Shown piece by piece: positions 1-64,000 of a DNA stretch of 64,000 nt; position 1 is the first letter of the stretch; each line of letters opens with the position of its first letter. The stretch is from Eumeta japonica. Its lineage: Eukaryota; Arthropoda; Insecta; Lepidoptera; Psychidae. The notes under the pieces were generated by a model, which saw nothing but the letters and a program-made list of their open reading frames with translations, did not search any database and was not told where the DNA came from. Location of the stretch: contig BGZK01000745.1 of NCBI GenBank assembly GCA_005406025.1, forward strand, positions 1-64,000. The letters run 5' to 3'. The translations under genes were made by a program, and so were the position numbers.

Positions 1-504
1 CTCATTCTTAGCAAGACAACATATAATCATTACAAAATAACTCAAGTGACCTGCTATAAACTAATACGCCCGGTACCTGGGTACGGGTAAATGTTTCCCC
101 GATGCTGCCACACTGCATGCATCAATGTTCCGTGAGAGATGTCTACACTGTCTTCGTGTGGTGTAAACTTCAAAACAAGCGCAGGGGACGGGTTATGTTC
201 TGACTTGCACCATTGCCTTTCCTGAGTTAAAACCTGGGTATGAGGATCATCTCATATTCATGTAGTTCTACGACGGGGCGGTGTCAGCGGTGCCCAAGCG
301 CAGATCACTCAAACTTTAGAGGCGCGTAAATAGAGGCATTATTTTTGAAATGCTCGCAAATATTTCGTATACGTAAATTGCCTTGAATAATTGAATTCAA
401 ATTCTATGTACACAAACGATCTTAAACCCTATTTTTAAACCATTACGAATACAAAAGCGCTCGAAACTAAATCGTTGTTTCAACCTAATATTTTATTGAA
501 AATG
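1..504. other. Left edge, no gene seen
   Basis: No open frame with recognisable coding character. The stretch 60-310 has higher GC than its surroundings and may be a piece of a dispersed repeat; I cannot name the family. Confidence 0.3.
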
Positions 505-605
505 CAGAATTCGGAGTCGTATACCACCACTGAGATATAATAAGAGTCGGAACTCCATAGAAAAAATAATCGTTGATAGTTACAATTCATTACCAACCTT
601 ACACA
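505..605. repeat. Left arm of a long imperfect inverted repeat
   Basis: ATAAGAGTCGGAACTC at 540-555 is an exact reverse complement of 11061-11076. Similarity continues on both sides: CACTGAG-ATATA outward, and CATAGAAAAAATAAT then TACCAACCTT inward. It covers about 100 bp with small gaps. The arms enclose the THAP/transposase pseudogene. They may be the terminal inverted repeats of the element, or two opposite copies of a small dispersed element. I see no clear target-site duplication. Confidence 0.55.
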
Positions 606-2479
606 CCAAATAAGTGTCACCAACATTGAAATGTTATTCTGTCATTTTGACATTAGAGATGTCCTCTAATCAAAATTCGCTTCATATAGATATCGATAAA
701 ATTTTGGCGGTAAATTTGAATCTTTAGCATAGCTAAATAGATTTATATTTTAGTAATAGGTAAAAAAAACATAAATTAGAATCAATACTTTATTATTAAA
801 AAAATATGCATAGTCAGTGGTTATAATAACAAATACACAAATAAGAATTACTTGATTAAATATTTCTAAAACACACCGATTTCAGTTTGTAGTGAAAACA
901 CACAATTTAGTAGAACATTTGTAAAACTTTCTTTTAATTTGTTAAATTGTACAGTAATAAAAGTTAGGAAACGGTCTCCTAGTTTTGTAATCAATTCAAG
1001 CAATATTTCTGATCACCACTTCTGGAAATTGTAGTTGTTTATCCCAGAAATACTTTAACTAATTACATTTATTCAAAACTTATTGCATTCAATTTTGGCT
1101 CTTATACAATATTAAAACTTGACAACACCACAAAAGCTTCTACATAGAAATAGGATACAGAGTTACATTAAAATTGAGATTTAATTGTGTATGTTATTAT
1201 ACAAAAACGAATTGCTAATGTAGACTGATGCAGCCTATTTATAAGGTGGAACATCTTACAAAAACGTGGCGTCTTACTACCACGATATATCCAGACATCG
1301 CTTTTCACATTATAATTTTTTAAATAGTTTAATTAACACTATATTTAACAATTTATATCGCACAATATTCAGCGGAGCTGCCGGGATATATTCGCCTGCC
1401 AAAACCACCTTGAAAAGACAGCCGACCTCCCGATTTATAAACTAAACATACTACATTTTGTAAAATATCAGTAGAATTGTCCATAGGCTTGAAGGGCTGC
1501 AGAATAATGTTTGCTACCATTCAAATTCAGTGGCTCAGTCAACAACGCCCACCAACTCGCTTTCTTCTTATTTTCTCAGCATCTGAAAGTACAAGTTATA
1601 TGAAAACCAATTCTGATTACATTTTGGCTATCATTCCTACTTCAGTGAATGTCGGTCGCCGAATTACATGGATACACCATCGTATTACTCTAAGAGATCA
1701 ATTACTATCCCCATAGACCAAATTTCATCTTTCTTACATCACCTTTAAAAACATTTCAAGTGTAATAGTAAATTTCCTCTTGTTTTCCATTTTATTATAT
1801 CTATGACTTCAGATGCTGTACGAGGCGCCACCAACACGTCTCCCGAATTCATCATGTAACATAAAACATTTTAAGATTACAGGATATAGTTGACAAAATT
1901 TCACATACTTAGAATAACAGCATGATATATATTAATTACTAAGGGACATAACATAAAGACCATAAACCTATATAATTTTCTTTTACACTTTCCTAATCTA
2001 TAAGAATAAATTACATTAAAATTAAATCAAATTTGCATATAAATTGATTCAACAAAAATTGTTATTTTATAATCAAAACTATTCAAGTCAGATGTATGAA
2101 ATTGCATGAAAATAGGTTTTGCAATTAGTAAAACCATAACATTTCAAAATATTTTACCTTCATTAATCTAAAATTTTGCCTGGAAACTATTCTTAGACTT
2201 TTCTAACCAGATGTAAGTATAAACACTACTGAAATACTGTTAAATTATTATCAGGTTTAAGAGATAGGATGGAAAATTTAGTTATTGGAAATTATTCAGT
2301 TAGTTATAGCCCTGATTTACTCTTTGGCACTGTCGTCTTATTAATAAACGAGCTAAGCGATCTAATACAATTTTAGGCATGTCTGTGAGTTTCACAATTC
2401 ATCCACCTTATGTCACATTTACTAAAAAATAGTGTTACAGTCAATTGGCAAATGTTTGTTACATGTAACTGATTAATTA
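606..2479. other. AT-rich stretch downstream of the transposase relic, no gene seen
   Basis: A 79-codon plus-strand frame (1477-1716) has no recognisable motif and is not supported. A segment at 1386-1411 (ATATTCGCCTGCCAAAACCA) resembles 11188-11207 in direct orientation, which hints that both flanks of the element carry related sequence. Confidence 0.3.
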
Positions 2480-4355
2480 CTTCTTTTCAAAATATCTAAA
2501 GCATCCTGTATCAATCCACATAACTTTATAGATGGATATGTCAATGCATGTTGATCTTTCCACCATTCTCTTAAAGTTATGTAAGAATAAATAGGATTGC
2601 TTGGATTATTTCTTTGGAGCCTGTTCACATACAACACAATTCAGGCTTTTGACCACCGTAGAAGCTATATAACCACTAATGTACACTAACGGTTGTTTAT
2701 CAATTTCAGTGAAATCAGTTTCAACAATATCAAATTCTTCTGGTATAGTTAAAACTGGAACCTCTGAATGTACGTCAGTAATTTGAACTGTTTCAGATTC
2801 AGTAGTTTTTGATAATACATGTTGATCTAAATCAGGTTCAGTAGGATTCTCTTCAAATAGCATATCATGAAAGTTGGTTAATAGTTTTGATAATCTTTTG
2901 GCAATTAGCGCTTCTACTATGTGGGGCAGTTAACCCGGATATTATAGTACTTTTAGGGCAGCTATAAAATTGGTGCAAGTAGGATTTCTATTTGTCGGAT
3001 TGTACTGTAATTATACCGAAAATATTTTCTAATGCATCCTGATTGAACTGCCTTAAATTCATGTTTAAAACCATACTTCTTTCGAAGTAAGTACCAAATG
3101 TCTCGTAATGTATCCATTGAGAGTACATAACCACGAAGACATTTTACTTTTGTACTTGGTTTTCCATCAGCATCTATGAATTTGGTATTTAATAATTTTT
3201 TTAAATCTGTCCATACCTTCAAATGTTTGGTTTTAATGGACACATTTTGTCTTAGACCTATTTTAATATCTTCAGCACAGGAAGGACCATTTGTGAAATC
3301 AAACAACTTATTAAGTTCTTCGATAATCAAAGCAGTGCCATCATAGCAGTACTATTCTCTTGGTAATGACGTGACTCTGTCATTAATTTTAAGACAGTAG
3401 ATTACTGCAATTTTACTTTCATTTTAGCCCTTTCCTTTAGGCTTAACATGTACAGGGCTAATTTTGGACAGATACAAAGATTTTTATTTTTTTCTCTACT
3501 TCTATTAAATGGGACCAATATCCTACGATTGTTAAAGTGTATGTTACCATTAAGAAGAAAATTGTTTCTTATAGATTTAAATAAATGAGGTACATCATAC
3601 ATAATAAACAATTTTTGCCTATCCACCACAAAATAATTTTGTCACGTATAGAAGTTGAATGTGTTAACTTCTTTAAAATATTAATTCCCCATATTCGTTG
3701 ATCCCTGATCACAAACAGTGACAATTATTTTAAAACCTGTTGAGTTTATGGCCCTAATTATCTCAATAATTATACTAGCTAATTTTGAGACGATACTGAG
3801 TCTTTACGAAATAAAATGCAACTGGTTGCTTAAATTTAACACAAATACCCTGTAACATAAATACTAATGCATGATTTGCTAATTGATCTGTCCCTCTCAT
3901 ACCATAATCCTCATAACCTTCAATTTTATCAGAGGGCATATCATATGTAAGATGACTACTTATTGACATTTCATCAAATACTAATGCACAAAGTCTATCT
4001 TGAATAGATCTGCTTGAAGATATTGATTTTAAATACTCTAATATTTTATAATTAATGCCGGGTGCTATAGGGACTTTCTGTAACAAATTCCTAAAGTTTT
4101 AATGCTAGGCAAAGGGATTATGTTTTGCAGTATCTATATGTTTTAGGAGATCGTTTTAAAATACAAATAGCAGCTGCTTTTAGATTTGTTGACCAACGTC
4201 TTCCAGTAGGTTTTCTTTTCTGGTTTTGAAATGCCGACAAGACGAGTTCTTTTAAAATTGGGGATTCAATGTTCTCAATTAATTTGGCACTTTTTTGAGA
4301 CTAGCCAATGTATATTTTGTTTTCAGTTGTTGAATTAATTTCCTTGGCGACATAT
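2480..4355 (-). pseudogene. P-element-like transposase catalytic exon, frame-broken
   Basis: The exon begins after a TTTCAG acceptor with DMSPRKLIQQLKTKYTLASL. It then runs through the P/THAP9 transposase core in several shifted frames. Recognisable open blocks are 3775-4086 (FDEMSI, VFMLQG, KQPVAFYF), 3402-3629 (YDVPHLFKSIRNNF), 2962-3330 (KVKCLRGYVLSMDTLRDIWY and QDALENIFGI) and 2606-2863 (acidic stretch, then CVVCEQ). The end reads KLCGLIQDALDILKRSN and stops at about 2480. Each block is separated from the next by a frameshift or stop, so no functional enzyme can be made from this copy. The blocks are collinear with the family, so this is one decayed gene and not separate genes. Confidence 0.8.
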
Positions 4356-5072
4356 CTGAAACAAAACAAAATTTTTGGAGGTAGTTCTCAGGAGTCTGAA
4401 AATTATAATTAGAAACTATTAAAATTATTTGAATAAAATAGCTAAGCTACTGAAATCTTGTTATAATTAATATTGTTATGATGGAAACGAAAGAGCTTTA
4501 TTTTTAATTTATGGAGAACACAACTATACAAATGATGTGTAAATAATAATATTCAATACCAGTTTTAATATTTTTTAATAATATGATTTGCTACTCTTTC
4601 CATATGCTTCAATAATTAAACGTATCTTAATAATTATCTCCATGGAGCACTCTACAATCATAGCTTTTTAATAATGCAGTTTTAGAACATTACAGACTAC
4701 ATGGATGATGTGATAAGATTTTCTTTTTCTTCTTTTACTTTTGTAATAATCACCACAAAAATTCAAGGATTCCAAAATATAAATATAACAGCAATATAAA
4801 TATTGGGGTCAGCTATGTTTAATAAAATCTAAATAATCATATAAGGTGGTTGGTTGGAATAGAGCTACAACAACTACCATTAAAATGACAAAATTAGAAC
4901 CAACAGCCTAACACTTTTTAGAACATGAGGGTCAATTTAATTTGAATTAGGCTTTAAATAAATGCATTTCCAGGATAGAAATCAAAGCACATTATCTGTT
5001 AATGAGATTAAGGACTAGCACTGTTTAGTAATGGTTGTCATATATAAACACAGTTCGATTTTAGGTGCTCAC

Positions 5073-5144
5073 CTGTGGCATATGATTCGCTTGGAATAGG
5101 TTGTCTTTCTGGACTTGTGCCTGCCATTTCCTCTTGTGCGAAAA
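5073..5144 (-). CDS. Tandem linker exon, copy 5 (72 nt), last before the transposase exon
   Basis: This exon reads FAQEEMAGTSPERQPIPSES then YAT, in phase 1-1, with a TTCTAG acceptor and a GTGAGC donor. Its last base joins AT of the transposase exon at 4355 to give Asp, so the product would continue as DMSPRKLIQQLK. That join in frame supports the chain from linker exons to transposase. Confidence 0.68.
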
Positions 5145-5515
5145 CTAGAAACATTAATTATTTTCCTTATTAAATGTTGTATTCACAAAAAAACAGTAGA
5201 GCTTAAAGTTGACAATAAAAATGTTAGAGTTAGATAAGTACAGTAAAATCTAAACAATCACATAAGATGGCTGGATGGTATAGAGTTGTAATAACTACCA
5301 TTAAGATGACAATAATCAAGACCAACAGCTTAACATTCCTTCTACAACATGAGGGTCTGTTTCCTTGAATTAGGTTTTAAATAAATGTATTCTCAGGATG
5401 GAAATCAAATTACACTATATGGTAATGAAGAAAAGGACTACCTCTGTTACTTAACTTACCATTATTTAGTAATGGTTAACAATTATAAATATATTTTTAT
5501 TTTTTATATGCTCAC

Positions 5516-5587
5516 CTGTGGTATACGATTCACTCAGGGTAGGTTGTCTCTCCTCACTTGTGCCTGGCATTTCCTCTTGTATGGAAA
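5516..5587 (-). CDS. Tandem linker exon, copy 4 (72 nt, 24 residues)
   Basis: This exon reads SIQEEMPGTSEERQPTLSES then YTT, in phase 1-1 with a TTCTAG acceptor and a GTGAGC donor. The other two frames of this copy hit stops, while the conserved frame is open in all five copies. That identifies the coding frame. Confidence 0.68.
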
Positions 5588-5940
5588 CTAGAAACATTAA
5601 TTATTTACCTTACTGCATCTTGTAATATTCACCAAAAAAAACAGTAAGAGCTTAAAATTGACAATAAAATTATATGAGTCAGGTATATGCAGTAAAATCT
5701 AAACAATCATATAAGACGGTTAGTTGGTATAGAGCTGTAACAAATATCTTTAAAATGGGAACAATCAAGAGAAGCGGTTTAACTTGTCTTCTAGAACATG
5801 AGGGTCTATTTAATTTGAATTAAGTTTTCTAAATAAATGAATTCCTAGAGTAGAAATCAAATCACATTGATAATAAGAACTAACCACTGCTAATAATGGT
5901 TGACATTAATAAACACAGAGTTATATTTTTAGGTACTAAC

Positions 5941-6012
5941 CTGTGGCATATGCTTTGATTGGAATAGGGTATCTCTCCTGAATTGTGCCTGGCATTTCCT
6001 CTTGTACGAAAA
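5941..6012 (-). CDS. Tandem linker exon, copy 3 (72 nt, diverged)
   Basis: This exon has phase 1-1 boundaries with a TTCTAG acceptor and a GTTAGT donor. It reads FVQEEMPGTIQERYPIPIKA then YAT. It is the most diverged of the five copies but remains open in the conserved frame and has the same length. It lies within the 4824-6350 tandem block. Confidence 0.65.
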
Positions 6013-6350
6013 CTAGAAACATTAATTGTTTTCTTATTAAATCTTGTAATATTCACCAAAAAAACAATAAAAGCTTAAAGTTGACAATAAAAGTGTTGGA
6101 GTTAGATATGTACCATAAAATCTGAACAATCATATAATTGGTTGGTATAGAGCTATAACAACTACCATTAAGATGACAAAATCAGAATTGATGGCTTAAC
6201 ATGTTTTATAGATCATGGGGGTCAGTTTAATTTGAATTAGGCTTTAAATAAATGCATTCTCATGGTAGAAATCGAACCACATTTTCCGATAATGAAAATA
6301 AAGACTACCACTCATACCTACCCTACCACTTGTTAGTGATGGTTAACAAT

Positions 6351-8373
6351 TGTGCAGATTAAAATTAAATTTGGCCAACTCCACCAAACCAAAAAAAAAG
6401 TTAAATATTGATTTTGCAAGCTAATAAAAAATCTTTAAAGTAGCAATATTCAAAATCAGCCTACTCCATCGTTTCATGAAAAAAAACAGGCACAAATTTA
6501 AACATATGTTTCAAAACTACTTATCCCCATATATTTGTCTTAATCAAGACATTAATAGACAAATCCACTTCAGCCAATCAGAACTCTCGATTCTGTTATC
6601 ATGGCTGATATTTAGTATTAGTACTGTGAGGTTAATGTTTCGTTGCTCCACCATACAAATCCAAAGAATTGAATATTGATTCGAGAGGATTGACAGATAT
6701 CGAACACCTAACCAAGTGCTAATTTTACTTTTTATAATTATCTTAGTCCGCTAATCATTAAAATAATAATTTCTACGTATATTTCATGCTAACTAGGCAC
6801 ATCCTCAGAAAATTGCAGGCAATCACATGCACCAGGGTGTAAGAGTGTTAAAATAACTGACACAACCTCGTTAAGTGAACCGCTGTCAAGCAATGTCAGC
6901 ATTGGATAGAATGGATATTGGATAGAAAGGAGAGGCAAAGCATTAGATAGAGATTTATAGTGGAGAGGCAGATTCGAGGGTCAGCGGTGGGTTGCATGCT
7001 GCATGTTGTAGGCAAGCGCCTATTATGGATTTCCAATTAACGCCTCACACAATACAATGTTTATAAGGAGTTTTAAATCGCCATCGCATAACTAGTAGGA
7101 TGGCTGAAGAACACTGTGATGGTGACAGAAAAAGGTTTTACATACTTCAAAATGAGAAGCTGTGGAGAAATTCATCAAAACGATTAAACCTATTGAGAGC
7201 CATTACTGCCGAGTTAAAAAAGTATGTATATATTTTCATCCTAAACTTTCTATTACTTAATTATACCTAATGTATAAAGATCAATGCAAACTAGAATATG
7301 AAGTTAAACTGAGTTTTTCAGACTGATATTTAACACTAGGTTTAATATTAGTTTCGGAAGTCAGAAAAAATGTCTGCTCCATGTGTCTTCAATTATGAGA
7401 AAGGTCTTAAAGTAGAAACATTCACTTCTGCAAAACGCATTTTGTTGATACAATTACACATGTATACATTAAGAGCTAAAGAATTTTTCAACTACTACAG
7501 GAAGAGACTCCCAATTTGCTTGTAATATAATTTGATTGTTTAAAAAATGCACCACTCCCCAAATTTACCAAACAATTAGTATATTATGTTGACAAATCTA
7601 CTTGTATAATTTTTCATCATCACAGGTTCCTCCCATAATAAATTATCGAAGAACAATGTAAAATCATTATATGTGAACATAAGATCAGTCAAGAAAAGGA
7701 TCAAACAAAATATATCTAAGCCGTATTCTATTGCCTAAATCAGATTAATACAGAAGGTATTGTAAATAATTGGAAGACAAACTGTAAAGAAATGTCGCAA
7801 TTAACTCAGTATTCATTTCCATTTAAGTAAATGCAAAAGGTTTCTTTTGAAAAATGCAGTTGACCAAACATCGAACCAAATTCAAATGAGAACTTTTTGA
7901 TGTTTGTTTTATGTTTTCATTTTCAGGTTTTCATTTTCAGTTTTATGTTGCAATGAGTATTAATAGAGGCATAATAATTAGTAATTTCATTTAATTACCT
8001 ATACAATAAAATAATACTTAATTTTATTTATAAATATGACCCTGTGCTATTCAAGCTCCTTACTCAAATCAAAAGTACCTAATCCCAACAGTATTTAATT
8101 CTAAAGTAGTTAAATCCCGTGTATAAATCAAAATATGCTACCTCAAATATTTTATCAATTTTGTGTTCTTTCCATTACATTTTTATCCAAAAGAAAGTTT
8201 TAATGTTTTCTAAAAGATATGATGAAACTTTCTTCAATCCAATGTTGTATAGCAATAGCTTATAATAAATCCTACAATCTTTTTACTCCCTTATTTGAAA
8301 AGTAATTTTGGTGGAGATGGCATAGTTTGATTTTAATCCACACAATAAATACGTTTCCATTTTTCATGTGATT
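6351..8373. other. Spacer between the two exon arrays, no supported gene
   Basis: In the gene model this is intron. A plus-strand frame from 7100 (MAEEHCDGDRKRFYILQNEK) is open for about 50 codons but has no recognisable domain, and I do not call it. The rest is AT-rich. Confidence 0.3.
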
Positions 8374-8375
8374 AC

Positions 8376-8447
8376 CTGTAGTATACGACTCGCTGAGGGT
8401 AGGTTGTCTTTCCTGACTTGTGCTTGGTATTTCCTCTTGTATGGAAA
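8376..8447 (-). CDS. Tandem linker exon, copy 2 (72 nt, 24 residues)
   Basis: This exon is almost identical to 8794-8865: SIQEEIPSTSQERQPTLSES then YTT. It has the same phase 1-1 boundaries, a TTCTAG acceptor and a GTAATC donor. Intron sequence upstream of it (to about 8790) matches the intron of the neighbouring copy nearly base for base, which shows a recent duplication of the whole exon-intron block. Confidence 0.7.
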
Positions 8448-8793
8448 CTAGAAACAATATTTTCACACATAAACTTAATGTTAAAACGATAAAATTGAAA
8501 GGTAGTTATACTTTATAGAAAATGTCATGAATATGATTCAATAAACATGCTCACACCAATGTTTGTTACTTTTAGTGAATTTAAAAATGAAACTTTACAA
8601 TTATGGTGCCAAAAATACCAATTCATTTTTATCACTCCGGAACTGGGATCGACTCAGACATATTAAAAGAAATAAATGACAAAAATATTCAATTATTTAC
8701 CATCTATTAATTAATAGATATGTGTGAGATTTCAGAGCTAATACTATGGAAACTATGAAGGATGTTAGAAAGATGAAAATGTTTATTATTTAC

Positions 8794-8865
8794 CTGTAGT
8801 ATACGACTGGCTGAGGGTAGGTTGTCTTTCCTGACTTGTGCTTGGTATTTCCTCTTGTATGGAAA
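8794..8865 (-). CDS. Tandem linker exon, copy 1 (72 nt, 24 residues)
   Basis: This exon is flanked by a TTCTAG acceptor and a GTAAAT donor. It starts with two bases of a split codon and ends with one base (phase 1 on both sides), so including or skipping it keeps the frame. It reads SIQEEIPSTSQERQPTLSQS then YTT, and the junction codon GTT gives Val. It differs from copy 2 by a Glu-to-Gln change. It lies within a 418-bp duplicated block with 8376-8447. Function is unknown; the unit is hydrophilic and probably an unstructured linker. Confidence 0.7.
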
Positions 8866-9218
8866 CTAGAAACAATATTTTGACACATAAACTTAATGTT
8901 AAAACGATAAAATTGAAAAGTAGTTATACTTTATAGAAAATGTCATGAATATGATTAAATAAACATGCTCACACCAATGTTTGTTACTTTTAGTGAATTT
9001 AAAATGAATCTTTACAATTAAGGTGCCAAAATACCAATTCATTTTATCACTCTGGAACTGGGATCGACTCAGACATATTAAAAGAAATAAATGACAAAAA
9101 TATTCAATTATTTACCATCTATTAATCAATAGATATGTGTGAGATTTCAGAGCTAATACTATGGAAACTATGAAGGATGTTAGAAAGATGAAAATGTTTA
9201 TTATATAACAATAATTAC

Positions 9219-9443
9219 CATTTCTAGAAAATAAATGCTGAGGAAAATCGAGCAGCTGCACATCAGTAAGAGGAGGTCTAGATAAATTTATTTTGGAACT
9301 GCATGTTTCTTAAGTCTGTTTCCTTTTTATTAAAATCTTCCTTTGAAAAATGGTTGCCACATACAAAACGTATTTTATTAAGCTTCTCAATTGGTAAGTA
9401 CACTAATTCTTCATTGCCAACAACCTTTAGCCACTGTTTACAG
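9219..9443 (-). pseudogene. THAP domain exon 2, with a one-base frameshift
   Basis: After a TTTCAG acceptor the exon reads CKQWLKVVGNEELVYLPIEK and then RFVCGNHFSKEDF, which supplies the CxxH half of the C2CH zinc finger. The frame then meets TAG just after QNKFI. The next frame over continues as LSRPPLTDVQLLDFPQHLFS and ends in the phase that the 72-nt exons require. A single-base difference around 9283-9290 therefore separates two sensible halves. It is either a true inactivating mutation or a base-calling error. The donor is GTAATT. Confidence 0.7.
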
Positions 9444-10434
9444 CTGAAAGTATAATAAAATTGAATGAGGTAATTTATGTTTTAAGGTTAATTAACTAGT
9501 TCATTGATTTAATTACAGTGGAGACTCAATTATCTAGACATCAATTATAATTTAATAATTATATGGATTGCCACCTGAAAAAACTTTGTAGTCTAATTTG
9601 TATATGCACCGATATGTACAACTGGCACTATCTGTCCGGCCCTGTGCAAGCACTGCCCAGTATTTTATTGTTGTTTTAATTAGGCCAGCACTCACTAAGC
9701 GAGTTACTAAACTTTACACCGCTGTATCGTGTCATGTCTGTACTTAAACATATCAAAGCGTAAGGGAATGGTATTCTAGCTTAAAGATTAAATAAATATT
9801 ATTACTTCATTAAAAATGAGACACCAATCATAAGTTATCTGGTATAGGTGATATAGATTTGGTATAGTTAGGTATAAATGATTTCATAATAAGTGATATT
9901 GTAGTATGGATGTACCCTACATTGGGTATTGAATATCCAGAATCGTGATTTAAAATCAGCAGCAGGAAAATTATATTTATTTGATCAATTCTTCAAATTA
10001 TCGGTTCATGAATTTTATATATACTAAATATCACACATTAAATATTTCATATTCAGATATTTATTACTATTAAGGCTTTTGTATGAGAAGCCTTGATCAA
10101 AATCATCTGCAATTTGGTTATCCAAATGCCTTACGCTAACAATTAAACCAGTTAATTTAATCTCCACTGTACATATACATATATATCATACAATTCAATT
10201 ATTATTTTGTGTATCAACTATTTAGATATATATAATTAGTGTATTAGATACTGTTCAAAAATGACAATAAGGCCTATTTCACAAATGGATAGTAGTTACC
10301 TCAAATATCATATTGTTTCTCGAAGCTCAAGTCCTTATTACCATGCCTTAATAAGCAAATTCTTTAGGTAGATATTAAAGAGTCCAAGACGAAAAACACA
10401 TAGATAGATAGGATTGCATAATGTAGGTACTTAC

Positions 10435-10547
10435 ATGTTTTCATCTAACGGAAATCTTGCGAAAAATAATGGTTTTCCGGTGATAGTGACCTCTCTTAAA
10501 TGGCATATTTCACAAATTCGATGAGATCGATGCGGTTTGTTGATCAT
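10435..10547 (-). CDS. THAP domain exon 1 (N-terminal half of the zinc finger)
   Basis: The exon starts at an ATG (10547-10545) and reads MINKPHRSHRICEICHLREV followed by LFFARFPLDEN. The CxxC pair and the RFP block are the start of a C2CH THAP zinc finger, which in P elements contacts DNA. It ends with AT before a consensus GTAAGT donor at 10434-10429. With the C that opens the next exon it makes Ile, so the reading joins as DENICKQWLK. This join places the invariant Trp of the THAP fold directly after the splice. No upstream in-frame Met was examined as an alternative. Confidence 0.75.
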
Positions 10548-11009
10548 TTTTAGGCTTCTAATATAAATAACGAGTGCTATAAATCTTTAAACACCAAATG
10601 GAAAAGTAAGTGCTCAACTCAATATTTACGCTCGTAAATTATGATGAATGATAAATCTCTAAAGCATAAAATTGATAAAGCAGCGAGATATTCCACCTAA
10701 TGCAACGCAACACGAAAATAAACGACAAAACGGTTTAAAAATATGAAGATGTCGATATTAGGTCTAAATAGATCGATAAAATTTAATTGGGTTACCATTA
10801 TAGACTTTTTGCACTTAAAAAAATGAAAACAATTTCAGTAATAATTACAGCAATAAATGTGACTGATTTTAATAAATACATAATAAAATATAAAACACAC
10901 TTTTATAATTATGAAATATACAGTATAAAATATATACTATTAGTAAAATATAATTATACCATCCCTGAAAATGGTTTTTTTAAATTGAGCAACACTATTT
11001 GTAATTTTG

Positions 11010-11130
11010 TCAATGTTGGTACTATATTCGAAGCGATCCATAGAAATAATTTTTGTATGAGAGTTCCGACTCTTATTTATATGCTCAGTGATACCTACGA
11101 CAAAATGGCAAATCTGACATTGTCGGATGA
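11010..11130. repeat. Right arm of the long imperfect inverted repeat
   Basis: This arm is the reverse complement partner of 505-605, with a perfect 16-bp core at 11061-11076. Part of a 128-codon plus-strand open frame overlaps it, but that frame has no recognisable domain and AT-rich composition. The repeat explains the sequence better than a gene does. Confidence 0.55.
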
Positions 11131-14049
11131 CTTTCGTCAAAGCCGATTTTTAATGACGTATTATACGAAATAACGTTGACGTATGCGATATTCGCCTAAC
11201 AAAACCATTCTACAAATTGTTTGACGTATTCGAAATTATAATCCCTCGATTGTGATTAGATTTGATCTACGAAATTTAAATGGCTTTGTAATAAGATTAC
11301 CTAATGAACGTTTATAACATGTCAAAAGAGGATGCCTATGTTACAGGACATCGTCATTGTTTCTGTCAAGAATCTAATGCATTCTCCTTAAGTGATGACA
11401 TTGGTTATAATCACCTTTTATTGAAGTGAAATTTTTAATAGGCATAGGGGAGAAATTTAGTAGTGTGTTAAAAATATAAGCCTCACATTTTGTTCTAACG
11501 TTTTGTTGTAATGTTATCTTGTAGTGTTTTACCTTTATGGCTTCTTTTTTTTACAAATTGTTAGGTTAAATAAATTATAACTTTGCACCCTTGTACTGAA
11601 AACTGCCGGAAGTTTAGCACTGGAACTCCATAATGACACAAGGTAACCTAGCCAAGTTCGGGCTTGTTGAAATCGTCTTGATATTCACTTTGACCATTAG
11701 TGATTTTCAGGCTCTGATGTTGGAGCCGGAGGAGTGCCTATCTTGCGTAAACGCGCCCTGTTGTGATGACAGTTATCAAACATTTATGCAACACTCATTA
11801 AATCTTATAACATTGCACATATAAAATTATATCGTGATGTATGGATACAATTACATTTTATGGAGTGTGCCATCTATGGGCATTTCTATCAACTACCCGA
11901 GATTTACGTATACTTTATACTGTCATTCACCTTCATTTTCATCATTGTCGCACTGTTGGCGTGCGAGAGATATCAATACACATCGTCGACGAGAGTACAA
12001 AGACGACTTACGATCAACGGAAGTGAACGGTCATCAAAGACGCAGTGCAGTGGAGTGCTCGAATAGGTATAGTACAACGCACGAAAGTTTGCCGCTGTGA
12101 GGTTCGTCAAGAAAGCCTCGCAATGGCGTAATATGGGTACGCGGTAGAGACGAAAGAAGGGCCGGGGGCGTAATACTTGCGCAGTATATCATTCGCAACC
12201 AATTCAGAGCGCAGAGCTTGTACTGTATTGATCGCACAAAAATATTGCTACCCCCGATGGAAAATTGGAAACGATACATTCAGTATGTTTAAACGATTTT
12301 AAGAAAAAGCTACTCTAAAATCGAATCGTAGTCTAGTTCGGGATTGGTATAAAAATATTTAAAAATTCTTTTAAGTATCTATAAAACAATAATCTTCAGG
12401 TGATATATTTATTTTCAAAGATATTGTGTTCACTTTATTGTGCGAGCCGAATAAGATCAGAGTACTTTTGAAGGATGTAGTTATAGAAACTCGCATCGGG
12501 CGCATAAAAGGCTGGTTACGGCACGACCTTTATATTAACATTTTTGTATTTTATCTCTACCAACGCAGTGCCCATCATTCGTTGGAAATATGCTTGGTGT
12601 GTTTTGATGTGAATCATCTATACGCGCATTGGACTGGGGCGAAACCAAGACGTCTCAAAATTCAGGAGACGCTTGGTTTTGGCCTACGACTCCTGCGCCT
12701 AGCGCTCTACACAGGCAGAGGGAATAACGTGTCGGCATAAGGCAATACTAAGCCATGGTCTCATATTTCGAAGACGTCTGATCATATATTTCCTCCTGTA
12801 ATGAAGCTTTTTATAACAATAAGCAGTACCTTCTATTTTTGAAATTAAATTTCGTCTTTGATTACAGAGTTAATAGATGAAATGTAATATTAAATATGAT
12901 TAATGAAAATCATGAGCTTCTTTGCATTCGCAATACTTTTTATTATTCTAATTATTTCAAAATAATACAGTATACAACAGTTTTGATGTTTCACATCTAC
13001 CGGGTGGACCTGACACACTAATTGTATTTTAATGCAAAAGGCAGTACATCAAATTCATATAATTCCATCGTCGTAGTAAATATGCATCTTAGTCTAACTT
13101 TCTGAGTTACCATCTATTGCTAATATCCGGGAATCAAGTCTGAACTAGCAAAATATTTTGCTTCCGATAAATACAGATTTAAATTTCTGAAAACCGTAAT
13201 TGGATAAGGGTTTGCAATTACTTTTTCTTTTCAGTTGGCTAAAATTTACGTAAAATCTATAAGATTGATTGGGTTTTTTACTCATCACCGGTGATGAGTG
13301 AGCACTTTTTGAAGGCTTAATTCACTTTGTATTCTAAAACACTTAAAATCTTTTCTTCAATGATTCCCCGCTGTTTAGACTAAACTAGATAAAGTGATTT
13401 ATGCGCCGGAGTTTTGTCTTGCCTTTTAACTTCAACTTTATTAATATCTACGAAACAAATATTAAATTTCAGCAATATTTCTTCTAATGTTTTATTCTGG
13501 TCCATATCCGATTCCTTATTTATTGCCGACTGACCCACTTTTATCCTTTAGCACCTCTTTTTTTCGATATCCCTCGATCACACAGACAGATAGATATGTT
13601 TCTATCTGTCAGCTCAGCTTTTGAGAAAACTGCTAACGCCGCAGACGTTAATTTCTGCTCATGTTCTGTATGTTGTTACTATATGGACGTTATTACACTT
13701 TTTTACTAAAATGAGGCCTTTGTCATTAGATCGCATCAACTGCGATATGTATTTGTACTGAAGGAAACCTCAGCGGTGCTTTCGTCAGGCGAATGCAGAT
13801 TCTGTGCGCATAGGATATTTGATATTTGTAATTAGCCTTTGCCCGCGGTTTCACTCGTAAAGTATTGAGATTTTAATCTCCATCACAACCTAGATTTTCA
13901 ACTTGATTCACATTCTATTACATCTATCGACATTTGTTAATGCAATAAAAAAAAATTTAAGTATCTTAAAGCTTTGGTATTTTGGCATTAGAAACAGTGC
14001 TTATCTGTTACTAAGTAATTAACTATTTAATCTGTGCTGAAGTGTATTT
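11131..14049. other. Intergenic, mostly unassigned, includes one MITE-like copy
   Basis: Overlapping short frames at 11633-12740 share no known motif and are not supported as genes. The GC-richer part at 12066-12226 is a MITE-like element described separately. A GACAGATAGA/TCTATCTGTC hairpin lies near 13586-13611. Confidence 0.35.
12066..12226 (-). mobile_element. MITE-like element, copy A (inverse of 23055-23226)
   Basis: The sequence from TACAACGCACGAAAGTTTGC to about 12225 aligns along its whole length with the reverse complement of 23055-23226. Shared blocks are GCCGCTGTGAGGTTCGTCA, a GTACGCGG block, and ATTCGCA..CAATTCAGAGCG. The right terminal arm has lost several bases. Chance 61-88 codon frames across it are artefacts of GC content. 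Confidence 0.6.
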
Positions 14050-14134
14050 TATTTGATCGCGAAGTTTATCGTCACTTTTTCCAATATAATTTCCGTGCAC
14101 AACTTTGCACGCATATTTCGGCATATTAAAAAAA

Positions 14135-14290
14135 AGGACCAAATTTTAAGCACCCTAAACCGACGAGCTTGCATGAAAAGATTGATAGATGTCAGTGAAG
14201 CAAGAGAGGTATGCAAAGATCGTACTGTGTGGAAATTTATAGTCTCTGCCTACCTTTCTGGGAAATAAACATGAGTTTATATTATTATTA
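14135..14290 (+). mobile_element. 3' end fragment of a non-LTR retrotransposon
   Basis: The translated tail reads MKRLIDVSEAREVCKDRTVW then KFIVSAYLSGK, followed by a TTATTATTATTTATATGTA-rich end. The VSEARExCK..W..IVSAYPSGK tail is one I recall as the C-terminus of abundant lepidopteran RTE-type elements. The same tail occurs at 61110-61295 and 62200-62300 in this window. No other part of the element is present here. Confidence 0.6.
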
Positions 14291-14698
14291 TTTATATGTA
14301 TAAATAAAGTTGCGCATGTGCACAACTTTATCAGTAACAAACTTTGTTTAGGTATTACCTAATCAATCTAAACTCGTTTAAGTTTAAGCTTCAAGTAATT
14401 TTATAGCAAAGTGAGCTTAAGTTAAAAATCGAACGGGTTATCTAGAAAATTAGTATACGTTTTATAATTAATGTTTATAATAATAACATGAACGTGTTAA
14501 AGATCTCATAATAACGATTTTAAAATAACATACCTCTTCACAGCCATTGAACCTATATCGTTATTCATATTTTTTCCATCCTTTTCGATGAATTAGGAAT
14601 TCAATAGTCACGAATTCAGTTTTGTATGAGGTTTTCTCAGAATTTTAATGTCGAGGAAAAGTCAGGCCCGTATGCACGTTATAATAGAAGATTTTAAA

Positions 14699-15163
14699 GT
14701 TCCGTATATAGTTTTGCCATGGCCATCCGTTCGTCCGTCTGTCTTTCTAGCTGTCTGTTCACGTCTTAGCTTAGAGACCCTTAGAACTAGACTTGTAATT
14801 TGGCATGGTTAATTACTCCGACAAAGTGGTAGAATAAAATCCTGAAAAGAAACTTTTATTTGAAAAGAAATTTTCAAATATATTTTGCAAGGATCAACTT
14901 TGAAAAATATATTGGAAAAAATAAAATTTCGTACAAATTCCATCGTAAATTACTTAGATCACGCTGTTGGTTGTGTAAAATAAGTAGTAAATATTAGTTT
15001 ATGAACCATGTAATCGTAAAATCCTTATCACCCGTGCTTAATCAATAGGTTCATAATGTGAAACAAAAAAACCCTTTCTAAGTTCTCATGTTGTGAACGG
15101 CAACTATGGAACCCTACACTGTGCGTGGGCGGATATGCCAAGTACATACTTGGCCGGTTTTTA
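14699..15163 (-). repeat. Dispersed lepidopteran repeat (CCGGCCAAGT...GGAACCCTA type)
   Basis: Read on the minus strand, the element starts AAAACCGGCCAAGTATGTAC, has AGTGTAGGGTTCCATAG soon after, and ends with GACAGAC-rich text before a TTCCGTA motif. This layout, with a GGTTCCGTA block at each end and a GACAGACGGAC tract, is an abundant noncoding repeat I recognise from moth genomes. Another copy is at 33808-34182 in the opposite orientation. Confidence 0.55.
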
Positions 15164-15882
15164 TCATATGAAACAGTTATAATGATTTTGGGCAAAAATA
15201 ACTGGACTAAATTTTAATTAGCATAATTCATTATTTCAAAGTTGATCGTTCGCTATAAAATTGAATCATATGAAAAAAAATGATTTTCAAAATGGAGGCG
15301 TGGCCTCGAAGTCATGCCAGTTTATATTTTGGATAGTGAAAAAAAAGCCTTAATATAGGTACATATATACCAATTCTTAAAACTACTCGTTCAATTATTA
15401 TAACCTTCAGAGGTCTTATCTGAAATTTTGCCTGATTTGCCAAATATGTCTCAACTTTTCTTTGCAATTTTCCAGAATTTTGATACAAAATATGAAAGAT
15501 TATTCCATTCCTGAAGTTATAAATGAGCCATGTTCTGTATTATCTGAATTTGTTTAGATTAAATTAATCTCGGTGTTACAACCTTTTTTCAGTTTTGTAT
15601 CTTGAAACTCAGGAAATAAGCTGTATTCTGTAAATATCGTAATTCTCAGTATATATAAAAAAAATATTGTGCACTGATACAAAGATTTTGCAATGAAAAA
15701 ATGAAACACTGTTTGTTATTTCCACACAAAAATTTAGAGAAAAAAGTAGCCAACTTCAATAAAATAGTAAAAAAGAGTTTTACTAAATTATTAAATCGTA
15801 TCCATAATTTGAATAGGCAGTATTTAATATGCATTTGGTATTATTTATGCTTTTCTTTTAGTACATTGGATATTTAAATTGC

Positions 15883-15890
15883 AAAAAAAA
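15883..15890 (-). terminator. RNA polymerase III terminator of the tRNA-Trp gene
   Basis: A run of eight T on the minus strand begins eight bases after the tRNA 3' end, as expected for polymerase III transcription termination. Confidence 0.8.
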
Positions 15891-15897
15891 GCATCTA

Positions 15898-15969
15898 TGA
15901 CCCCGACGTGATTTGAACACGCAACCTTCTGATCTGGAGTCAGACGCGCTACCGTTGCGCCACGGAGTC
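15898..15969 (-). tRNA. tRNA-Trp: tRNA-Trp (anticodon CCA)
   Basis: The minus strand reads GACTCCGTGGCGCAACGGTA to a 3' end of CGTCGGGGTCA. GACTCCG pairs with CGGGGTC in the acceptor stem, with one G-U pair. The anticodon loop is CTCCAGA, with CCA at 15937-15935, between stems CTGA and TCAG. The T-loop carries GTTCAAATC, which also serves as the internal B box. It is 72 nt, has no intron, and is followed by a run of T for polymerase III termination. It is isolated, with no other tRNA genes nearby. All expected arms are intact, so it is likely functional. Confidence 0.96.
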
Positions 15970-17462
15970 TTGACTTTCATTGTTTAAATAATGCTATTAT
16001 TCATGCCTTACAATTAAATACATAATAAGAGACATTGGACGGATAAAATCATTCATTCTTTCGTATCAATGAAATAGTTTATCTAAATGCCTGTCGATTG
16101 CACGCTGATAAATAAATAGATAACCAATATTAAGTAAACTTCATATTATTGAAAAACAAGAAGATTATTTAAAACCTACTGATATTGTATCATGAACAAA
16201 TATTGAAAGTAGTTATTGATTTATATATCAATGGACGTAGTCATTGATTTTTTTTTGACGTCAATACGAAGCGATGATACCAGCCAACCGAGATAGGTTT
16301 AGATATAAATCGCATAAGAGCAAAGTTAGTAATGGCTGTCTCATATTTAAAATTATACCTAACATAATTTTGTACAACTGTCGTCGATCATCGATTCCAA
16401 AAAAAAATAAAAACATTGAAGAAATGTTATTATTTTAGTAATAAAAGATCAAGAAACGTAATAAATATAAGATTGTTCCTATTCATTAAAAGTTGTAATT
16501 GAAAAACATAAGGAAAAATAAATAATTTTAAATTTACTTAAATGTGAATAAATAAGAAAGTATGTATTAATTTGCGTACTTACAATAGTTTAAAACAAGT
16601 AGATTTAAGTTTCAGCGAAACATCAGATTAGCTTTGCTTGATTTTTAAGTTAGCTTAAACAATGTTAAACGGAAATGTCAGTAGCAAATAAACTATTAGA
16701 AATTTTCAAAAATTGGCTTTCAACAAACTCTTTACATACTAATATTCACATAAGGAAAACCGGTCATTATGAAATTATTTGTATATACATAATCAAATAA
16801 TTTCACAATACTGCAGTAAATATCGTCTTTTATATCCATTATTTTTATTCTTATTGTATTTCTAAAAACGACTGTACAGGCTGGACAAGAACATTTAAAA
16901 TTTCACTTCGATAGTTGGGGCTATCGGTACTAGTTCAGCTTTGAGTAGCTGTACCAGAATAACTAACCAAGTAGCACACAGTCTGTGAAAGTTGGGGAAT
17001 ATACGTCAGTTCGTAACTTTGAAAGTCAGTAAGGCAGGAGAAACACGATTTCAAAAGATATTATTTGTATATTAGAAATTAACAAATTTAATAATGCGTG
17101 TAAGCTTGTTTAATGTATTTTTATTTTTCTTTTGTATAGATACCGGCTGAATTAAAGATATATTTAGATCTTATCGCTTTAAAGCGATATCGCTTTAAAT
17201 TTTATCTTAAGGTAAGATCTATATATAATATAAAGATCTAAATCAATGACCCAAATACAAACTTTACAGAAACGCTTACTTATATAGGCTGCTATGCTGT
17301 TTTTAATGATATCAAAGCTCTTTGTAAGAGTTTAAATTGTTTCTTGGTGAGAGAAAATTCATTTATTACATTAGTTTTTAAGAGTCTCATAAAAATACAC
17401 AAAACAGCCTATATCTTTATAACTGTCGAGTTATTACAACACTATACATACTATGACTGTAA
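15970..17462. other. AT-rich intergenic stretch
   Basis: No coding signal. Nested palindromes occur at 17173-17199 (ATCGCTTTAAAGCGAT overlapping TTTAAAGCGATATCGCTTTA). The part at 16900-17060 is less AT-rich and contains TCAGTTCG and TCAGT motifs that could mark a transcription start for the following ORF relic, but this is weak. Confidence 0.3.
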
Positions 17463-18073
17463 ATGCGAAGGCTATCCGAGTTTTTAATCAGCTTACTGCT
17501 TTATCTGAGTATAGTCACTTGCACTGTCAATAATCATGAAATCGTGGAAAATCAGAGAAGATTACGGTACTTTAATTTGCCTAATCGCTTCGTAATTAGT
17601 GCAAGTACTAATTACGAAGCTATTAGGCAAAAAGTATCTAATAATGTGAAGGACGAAAAGTCAGATACATAATGATACTCTACAAATACCTGATTCAAAC
17701 TCTAACAATAGGTTTAGCAATATAGGTTTATAACAGAAAGTTCAGGCGAATATGAAAACCATAGTTCTATCGAATTTACGAATAATTTTATCTTTCGTGA
17801 TAAAATTACTGAATAGGCTATCTAAAGAAATGAGGAATACCTGATGTAGTATTGAAACATTTAGCAACGATTTTGAAAAAAAGATTTCCTGAGATTTTAC
17901 CTAACAATCCAAGGACTATCTTAGGTACGGCTAGAAAAATTCTTATAAAAACTATGAAAAATGGGGAATATTGGCATAACGGTCTAACTGGTCTACTTAC
18001 TAAATCATTGGAATCATTAGTGGTGCAGTGTTCCTGTGTTGAAAGAATAACAAATCTTAATACGAATCGCTAG
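17463..18073 (+). pseudogene. Possible decayed small secreted-protein ORF, family not recognised
   Basis: A frame starting at 17463 reads MRRLSEFLISLLLYLSIVTC, which looks like a secretory signal peptide with a hydrophobic core and Cys near the cleavage zone. It stops at 17672. Coding-like text continues in other frames: NDTLQIPDSNSNNRF, then SSGEYENHSSIEFTNNF, then PDVVLKHLATILKKRFPEIL through to NLNTNR at 18073. The frame order 0, +1, 0, +2 implies at least three indels, and I see no splice sites at the breaks. It may be a dead gene for a small secreted protein, or I may be joining unrelated frames. Function is unknown. Confidence 0.3.
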
Positions 18074-19021
18074 ATTAGAAAATCTTCGCTTGTCTTTAGA
18101 CTTTTATAAATTATTTAAAAATATTGCGCTGGTAGTACTTACGTAATGTTAAAAAAAAAACTTAAATTAGGTCTCTTAAATATTCGTACGTATTTTTGAT
18201 TGAATTAATTATCATAAAAACTTTATATAGACTCAACCGTGACTATACAACTATAATTATGTTATTATTGTAAGTTTACGATGCAGGTAAGATCACAAGA
18301 TAGCATTAAGTGTCCAATATATATAATGTTGTTTATTGATATGACGCCATTGTTAACCTAATTCCTGTGTAGTCTAAAATATTTTGTTTAACGTATAAAC
18401 GAATTTCATATTATTGAATTGACTCTAAAACTGTGTCACATTCACAAACACATTAAATCTTAATCAAAATTAAGCACATAAATCAATAATAATACAAAAA
18501 TGTTTAAATGTCATATAAAAACGACTGTACATTTTAAACTATATTTCATTATTTGTGGGGCGTGTGAAAAAATGGTATAAATAGGCATACATATTCACAG
18601 TAACCTGATTTTCGCAATCGAATTTGAGCTAATAAGATCGATAAACTTGGATATCATTAATTAATGTTCTTCCTGTCCTTAAACTGTCACTTTGCATCGG
18701 GTGATCGGATGACATATTTCTTTTATTAAAATAAAATTATCTATTACAAGTTAAAAAGGTTACGTTAGGTTAGATCATAAATTAGATTTCGTCTGATACT
18801 TAAACCCTTTGATTACACAGAAAGACAAAATTGACCTTTTTTTGCATGAGATTTTTCTACTGTTGTTTACTAATTTGGGTACGCTGATTTCGAATCTACC
18901 CTAAGATTTTTTGCAGCAGCTCTGGTTAGTGCGATAGAGGTACCGTCTTGAATTTGCATGAGTAGTTGATAATTTCTATCGATAGCGGTGTAACAAAACT
19001 AGTTTCTGTATAAATTTCATT
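18074..19021. other. AT-rich intergenic stretch, nothing assigned
   Basis: No open frame or repeat that I can identify. Confidence 0.3.
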
Positions 19022-19746
19022 ATGTCTTCCTCAAGGAGGTCGTGTTTAAGCAGTCCTGATTGTTTTTGTGTTAATTATGGAGAATATATGTTCAAAAAAT
19101 TCCGTTCGAAAGTGTCAGACTTCGTGAAAAAATCATACTTGGACTACTCTGGGTTTCCATTGCCGACGAATGCTAAGCCCTGGATACCTAGTTTGGCATG
19201 TAAAAATTGTGTTGAGTCTTTGCAGATGATGGACAAATAAAGAAGACTCTCTTTTAAGTATAAATCTCCAATTATCTGGCGTGAATCATCCAATCATCAT
19301 TGAGTAGTGAGGAAATCAAAGCTGGTATTTTTGATGGCCCACAAATCAGGAAGTTGATAAATGGTATCATCAATAGTATGACAGCTATCGAGAAATGTGC
19401 ATGGGAAGAGTTTGTTTGGTTAGTGCGATTTTTTTTGGAAAATAGAAAGTCTGATGGCTTCATTCAGCACGTTGAACAGTTGCTGATACACTTCCAACAG
19501 CTTGGATGCAACACGAGCTTTCAGCTTCACTACCTTCACAGCCATCTAGCCTATTTTTCTGAAAATCTCGGTGACCTAAGCGAGGAACAAGGGGAGCGCT
19601 TTCATCAGGATATTCGCACCATGGAGACATATCAAGGATACTGGAACGTAAATATAATGGCTAATTACTGTTGGAGTATTCAAAATACTACTCCTAACAC
19701 ACCTCATGCTAAAAAACCATATAATAGAAAATTTACTTTAGAATAA
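19022..19746 (+). pseudogene. Truncated copy of a repetitive arthropod protein family, likely transposon-derived
   Basis: The first part reads CFCVNYGEYMFKKFRSKVSD with KPWIPSLACKNCVESLQ, an N-terminal CxxC...CxxC region. After a TAA at 19238-19240 the same frame continues as RRLSFKYKSPIIWRESSNHH. The second part, in another frame from 19300, reads GIFDGPQIRKLINGII, then FLHSHL-type text (LHYLHSHLAYFSENLGDLSE), EQGERFHQDIRTME and YQGYW..MANYCW. I recall full-length proteins with these blocks in the same order, in many copies per arthropod genome. In those, a long middle section separates the W-R-E block from the GPQIRKL block. Here that middle is missing, so this is an internally deleted, stop-containing copy. 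The biochemical role of the family is not known to me. Confidence 0.65.
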
Positions 19747-20741
19747 ATACATTTAACTAATTTTTATAACTTAAACAATGTGCATTTTTATTGTAAAATC
19801 CTGTCACTTTATAGGGGCAAAATTAGAGGTGTTACATAGAAACGGCATATATTTTTGAAATCAGCGTGGAAAAACAATTCAGATTCATGTAAAAAAAATC
19901 ATGCAATAGATGTGCTGTTACACTTTACAAGAAAGATATTTTAAAATAAAATCTTTATAATTAGCTCCACTTCAGCTTTCATCAACTCTGAAGTAGCTTC
20001 CGTCAATAATATAGAGCTACTAATTAGCCGTATTAAAACCAAAGGTTGCTTAATTTGGTGCTAATTTACTCTTACAAAAGCTGAAGAAACGTTTATACGG
20101 TAATTATTCTGCCTACTTATGGAAAATTAAGGGAATCCGTTAAATCTTTTTTTCCAGCTTTTATGCAGCAGTTTTGTGCTGTGTGAGCATGTTATTACGT
20201 GACTAGACTATTTCAAAATGATTGAAAACAAAATATAGAAATTATTTACATTGGCTGAAAATGAGTAGACAGTACACAGTTCTTTTTGTTAAGAAGATAA
20301 TCAGCTACCAACACGGTCTACTGACATGAATTTGTGTTCGTCGATTGAGCAGCATCTGAAACTCCTCATGAAAAGAAGGCGTCAGGTAAGGCTTCTGATC
20401 ACAAACAATTTGACCAATAACTTTTCTGTGTTAAATAAAACCATTTGCTAGGTGCTTCCGTGAGTCGGTACGTTAAGTTGCTATTGCGCATTGTTATTGC
20501 GACAACGGTTGTTAACAGGCACCGACCCACATTGAACGAGCACGAAGGGCTTAAGATCTTAATAGCTATCTTAACTTGAAATAGGATTTTCGAAGGCGTT
20601 TCTAAGATTGAAGAAGTTGATATGAGCCGAGAGAAAAAAAGGTGACGTTATAATCACATATTTTGTGAATTGATAATTCTTGTAATAAACATTATATAAA
20701 AATTAAATAACTAAATCGATTCTCTGAAACAGGTTTGACTA

Positions 20742-20777
20742 ATTTTGATTTATATAAATATTTATATAAATCAAAAT
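20742..20777. repeat. Perfect 36-bp palindrome
   Basis: The sequence from 20742 to 20777 is identical to its own reverse complement with no loop; its centre is AAATATTT. A second hairpin follows, with AAAGACGTTGA at 20787-20797 and its exact complement at 20819-20829. Confidence 0.9.
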
Positions 20778-21673
20778 GCAGGTCAGAAAGACGTTGAAAT
20801 CGATTCTGTTAATTGGTATCAACGTCTTTCGGTTTTATAAACTTAATATTTGGATGAACAATAATTATTGGTCCGTTTAAATGAAAATTTTGTTATGAAC
20901 GCGTAAATTAAACTTTAAATTTCCTACGGAAATCTATTACAAAGCCTACGCCATATTACTTTAAAAGCCTGTATTTTTTTAATAAAAAAAGGTAGCCAAT
21001 CAATTTTTTTTGTAAAATATGTGTTATTATAGCGGTGTTCTGAAACACAATAAAATTAAAGTGAAAATTTGAAGCGGTTTCCCAAACAAGGAACGTGGTT
21101 TTTTAATCCAGTTTTTGGATTTTCCCCATCGCGAAAACAGCATTACATTCAAGGGTAAAACTTCATGTGGTTGGTGTGAACGCATGGTCTAAAATAAAAT
21201 GACAAATAATAAAAATCGGTCGAAAAGTCGGGGATCTTGTGTTAAGGATCCCGAATTGAATAAAAAAAGTTATAGTTGAAAATGTTTTTTCAATATTTTT
21301 TTCGTGCCGCTTCAGCAGAGCCTCATTTTCAGCGAAAATGTGAATTCGCTTCAGTGTCATGAGCCTTATATAGGCCTAGGTAAACGATTGAGGTGCGCAT
21401 GCACAAGGACTACATGACGCTGTTTGAGTATTTATAGTACCTAGTAAATGTACAATATTTGAGTGTAAAACCGTGGGGCGTTTTTTTCTCGAAAAACATG
21501 TAGATAGGCGATTTTATTTCTTAAGCGCCCCGCGTTTGCAGCACCCAAGTATTAATACTTTACTATGAACGTAGTTGACTTTCATGCTCTTTCGGGGTAG
21601 ACAGGGAGAATATATTAATTATTTTTTGGTTTTTACTATTATACCTAGGTAGGTATAATGTGATGGTATAAAT

Positions 21674-21734
21674 AAATGATTAAAAACCACTCTTGTATGA
21701 ATAGGTATTCATACAAGAGTATTTTTAATCATTT
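21674..21734. repeat. Foldback hairpin, ~28-bp arms
   Basis: The left arm AAATGATTAAAAACCACTCT continues into TGTATGAAT. It is matched by the right arm ending AATCATTT with one small gap, around a four-base loop AGGT. It is noncoding. Confidence 0.85.
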
Positions 21735-23054
21735 AATTTTAATCCTTTTACTTTATTCCATTTGCTGTTTAATTCATTGTCAATATACCCGAAGGTTGTA
21801 TAAAGCACGAGATATGTGATTTTTTTTTTCTTAAATCCATCACAAATACACTTAGTGGTTGAACAGAGTCCTCGATGGGCGACTTAGACTCATAATTGAC
21901 GGTTTTTAATTTTAGATGTTAAATAAATATGTTGTGGCGTGTGAATAAAACACCCTTAGTGAGAATTTTGTTATTAATTAAATTAGCAACAGGTAGTTAT
22001 TTATTTATTTCGATTAATATAATAACACTGAAATTAAGTAGATATTAATATTTTTGTATCCCATATCTGTATTACTTAAAAAAAATGTGTTGTGCCGTTA
22101 GTACCGGTGTTTTTCATCATGAAACATTCAGAATAACTTTGAATTTTCAATACTGTTTCTTTTTTTTTGTAACATTATTAGGGGCAAATGAGTATGCGAA
22201 TTACTAGAGTGTAGGCAGTCACCGCTGCTCATGGATACTTCAAATCAATACGTTGCCGACCTCCTAGGTAAGAATAGGACATCTGATGGTCGAAGGAGTT
22301 GGTTGATGAAAAGGGGAGGGACTCATGGAGGGAGGTTATGGGGTGATGGAGGAGAAGTGGGCCACCGGAGTATTATTTTCATATACTCGAAGACTTATTT
22401 TTGAAAACATAAGCGTGTTGACGCTTATGTTTGCAAAAAAAAAATAGCGTTGGCTTATCACATTTGCAGCGATCCTTAGTAATCATCTTCTTGTACACAT
22501 AAAACACATTGTAAAAATGTGGCCCATTGATGACATTACGGCTATAGTAGTGAAGCGAACAAATTATTTTACGACTGATATTGATGGTTTAAAATCTTGA
22601 GTCGAACCTTTGACTCAATAGACTAGAATTCGAGTTGAAATGAAAAGTGACTTATTCATATAAGTAATAATCATATTACACATATAAGTAACAATCATAT
22701 TACGGCAACGCCTTCGTCTGTGTAAACTAAAATTACATTTCATATTGATCCCGTCCCGAACATATATCTGGGCCCATTTACGATCTTGGCCCCATCCCCA
22801 ACCCAGACGATCCTATTTACAATTCCGATCTCGGTTTCGTTATGAATCGTATTGTGAATCGTGTGATTCATTCGTTAAATAGCATTAACTTCTCCCGAAC
22901 GATTCCTTATTCCTGTGGAATATGCACTTACTTATAATTAACTATATTTATGCCTTTCGTAGGAATTCAATAATGATACATAGCTACATACTTATATCCC
23001 GTGGCTTTCTTTGTCCTTCATTCCTTGAGTCCATGAGATAAAGAATAAGTCATT

Positions 23055-23226
23055 TACAGTGCAACGCACGAAACCCTGCCGCTCTGAATTGCCTGCGAAT
23101 AATGAAAGGCACAGGGTACATCGCTCTCCGACCCTTCCTTCCTCTCCCCCGCGTACCTCTTTTAGGACATTTCGACGCTTTCATGACGAACTTCACAGCG
23201 GCAGAGTTTCGTACGTTGTATTACAA
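23055..23226 (+). mobile_element. MITE-like element, copy B
   Basis: The terminal arms ACAGTGCAACGCACGAAACC (left) and the reverse complement of GCAGAGTTTCGTACGTTGTA (right) pair over about 30 bp including TGCCGCT. The element is about 170 bp, GC-richer than its surroundings, and present again in inverse orientation at 12066-12226. The size, terminal inverted repeats and lack of coding match a miniature inverted-repeat transposable element. The family name is not known to me. Confidence 0.65.
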
Positions 23227-25374
23227 ATTCTATTTTCCTTCTATTTTCTAGCATAAATTAGGTTATTTCTTTTAATTTCTATATTATAGCTAGATAAATA
23301 CGTACACGGTTTTCGGATCGTTTGTATGATTATTTGTGGTTAACCATACACTACCAAAATATTATTTATACTTAGGTAATAATCACGCCTGATTGTAGAT
23401 AGGGTGGTAGGTAGTGTTAGGAGCAAACGAAGGTTCGTGGTTCCGAGGAAGATAGAGTGATGGCTGCTCCCTTTTTTCTAAATCGCTCTTGACCAATATG
23501 GTATTGTATTAACTCGTCGCGGCTTCATACCCGTCATGTCAGGGGCGTGAAGAAGAGTCCTTTAGTTTGGTTATAATTTCTAGACCACAAAGACTGCACA
23601 AACTGAAACACTCGTCTGTCTTTCAGCGACTGTTGACCAGCGATAAGTTCCTAATCATGGCAAACAGAAGAAAGGCTATCTTTTTTCATATACGCCACCA
23701 CCGAATTCGCTGCCAACTTTGAGTAATGTAGAAAAAGGCGATAATCTTTTAATAAATTAGAACCTATGTTTACGGATCGTAAATAATATTGTAATGAAAT
23801 AAAAGAGATATATAAATTTAACAGATTTTTATTTCAATCACTCACACACTGTCCTAAGAACTCATTTTCAATATAAAACATATTTCAACAACTCTTGTAG
23901 TTGATTAAGATACATGGAAAAAATGTTCTAAAATGATATGGCACATTGACTAGACAGGTTTATTTGAACTTTCATAGGTAGGTATTAAATAAATTCCATT
24001 AAGCAGTTTCTTCATAAAATTAATTACTTACACAATAATTATTTAATGTAAACCTATTTAATTTTATACAGTTGCTTTAAATTAATAACATGACTGTTTC
24101 CTTTTAGTTTTTGTCAAACAGGTATTAATTGTTTGGAACTAAATAAAAAAAATTATATGTTTAAATGTAGGACAGTCTTCGTTGAATCAGAAAATGGTTT
24201 AGATAGACTAATAAAGCTTACTTCCACTAATTCTTTTTTTTTTTGGATTATGCAAAAATAAATATCTTGTGAATAACATACCTTGACATTTATGCTGTGA
24301 TAAACGACAATAAAATAATATCGCAAATTAGTATAAAGTTGACAATGTGTAATTTTGATTTGCTTTAAAAATGATATAGGCATTAGTAAGAGTTTGTGCG
24401 TATATTGCATGTATTATTCTTTAAAATAAAACGTTATAAATGTTAAGTAGCGAAGACACGTAGAAAAACATTAAGTGTCGACCACTCAATAAACTACTCT
24501 ACTGTCGTCAAGATATATTTTCGATAAATACAATTGTCAAATAAATACTACAGGTAGGTGTATTGTCTGTGTTACTTCTTACTGAGGATCATTTGTTATT
24601 ATTAACATATTAAAATTTTTCATTGCACTTTTGTAATATTCTATCAAGATTTAGGCCAAAAGTTGAATTGGATTAAATTTTAAAATTTCTTGTGCTATTA
24701 CCGTGTACAAAATCTAGACTTTTATCAGTGATCAGGTCTATATAATTTTAGAAATCGACTTATAAAACATTAATTAGCTCTAATTATTGTTCCATCATTG
24801 AACAGATTTTCAATTTTGTGAGTTGTTTATTTAATAAGATATTGGCACATTTATTTAATTATTGAAATCAATTCAAACACTTTTGTACTTCTGTGACACA
24901 AAAATGTTTCTAATTCCTAAAACTCTTAACTCTTTTACGTCTCTGATTATTAATTTTAAGTTAAGGATAAACAAATAGAGACCTTATTAAGCCAACAAAA
25001 AATGCATTGTTGCATAAACTTCACAACAATCAATTAAACATTTGATAAATAATATATGGGATATCAATACTATAAACATATCCGTCATTAGTTTTAAGAC
25101 TTGGTCAATAAGGCATAAGTTTAAAAACATTTTTTTTATCTTTAATTATTGTTCTCCTTAATTTTCAATCTCATGTGTAATAACATGATAATATCATATT
25201 CTACTATATTTATATACAATAATAATCAATGTCCGTACGTTCAGAAGCATTACATTCTCTGTACAAAGTCACATTGTTTCGTAAAATACACATGTCTTAA
25301 AAAGTATAAAAATGATTATGTGGCACATCTCTACATTAATTTTTTTCAAATCGGCAATACCCTATCTAATTAGA
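23227..25374. other. Intergenic / downstream flank of the Dscam gene
   Basis: No supported gene. AT-rich throughout. Part of this stretch could belong to a long 3' untranslated region of the Dscam gene to its right, but I cannot set the end. Confidence 0.3.
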
Positions 25375-25380
25375 TTTATT
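25375..25380 (-). promoter_or_regulatory. Candidate polyadenylation signal AATAAA for the Dscam gene
   Basis: AATAAA on the minus strand, about 470 bases after the stop codon at 25852-25854. In AT-rich DNA this hexamer is common, so its use is unproven. Confidence 0.3.
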
Positions 25381-25851
25381 TACAAAAATACTGCGTAGTT
25401 AATATACAGTATAAAAGTCTCATTCATTGCATTTTTTGTACGGCATAGAACAGGTCAGTTTCGTAATATATATTGTTAAGTATATTTGTATAAAGTAAGA
25501 GCGGGAAAAAATAAATACATATTAGACTACAGCCGACGACCTTTAATTTATCTGATGACACTGCCTGGAATATTTAATACGACAACACAACAGGAGGTAG
25601 ACAATATAAAAATATGTGGACTATTACGATTCATATGCATAAATGGCGGCTTACGATTCTTTCGTGATGCATAAGTACGTTTCGAGTATAATATCGACAT
25701 CGATACAATATATTACACTTATCGTTAGGAATATTTTTCAACGATTCGATTCTATCTATCTCTACGCACAGGTAGCGTTCCGAACATCGAAAAATGCATT
25801 TCATTATTTTCCGTGTATTAACAGTGTACCTATAACATTATCAAATTTTAA

Positions 25852-26002
25852 TTACACATTAATCTGAAACGCCTCCCTGGTGATTTTGTCGGCGGGCGCG
25901 TGCTGGTGGCGCTTGCGTCGGTGGTGGCCCTCGCACTCGTTGTCGTCGGAGAAGCGGGAGGGCGGGTGTATGTGCTCGTTGAACGACGGATAATTTGATA
26001 TA
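25852..26002 (-). CDS. Dscam2: Dscam terminal coding exon
   Basis: This GC-rich island in AT-rich DNA reads ISNYPSFNEHIHPPSRFSDD, then NECEGHHRRKRHQHAPADKI and TREAFQINV before TAA at 25852-25854. The acceptor is TTACAG. It starts in the phase left by the exon at 29170-29341, giving TTFSISNYPSFNE across the join. Confidence 0.78.
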
Positions 26003-29000
26003 CTGTAATGACAGCTAGTGTTGTTTACTGTATATCATATAAGCTATTTGCATATAAGCTATATATAGTAAACCTCCAATTGAAAGTAAATCACTGACGA
26101 ATTTTCGGAGGCATGTGTGTCGATTCGAGTATAATAAAACATCGATAATGTCCATATGGACACTTCCTGCAATGATGAGTTAATTCAATTAATTCGTTCT
26201 AAAACTACTGATTTACAAAGCGCTACAACTGTTTTATATAAAAAAAGTTATTGTCGAAGAATTTGTTTAATTTTATCAAATCTATTAATGAAATAAAATA
26301 ATAATGAATGATCTACTACTTTATCACAAGATGATCGTTATTAACATTGAGTTAAATTAAACAAAATATTAGATTGATTTCGATTAACATGACGCAGAGA
26401 TAAACTGATGATATATTGCCGCAACCCGCACAAACCGTGGTCCTGCATACTAAGACACGCGCGCGTTTGCTTATTATTAAAGGTCGTATGCGACAAAACA
26501 GATTTTTTTTCATTTGAAATTGACACTGAAATTGATTTCAAAAAATCAAACTGAAAGTTTGAAGTGTTTGTGTGTATTAATCTACGTAGAAAATTTGGAG
26601 GTTTAAGTCGGTCCAATTTGAATGTAAAATGACAATCTCTGTTTTAAAAGAGGCAAATAGGTGCCTCTTTTAAAGTATAGCCTTATTTTTTTCTCTGTTA
26701 CAAATAAATCGTGTAAAGGCAACTGATAAATTAAAGTCAATAACATCTTAAAATGCTAGTATTTGCTGCGAAAATCACGATCCCTACAACCAAAATTTCT
26801 ACTTCATACCTTAAGAAGGCTCCTCATAGAACAAAATATGATAGTAGTATAAGTACCTAACAAAAAGTTGCAGTAGGTAGTACATTTAAGTATAAACTTT
26901 GCAACTAGACAAATTAATTTCGCCATGTATTTTGTTGAAATTAAAGACTAAATACACAAATATATAATTTAGATTATACAATTATAGACAAACATGGATC
27001 CTATATTCGAAATTTGAAATGTTTACAATACTCTTAGACATGGTGCGGTTGACAGTTGTTGGCATTGACATTGAGTGCGCTTTGTTTATACAAAGAACTT
27101 ATGTGCATAAGAACACAAATGTGTTATAAGATTATCGTGTGATTGTCTGTGGCATCGTAGCTTCTAAAAGGCCGAATCAATTTCATTTTAGTCTTTTTTA
27201 TTTTAAAGATGGTTTGATCGAAATGTGCTTAGTCTAACTTGAAGAAAGTCTACTCAAACGTTTGAATATTGTCAGTACTTTTCTAGTTGATGAACGCATG
27301 TAAACATCTTCCATAGGTTTGATTGAGTCGAAATTCAATATTCTGTTACTTGAATGATATTGGAACATAGTAACTTTGGACTAAAACTGTAACATCACCT
27401 GGAATTTGCAGGATATCTAACTGCTCCCATCAACATTCAGCAGAGATATTGTGTTTGAAGTCATTGGAGTGGTCTCAGTAAATATATATATTATATATAT
27501 GCAAACTAGCTTCCGTCCGTGGCTCCGCCCACGGACATGCTGATGTATTGAATTCCTTAATTTTATGTATCGACCGATCACGTTTTCGATCATGAACCCG
27601 ATTGCTATCCCGTTCTCGATTCTGATTCCGATACAAATTTGTCTCACTCACGATTCCGATCGCTTTCCCTCTTTTGATTCCGAAACTATTCTTGATCTAA
27701 GTAGATTCCGATTCTGGTTTCTAAATATCCCGGCGCAGAACATAATAAGGTATGGTAGTGTAAAGTACGGAGGACGGATTAAGAACGTAGAAGGCAACTT
27801 AAAGGAACCAAATGAATGAATTATTAGTTTCAGATTTTCAAAGTAATTTAAATTATAAACATTTTTAAATAATATAAACTAATAATTAGTGTAAAATTAA
27901 AGTATCAAAATCCTACTTTGCGATTCTACTAAAGGCGATGTATCATGAGGTTTATTAAAGGGCTTTCTTTTGGTTGAGTTTACAAATAGGAAAAACTTAT
28001 AAGCTATGGTATGGTAAACTTTTTACTATGGTGCCATACAACTTATGTATAGTTGTCGACTAGAGCGTGTCTACTAATAATATATAAAGTTTAAAAAGGA
28101 GGAAATAAAATTTAAAGTATTAATTTTAAAAATTCCTGTCACAAAAAATATTTCTAAAAGTAAAAAGATAATACGTATTGCCTCTTTAAGTTTAATATAA
28201 CTAGTAGGTAATATTATGATCCAAGCATCGCCGTGTCAGGGGACCGATAAGTTGATAATTATAATGACAGAACACAACAACAAGGGATGAAGTATGAATT
28301 TCAAATGTAAGTAAGCTATCTAGGCATCGTAAATAAATATTAAAACACTTTATAATACAAAATAACAACACTTTTGTAAATTAAAACACACTTAATAACA
28401 AATTAAACTAATCAACCATGCATTTCTTTCAACTACTCTCCACAGAATCGACTATAGTTCATTCGTTTTGATTTTCGAACGTAAACGTATTCCGTCAATT
28501 CCGTCATTTGTCAGCTGTCAACTCTGCCATCTGTCGAAATAAAACCTTATTGCCAGCAAATAAACTGAAATCTTGAAAATAAAGATGACCTAGGTACAAC
28601 TCCATTTACATTTCAAGGAGTTGCAGTTTATAAAAATGATATTCGAATTTCCCGGTTCTGCGCTGTGCGCCAATGCATTTTAAAGAAGTGAGTTGACACA
28701 TCCAGTGCGGTGTTCCGAGTTGGCGCAATTGCGTGGCGCAACGCAGTGTTACAAATCTCTAGGTTGTAGAGGTTGCTGACGCCGATAGGTCGACGTCACT
28801 TGTTTTTGGCAGCCGACCAAGTCGCAGTATACGTGTGCAAACCCATTGTTAATTACATCCGTTTTGTGTATTGCAAGCGTGCAGTGTTTCATTTATCTGT
28901 TTAACGAATTAATTAAAGAAGTGATCTAACCACCTTGTGTCGATATTATTTCTTATCCGCTACCGCGAATATATTTAAGATGGGCAATTCCTGCGAAAAC

Positions 29001-32000
29001 ATGGCGGACGAACCTCAGATAACTACGTCACAATTTATTGGCAATCCAAGATATATATAAATATAGTTATATCAATATAGTTATACTTATCAACAATAAT
29101 AAGGAATTGCTATTTAGTCACCCGTCCTCGCGGTGTGTAGTAGCGAGTGAACGGGAATGAATCCTTCACCTAAAAGTGGTCTCATCGTTGTGGCTGCTAT
29201 ATCCGCTGGAAGATCTCACGTGACGCTTGCCGAGCGCGCCGGCTTTGCCTTTGCGCGAAGGGAAGGCTTTGCGCAGCACGCCGGCGCCCCCCAGCGACGT
29301 CTCCGATGACGATGAAGACTCTTCCCTCTCGACGCTCGGGTCTGCGCCATCGCACCGAATAGAATCCATTAAACGAAGATAGTGCCATTGAAATAGTGAT
29401 TGCGCGTGAAATATGGAAGCAGCACTTACTTAACTGCTGATGTTCGCGCAGTTAATGGAATAATTAAATTAAAAAAAAAAAATTGGAAAAATAGTTAAAT
29501 ACTACCAATAGTAAACAATCTCACTTGAGGCAGAAATGATTCAATAAGTGAAAAAATATTAAAAATCGGATAGGTATACATCAAATATAGTGGATGAAAA
29601 ACAGCCATATAAATATAATCACTATGGTTGTACTCCAGGAAAGTTGCATACCTCATATATAACGTATATAATTTTTCGACTAATCACCATAGTTACATAG
29701 CGAAAAATTATGACATTTCATTGGCTAATTAACTTTACACTTCCGGCCCGATGTATAAATATCCTGTGATTTGACAAGACTTTATGGATAAAGGTATTAT
29801 AAAAAAAATCACGATCACAATCACGATCGAGGCACGATCCCTGTACAGCTTGGAAAAGAAATATAAAATTTTACATACGAAATATATTTACAAAATTTAT
29901 TTAATAACTATTGTTAAACGGACCTTTATTTCAAAGACACTTAAATTCAAATTATGAAAACAAATTAATTAGCATTTGGTGTTTATATCGCACTGCCCTG
30001 CTACTGCTAAATTTATTTTGTAAAGTATATACAAACTACACTGACACCAATAATTACTAATATTGCCACGTCTACAGTATGCATTTTATTGTGCATCTAT
30101 CGTGTATATTTTCGCAAATGTTTATAATCTTCTCCCCTTACATAAAAATTTTATCAACGAAAACATTGTTATTGAAGTAGCCGTTTCTAAGAAAATTTGC
30201 TTAGAACATCCACCTAGGAATGTCGTATGTACAACCTTAGGTTGCGTAGGTACTGCGCCGCAGCGCGCTATGCGCTCGGCTACCCGATCGCACCATTTTC
30301 AGACCGGCGGAGTATTTATTAAGGTTGTGTCTATATTATTTATGAGTATATTTTCAATGATATATTTTTGTTATAGTTACTTTGGCAAAGTTGTTCTAAA
30401 AAAGAAGGATATTATGATGATTTGCAAAAAAATGCATAATAAAATCTATCCTGTTTACTAATATTATAAAGCTGAAAAGTTTCCTTGCACACATGAACGT
30501 CTTAGTCTTAGAAAGTACTAATTCGATTTCATTTTCAATTTCCAGTTAAGAAAATAGTTTTCAATCCAGTTTTTGGAAATTGAGTTTTCATCAGTCCTCG
30601 TCGTTTTAAGGCAATAGGAAGCTATTCTGACTGTTTGATATCTATATTAGATTTCATATAGAAAAAAAAGAATATACATAAATGAAAGCGAAATAGAAAC
30701 GCTTTAATTGTACTATTGTGCATCAACAAAAATTAATTTGAGTCAACATCAAATAATTAAGTTTGAATAATCGAATTGTTGAATCGATGACCTACCGCTT
30801 TTTATAAAGATAAAGGTGAAAAGTTTCTAAATTTCATGTCTTTTAAGTGACAATTATAGAATCAATCAAATAAGGGTAACCTATGGTTGGGGGGTGATAA
30901 CGTAAAGTATGGACTGATGATAGAATATCCAAAATGTATGCAGTTCTAAGTCCTCACCAGGGAGTTAATTAGTATATAATCTAGGCAATGTCTACTGAAT
31001 GCGGAGGCTGAGGTTCTACGAATGTCGCGCATGTAAATTGGTGCAATAGACTGGCTTATACACTGACAAGAGGGCGGTCGGTGGGGGTGCGGCGGGCGCG
31101 GCGGGCGCGCGGGCTCGCTGTCCGAGCGCGGCGCGCTGCCGTCGTCGCTGGCGTCGTCCTCGTACTCTGTAATGGGCAGGTGCAGCGTTAGTATCTTCTT
31201 CACCTCGGAGTCCGTCGATCCCAAGTTGTCTGATTCTGCAACACAGCCGCAAACAGATGCACGTATTATCTACCTGACAATATTATATCTGTCTTATTTT
31301 TTTATGTTTATATGCCAAAAAAAAAATCAATAATTAAGTTTGAGCCATTTTCCGTCTTTAGAATCATAGTCTATTTGTCTATGATATAGATAATTGACGG
31401 ACTGCGGGGCGGATTGAGCGCGGGAAGTGACGTCACATTTGATTTTCATACACAACGTAGGACGGGCCACGCGGGCGATTCGGTTCGCGAACATGCAGAC
31501 TGCATTTACATTAAAAAGCGGGCTAAAGCTAGAAATACCCATTGTGATTTATAATGCTATAGCGGGAGGGAAAGTGAATCCATTCGTGGACCACTAGATG
31601 GTTGAGGTTTGCGCTTTGAGATTGAGGTCTTTTGAAAGGACACGGCGAACAAGGTAACGCTCGCACAGAAAAATGACCTTTTATGAGCGGACGCGCACAA
31701 GTTATATCAAAATTGACTCGTAGAGTTCCGAATTAAGTCTTTACGTTAGAATAATAAGTGAAATTCTTCGTAGTGATTACAATCTCTAGGTTTGTATTTC
31801 GTTCTTAACAATTTATATGTACAGCACGCAAGAAGGGGAGATAGTGAACAAATAATTTATTTTATCGGTAACAAATGTTCATAAGCTTATCAGTGATTTA
31901 ATAATAGAAACATTAATTTAGGTATAGATATTTGAATAAAAAACCACGATGTACAATACTTATTATGCGTTATGGTAATAAAAATTTTATTAGGTTTTTT

Positions 32001-35000
32001 CATAGATTTTTAAAATATTAAGAAATTCAAGAAAAGGAATAATATTAATCGTAAACGTAACGAAAAACGGTAAATGTCACGTTCATTTTATTTTAGTTAA
32101 TTTTGAATACTTGTGTGTAAAATGCAATATGCTGCCATCTATTGGTACATAAAGAACACTATACCCACAAATACGTATTATGCAGGGTCTTTCAATGATA
32201 CATAGTGTATGCTTACCTTTATAACATAACAACACCAGTTACGCTTCCAACGAGGTTGCATAAAAGGTGATTTACTTTGTCAAATTTATTAATATTAAAT
32301 AAGTATACGGGAATTAAATAAAATTTATAAATTAGAAGGTGCAAAGCTACTTAGAAACAAAATGTTTAAAAAAATAGCTAACTACTCGCAACGGCCGTAA
32401 TGTAATATCAATTAGTATCTTTAAATTTTTGAAATATGCACCTTGACTTTCTGAATGCGGGTCCCGTAGCCGTCCGCCTTTTCTTCTTACTTTTGTGTAC
32501 TCTGGTTCTTTACCCTGAAATAAAAACGACTTATATTATAGAAAAGTAAGATTGAAAAAAAAAATGAAACAGGTTTAAAGAATATGTTAGAAATATAGTT
32601 CACGGTGTTTATGGAAATGATATAATAATTCCTTTAATAATTCCTTATTAAAGTGAATATAATTTCCAAAAATCCAACTAAAGCAATGATTTGTTAATCA
32701 AATACGATACATCACTAAAGCGATGCAGTGCTAATTTATAGGTAAGACGCGCAATTTCCAATTCAAAAGTAATGGGTTCGATTTTAAGCGTGCACGTAAT
32801 GAAGTTTCTTAAAAAATTAAGCACATTTTTGTATTGCATATCTCGCCAACGGTGATGGCCGACATCTTGTGGAAACTCATAAAGTTTTCAATAGCTGTTT
32901 ATTGCATGTGAGCCCAGTAAAGAGTGAAGGGCTCATAATCGTGTTGGGTTTAACTATCTGTGATACATGGATTTTTACCGAACTTAGATTTTTACTTGGA
33001 AATTCGATACTGAGAAAAATGCCTTACAGTTGTAAAATACTAATGTGCATTTTTTCATTAAAGAATCGAAACCTCATGTTGTACCTTAATCATTATTCGT
33101 GAATAATTAACGAGTCAATAATCTAGAGAGATAACATAAATGAATAAATCATAATTTTGCATGTGGGCAATATATAAGCATAAAATTGTTGTACATTCGG
33201 TACATTTAAAGAACGTACAAAAATTGAAGTCACAGCTTAGTAAAGTCACTGTTTAAAGCAGAAGGAGGAGCTTACATGCTGCGCCTTGTACTTGTCCGTC
33301 TGCTTGAGGTCGTGGTACACGAAGGAGCCGCGGACGGAGTGGTACGGCCCACTGTACACGTTTCCGCTGTAGCTGCTCTCGCTGTACGCCGACGGCTTGG
33401 TCAGTTGAAACGTCGCGTATGGACAGATGTCTTCTATATATTCTGAAATACATTTAACCATGTCAATAACATGTTTAAGGCGATGTAATTTTTGTCATTG
33501 TTAATGAATTGTTGGGAGGGAGAAGTATCTAAATTGCATTTTTTTTTAAATCGTCTCTTGATCGTTTTTACTATCTATGTTGGCGGTGCGTTGTTAGGTA
33601 AACGAAAACCATGGGGAACGTCGCATAATATGACGAAATGTCTTGATTATTCTATTTACAAAGTTTCAATTCTATGAATGAACCTATTCCAGTAAAGACT
33701 AACACATATATTGAACGCATATGTTAACTACAAATAATTCAAAAGTATTATACATTCAATAGTAACATACAAAACATTCAAAAGTATTATAATAAAACTA
33801 AGTAATTAAAAAAAAAGCCGGACAAATGAGCTCCCTGAGGATTTTGTACAAAATTAATTTTTTGAGAGCTTTGTGAGAGCTTTTTTATTGCTAAATTTCA
33901 TGATTCTAGGTCAAGAAGTACACTATAGGTTTGACTTTTTTTGTGAGTTTTAAAATGTGGCTTAAATGGCCGTACTTTGGTCGTATTTTTTGATTACGTT
34001 GACTTAGAACCTTGATTTTTTTACTATTTGGTATTAATGTCAATCTGATATCCTCACGTGTCCCCTCAGAAAAAGGGTATTGACAGACAGAAATACAAAC
34101 GGGCAACGAACAGACAGACAGACGAAGAAGACAAAGTGATCCTATAATCGTTCTTTTTGTCTTTAGAAGTACAGAACCCTAACAAAAATAAACATAACAA
34201 ATACAAACAAATTAAAAATCGTTAGTAACTAAAAAAAACTAAAATTACGTAATCAATAAAAGTACTAAAAAGTCAAAAAACTAGTTGGTTGGGACGGCAA
34301 CTAAACTTTTCAGCAGTCACATTAAGCTTTATATGCATTTGAAATTTGAGATTTCGTTTTTAGAATGTACTCATTTACTTTAAGACAATAATCATGTATA
34401 ATCGACGCATGCACATAAATTGATTTTGTAAGTTTGCCATTATTTTTTTTTATTGCACTTAGCTATATGTGTTTCTGTACGTTGAATGCAAAAACAATAA
34501 AAAAATCTATAAAATGGTTGACCCTGCAGGTTGTCCCTGAAACTTTTCGCTATAATATTTATCGATGGGTTGTTTGGATTATGGATCCCATAAAGAATTT
34601 CATACCTGAATTACATACCTACAGATATTCAGACGATAATGGGAAAATGTTCAAAGTTATACATCCAGGAGTCTAAAACGTAAAGATCTAATGAAAACCC
34701 TATTTTCGGAAGTCGGACTAAAAACAGCATCTACACAATTTATAAAAATACCGGTAAGTTAAAAACGCTATCTTTTAAATATTTCAACTATGTACTATAT
34801 CTTTCGAACATTCAACTCAGTGTTGATCTGTTTTACGGCATTCGACGTAGTTTTATAAGGAGAAAAAGATGATCGAATACGAAATATAAATCCATCAATA
34901 AATTCATATTTATTTTGATAAAAACCTTCCTTTTAAGAATTTTTCGTTAAGTATATTGAACGAACGAACCAATCAATTTTATTGCAATCAACGAAGATTG

Positions 35001-38000
35001 ACGCTGTTTTATAAAGAGAACAACGGTATAGATTTAAAAACTAATTTTTTAAAATTTAATCGTTACAGTTTTTGGAAAAATAATTGAAATAAATACTTTT
35101 TAGAAATAATCTTGCAACAATATCTTTAGAACAAATAAACCAATCTTAGTGAATTTAGCAACGATTAATGTATTCACTTAAGGATAAAAAATGGATAGAA
35201 TTTGGAATTACTTTGGTAGAGCAATTTACATAATATTGTAAATAAACACTTTTCAAAACAATTTTCTTCGACGATATCTTTTGAGAAAATCCACCGATTT
35301 ATAGTTTGCGGCAGTCGAAACGACTATTTGGGGAAAAGAACTGATTAGATTTTGGTGTCGAGCGATAGAGTACTCTAAAAGACATTAAAAAAAAAATTTT
35401 GTAAAAACTTTATTTTTGATATTCTTCAAAATTTACAACGCGAAATTAATTCTACTTTTCAGGAAGACTAAATTAATTGGACCCTTTTCGAATGTTGCAA
35501 ACTATGTTTCGACCGGTTATTCCGTTTAAAAGTTACGAGTGGTTAACATACATACTTGCACACGCACACAAACATACAGACATCACTAGGAAAATGATAT
35601 AAAAAATTAAATAGATTTTCAGGACCCTAAAATGACAAGATCTGGTGAAAACTCGATTTTCCATAATCGGGGTGGAAACAGTAACTTACCCACAATTTAA
35701 AAATTTTTCAATTTTCATAGCGGAAACTTAAAAAAAATGCCATAAGTTTAGAAAAACTTTGAAATTCGTAATCCATGCACGGCTGCTATAGGACAGGCGT
35801 TGCTTAATGCGGGATCGACAATAACCGAAATATTTAACATTCAGTTATGTTTAGCACATTATGTCCATTTAGAAAACCTATAAGTTCTAAATGACTATTC
35901 TTATCATTATTATTAAATGCAGCATTACCAACCGTTAGAAGCGTGTTTGTACTGATGCGGAGGCTGCTGCTGCTGCGCGCGCGTCGCCAGATACTGCTGA
36001 TCGCGGTTGGCCTTGTTCTGCAGCTGAGCCACGGACGGCGACTCGCCGGCGCCGCCGCCGTCCGCGCTGCCGCTCGCCGCGCCACCGTTCTCTGTTCGAC
36101 CGCGGCGTAATGTTGAACCATTGGAGGGTTTTATTTTGTACGTCAAAAAAAAAATGGACGGTATACAACCATGTTTTATCTACATAAATCCGTAGTTATC
36201 AAAGTAATATAATAGCTGAAACATTGTATATACGAATACTTCCCATTTCAAGTTATATTGTAATAACTCATAATTATTTGTTGCTGTTGAATTGAGTGAT
36301 GATTACAAAAAAAATTGCGTCAATTGCATCATATGATATAATAAATGAAAGGATGTGTACGAAAAATACAAACATTTTTTTATAGTTTTAAAATGCATAC
36401 TTTAAGAGATGTTGAAAATATATACGAAAAAAGAAAAGAGCCCAAAATTTTAGGCTCTTTATTTTTTATTATAAGGGGTACAATCGAAACCAAAGAGCCT
36501 GAAATTTTGGATTTCACTTATAATTTACAGGAAAACCTAAACAAAAGTGTTTAAATTCTCACGGAAAATGCAAAATATTTATCAAGAAAAAAATTGGTTG
36601 TCTGTAAAGTCGGTTTACGAGCGATAATTTTACGTGAAAGCGTCATAAGAAAACATTGATGAAAAACTGCATACTTTTATGAATTGAATTGAATTAGTAT
36701 CACTTGCCGCAATTGTTGTTGTAATAAACAATGGAAACCACATTAACTTTTATTTTACTTTATAAACAGTTGACAAAACAGTTCACGTGTAGGTTGTGTG
36801 CGGCCGCTGTCTCTCCTCTACTCGGACGCATTGGCCGATGGAATGGAAGAGAGATCACTCGTTCCGCGCTCTCGCTCGCACGCTCGGCTCGGGCGGAACG
36901 CGACAATGAATCATGCTCTTTCGTGCGTGCAGCCAGCGTTCATCGATTTATAAGACGTTATCACGTCAATATACAAGTGTTATTTGATTTCGTCGTTGGA
37001 CTAATGCGAAAATTTATTTAAAATGTGGAAACCTCTCTATAACTTTTACCTTTTAATGTCCAAACGGTGGACGTGTAGTTATTTTTTGATATGTATGCGA
37101 CCTATATACGACCTATATACTATATACATGGGAAAGGGTAAAAATACATCGGAAATATTACTAACTATTTCGTCTGACGAGGAAGACGATGGCGATGAGA
37201 GCGCCGAGCACGAGCAGCGACAGCGCGGCCGGCAGCAGCACCCGCGCGCCGCCCAACGACCGCGCGCCGGCCGCCTGCACCGGCGGCGACACCTCGCCCT
37301 CCACCACTACAGGTATGACAAATCAAGGAGTTAAATTTTAGATAAAATGTTACCAGGTTTAAAATAATTACATTTAAAGTTTGTCTTGAACGATACTGAA
37401 GGTAAAGACGGCATTAAACTTTTATTATTTTAGTCTATGCATAGTATTATTTGCAAAGATATCATCCACAAAAGAAAAGCGACGCATGCAAGCGTCGTTT
37501 TATTGTTAAGTAATGAAAAGCAATGTGTTTGGTATTTCATTATTATTGTCCAAATCGATGTAAGGTTCTATCAATTTTCAACAAGACAAAGAAATATTTG
37601 AGCCATAGAATATGAAGAGACGTTTTTTAGAGATTGTCAGTAACATTAAATATAAACATAACAGTGACAGATTTATGAAATGTTAAGGGTTACGTTTTAT
37701 TAATTTTTACGTTTTTATAAATACTGCATTTATTAGTTATTAAATATTGAGTTACTAGAGATTTTGTATTTAAAAGTTAACAAAAGCGTAGACACGGTTC
37801 CGTTTTTTTCTTAGTGCTTTTTCTACAGTACTAAATAAAAAATCGAATACTTTTTGTCTTAGCAGATATATGTTCTGTTTTACGGTAGGTGGCGTGCTCA
37901 TATAGAATAAGATCGTGGCTCCTCTCACATGAACATTTGATAAATCCCTTCATGTTTTGTATTCGAAGATGGACATCCATCTGTCCATTTACCCATCGAC

Positions 38001-41000
38001 CCTTTACTCCATCTACTCATACACCATCTGCTCATTTACCCATTCATCTTACTGTCAACCTATCCACCCATTCGGCCATCCGGACATGCAGCTATCCGGC
38101 TACCAGGCTATTTTCTTATGTAAAAATACACCCATACGGCTGTCTATCCATCCAATCATCGCCCTTTTGGCCATTCGGTCATCCATCCGACCATCTATCT
38201 ATACGATCATCTAACCGGTTCAACAACTCCCACTTGGCTATTTCCCATCCACCTATCCGGTCAACCATCTATCTGGCTATCCAAACTTAGACGCTCATCT
38301 GTACAAATTTGATAAAACTTTATAAAAAAAAAATGTTGGGAATATGAACATATTTGTTTTTAATATAAATTCATTGATAATCTGACTTCAATGCCACAAT
38401 TATCAGATCTTGACGTTGTGAAAATCTTTTTTGTCTTTAAACCAACATATATTGTTGGTTGGTTAGGTAAGAATGACTTAATATAATTATACTACAAGTA
38501 ATTCTGTTTTAAGCAAATAGAATTTGTTCATAATTCAACTATATCACCAAGTATCGGCTCTTAGTAAAGCCATGGATCCTTCTTTTTACTATAAAATATA
38601 TTGTAGGAATATGATTTCAATTTGTCGCGTCTTGCGCAGCAGTGGTAGAGCCATGCTGTGGCCGACTCGGCTGCAGCACGAAAAAGGGCCGTGTCGATCG
38701 GTGAGATATCACTCATATACACTACAGACGTGAAGTAACAGATTCCGCTGCTGCATTTTGTCCAGTGAGTGAAAGTTCTGGGGACCCGTCCCCCGTCTAA
38801 TCCTCACCTCCCTTCCATCAGATATCCTATACGTATAGAAGAAGGCGGTAACGCACTGGTGATTCCTCGGGATCGCGAATGTCCATAGGCAGCGGGGGCC
38901 ACTTCTAATGGGTTGCATGTTGGTTTGCTCCTAGAAAATATAATGAAAAAAAGGTTTTCATAAGCGACACCGTAGTTAACAGAATACACAAAGTTAGTAC
39001 ATAGAAAGTTCAAAATACAAATATTGTAACACTGACGGCCAGTAAGCGAGTGAGTCGTGAAGTTGTAGAGGGCGACGGCGTATCCGGCGTTGTTGTGCGC
39101 GGTGATGCGCAGCTGGTGCTGCGTGCCCGGCGCCAGGCCCGGCACGCTGAACACGCGCTCCGTCGCCTGCACGCTGTTCGAAACCAGCCGCCACTGCGAA
39201 TTTGCACAGACACACATATACGATCGATGTACGTACATAACGCGAGGCGTACCGAAACTTTCTCTAATAAAAATAATCACTGTCGATTGCGCTTTTTCGC
39301 ACTGTTGTATGAATTCATGCACTCCATTCTACGCACCGTCACGCCACATGGCGTTCATCCCATACAAAACTTCCGAACCATCGAAGGTGCATTCAAAGTG
39401 TTTTATTTTTGGTAGTGGTGTTACAAATTTTTATGGCTACACTGCATAGCCAAGTTGTACAACATTTTTTGTTTAAAATTGAAGGGATTCGAATCTGAAT
39501 CTTTCGTCTGGTCCGAGCATAAGGTCTATTAACAATCGTTGTCATCAAAGTGGTGTCCTCACTCAAAATCATAATTGAGTTTGATGTAAACGTATAAGAC
39601 ATTAACACACGTTTGTTGTATTATGAAATATTAACGTGACAAATAGGTAGACGGAGTGTCGCTTTGCAACCATCAATGCATCCGTGAAAGAAGTACGTAT
39701 ATAAATTAACAGTCATTAAAGCAGAGGGGAAATATTCATCCAGTATTTATTACTAAGATGGATATCAAATAAATCTTAAAAAGCAAAAAGTTCTCATACT
39801 TATTTCTGTTTTTGTAAACAGTAACGTACAAGCGTAAAACTTGGTGTGATTTTGGCGTAATTAATACAGCAAACTCCGAAATAGACAATACGTAATAAAA
39901 ACCGGTCAAATGTTCATTAATTGAATTAGTGCTAAGGATCCTGAATTAATGAGAAAATATAAAATATTTTTTGATAAATACCGATTGCCGATTTTTGTTT
40001 GTCCCATAACTAACGATAGTAGTGATTTTTATTCATAGTCTGTATCTAAAGTCGTAGCTAGGAGTGAATTACAATAAGTTTAATATTCCATAACTATTTT
40101 GAACTGATGATTTGTTGATTGAGTGGTGCAATTCGTTGTGACGACAAGAGATCTTCTTAAGTTGCTTAAGTAGTTATAACCTTTTCAGAATAACAGTGGT
40201 CAAATTGGACAATTGATTGATTGAATTGACGCATCAGTTCAAGGACACTTTAACGTATTTACTGTTGAGTAAAATAATACACGGGCAATGGAAGTTACGA
40301 AAAGTAATTTAAAACATTGATGAAACAGTAAGTGATTCAAATAATGCACTATGTAGAAGCATTCGTACCTGTGAATGTGACATTTCTCTGTACTCGATTA
40401 CGAAGTACAGAATGCCGCATCCGCCGTCTCCCCACGAGTCCAGCCACACCGTCACCGTGGTGGTGTTCAGTGTGATCATCTGGGAGTGTTTGGGCTTCAC
40501 TGGCACTGAGAACAAGTATTTTTATCGTTGTAGTTAACAGAGATTTGCGAATGCATTTGGCGCAAGTGGAACTTAAATATAAATACTTTAGATAAAAGAT
40601 AAGGGCGAAAATAACTAAATATGATACAAAGGCTGAAATAACTAATTCAAGAATTATTAAAAATAGCATATCCTGATATAATAATATAAAACACAACGTC
40701 GATCTCTATCTGTTCGTCTGTCCGATTGTGTGCTTATAATTCGCGAATTATTAATCGGATACACATGATTTTATTTTTATTTTTTTCATTATAGAAACAG
40801 GTTATCCGGGCAAGTTTTTAACATATACGCATTACTAAAAGTTAATTTAACTTTTTAGGAACGTGTTATTGGACTAATGCTGTGAGATTAAAAATACACT
40901 CATGCTATTATATTGTAAATTTATTTGTTGGCAGTTATAAAATTTGCAAATCTCTGAAATCGATGAATACTATAAAGTACTTTCCTTTAAGAAATCTATC

Positions 41001-44000
41001 TATTCTAATTATTCAAATTTATCGATGGTTTATTGAGGTATATGTACCGGTGCCCTTAGTGTAGGCGTGGACGATGTCGCAGGGCAGGCCGGTGCCGATG
41101 CGGTTGAACGCGGTGATGTAGAGCTGATAGCGCGTACCGCACCACAGGTTGGGCAGCACGTGCTCCGAGGTGCCCGCTTCCACCTGCAGCTCCTCCCAGT
41201 CGCCGTGCTCACGCTTATAATTGATAACGTAACCTGTACACGAGAGGAGATTGCTTCGATAATACTATTTTAAAATAGGAAATGTGATTGCGTTGTTACT
41301 GTTCGAGAAGGCAGTACACGATTTAGGAGTTGTTACATCGACTGTAATTAAATGCAGGCGAGCAGTGACAAAGTTATTGATGTCAATCTATTATTATATA
41401 TATTAGGTAATTTTCATCTCATTACTAAAATTATTCATTATCAAAATGTTTATCTATCTACATAAATATAATTGTAGTGCGCGTCTGTTGTCAAAACAAT
41501 TACGTTACTAGTACATAAACAACCCTTTTTAAAAATGTTCTGTCCATTTGTTTGTCCGGGGTAATCTTGGAAGGGCTGAAAAGAGTTTGATGAAACTTTC
41601 CCTGGAAGGCAAAGGAGCTTGTGGGCTACACATGGATTGTTAAAATTTTAGTGATATTCAGGGTTCCTACAAGAAAATTTAATAACCCACAAAAATTAGA
41701 TAAAGTTTGAATTTATGTATTAGTTATGGAGTTCGGAATCGACAGCAAAATCGGTATCCGGATCATGTTTGACAGCGAAATTAACCGATATAAAAGATGA
41801 GAGAAGCCATTTCATGTCTACTCAGACGAAGCCACGGGCGGAAGCTAACTGTTACTAAGTTTTCCTTTTATTGAAATGAAGAACATAGCAATGCTCCCAA
41901 TAAAAAAGCAAAAGTATTTTTCTATAAGAAATTTATTAATAGAATAAATTAAGGTCATGGCCTGAAGTAAAAATTGAATAAATCTGTATACGATAACAAT
42001 ATATTTTTGTTTTGTAAAAAAATTACAGAAAATAATTATTACGCTGACATAATTTTTAGATTTAACGAAATAAATATTTTAATTTTTATGTGTATTATAT
42101 GATAATTGCAAAAAATATGACAACAGCGAACTGGAACGATTATTAAGTTGTATATCGAGTTTATAAATGTAAATGTAATGCAAATATGAATGAAGTTTCT
42201 GGTTGATTGGTATATTTTAAGAGCAGCTATTACTGAAAGTGCATCATTATAGACAGGTGAATGTGTCCGCACCGAGTATCGGGCTGCCGCCGTCGCCCTG
42301 GTCGCTCCACTGCAGGTGCAGCGAGTCGGCGTAAGAGTCGACGACGGCCAGCACCGGCGGCTGCGGCGGCACCTTCACCTCCACGCCGTACGTCACCGAG
42401 TCGTGGCCGTGCGCGTTCTCCACGATGCAAGTGTAGTTGCCGCTGTCCGCGTACTGGGTCATGCTGAGGTGGAGATGTCGTGTTTATAAATGAAGCGCAT
42501 TTTGAATTTCACATACTTTTTACATTTTGTGTCGTTAGCGAAAGTTGTGTGTCGGTCAAATAATATTAAATTAAAGTTGCATCATAGTTTCGGTGTAAAT
42601 AGTTTAGAAATCCCAGATTGCTTATTGATTTCATTCGTAGTACCAATATCTTTGAAGTGTCACAAATAAGCATTATATTAAATAACCACATATCACGGAC
42701 ACCAAGAGGTGGGTCGTGATAAATGTATGGATAGATTTATTTTATTAATAAACCGTATTTTAGAGAGATATTTTTAAATTATTCTTTCTTTTCAATAATT
42801 TTAGCAATATTTTAAAGGTCTCGGAAATTATGTTTATTTACTGATAATTGTATTTTCAGTTGTGGGAACTAAATCTAGTTAATTGTACGTTATGCTTACA
42901 TAATCTATGTTCTAGAATATTTCAAACGTATTTACAAAATATCTATAGTTCATCTTAACAGATTTAAGTACATCGAGATATACTGATATTAGAGTATAGG
43001 CAGTGGTCAGCGTATTCCATCCGTACCTGATGACGAGAGTTCCTTCGCTGGTGACGTTCTTCCTCAGAGTGGGTTCGAGCGCGGCGCCGTTCATGTTCCA
43101 GACGGTGGTGGGCGTGGGGAAGCCCACTTTGTTGCACGTCAGAGATATGTTCTCCTTCCAAGGCGTTATAATGTTGCGGCTGAACGACGTGATGCGTGCG
43201 GGCACTGAATTTTAACAGTCACACGTCATTCGATACAACATCTTAGATGTTGTTAATTCTATGTGCAGTTTCTTTTTTTTTTAGGTTACCAGATTCCGTG
43301 GGCAGCACGGTGACGACCCTGGTGGCCTCGCCCTCGCCGAGGCGCGTGGACGCCGACACCCAGAACTGGTGGGTGGCGCGCGGCGGCGAGCGACCGGTCT
43401 CGTGCGACAGCGTGCTCGGGGACAGCATGCGTTTGTGTGTGCCCTCCTAAAATGTTGCATTTTGGAGATTTATAATATTATAACTTACGAAATTTTGAAA
43501 CGCTGTAACCTTTTCGATCGTCTTTTACGAGTTTGATAACTTTTCTCGGATATCAAAGTTAACTTATGACGGGCGTAATGAAAAGCAAAGAAAAACCGGT
43601 TAATGCTGAATAAAGATAGGGAGGAATGGAAAAGGTTGCAGTACGCCTTCACCCAAGTAGGGGTCCGATATCGCATATAAAAATGAATAGATAAATGAAC
43701 ACTATTAATAACATTAATTTTAGGCCAATTATTCTTACAGACTGGGAATCGTAAATACAGATGTGAAAATATAAAAGGTTTGGAATCATTATTACTTCTA
43801 TTATGGTCAGTTTATCGGTCGAATGTTATAAATGTACGACTTCTGTTTACGGATTAAAGATAATGATACGGGTGAGAATATTCATTTATTAATTTGTATT
43901 TACGAATGTATGATCACGAACACGCGGTTACTCATCAGGCATTGCAAATTACTTACAACATTAAATATCAATAAATCATTATATTATGCGAATTCATGTG

Positions 44001-47000
44001 AAAAAGAGATTTTTTTTTTTGCTGCTGTAGTAATACTTTTAGTTTTCAAGACTAGTTATATTTCAGGATGTAAAAACTGTACATCTTTAATAATTTCAGC
44101 GCACGTTTTCGTAATAAATTCGTACGGCGATCCGAGTCGCGGGACCGACAGACACTCGCCTCTCTGCCGTCCTCGATGACGCTCATGTACAGCGTGTAGC
44201 CGATGAGCACGCCGTTGGGCGCCGTCGGCGGTAGCCACGACACCAGAATTTTGTTTCTGGACGAAACGACCGCCTTAATGTCCGCCGGTGCTGACGGCAC
44301 TAAATTAAAATACACGATCATATAGAAGGATTCATGCGAATATTGTTGCAAAACTGCGCTCGTGAACTAAATAAATTTAAAATAAAAAAATGACTCCATT
44401 AAAAAAATCGAGAATAGTACTCTAGACGTAAACATGTTTTCATCTTACGCCCTCCCTTCCTCTCCGTCGACGCTTCTCAAGCGCGTTTACATTTGCAAAT
44501 GCATTTATTTTTGGTGTGGAACTTTCGAAAGTGCAATAAACCTTGTCTGTTTATGACAGACGTGACATGTTTACAACTTGTTGTACATAATCTGTTGACT
44601 TATTTATATTTAAAGAACATTCTAGACACCTAAACGAGGATATATATATATACACACATATATATGATACCCGAGTTCAGGCGCTGACAAGTGAGTTTTA
44701 TTTCTGTGATCATTGTGCACACAAGTCAGTGAATCAATACAAGTACTTGCATTTGAGTATTCGTGATTATACGGAACCATTGTCCCGTAGCGATGTATCG
44801 TAGCTTTGTGTTTCTGAATATACGCTTTCTGCTTTTCTGCGTGTTTTCTTTCACCTGGTTTCTACTTTCTAGTCTACACGTAACAATAAAAATAAGAAAT
44901 GCATGTCATAGTACGTTTATTTTAGGTGAGTTCATAAAAATTAATTAAGAGTCAATTACAAGGCCAAAGAACGATCAAGTGCCTTCATCGCCCAAAAGCG
45001 AATTTGACTAATGTCGTTCCATAAGAAACAAAGTGTGAGTACAACTGAATAGTATTGGTTAAAAACATAAAACATACGTTTGGCCTTGCAACGAATCCAA
45101 AAACTTTAATTGCATTATCTATTTTCATATTAAATTTGAATATTTTAACTATAATAATATTATCTTATATACAATCCTAAAGATTTTAAAATTGCATTAA
45201 AACATATAATTGTGATAATAATTAATCAATTGTTTCTAAGTTATAGAGAAATTGTCAAAAACATGAAATAAAAGCATTTTAGGATTTCACCTATATCGAG
45301 TGCAGTTAAGTATTTCGTGCTTTTTTTTTTGTAAAATGAACCTGTATAATATTTAGATAGAAAACTCGAGAAATGAAAGCCCGCAATAATTTTGAAAGGT
45401 GCATTAAAGGCGCGAGATACACATGTATCTGATTCTGGGGTACTTAAACGTAAGTGATCAACTTTTACAAGTATCGACTCCGAAGGGTATACCGAGATTT
45501 AAATTGATATTATTATATTACTCTTATTACGATCATTGACTGTTCAAAATTAAACCCAACGTAAAGTCATTTTTATCTTGACAAGGGATTATATTCTTTT
45601 GTAACACGAAATACGGTATATGCGATGAAATAGTTGCAAGCTGATGATATGTAATGTGCGAGCAACAGTTACTTTGAATCAGGATGAGTTCTACATAAAT
45701 ACATTTGTCTCGTGTTAAATGGCGCAATCGCATATGATACACGCATATCGTATTTACCGTATTGAATACATTTTATCGTATTTAATACATATCGTATTTA
45801 CCGTCTTCCTCCGTGTGACAGTAGACGGGCGCGGCCCTCACTCCGTCCCCGGCCCCGGTAAAAGCGCACACCGTCACTGAATAATTCGTGTACCGCCGCA
45901 GCCCTGACAGGGTCGTGTGCAGCCCCGGTATTTGTTTTGTCACCGCCTCTTCGTTGCCTGCAAATATAACATTCTGTCATATAGACAGTTAACTTACAGA
46001 CTAATCGAAAATTTATTTGTTGCACCAACTTGTATTCAAAAATTTGTTTAAAACAAGCACAATTTTAAAGGTAATCGATGAAATTAATTCGATGTATTTA
46101 TACAGGATTGCTTAGTTGTAGAAAATTGTCCAATTGAAATTCTCAATATAAAAAATGTCTACGAAATTCATCCTCAAAATACGTCAAACCCATTTTTCGT
46201 ATCATGTGCGAACGACGCGAGTTCTTGTATGAACATACCGTGAAGGTCCGTAGGATTTATAGAGATGAATACGTACCATACCAGTCGGTGACAGGTGCGT
46301 AGGTGACCCGGTACCCTTGCAGAGCGCCGTTCCGGCCACGCGGCGGCGGCGGCTCCCACGACACGCGCACCGACTGCGAACTCAGCGCCGCGCACTGGAG
46401 CGCGCCGGGGGGCAGGCTGGGCACTGACAACATACGAATTTAACTATTCATTTATACCGAAATACGAGCGGACCCTCCGATGTACAGAAATTCATCGGTT
46501 TATTTAAAAAAAATCAGTTAGTTATCGGTTAGTTTGGGAATTTTGCGCTACACTCGATTATATTAATTGTTAGATACTTTTAAAAAGGATTATTTTTTTT
46601 TAATGGGAAAAGGAGGACTTTCACATAAGCGTATACTTTGCCTTTGATATCTTCACGGTCCTTACCGTCTTCCATCGTTGTAGCCGTGACCGGTAAGGAA
46701 GCCGGCCCCGCGCCCCTGCTGTTGTACGCCTGGACCACAACAGCATAAGACGCGTGTTTCTGAAGACCGGCAAGGGTGGTCCGAGCCCTTTCCGCGCCGG
46801 GCACCGCACCGGCGCCCTCGACCGTGCGCACGGTGTAGGAGGCTCCGCCCGGCCCGCTGGGACTGATAGCCGTGGTGTTGCTGTTGAGCTAGAAGGGTTC
46901 GTACGTACTACTAATGAAAATGTCACAACGAAATGTAAGAATATTTTATTATTGTGCACACGTTTATGCAGGGCTTAGTGTATGATAAGGCGAACAAAGT

Positions 47001-50000
47001 GACCGCTTCGAAAGCCCTAGGCGAGAGGGATACGCGTATATGTCAAAAAACGCCATTTTCATCCATTTTCACGAAACATTCTTCTTTTACGAATTTCTGG
47101 TATTATGTAATTTTATATCTACAAAAATTGTTTCAAATTCTAGTTGGTTTAATACTGAATACATAAGCAACAAGCCCAAAACATTCATAAAAATGCACTT
47201 GAAATGAAATCATTAACACGCTTTTATTAGCTTCACTTGTATGTTTGTGAGTTTGTGAGCTTGTTTGTTTGTAACCGACTCTTTTGGACTCGATTCTGTC
47301 CCACTTTGAATGGACAGATTTGATTCAAACTTTACACACTTATCATAACAATAATTTGATAAGCTTATCTCATTATCCTGATCAGGATCACCTGAATCGA
47401 ATAATTTCGTCACGTATCATCTGCGTGAGAGCAAGTGGCTTATTATTGTTACTAAATTCTATTACTAAATCACGAAACCTTAGAAAAATATTTTAACAAT
47501 CATTCGAACTAAAAATGAAAGGCCGTTTTATGCCATATTTTCGAATGTAGACCAACCCAAGCTTTTTCCACAATAATACTAGTATTTTTCGTCATTGTTC
47601 ATTATTTTTCAGCTTATTAAGAATTATTTTTCATTTTTAGTTTGATGTGCTTTAAAAGCGTGTTTTTCAGTTTTTTTAAACTACATTTATTTTTAATAAT
47701 AAATGCATAACTTCGCTTTCGTCGATGCACTATTGTTAGTTTTGTACTTTAATTCCACACTACATAAAGAGCATTATAAGATACCTCCACTCATTCTACA
47801 ACTATAGTTTCGTGGCGGCATTGCGGAATATTAAACGTTTTTACAAATAGCTATCCGTAATATTTTGAAAAAAAGTATTAAATAACAGTAAAGTTTAACT
47901 TCATCTGATTAGACAGGGGTAATGTTTTGGCGCCGGATATGAACTTCAGTAATCCTGATCTTATCGAGTGTAAGCACAAAATGTTAATTACGAAAACGGC
48001 TGAGTTACCTCTTGAAATCCCACGTCATAGCCCAGGATATTTCCATTCCATAAATCCCGTTGCGGCGGTTCCCAAGTTACTGCAGTTCTGGGGAACTTTT
48101 TGCTTCCACTCGAACATCCAATGGCGGTCCACTGGGTACTACATGTAATATAAAAAAAAAACTTTTAAAGTTAATATTTAAAAAGTTCAAGTTCAAAGCG
48201 TATCTTATGTTACGAGAATTAATGTTTCGCACTTACAATAACACAAAAAATAAAAATATATATACTATAACACTATTCACTACTCGACTTACAAGTAATT
48301 TAAATATTCAAACTGTATTCCAGTTCGAGTTTCAAATGGTTACTCCTTCTCAAAAGTCTAACAACCGTCTTTCTTTAATCCTTCTAATTTTCCTATATTA
48401 ATTTGCGCCTAATCCATTCACTTCTTGATGTTATAAGAATAATTTTTATATATAGCTACTGACAGTGCTACTGAAGGTTTTTTTTTAAGGATGAAACATC
48501 AATGACAATTTCAATAATATAAAGAACTGGTTCAAACAATATAATTCTGATTCTTATTACTTATTATTTACAGAAAACCCCTCCATTTACCTTCCTCGGT
48601 GGTAGTAAGTTGAACGAGTTGACTCGGTTCACTTTGGCCTAAACGGTTTTCAGCTATGATGCGAACGTGATAGGAGGTGGCCGGTTGTAGATTCTGTACA
48701 CTAGCCGATGTGACGCTACCTGGCACTATCACTTTCTGAGGCGTGGTGGGCCAAGGCTCTGGTACATATGTACAAAATAATGAACATATGGAAAACATAA
48801 TGATGAATTCTAATGACAAAAATATATATATATATATCTACCTGAAGCTTCTTTGTATTGGACAATATAGTTTATGATGGGACTGTTGCCGGCGTAGGGT
48901 TGCGTCCACGATATCTGAATTGACCGCGACTGTTGGTCTATGATCCTGATATTTTTCGGCATTTCAGGCACCTGCGTCGCGTTGTGAACACGTGTTTATA
49001 TGCCATAAACATTTTTTGAAACATAACAATTGCTGAAACCGCAAAACTAACTGTACACACCTCTTGGACTACCAAATGTATAAGCATCTCGTCCTGGCCG
49101 TACGTGTTGGAGGCGCGGCAGGTGAGGGCGCCCGTGTCTTGTCGGTACGTCTGCAGGATGCTCAATTCCGAAACTAGGCCGTCGTCTAAGACTTGTTCTC
49201 GGATTGTGTATCTACAGGGGGAATGAACAACATTGTTCAATTGCAGTACCATTCGAAAATGAAATGAAATATTGTCCTACTTATTTCCTACTCCTAATCA
49301 TTTTGTCCTACTCGTGATTGAATCGATTACTTACGAGTCATGTATAAAATTATTTCCTGATTCACAATACGAAACCATTTGAGTGTGTTTTAAATTTGAT
49401 TTTTTTTGCGATATTGACTCATAGTTGTAACGAAAATATTTCAAATATGTAGATGTTTGAATTCAAGAATCTATTTATTTATGGGTTTTTGGGCTTCATT
49501 AATGTTCATTCGAAATGATATAAGTTCAAGTGTGATTGTGGACAATAATTACATTTTTATTTTTGACGTGGATACGTCTATGTTTGTATTTGTAAAAAAA
49601 TCTTGAACAGGAGTTTATCTACGACGCCATGTGTTGGCGCATAAGTGAACTACGTTGGTAAATACGTGTCAATGTATTTTTTACGAACTGATGCCATCTG
49701 TTGGCGCATAAGACAATGAATTCGATAAGCATGTGTTTTCGTTTGTAATTAACACCATTTGTTGGTGCATAAGTGATGAAAATCAGTAAGTATGAGATCT
49801 AGTAGTATAAATTCGCTAGTGTGATAATTAACATGATGTATGCAATACATTTCTAGCGATCGGTGAAAAAACGCAATAAATGATCTTACGTATTACAAAA
49901 TGTGTAAAATTGGATTATTTATATATACCAATATACATCAACGTTGCATAATTCCGGTTCGTTTTATTTCATAATTTCTTTATATCAATGTTTGCTTAAT

Positions 50001-50589
50001 AAACTTCATTTGCAAAGATAAGCGATTGGAAACATTAATTCGTATTGTGCTTCCAATTGCCCGAATATCATCTTATAGATGTATCCAGGTAAATCTTACG
50101 GATGTATCAAGGACACAGTCAACTTTTAATATGAAAGAGATGCCTATTATTTTGTAGAAATAATTATTATTTAAGCGTATTTAGGAAAATAATTAAAATA
50201 TAACACATTATTATTATTTTAGCAATATTAATTCTGTTTCTTCCAAAATTTCATAAAATATTAAATAAATTTTAAGCCAAGCATTATCGCGTAACACATA
50301 ATGTTGGCTGATTGTTATAAGCCCCTGTTACGCGTAACAGGGGGCTTATGAAAAAAAAATTATAAAGAGTACTTCTCTAGGCCATCATCGTTAGAACATC
50401 TTTTATGAGACAAAGAATGGACATTAAAAGGTTGTCACCGCTGGTCAAGGTGGTGTGCGATGGTATGATGGTGTGGGCTGCGCCAAGTGAGCTCTAAGGG
50501 TGCATCGCCTGTGGCAGTGCACTGCAGATGAGCTGCTTCCCCCACCGTCACTTGTATATTCTTGCTCTTCATTGGAAATCGTGCTGGCG
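25852..50589 (-). CDS. Dscam2: Dscam-family cell adhesion receptor (Dscam2-like), 3' 22 exons
   Basis: This is a single-pass neuronal cell-surface receptor of the immunoglobulin superfamily. Family members mediate homophilic recognition for axon and dendrite self-avoidance and targeting. From 5' to 3' the 22 exons encode Ig9, FN3-1 to FN3-4, Ig10, FN3-5, FN3-6, a transmembrane helix and a long cytoplasmic tail, which is the diagnostic Dscam order. All junctions agree in phase except inside exon 48009-48138, which has a frameshift. CDS exons: 50439-50589, 49061-49211, 48842-48971, 48591-48758, 48009-48138, 46666-46888, 46277-46423, 45802-45957, 44160-44299, 43290-43446, 43027-43204, 42273-42463, 41048-41233, 40369-40505, 39037-39193, 37166-37306, 35933-36091, 33276-33442, 32442-32514, 31068-31235, 29170-29341, 25852-26002. 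Ig1-8 lie beyond the window. Dscam membership is secure; the paralogue (2, 3 or 4) is a judgement from tail motifs such as PYATFQLT. Confidence 0.93.
27495..27725 (-). repeat. Dispersed repeat fragment (CTAGCTTCCGTCCGTGGCTC edge)
   Basis: The edge AAACTAGCTTCCGTCCGTGG CTCCGCCCACGG matches, in reverse, the edge of the 41540-41849 repeat (GAAGCCACGGGCGGAAGCTA). Inside are repeated CGATTCTGATTCCGAT motifs. I recognise this edge type as widespread in moth genomes. Confidence 0.5.
28981..29061 (+). other. Short plus-strand ORF with a possible first-exon character
   Basis: It reads MGNSCENMADEPQITTSQFI then GNPRYI and a stop. It follows a 340-bp stretch that is GC-richer than its surroundings and looks like a promoter and 5' leader. 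It lies antisense inside the Dscam last intron. No domain is recognised. It may be the leader of an inserted mobile element. Confidence 0.25.
29170..29341 (-). CDS. Dscam2: Dscam exon: cytoplasmic tail 5
   Basis: It reads PSVEREESSSSSETSLGGAG, then KAFPSRKGKAGALGKRHVRS and SSGYSSHNDETTF. It ends AG before a GTGAAG donor in phase 2, and the single T opening the last exon makes Ser. If the donor is not used, a TGA follows at 29166-29168, giving a shorter tail. Confidence 0.85.
29342..31067 (-). other. Dscam intron
   Basis: No coding signal of the gene. A segment at 30312-30470 (TATTTATTAAGGTTGTGTCT onward) recurs at 58446-58615 in the same orientation, so it is a dispersed repeat. A 132-codon plus-strand frame across it has no domain and is rejected. 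Confidence 0.4.
31068..31235 (-). CDS. Dscam2: Dscam exon: cytoplasmic tail 4
   Basis: It reads SDNLGSTDSEVKKILTLHLP, then ITEYEDDASDDGSAPRSDSE and a Pro/Arg-rich run with PxxP sites that could bind SH3 adaptors. The 3' end is ambiguous: GTCAGT after 31068 and GTATAAG after 31062 both give phase 1, differing by two residues. An open frame continues to 30946, so a read-through end here is a third option. Confidence 0.85.
32442..32514 (-). CDS. Dscam2: Dscam exon: cytoplasmic tail 3 (short)
   Basis: It is 73 nt and reads GKEPEYTKVRRKGGRLRDPH then SESQ. The basic cluster is conserved in the tails as I recall them. Phase 0 in, phase 1 out; it joins to E-SDNLGSTDSE. Confidence 0.88.
33276..33442 (-). 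CDS. Dscam2: Dscam exon: cytoplasmic tail 2 (PYATFQL motif)
   Basis: It reads YIEDICPYATFQLTKPSAYS, then ESSYSGNVYSGPYHSVRGSF and VYHDLKQTDKYKAQH. The tyrosine-rich PYATFQL block is a Dscam tail hallmark and a likely site for signalling adaptors. Acceptor TTTCAG, donor GTAAGC. Confidence 0.93.
33808..34182 (+). repeat. Dispersed lepidopteran repeat, second copy
   Basis: It starts AAAAAAGCCGGACAAATGAG and ends with a GACAGACAGACGAAGAAGAC tract, CAAAGTGATCCTATAATCG and TACAGAACCCTAA. The same layout occurs in reverse at 14699-15163. Noncoding; it lies in a Dscam intron. Confidence 0.55.
34530..35930. repeat. AT-rich repeat fragments in a Dscam intron
   Basis: Two stretches (about 34530-34760 and 35440-35690) share a layout of a GAATTTCATAC or GTTACGAGTGG block, a run of ACATAC, and then TGAAAACTCGATTTTC or GAAAACCCTATTTTCGG. 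They are probably two copies of one dispersed element. No gene seen. Confidence 0.35.
35933..36091 (-). CDS. Dscam2: Dscam exon: cytoplasmic tail 1
   Basis: It reads NGGAASGSADGGGAGESPSV, then AQLQNKANRDQQYLATRAQQ and QQPPHQYKHASN, with a short Gln run. The phase-compatible acceptor is CAG at 36092-36094, the first AG after a T-rich tract. The acceptor context is weak, so the 5' edge is less sure than the 3' edge. Confidence 0.72.
37166..37306 (-). CDS. Dscam2: Dscam exon: juxtamembrane and transmembrane helix
   Basis: It reads VEGEVSPPVQAAGARSLGGA, then the hydrophobic run VLLPAALSLLVLGALIAIVF followed by LVRRN. The about 22-residue helix ending in basic residues gives a type I orientation. 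Splice phases 1 in and 1 out fit both neighbours; the donor is GTTAGT. Confidence 0.88.
37960..38290. repeat. Degenerate CCAT/ATCT simple-sequence tract
   Basis: Short units of the type CCATC, ACCCATTC and CTATCCGG recur for about 330 bp without a fixed period. A 133-codon plus-strand frame exists only because the units lack stops. Lies in a Dscam intron. Confidence 0.6.
38640..38930 (-). repeat. Dispersed repeat fragment in a Dscam intron
   Basis: Read on the minus strand it contains CCGCTGCCTATGGACATTCG, AGGAATCACCAGTGCGTTAC and GGATATCTGATGGAAGG. I recognise a common moth repeat of the form GCCCATGGACATTCGCA...AGTGCGTTGCCGGCC. Related pieces are at 22210-22350 and 56490-56690. It has an AG/GT-bounded open frame that mimics an exon, but the phase breaks the receptor frame. 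Confidence 0.55.
39037..39193 (-). CDS. Dscam2: Dscam exon: FN3-6, second half
   Basis: It reads WRLVSNSVQATERVFSVPGL, then APGTQHQLRITAHNNAGYAV and YNFTTHSLTG. The start is fixed by phase 0. The end is set at a GTCAGT donor in phase 1, which fits the transmembrane exon; the donor is not strong and is the least certain boundary of the ectodomain. Confidence 0.85.
40369..40505 (-). CDS. Dscam2: Dscam exon: FN3-6, first half
   Basis: It reads VPVKPKHSQMITLNTTTVTV, then WLDSWGDGGCGILYFVIEYR and EMSHSQ. Phase 1 in, phase 0 out. Confidence 0.92.
41048..41233 (-). CDS. Dscam2: Dscam exon: FN3-5, second half
   Basis: It reads YVINYKREHGDWEELQVEAG, then LPNLWCGTRYQLYITAFNRI and DIVHAYTKGT. The L.C.T.Y.....A.N..G core is present. 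Phase 1 in and out. Confidence 0.93.
41540..41849 (+). repeat. Dispersed repeat in a Dscam intron
   Basis: It runs from a TTCTGTCCATTTGTTTGTCC block to a CAGACGAAGCCACGGGCGGA AGCTAAC edge. The edge is shared in inverse orientation with 27495. Noncoding. Confidence 0.5.
42273..42463 (-). CDS. Dscam2: Dscam exon: Ig10 end and FN3-5 start
   Basis: It reads MTQYADSGNYTCIVENAHGH, which holds the second Ig10 Cys in DSGNYTC. It then runs through VKVPPQPPVLAVVDSYADSL to HLQWSDQGDGGSPIL, the opening strands of FN3-5. Phase 2 in, phase 1 out. Confidence 0.93.
43027..43204 (-). CDS. Dscam2: Dscam exon: Ig10, first part
   Basis: It reads VPARITSFSRNIITPWKENI, then SLTCNKVGFPTPTTVWNMNG and EGTLVIR. The Ig Cys and Trp are present. 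An Ig domain inserted between FN3-4 and FN3-5 is specific to the Dscam architecture. Confidence 0.93.
43290..43446 (-). CDS. Dscam2: Dscam exon: FN3-4, second half
   Basis: It reads EGTHKRMLSPSTLSHETGRS, then PPRATHQFWVSASTRLGEGE and VVTVLPTES. Phase 0 in, phase 1 out, with a TTTTAG acceptor. Confidence 0.93.
44160..44299 (-). CDS. Dscam2: Dscam exon: FN3-4, first half, with a GC donor
   Basis: It reads VPSAPADIKAVVSSRNKILV, then SWLPPTAPNGVLIGYTLYMS and VIEDGRE. The phase-0 end demanded by the next exon falls at GAG followed by GCGAGT, which is a GC donor with otherwise perfect consensus. An alternative GT nine bases out (GAGGCGAGT then GTCTGT) also keeps frame but adds three residues and fits the consensus worse. 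Confidence 0.88.
45802..45957 (-). CDS. Dscam2: Dscam exon: FN3-3, second half
   Basis: It reads GNEEAVTKQIPGLHTTLSGL, then RRYTNYSVTVCAFTGAGDG and CHTEED. It follows directly from DWY(G) of the previous exon. Phase 1 in and out. Confidence 0.93.
46277..46423 (-). CDS. Dscam2: Dscam exon: FN3-3, first half
   Basis: It reads VPSLPPGALQCAALSSQSVR then VSWEPPPPRGRNGALQGYRV and YAPVTDWY. It is GC-rich against an AT-rich background. Phase 1 in and out. Confidence 0.93.
46666..46888 (-). CDS. Dscam2: Dscam exon: FN3-2, second half
   Basis: It reads LNSNTTAISPSGPGGASYTV, then LAGLQKHASYAVVVQAYNSR and ATTMED. The FN3 L..L...Y.V.V.A.N..G signature is present. It enters in phase 0, which confirms where the preceding frame-broken exon should end. 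At 223 nt it is the longest exon here. Confidence 0.93.
48009..48138 (-). CDS. Dscam2: Dscam exon: FN3-2, first half, with a frameshift
   Basis: The exon opens VPSGPPLDVRVEAKSS in the correct phase. Then, at a run of four C (48090-48093), the frame runs into TAA at 48077-48079. The family continuation RTAVTWEPPQRDLWNGNILG then YDVGFQE is present in another frame and leads in phase 0 to the next exon. The exon is two bases too long, or one too short, to keep frame. Either the assembly has an indel in this homopolymer or this allele is broken. Splice sites are normal (TGTAG acceptor, GTAACT donor). Confidence 0.88.
48591..48758 (-). CDS. Dscam2: Dscam exon: FN3-1, second half
   Basis: It reads PWPTTPQKVIVPGSVTSASV, then LQPATSYHVRIIAENRLGQS and VQLTTTEE. 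The L..A..Y..R..A.N..G FN3 signature is present. The acceptor is ACCAG with AG starting the exon, which completes Glu. Confidence 0.92.
48842..48971 (-). CDS. Dscam2: Dscam exon: FN3-1, first half
   Basis: It reads VPEMPKNIRIIDQQSRSIQI then SWTQPYAGNSPIINYIVQYK. This is the FN3 A-C strands with the conserved Trp. The splice is phase 0 in, phase 1 out. Confidence 0.93.
49061..49211 (-). CDS. Dscam2: Dscam exon: Ig9, second half
   Basis: It reads YTIREQVLDDGLVSELSILQ then TYRQDTGALTCRASNTYGQD. It supplies the second Ig Cys in a DxGxLxC motif and ends HLVVQE in phase 0 at a GTGTGT donor. Confidence 0.93.
49626..49775. repeat. Three-copy tandem motif CCATxTGTTGGCGCATAAG
   Basis: The motif occurs at 49626, 49693 and 49754 (spacing 67 and 61) with similar spacer text. 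A related single motif, GCCATCTATTGGTACATAA, lies at about 32131. It lies in a Dscam intron. Confidence 0.65.
50317..50349. repeat. Near-perfect GC-rich palindrome
   Basis: ATAAGCCCCTGTTACGCGTA is followed by its complement, with one extra G in the right arm. It lies 90 bp downstream of the Ig9 exon, inside the intron. Confidence 0.85.
50439..50589 (-). CDS. Dscam2: Dscam exon: Ig9, first half
   Basis: It reads ARFPMKSKNIQVTVGEAAHL then QCTATGDAPLELTWRS. The Cys and Trp of the Ig fold are both present. It enters in phase 1, and its final CG plus A of the next exon makes Arg before YTIREQ. It is the first recognised exon in the window. Confidence 0.88.
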
Positions 50590-53539
50590 CTAAAAAAACG
50601 CAGAGTATGGTCAATCTGTGTCAAAATCTGTATATATTTAAGCTTTGTCAGACATTCACGGCATAATAGTGGCCGTAAGCACATAGTGTACTTTCTGGTA
50701 AAATATGTATTCGTAGCATTCTTTAGAAGCTGTATCGGAAACTAAATTGTTAAAAGGCATTGCATATGCTTAGTTAAATATTTTGGTTAAATAAATAGCC
50801 GCTTTTCCGTTGCACATGAATTTTAATCATACTTTTATATCTTGTTGCTTAAAATACTAGTTTTTCAATCAAAATGGGTCTACAATTGAAATGATTCTAG
50901 GATCCGGTATTAGAAAAACCTTCCTTCCTCTGTTAATTGCATGAAATAATGATCTAAGTGAGTATTTAGAAAAAATCATTTGCAATATTTTTTTATCGTC
51001 AAACATATTATATTTAATATGATGATCAAAACTACAAGACGTTAATTATTTTTTAATAACAATAATAAGTGCATCATGCATTGTTGCAAGTGGCATTTGA
51101 AAAATTCAACGTACACGTGAAGAAATGTAATATAAACAAATACATATTAATTTATTAAAGTAAATTGCAGTTTTTCTGGAAACTTATTCAATTTTATATA
51201 TTTAAATACGCTCTAAGAACATTTCTTCATTCGATTAACAGACGAGGAAAAATTTTGTTTGATGCCGGATCCTATGAGAGATCTTATGAGATTGTAAGTC
51301 ACCACACATATGTATTGCCTACGATCGATAGGAGATGGTGGAGGAATCGATTAAACCTTCATTTTGGAAGCCCTCATCTCATAATATATAGAAGACCGAC
51401 ATGTGTTGTAATATTCAGTAGTTCAATCACAATTCGGGTAAGGCATGACCCTTAATTTCAACTCGAATTCAAATTGTGGCGTTTGCTTGAATTTTTTTTA
51501 GAGGTATGCTCGCCATGAAATGAAATATTTAAAAATCTATACACTTCAAATGCTTGGAAAAGGATTACTCTGTGTGAAGCTTCCCGTGCGCGATCTTTCT
51601 CGCGCTTGCCAAATTTTTTTCGTAAGCTTTTCTGAAAACTCCAAGCGAAGTAGGAAAGCGGAAAACAATTACTAGGAAAAAGTGGAACTGTTTACAAACT
51701 AGTAGAGGACGTGCCCGGCCGCGGGCCCGCGCGTTGTTTGCTGAATCAACAGCCGGTAATCTCATGGAAAGAGGCAACACTCGCCGTTAGAATACGATGA
51801 GTTATTTATACGGCGGGTCCATGGATAAACTGTTTGTCTTTTGGCTTTGGATTCACTTCATCCATTGAAATGTGATGAGAACGTAGAGCAATTATTATAT
51901 CCGGCTTCTGCCCGGTCTAAAAATTGCTCGTCCGGTCTAAGTAGTGGTCTCAATATTTTTATAGAGCAACCATTTCTAAACAAACCACACGATTAGCAGT
52001 GTATGGTTTGGTTAGCACTGTTATGGTTTTCACTGATATAAATAACCGATTTTGAATCACAAAGTACTACAGAAAACGAAAGTTCAACTGTAAATTTTTG
52101 AATATAACATGTTATTGACACGATTGCACTTGGCATAACTATTTAGTCAATATTGGTGGCGATCTTTAGAAAAGCATGGCGGTTTTAGTCCCACTATTAT
52201 TTTTTTTTGAACTGAAACTTCTAATGTGACTTCCAACAAGATTGCGTTAAAGGTTTAACGCTACAATGGAGAGGGTATGAAAACACTGTTGCGTTTAACG
52301 CTCCTGGGGATGAGGAATAGAAAGAGACAGAGCGAGAGTGAATGCGTGGCACTCGAACGCATGCGCGTAGTATACCTGTTACAGGCCAGCGCGAGCCTCA
52401 GCAACGAGTAGCGTCCAATATTCCAACGCAAGAGGGAGAGAGAAAGAAAGATACACAAAGGTAGAAAGTAGGAGAGAGAAAGAGAGTGGGACGGTAGATT
52501 TCGTCTTGCAATTGTTTTTGGCAATTGTAACGTGCGACGATAAACGTCATTTCTACCCCTTCCTATTTTCATTTCCACATTACTAAGTTTTACTTCTTCC
52601 GCGCGGAGGGACTCCACGCACTATTTTTTTATTGGAATTTATTTCTTATGAATCAATTTCCATATATTATTCTATGGTACTAAATTGTTAAGTAGCAAAA
52701 TCAAGCGTTGACTAAATAAGAAAAGAAAAACAAGGTTTTATTTTGAAATAAAAGGAGCATTTGTCTTATAATGGCGCTAGAAGGTTGACACTGAAACTCC
52801 ATAACGGATCAATATATTCTAGATGTCTTCTTGGAATTTTCTCGAGATGCAGTTTGCCAATGATTGGATTTTTAGACGAAGCTCGGAGGTTGGCACTGAA
52901 ACTCCATAACGGAACAAAGTATTCTAGCCGTGTTTGAACTTTTTTTAAACTATTAATTTGTTTTTTCACTTTTTACTTTGTGCAATGCAATGACTCTTTG
53001 GGTTCACGTTTCGATTTAATTTACTACAAACGTATTGTCGAAGGATTTGATGATGGCGATACTGTTCAAGATTATCTTAATGTGAAAGAAATCAATCTTC
53101 TTAACATTATATTTATAAAAAATAATTAATGTTATTATTATGTAATATAATTTATGGAAATTATTAAATAAGTAAACATAAATAAACAGAATAAATGTAT
53201 ATGTGTGCTTTCGGTATTATAAAAGACGCGTTAATTTATCCTATTCTCTATCTTAGTATATATCATAAAAATCATTCGTAAGGCTCCAACTCTAATCACG
53301 CGTCGAAATTGACATAGTATTTTTTGGGGCAATTCAATTAAAGCCGCCGGGTTGAAAACTCAATTCTCGATGACCACAAGTTAAAACCGGTAACATCGTA
53401 ATAGTATGTTCACTCTAATAATTGCTAATGGGGTGAAAATTAACGTTTTGTCATCAAAATCTATGCGTATTGAAGTCGATTCGTATCATTTCAGACATTA
53501 AAAGTCACTACTGGACTTAAGTTTATGCCCCTATATTTC

Positions 53540-54490
53540 CCTTAAAATCTGAAACACCTGTAACAAACGTTGCCTCGCGACCTTGTACCAGGTCGTCAAC
53601 GCATCTAGTGGGAAGTCGTTCCACGTTGCCATGTCCAATTTGCCGTCGCCACTCGAGACCCTTTCTCACCTGGCGGTTATCGGTTCTGTGAGAGATGTGA
53701 CCTGCTCGCTTGCACTATAACTTATTGATCCTGTGAGGTATGTTGTTTACTATAGTTTTTGTGGATTTCCTTGTTTCGGATTTTATCTCGTACAGAAGGC
53801 TCGGACATAGTTTTTTCCGTTGTATCTTGAGTGACTGAGTTTGTATATCAAATCAACGTTAAGAGTTTAATGTGCTTATACCATCATTGGTATCATGAGA
53901 TGTATATAAACTTTCTTTTTTGGGCGTTAGCCTATATTGGAATAATAATTGAAAATACTGCGTAATATTCAGAACGCTACCAGTCTGCCTACCTTCACGT
54001 AGAACCTTATCGAAGTTGGATCTACTTAAGCAGATAAATTATCCCAAGTAAACGTATTCGTCAACAATGTCTATTAAATAGTTCTCTACTATGATAGGAG
54101 TGAATACAATGTGAGTGTTCGGCGTAAATTCTACTATTTCATATTCATTTTTAGACTCGTTTCTTGAAAGACTTTACTCATATGTGAACATCGCGCTTAT
54201 AGCTCATGTAGCAATCCCGCCACTATGGCCATACCGTCAGCAAATTGAAGATGAGTGAGGTATTCGCTATTGATGTCAATAGCGTATCCTTCTTATTCAA
54301 AAGCTTCAAAACGTGTTTTAATGATGTGGTGTGAGGAGTTTCGGAGATATTATGTTTCATACCTTTAGACATTCGATTTGGTTCTATGTATGCATTTGCA
54401 TTCTGTAGATAAACTGTCACAGTGGCTTTGTTATATAATCTCCTAAGCAATGCGATATAGTGATAGGCAATGTGACAAAGCTAAAAAGAA
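53540..54490 (-). pseudogene. Relic of a non-LTR retrotransposon reverse transcriptase
   Basis: In shifting frames the minus strand reads IVDEYVYLG near 54090-54060, then NFDKVLREGRQTG, LKVTQ with SEPSVRDKIRNKEIHKN, and EWRRQIGHGN with RCVDDLV. These match the order of the reverse transcriptase C-terminal blocks (EYVYLG, NFDKE..RRI, MRRLKVTQRAMERAML, RDxIRNEEIRRRT, LEWRPR, RWxDDL) that I recall from insect RTE-like elements. Many stops and shifts; no functional enzyme. Confidence 0.6.
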
Positions 54491-54602
54491 TGCAGCTCTA
54501 TGCAGTTTACATTAGGATTGAAAACTTTATTGATTCACATACGTTAGCACAGCAGCCGATAAAACTTCTCGGAGACGTCATTGTGTACATTTAAATTTTG
54601 TT

Positions 54603-54668
54603 CTATGACATTGACAATAATAAGAGACAACACCTGGGTATTGTCTCTTATTATTGTCAATGTCATAG
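54603..54668. repeat. Perfect foldback hairpin, 28-bp arms
   Basis: The arm at 54603-54630 (CTATGACATTGACAATAATA onward) is exactly complementary to 54641-54668 around a ten-base loop, CACCTGGGTA. Confidence 0.92.
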
Positions 54669-55950
54669 ACTTATTTCTGGAAAGAAGAGACAAAACCTAA
54701 TATTATTTTTCAAACTTATATTTTTCACCAAAAGCTTCAACATTTTGTCATCATAGTATATGACAAACTGGAACACGCTAATCAGACTACTCTAAAATGG
54801 AGTATTTTCATATTTCTAATAAAAAAATTGGGGATATATTATTAAAGTAATTGTTGTCAAGGTCTCATTGTTCTAAAGTTAATTAATTTTTATAAATAAG
54901 CAAGGAATAAAAAGAAAACAAATATTTATATGAAATGCTTATGGTGGAAGAGGATATCACCTTTTGTGCGTTTAGTCGTGTCATTTTTATGACTATTATA
55001 TAAAAAACAACAATCGTAACTGCTATGTCATACTAGGTGCTACAAATATTATTGTTAATATCGAAAGAGCCACCGTTAGTGTTTGAGGTAGTGTGCCTAT
55101 AGTGCTAATAAATACATTACAATGCTCCTTGTCCAATCGCTTTCTAATTATTCCTAATCAATATTTCAAAGAAGTTCGTTTGTGATGTCGTTATTCTTAA
55201 TATTTCTGTCAGACTTTTTTTAAGTAATTTAGACGTGATTCGATGTATATATGTCTTTGTAATAGTGGCTTCGGAACCCTATAATGAGCATGGTTTGACA
55301 TGCTATTGGTCAGTTTTTTTTATTTACATTAGTCACTCAGCATATTTATAAAAAAATATGTCTAAACGATTCTGTAAGCGTTATTTATAAATTAAAGCAG
55401 AAGCCTCGATTAACTGACTGATTAACTAACTTAAAATCGAAATAAGTGAACTCAAAAACCTAATATTTAATCCTTTGTGTGCTCGTCAGTTAAGGAAAAA
55501 TCATCTACGCCCAAAAAATTCCTTTGATTTGGAATTGTCGTTAGCGCGATTTGATTCCTACTTCTTCTAAAATGTAAGTTCAATTGCGATATTTACGAAA
55601 CATTTTTTTTGTTATTTATTGTTATTACATATTTATTATTAGATTCTATTCAGGTATATCATATTCACATTATAAGGTGTTTTCTTTATTTGACTCAAAT
55701 TGAATTGTTCCAACGTCTTATAAATAAATAACAACACCTAACTTACACGTATATTATATAATCAATACATTAGTTAATAGCAAAATTTTTAGTAAAATAT
55801 ATTAAAAAACAATAACACCAACAAAATGGCGGCCATCTAACTGCGACGTTGGTCATATTTTGTACATTATTATACTGTTTTATACTGAGCAGAGGTATCT
55901 CAAATCAAATTTATAGAATAAGAGAATAAATTCGTCTTCCTTTTAATATG

Positions 55951-56117
55951 GTCGTACCAACCTACGAGTCGCTATTTCCGAGTTCGTGAATACAATATCA
56001 ATGTTAATATCGGGGTGGTTGTCATGCGTAACCAAGACCTTTGAGCACATTGATGGCGGCGGTTTCTGCCAGTAATCCGGCCGCAAAAGGAGTAAGGACT
56101 GACAGCTGGTTGGACTG
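55951..56117 (-). other. Unresolved exon-like segment
   Basis: On the minus strand a strong pyrimidine tract and CAG precede TCC AAC CAG, reading SNQLSVLTPFAAGLLAETAA then INVLK, with a possible GTCTTG donor. The composition is GC-richer than the flanks. I cannot place it in the Dscam receptor or any family. It could be a mobile-element piece. Confidence 0.2.
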
Positions 56118-56489
56118 AGGGAGGAAAATAACAAGAAGAGATTTTAAGAAATTCTGTCGTTATGGAAGTAAAATACTGAATGTAAATTTGTATGAAAACA
56201 ATTTTGTTTTTAATATTTGTACAAAAGAATGTGCGTAAAGCCAAGTTCTTCTAAAACAAATAGCGCGTCGTGCAATATTTACATGAAGCAATTCGAGTCC
56301 TTTTTGTTCACTCCAGTTCCGAGACGACATTCATTTTTGGACTGTTTTTCTAAGGGAGTCAAGATTACTCATCAATGATTCCAAAGTATTCCAAATTTCA
56401 TACATGCACGTGGAATGATTTCCACGATAAGAGATTTCAAAATCTCAACATTGAGCATTCATTGGTTGATTTTTTTATGGAATTCCAAA

Positions 56490-56690
56490 GGGGGATACGA
56501 CCGTGATGAAGATGATGACCGTGCTCATGGACAGTCGCAATCTCAGAAGAGTCGTAGTGCGTTGCCGGCTTTACTTGAAGACCCTCTTGTCATAGTTTAC
56601 TGGGAATAACGCCGGTTGTAAGTGTTTCTAAAGCCCCGCCGTATGTGGCAGAAAATTGCGCAAGGAATAGCGATAAAACCTCAGCCATCA
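56490..56690 (+). repeat. Dispersed repeat fragment
   Basis: It contains GCTCATGGACAGTCGCAATC, AGTGCGTTGCCGGC, GAAGACCCTC and GTGGCAGAAAATTGCGCAAG, the same family as 38640-38930 in the opposite orientation. The 64-codon frame across it is not a gene. Confidence 0.55.
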
Positions 56691-56909
56691 AGAAGGTACT
56701 GATGGTATTTCCAGCGAATGGAATAATGTGAAATGAATGAAAATATGTCGCACATCAAAGACATCTTACCAAACAGAACAACTGCTCGTCAGGTCAACTT
56801 GCGTTCGCTGATATTCTAAATAAATCTCAAAAACATAAAGCCTTTGTCAATTTTTTTGTCTACATATCAATAAGGTATTTCGATTATTATAAAAATAAAT
56901 GTGTATCTA

Positions 56910-57035
56910 TTGATAAATTCCTATATCAATGGTGATAAGTTGTTAAGACTCAATATTGTACAGTTCCTCATTGAGGAACTGTACAATAGTTCATAAACTT
57001 ATCAAGCTTGATTTATAAATCTATCAATTTTCAGA
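56910..57035. repeat. Foldback element with a 16-bp perfect core
   Basis: ATTGTACAGTTCCTCA (56955-56970) and its exact complement (56972-56987) flank a single T. Imperfect pairing extends outward through GATAAGTT...AACTTATC and TATCAAT-type text to about 56910 and 57035. Confidence 0.8.
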
Positions 57036-57229
57036 TATATCTTTTGAGCTAGTCAAAGCTTGCTGCTTGCTATTCGTAAAAGATAATTCGAAACACAATA
57101 AAACTGACGTTTTCTGTAATCTATACAACTATATAAATCTGTAAGCGTCTATTTGTACATTCACTTTTTTTAAAATTTCGTGGTACGTATTAGTTTTATG
57201 ATTAACTGACTCAAATTCTACCATTTTTA

Positions 57230-57560
57230 TAATTTGCGTCTGTCTGTCTGTATGTCCTTTTATAACTTAAGAACGACTCATCCGATCGTGACGAAAATTG
57301 GCACACAGTAAGAAAATACGATTGCACAAATAATAGGCTACTGTGTCTGTCTGTTTCTTAATTTATAAATCTTAAGAGTGATTAAATCGATCATGATGAA
57401 AATTTGTATACAGTAAGAGAAAAATATAGGCTACTATCTGTCTGTCTGTATGTTAATTTATAACTTAAGAACGGTGTGACCGCTATTGATGGAAATTGAT
57501 GTACAGTCAGAATCTGTGATTGTAAAAATGATAAGCTTCACGTTATTTTCTAACATCGCA
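57230..57560 (+). repeat. Three diverged ~100-bp units with CTGTCTGTCTG
   Basis: Units near 57240, 57345 and 57435 each carry CTGTCTGTCTGTATGT, then TTATAACTTAAGAACG, a GACCGAT-like block, GAAAATTGGTACACAG and AGAAAA. A fourth unit is at about 59800-59930. Noncoding. Confidence 0.6.
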
Positions 57561-58032
57561 TGATAACTATATAAAAAAATCATTATTTTTTTTATTTCTT
57601 CAGTAGAGTTTTTATATAGTTGCATGTATGTGTCTGTGTCTGTGTGTATGTGCGCATAACTTTCTTTTTGTAGGGGTTAAAATGGGTTGAATTTTGTGTA
57701 GACCTTTTTATGGAGCGAGGTACGACTTTGAAAACTGGTGAGATGTTTATTTCACAATTAGGTTGGGGAAATGAGGTGGTATAATGCATAAAAATGAAGT
57801 GTGGTTTTAGTTTGTAAATTTGGTTGTTTTTTGCATGCTTAAACTTCGTGCTTAAAGTCGTAGAACTTGCATGGAAGCTAGACATTTTGTTTATTCGGAG
57901 TTTTTTTAATTTTTTATGACAAAGATGTATTTTGTGATGGTAGTATAATATCAGTGTTAAGATACGGTTATTGTATAAGTGTTACGTTTACGATATTGAC
58001 GTTTGTGGAACAAAATTTGTGTGTGATTAATA

Positions 58033-58245
58033 TTGAAGTGTTTGAAGCCATTCACTGCTATCGAAGTGAAGATGATTTATTGTTGGAGAATTTGCAAAGG
58101 TGACATTGCAGCGGCTCTAAGATTTTATAGTGAAACTTACCCTGACATTCAACGACCTGCGATTCCGCAAGTAATATTGCGTACTGTGTATCGTTTACGC
58201 GATAATTTTCATTAATTTCACTTGTCTGTTTAAAGGTGAGTGGAA
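58033..58245 (+). pseudogene. DUF4817-like helix-turn-helix fragment of a transposable element
   Basis: The open frame reads FTAIEVKMIYCWRICKGDIA then ALRFYSETYPDIQRPAIPQV and YRLRDNFH. The spacing matches the insect mobile-element helix-turn-helix pattern (F...E...M...YG...N...A...Y.ERYP.R..P....F..L..R....G). It stops at 58215, and sequence like that beyond the break (CLFKGEWNACG) is in another frame. Only the N-terminal domain is here. Confidence 0.5.
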
Positions 58246-61109
58246 CGCATGTGGACATTTATGGACTAGTATAATAACACCATCAACAACCTTTATATCA
58301 TTGAAAACATCAGGTGTCATTTGTAGGTAAACGATTGATCAATTCTTCAAAAATAATACATAGCAGAGTCCGAGCGAGGGACAGAATTCGAGTTCGTTCA
58401 TGCGGCGCTGCGACCCGACGACCCTCTCCCTTGTAATCAGCCCGAGCATTTATTAAAGTTGTGTCTATATTATTTTATATTTGTATAAGTGTTTTTTCAA
58501 TGACATATTTTTGTTAAAATTACTTTGGCATAATTGTTCTAAAAAAAAGATTTTATAAATATTTGCGAAAAAAGATGCATGATCGATTCCATCCTGTATA
58601 TTATATTTATTATTTATAACTACCTAAAAGGATCTGGAACACACTCTAATGACAATGATAACTTTCGGAGCTTTTGAATTTTAAGGGAACATGTTGGAAT
58701 ATAGGAACATATCCCACCAAACTTTTCTAAATGCAATACATACTATTATTATTTATTTATTGTTTCAAATACTCTAAGTTTTTCACGAAATACAATGAGT
58801 TTTATTTCTCAATAAAGGGAGAAATGTTTTGCGAAGTTCTTTCTTGTTAAGTTTTCCGGTCAAACGCTGACGGTGCGGAACACTCTATGTAGGAGCGCCC
58901 GTCCCCACTCTTTGTTCATTGAACGAAACCAATATACCGACGTAAGATTTTTAGGGCTCCGTGGTAACACGGTTTTGTTTTTCTTATAACTTTTGTACAA
59001 ATGTTTGTTTTGGGACAATTATTCGTGTGGCTGAAAATTCGCAGATGCTCTAATTTCAGTTATTTCCACAGTATAACACCTTATAATGCTGCTCTGTGAG
59101 GTGATGCAGCTGATATGCAAATCATATTAGTTTTTTAAGCAATTTTTTGTATATACTCAATTTAAGCTTTCGTTCTTTTATCAAGAGAAATATTTAAGGC
59201 GAAAGAGTAACTTAAAGTAGCTTCACAATTTATGATACACTCTATGTACATACATATCTGTATACATTTATATAGACTAATAATAGTAACAAAATGAAAA
59301 AAAGAATATAAATTACATAACGCCTCTTGTTTGTTTTGCGAATGATCGTATACGGACGATTTATTTTTGAATAAAAAAAATCATGTTTCAGACAATAGAT
59401 GTAATAATTAGTTTTGTAATAAGTAGACGAATGAAGAGTGAGAAATAAATTTATGGCAAATTTTTGTAATAAATTGAGCGTTTTGTAGAATCTAAGGAAA
59501 AATGGTGATTAATATATTTAAAAAGGAATAAAATTTTGAACTAAATTGATGAATTTACCCTGCAAATCGTTGATGAATGTGGTGACGCTATTTTAGGATT
59601 TTATCACGCGGATAGCTGTGGTCTTTGTCTATCTCATTCAGATATTCATATAAGCTTAGAAAGAGAAGAAATTGGACTGTGTATATCTATATTACTATAC
59701 AAATAAGTAGGTTTTATCTGTAGATATGTTTCCTTTGTTAAATTCTGTGTTAAAATTTGTTTTTCCAGAAATTGACCCCTATTCTATACTATTTTTAAAA
59801 TTTCTGTCTGTCTGCATGTCCTTTTATATTTTAAGAATGGTGTGACCAATTTATATGAAAATTGGTACATACTAAAAGCGTGATTGCGCAAATAATATGT
59901 CTGTCCTCTATCTGTTTTTATAACTTAATTTTCATAAAATTTGATTTTAATTTATTATATTAATTATTACCTGTTGCAATAGCAACACTTCAAACTAAAC
60001 ATCGGTATCTACTAAGAAATTTGGATTTCGTTCATAAATTGTTAATGTGATAACAGCTTCTGAACGAGATGTGTAATTTTGATGGTTCCATATTTTGATT
60101 AAAAGTAAAACAATTTTTTTTCACTTATAACTCGATTCAGTCAATGGGTCATAAAAAAACTTTTAATGCACCTGTTTTCAGTATTTTCAACGTCATTTAA
60201 TCCTTCATTAAATTTATCTATAATGTGTCATTTGTGTTATATCGAAGATCACTTTTTGAAACGCAAAAGTTTTGTGTCTATTCTTTTTCTGATTGAAAAA
60301 GCGTCGGAGTGGACATTTTTTCGCAAAGAGATGCAAGAATCAGTGAGTCTACTTCTATTGTGCGATTTCCTTAAGAGTGGGTAAGACACGGAATTTTGTC
60401 CAGAGAAATGAATTGTGAAACCTGATGTTCCGATTATAATCAGTGGCATTTGTTTATGATGGTTTTAGGATCCTTTTTTTTCACCCGTGCAACAATGGAT
60501 GACTGCCATTTTGAGGCGCAGACGCCGGTTAAGAAGTGCACAGCGTTTTATTCCTGAGGCTGCTTTAGCTCGTAACATTTTGCTAAAACACATTTGTTTG
60601 CACTGTCTACTGTCGAGGTTCCATCACGTCAGATGAGAGTCCAAGCAAAAATATAGGTGGGAAATGAACCCAGTTCAATGTTTGAAGACAGATACCTCAA
60701 TCTTTGGTACAACAGTGATAATTTTCATCAGCTCTCCACGTAATATTTAATTGTGGAGACTAAATATTTAATTGTGATTACCATTAGGATCGATTATTAA
60801 CTAACATTGTAAAATTTTTTGGTAATTCATATATTTTTCTCGACACTTGTAATCGAGTGGCGTGCATTGTAATTGTAAATTGAGTATTTATTAAAATTGA
60901 CACAACAGTTAGATACGTCAGCCCTAAGGCGAAAATCTATGAAATGATGAAGGTGAAATAAACAGAATCATACGCTCTGAATGTCATGTCTCTTAGATAC
61001 AATTAAATATTGTGTATTGTATTTGTATGCCTTTTATTAATTTGAAAAGTACAACGTTACGTTTCGGAATAAAACAGATTATGTAATACATAATAATAAT
61101 ATTATAAAC

Positions 61110-61295
61110 TCATGCGTATTTCCCAGAAGGGTAGGCAGAGACTATAGATTCCCACACGGTACGAACTTTGCATATCTCTCTTGCTTCACTTACAACCACC
61201 AAACTTTTCATGCGAACTCGTCCGTTTCGGATGTTTAAAGTTTGGCCTTTTTTTAATGTGCCACCACTTTGGTCTGCATAGGCTCTTATCTGCAT
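61110..61295 (-). mobile_element. 3' end fragment of the RTE-type retrotransposon, second copy
   Basis: It reads NIRNGRVRMKSLVVVSEARE, then ICKVRTVWESIVSAYPSGKY A. The tail is the same as at 14150-14270, in the opposite orientation. Only the C-terminus and 3' end remain. Confidence 0.6.
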
Positions 61296-62129
61296 TTATT
61301 TCATAAATTATTAAGTTAAAAAAAAATAGACATTGTTACATATAAAAGAACATAAGTATAAGTGTGAGCATTGCGACACAGTTCTGTGATAAATAAGGGA
61401 CAATGGGAAAGGAGTTAGAAAATTATGTTCCAGCATTGATGTGGTCGAAGTCACTGAAGATGGTGGTCGGGTCGGTGAAGTTTTTTGGAAGGTCGTCGCT
61501 TTATATCGCTGGATGCGCAACAGAACTGCTTTCATTGAACCGTAACTTTAAAACTATTTCCTGCAAAGCGATTAAACTTTCGATTTCAAATTAAATTCAA
61601 CGAGTTGGTACCGACTTCGTTTATTGGAAAAGTTTACGGGAACAAGTCTTTTAGACTGTGCAAAGATGTTGAACACAAGGAATTTAATATGTTCAATATA
61701 CATACTTGATTACCTATCGCTATTAATTTTTTTTATGTTTCTTTGTTGTGTTTTCAACTTATCTAATTAGAATATTAATTATAGTAATATGATTTTTTTA
61801 TATGAGAAAATTCTAACTATTTTCGATCGATTTAGTGGTTCATGAATACCAAAATAAATTAAGCCACATTCCAAAGAACAGTGCAATATCCATTTGGCAG
61901 TAGATACGTCAATCATCTCACAAATATTATCTTTTTACTTGAGAGGTATATGTCTCTTGGGAGGGTGTCGTATTAACTCCGTTCCAGTGGATCCGGGACA
62001 CGGTCAAGGCAAACATCTCGTTCTGTAAAACGTGGTCTGATCCCAAAACTCGTACTACTACTGTTCGATTGAATGATGTTCATTTAATGTAGGTGGTGCT
62101 ACTATTTATTAGTTTGAAAAACAGTTCGA

Positions 62130-62300
62130 TTTATTGGCGCGAGAAGGGTCGTCAAAGGGCGCCCTGGAAGACCTTATGTTGACTAATCCGTGGTATATTA
62201 AACAGGAACAAAATTTAAACACCCGTAACCGACGAGTTTCCATTGTCAGTGAAGCAAGACTCACGTATAAAGGTCGTGAAAAAAATCCATGTGATTCTAA
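62130..62300 (+). mobile_element. 3' end fragment of the RTE-type retrotransposon, third copy
   Basis: It reads AREGSSKGALEDLMLTN, then NTRNRRVSIVSEARLTYKGR. The SEAR tail is recognisable but diverged after it. Confidence 0.4.
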
Positions 62301-63669
62301 ATTGTCATGTAAACGATTGCAAATCAATCTAATCGTCCTTATGTTAATGAATGCATCTATTTGCCCCTTTCCGTAAGCGATCGTAAAAGCCTCATGACTA
62401 CCGATCGATGGCAAAATTATTTTTGCGTTAAAGCGTAATAAATATCCATCCACACATCGTTACAAATTTTCATGTTTTGTATGTGTTAGTAGGATTTTTG
62501 TATGTTTAATTTAACGATTTCTTTATTTCGTTTCAGACGGGATACCGTTAGGTAGTCGTTGTAATTTCATATACTGTTTTTAGGTAGATATTTATGTGCA
62601 TAAAATTTTAACTTAAAGAATGTTAAACTTTCACGAATCCTAATTGATTCAAGCTTAACATTATTAACTGGTGGAGAGTGGTGTTGGCCGGGTAGCTAAT
62701 AGCGTCGCTTGTTACGTAACAGTTATATCGAACTTTGACATAATAACTACATGCGGTTTCACACTAAAGAGACAGGGAATATATAATAATTTTAGTCAAC
62801 GCTACAGCTTCACATTACTTCACGTATTCGAACACACATACATTACTTTTACGAACAATTCAATTTGCAGACTTCAGACAATCTACTATTGCCCACTCTC
62901 TGTACCAAATTTGTTACTAAGTGAGGTGAAATGGCGGTTTTAATTAACATAATTTATAATAACTCAAAAACATCTAACTATTATTAATGTGTAATAATAC
63001 ATAAAGTACATATATAACACAAATACAAAGTGTAATTGTTATAAACAAATTTTCGGTAAATTTGTAAATAAAATAACAAATGAGTAGAGCCCATGATTTC
63101 ATTGGCACATTATCACAAATTTAAAACTTTAATCTACCGAATAAATTGCACTAATTTCACCTTAGATATCGATTAGAGTCGCGATTGGTAATATATTACA
63201 ATATAAAAAATGTATATGACGCCGGTCAAATGTATGTCAAGTCAGGCGTAATGTATGATTACGTAATAGTCAAGTGATATGCCATGTTTAATATGTTCTT
63301 TTTTACCATGTGTTATTATGTACCTAATACCACTATGAAAATTTTAAAATCTTAAAAAATCGGAAAGTAGAAAATCAATTTTTCATCAAATATTTAACTA
63401 TTTTGAGCACATTCCGAGTAGCAAGAAGTATCAAGAACGGCCTGTAGGATCGCTCGCCTTTCGAATTTTTAAGCTCGAAAATAATCAACTATATTTTGGT
63501 AACTCGTGAAGCTGAAAAGTACATCGATAAATAAAACAGCAGGAACTTTTAGGGATGGATTGCAGGGTCAACCGTTATCTCGATGTTTTATTTCTGATTG
63601 AGCTGTGTGGTTTTAAAGTTTCCATGTTGGCCCACTGCTGGTTGTGGACTGTCACCATCTGTCGACGAC

Positions 63670-64000
63670 GATGCACTAATACCACCTGTTGGCACCGATG
63701 TAGTAATACCGCTTGTTGAAACCGATACGGTAATACCGCCTGTTTACATCGATGCGATGATACCGCCTGTTGACACCGATGTGATAATACTGCCTGTTGA
63801 GATCGATGCAATGATAGCGTCTGTTTATACCGATACGGTAATACCCCTATTTACACCGATGCGGAAATATTGTCTTTGTCACCGATACGGTAATACCGCC
63901 TGTTGACACCGATATAGTAATACCGCTTGTTGACACCGAAGCGATAATACCGCCTGTTAACCCCAACGCGGTGATACCTCCTGTCGACATCGATGCGGTA
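63670..64000 (+). repeat. 27-bp minisatellite, at least 12 units, continues past the window
   Basis: The unit GATGCGGTAATACCGCCTGT TGACACC recurs with substitutions from 63670 to the window end. Two units have 26 bases. In one plus-strand frame it reads as a nine-residue repeat (DxxIPPVxT) from 63598 until the 26-base units break it near 63840. I regard it as noncoding. Confidence 0.88.

Follow-up and report, generated by a model that had tools for sequence, protein, structure and literature searches.

Few cut-and-paste systems of animals have been studied as thoroughly as the P elements. Those of Drosophila melanogaster and Anopheles gambiae encode a THAP domain and a P-type RNase H domain and have terminal inverted repeats and 8-bp target-site duplications, as described in the available text of two sources (PMC7776569, PMC1562414), and the element of the bagworm Eumeta reported here shares all of these features. 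The full-length Drosophila P element is given there as 2.9 kb (PMC7776569), and the full-length Anopheles P genes as having three putative exons, with an extra intron in one family (PMC1562414). In contrast, the Eumeta element measures ~10.6 kb and carries four to seven extra exons of one length. The vertebrate THAP9 and P-like elements, as in zebrafish, combine a THAP domain with P-type homology as the Eumeta element does; for the zebrafish P-like element short subterminal repeats and 8-bp target duplications are described, while the available text of the same source makes no mention of a repeated linker exon in either THAP9 or this element (PMC7776569). A search of the open literature, which cannot prove absence, found no P-like element with such an exon array, in agreement with what the first-pass annotation of this DNA had supposed.

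The window, i.e., the whole stretch of 64,000 nucleotides that was analyzed, holds one copy of a P-superfamily DNA transposon of Eumeta that is young and has been mobile recently. The complete element lies on the minus strand at positions 528..11090, as delimited by the inverted termini CACTGAG...CTCAGTG and by the alignment of other copies, which have the same ends. Its termini begin with CA, as do those of the Drosophila P element. The 5' terminal inverted repeat (11047..11090, minus strand) matches the 3' terminal inverted repeat (528..568, minus strand) in inverse orientation, with 88.6% identity over 44 nt. All 20 other fetched copies align to the window element at 93–98% identity, L026 and L038 in pieces; 16 of them include the 3' terminus, and the remaining four fetched stretches end before it. 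Fourteen copies have 10 nt or more of 3' flank, and 13 distinct flanks were found among them. A perfect 8-bp target-site duplication is present in seven of the nine testable copies (those in which each flank extends over 8 nt or more), while it matches only with a small difference in the window copy and in L023. The 5' flank of the window copy is GTAGGTAT, and the 3' flank matches it only with one gap; L039 has just 4 nt of 3' flank, which do not match its 5' flank. A candidate for a short subterminal inverted repeat, the 11-nt ACCAACATTGA, is found 71 and 92 nt from the two ends; shuffled sequences yielded a mean of 1.9 chance 11-mers. The sole match of an Rfam scan was a tRNA.

Within the element, translation places the start codon and the first half of the THAP DNA-binding domain in exon 1 (10435..10547, minus strand), which ends at a GT donor, and the second half in exon 2 (9219..9443, minus strand), whose last open piece ends in phase 1. 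Exons 1 and 2 together match the Pfam THAP model PF05485 (E = 4.3e-8; 34.2 bits against a cutoff of 23.9). The frame of exon 2 is broken in the window copy and is stop-free to its end at 13 places in the genome, including the diverged locus C2774. The transposase core, consisting of the pre-catalytic region, the RNase H-like catalytic part and the C-terminal part, occupies positions 2303..4355 of the minus strand, the far end being approximate, and starts in phase 1; an open piece of it matches the P-type RNase H model PF21787 (TNP-like_RNaseH_N; E = 8.8e-26). The Pfam P-element HTH model stayed under its cutoff (14.2 vs 23 bits). The Cydia protein P0002 matches the window core in several frames, and homologous insect proteins such as P0002 contain the whole domain set. 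The proposal that the array belongs to a THAP/P-transposase gene is thus borne out by the two Pfam matches, which flank the array on opposite sides.

Between the THAP exons and the core lie five unit exons, all on the minus strand and, as first proposed, all of 72 nt, in phase 1-1 and with AG/GT borders. In the direction of the transcript these are unit E (exon 3, 8794..8865, VSIQEEIPSTSQERQPTLSQSYTT), unit D (exon 4, 8376..8447, VSIQEEIPSTSQERQPTLSESYTT), unit C (exon 5, 5941..6012, VFVQEEMPGTIQERYPIPIKAYAT), unit B (exon 6, 5516..5587, VSIQEEMPGTSEERQPTLSESYTT), and unit A (exon 7, 5073..5144, VFAQEEMAGTSPERQPIPSESYAT). Each is preceded by TTTCTAG and followed by CAG/GT, and all five read V[SF]xQEExxxTxxERxPxxxxxY[AT]T. 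The phase is continuous from exon 2 through the five units into the core. A profile search of the whole window did not find a sixth unit.

Related genes with the unit do exist, as it recurs in further copies of the element and in five annotated Eumeta proteins. The annotated protein P0001 joins exon 2 and exactly the five window exons in frame, and the predicted proteins P0001 and P0015 contain five units each in frame. Two of the four annotated models of this P family (P0001, P0012, P0015, and P0029) read some units in another frame, and the core is skipped by all four. The gene set was produced with BRAKER2 and cDNA mapping (PMC6488591), and these gene models are what supports the predicted splicing of the units.

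Exon and intron were duplicated together, and their likeness is not due to chance: the 421-nt exon-plus-intron units are 97% alike, and the two most 5' introns of the run 97.7%, while the introns around the remaining units (array 1) are 77–82% alike. Units E and D, identical at 71 of 72 nt, form a young pair. When this pair is set aside, the greatest similarity within the set D, C, B, and A is that of D to B and of C to A, which fits an older duplication of two units. The first ~350 nt of the last intron (4356..5072, minus strand) repeat the array-1 intron once more, without an exon and again at 77–82% likeness. A homology of the E-to-D intron to the array-1 introns was considered and dropped, since under an alignment stricter than the first, looser one the similarity did not exceed that of shuffled sequences.

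The D-to-C intron contains a stretch of ~2 kb (6349..8346) with 40-nt inverted ends that are 82.5% alike. The middle of this stretch occurs at 25 places in the genome, every one in a contig that also matches this P family, so that a late insertion private to the window was rejected; the stretch is carried along by the mobile family. The D-to-C distance is 2426–2476 nt in all 19 copies, the window copy counted, in which both units were found. The similar distances, and the fact that every place with the insert's middle lies in a contig of the family, indicate that the five exons are consecutive. Of two arrays of different age, as first described, the difference in age therefore stands for the introns, whereas the units form one run that is split by the ~2-kb insert.

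Frame-neutral gain or loss of units, which the first-pass annotation had anticipated, is seen in the DNA. Complete arrays were read in 18 of 21 copies, one with four units, ten with five, four with six and three with seven. This range corresponds to a predicted 96 to 168 residues, and the length of the spacer in the enzyme may therefore vary between copies. Of the 109 unit exons in the 21 copies, 85 measure exactly 72 nt and 105 have both AG and GT ends, although the perfect state of exon A is biased because the copies were collected by it. Copies of a single 29-site haplotype differ by one to two units (L040, five; L031 and L028, six; L029, seven). By eye, the nine copies of subfamily I have four to five units, and the eleven copies of subfamily II five to seven or an incomplete array.

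The differences in number could be artefacts of a nanopore assembly, the true element being fixed in number, since the Eumeta draft is a polished Canu assembly of nanopore reads (PMC6488591) and homopolymer indels are frequent in it. However, the read N50 of 15 kb (PMC6488591) exceeds the length of every array found here, and the difference between the two subfamilies is also at odds with this explanation. Moreover, four pairs of copies have a 5' flank in common, namely the window copy and L021 (143/147 nt), L022 and L036 (109/119 nt), L023 and L027 (107/128 nt), and L028 and L030 (181/192 nt). Each pair probably represents one insertion on two contigs, and the members agree in unit number (5/5, 5/5, 5/5, and 6/6, respectively), which speaks against assembly slippage. 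We therefore regard an assembly artefact as highly improbable.

The assembly may nevertheless be at fault for the frame breaks. The open frame of the core is interrupted several times in the window copy, and in every one of the 21 copies the matches to the core carry stops or are spread over two or more frames, at sites that differ between copies, so that none of the copies demonstrably encodes a transposase; some of the frame changes may reflect introns within the core rather than breaks. In 12 of 13 copy pairs small indels outnumber substitutions 2.5- to 7.8-fold, the exception being the pair L035-L029 (0.8-fold), and indels climb steeply with homopolymer length. This pattern suggests that the nanopore assembly may be the source, with true decay as a possible alternative. 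It is accordingly unjustified to conclude from the frame breaks that the gene is a dead pseudogene.

THAP exon 2 is under strong constraint, with a dN/dS ratio of 0.13. Most pairs of units, with ratios of ~0.3 to >1, give no clear sign of purifying selection, and their sequence drifts while length and frame are kept. These ratios would be expected if the array were a neutral by-product, i.e., a tandem repeat in an intron that by chance took in a small symmetric exon, with unit number and sequence irrelevant to the transposase; frame-neutral exons would then be invisible to selection, and the array would grow and shrink freely. The variation in unit number within one haplotype agrees with such neutrality, as does the indel rate over 20 aligned copies, which in units B and C (0.083 per nt) equals that in introns (0.08–0.12). 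No constraint on the units is therefore visible at that depth, and a lower indel rate in the units as a sign of selection or of cDNA polishing was discarded. However, units D and B differ by five synonymous and just three replacement changes (dN/dS 0.14), and array-1 intron pairs contain 7–15 gaps per ~280–340 nt, whereas the exons are all of one length. The diverged locus C2774 also argues against neutrality. Four of its six units retain 72 nt and AG/GT borders although they share pairwise just 8–11 of 24 residues; a fifth, of 54 nt, likewise has AG/GT borders, and the sixth lacks the acceptor AG. On balance, a neutral origin is a serious possibility, though we lean against it. What is observed comprises the exons with their phase, the joint duplication of exon and intron, the variation from four to seven units, and the fact that most units have kept their length and frame across an old divergence.

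Strong tandem repeats of other sequence are found in the linkers of eight of 24 other THAP/P proteins, namely Cydia P0002 (2 x 53 aa), Diabrotica P0043, P0054, and P0059, Photinus P0034, Euphydryas P0078, Brassicogethes P0084, and Bombyx mandarina P0014. They occupy the same place as the Eumeta array, between THAP domain and core, and are known here from proteins alone; their sequence and length are unlike those of the Eumeta unit, with a period of 17 to 65 residues. Homology of the Eumeta unit to linkers of other insects was rejected, as no convincing similarity was found outside the tetrapeptide PSTS and the best shuffle fraction among 18 tests was 0.017. The units could be docking sites, each offering P-S/G-T-S and then an acidic-aromatic tail to a host factor or kinase, with the number of copies governing avidity and not distance. 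The motif P[SG]TS is present in the linkers of 11 of the 24 proteins, against 0.3 expected from shuffles, and 27 times in 4800 linker residues as compared to a single time in the 13954 residues outside the linkers of these proteins; [DE]HxY, the HCF-1-binding motif of THAP proteins, is present in ten of the 24 linkers. These counts are not independent, as the set includes three Diabrotica relatives. In Eumeta, by contrast, the motif proline is kept in six of nine distinct units, SQ in three of nine, and [DE]HxY in none, and the unit beyond PSTS is not convincingly similar to the other linkers, so that docking seems a distinctly unlikely explanation. ATM-type kinase sites (SQ/TQ) were rejected as the repeated signal, being present in only three of the nine distinct units.

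The copying of a symmetric exon with its flanking intron, head to tail and with the phase kept, is a known kind of change in host genes. The Eumeta array differs in that it lies inside a mobile element, and each insertion can therefore carry its own number of exons. The array is best read as encoding a disordered spacer in a variable number of exons. The structural reading with predicted splicing of the units is in our view likely; a spacer role taken alone has slightly less than an even chance. If spliced in, the units would add a disordered, repetitive spacer to the protein, and its length could change at no cost to the frame. Misaligned repair, or exchange, between the near-identical ~415-nt exon-plus-intron repeats may add or remove units, perhaps during break repair after P excision. 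Such a spacer would allow the THAP domain to contact a subterminal site with the core positioned at the terminus, and the length and general make-up of the unit would weigh more than its exact sequence. According to the available text of PMC7776569, the THAP domain of P transposase and the greater part of its dimerisation region are not resolved, presumably because they are flexible; their mobility is offered there as a rationale for pairing differently spaced ends, and this unresolved flexible region is the only explanation given for how THAP sites at different spacings are paired.

Any effect of the array on transposition is inferred. More broadly, the self-expanding exon array may be a length-adjustable spacer that resets the reach between THAP domain and catalytic part at rounds of transposition or repair, a proposal that we put forward as unlikely but worth stating. 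If it is true, the linker repeats of other insect P-like transposases would be convergent answers to one need, and the THAP-plus-array exons that lie upstream of a ZAD zinc-finger gene would indicate that a host can acquire the cassette. The natural series of four to seven linker units on otherwise nearly identical elements makes the role of linker length directly testable. Taken together, our results describe a transposon whose tandem exon duplication, a process more familiar from host genes, is a fast-changing trait.

Between the THAP exons and the transposase core lie five repeated minus-strand exons, named in order of transcription E (8794-8865), D (8376-8447), C (5941-6012), B (5516-5587) and A (5073-5144). 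Each is exactly 72 nt long, is preceded by TTTCTAG, ends in CAG/GT, and starts and ends in phase 1, confirming the common length, valid borders and shared phase proposed in the first-pass annotation. Exon 2 encodes the second half of the THAP domain; its last open piece stops at 9219 in phase 1, and the core starts at 4355, likewise in phase 1, so that splicing can include any number of units with the frame unchanged. A THAP domain and an RNase H domain of the P type were both confirmed by Pfam; the score of the P-element HTH model was under its cutoff. All five units would be spliced into the mRNA according to the gene model of the annotated Eumeta protein P0001, such models having been made with cDNA mapping as described in the available text of the genome report (PMC6488591).

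The idea that exon and intron were copied together is borne out by E and D, which are ~97% alike with their introns over 409-421 nt. Introns flanking C, B and A are 77-82% identical to one another, with 7-15 gaps per ~280-340 nt between pairs, while the exons are all equal in length; one more copy of this intron, without an exon, lies 3' of unit A. With the E/D pair set aside, the best exon pairs were D/B (64/72 identical) and C/A (61/72), a pairing that suggests, on sequence grounds, that a two-exon unit was at some time duplicated. The two groups described as two arrays form a single run of E, D, C, B and A, in which the D-C intron contains a stretch of ~2 kb (6349-8346) that has inverted ends of 40 nt. 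The middle of this stretch was found at 25 places, every one on a contig that also matches the Eumeta P family.

The gene lies in an element whose ends CACTGAG...CTCAGTG enclose ~10.6 kb (528-11090) and which we file, from the main features tested, under the P superfamily, its gene structure being unusual. Elsewhere in the window are a tRNA-Trp gene (15898-15969, minus strand, anticodon cca), two copies of a 93-nt repeat with 75% matches (57328-57511), and 12.4 tandem copies of a 27-nt unit reaching the window end (63669-64000). We examined 21 copies of the element, namely that in the window and 20 of the 23 others sought. A 3' flank of 10 nt or more was available for 14 copies, window included; 13 of these flanks were distinct, and a test using 12 short 5' ends revealed perfect 8-bp target duplications in 7 of the 9 testable copies. 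Substitutions between copies amounted to 0.1-0.9% (13 pairs compared); therefore, the family is young. Small indels outnumbered substitutions in 12 of the 13 pairs (the exception being L035-L029), and the intron indel rate per run per copy rose from 0.006 at a homopolymer length of 3 to 0.65 at 6 or more. The core matches of all 21 copies showed two or more frames or stops, at positions differing among copies; given the indel excess and its dependence on homopolymers, many of these frame breaks may be sequence errors. The draft genome is described in the available text of its report as a nanopore assembly (PMC6488591). THAP exon 2 was stop-free to its end at 13 places, one being the diverged locus C2774.

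Unit number varies among the copies. A profile search (E <= 1e-3) identified 109 unit exons in the 21 copies, 85 of them exactly 72 nt long and 105 with AG/GT borders; the perfect state of exon A in 21/21 copies is biased, since this exon served as search bait. Arrays were considered complete when complete up to exon 2, which excluded L024 (at least 6 units), L033 and L034. Four units were present in L032, five in the window copy and in L021, L022, L023, L027, L035, L036, L037, L039 and L040, six in L026, L028, L030 and L031, and seven in L025, L029 and L038. Four pairs have a common 5' flank (window/L021, L022/L036, L023/L027 and L028/L030) and probably represent one insertion each; unit number agreed within all four. 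With pairs counted once, and 5' flanks read for part of the copies, 4, 5, 6 and 7 units occurred in 1, 7, 3 and 3 of 14 insertions. The extra units are located between exon 2 and unit D. Judged by eye, 29 informative sites divide 20 copies into two subfamilies: the nine members of one have 4-5 units, and the eleven of the other have 5-7 units or incomplete arrays. Same-haplotype copies differ by up to two units. Units may be gained and lost through misaligned repair synthesis, a proposal based on the repair that follows P excision. A common upstream part resembling Helitron/Pif1 was noted by eye in the annotated proteins P0015 and P0029 of L024 and L025 (contigs C3270 and C3262); at these places the P copy may thus lie inside or next to a Helitron.

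At C2774, the source of the annotated protein P0021, the THAP exons differ by ~20% in protein from the young family. Its six units comprise four of 72 nt and one of 54 nt, all with AG/GT, and one without the acceptor AG. The 10 kb read at this locus yielded no P core, but beyond the last unit 41 nt match the 3' subterminal part of the element. The units lie ~1.2 kb upstream of a ZAD zinc-finger gene, to which model P0021 joins them in phase; P0021 is a candidate host-transposon fusion gene, or else a gene-prediction merger. L053 and L063 (C2774, 27500-37601) place the THAP exons and four intact units just upstream of this ZAD/C2H2 gene. The dN/dS of THAP exon 2 between C2774 and the young family was 0.13, and that of unit pairs ranged from 0.14 to above 2, single values meaning little with ~16 synonymous sites each. 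Most units appear to keep length and frame with a loose sequence, as would be expected for a disordered spacer. Contigs C936, C1652 and C2352 carry more THAP exon-2-like matches (64-74% identity to P0021), are absent from the contigs bearing the 6349-8346 insert, and are possibly older relatives within the same genome.

The top-ranking protein match came from Eumeta japonica (variegata). Searches for the unit itself returned Eumeta only, the one extra match being a Maniola THAP protein that lacks the unit. P0121 of Maniola hyperantus (584 aa) has a THAP domain, a linker with the 12-residue repeat EELQYQPSTSMT and, by eye, a ZAD-like part and C2H2 zinc fingers; its layout is that of P0021, with a visibly different ZAD part. 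Strong tandem linker repeats (z above 20; next protein, z = 8.4) were found in 8 of the 24 other proteins that combine a THAP with an RNase H domain within the best 120 of 137 passing matches (7987 candidates scored). They span six genera, three of the eight proteins being Diabrotica relatives, and their units are unrelated. P[SG]TS and [DE]HxY, the latter the HCF-1-binding motif of THAP proteins, are abundant in the linkers of the 24 insect THAP/P proteins. [DE]HxY occurred in 10/24 linkers versus 0.26 expected in shuffles, P[SG]TS was enriched too, and in Cydia and Diabrotica [DE]HxY sits within the repeated linker unit. Among the open papers listed by literature searches, none showed a P-like element that carries an array of exons. 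In contrast to the unit-exon array of the Eumeta element, three putative exons are given for the full-length P genes of Anopheles (PMC1562414).

Structural work (PMC7776569) suggests that a mobile THAP arm may assist the pairing of differently spaced ends, a capacity that a longer spacer would extend.
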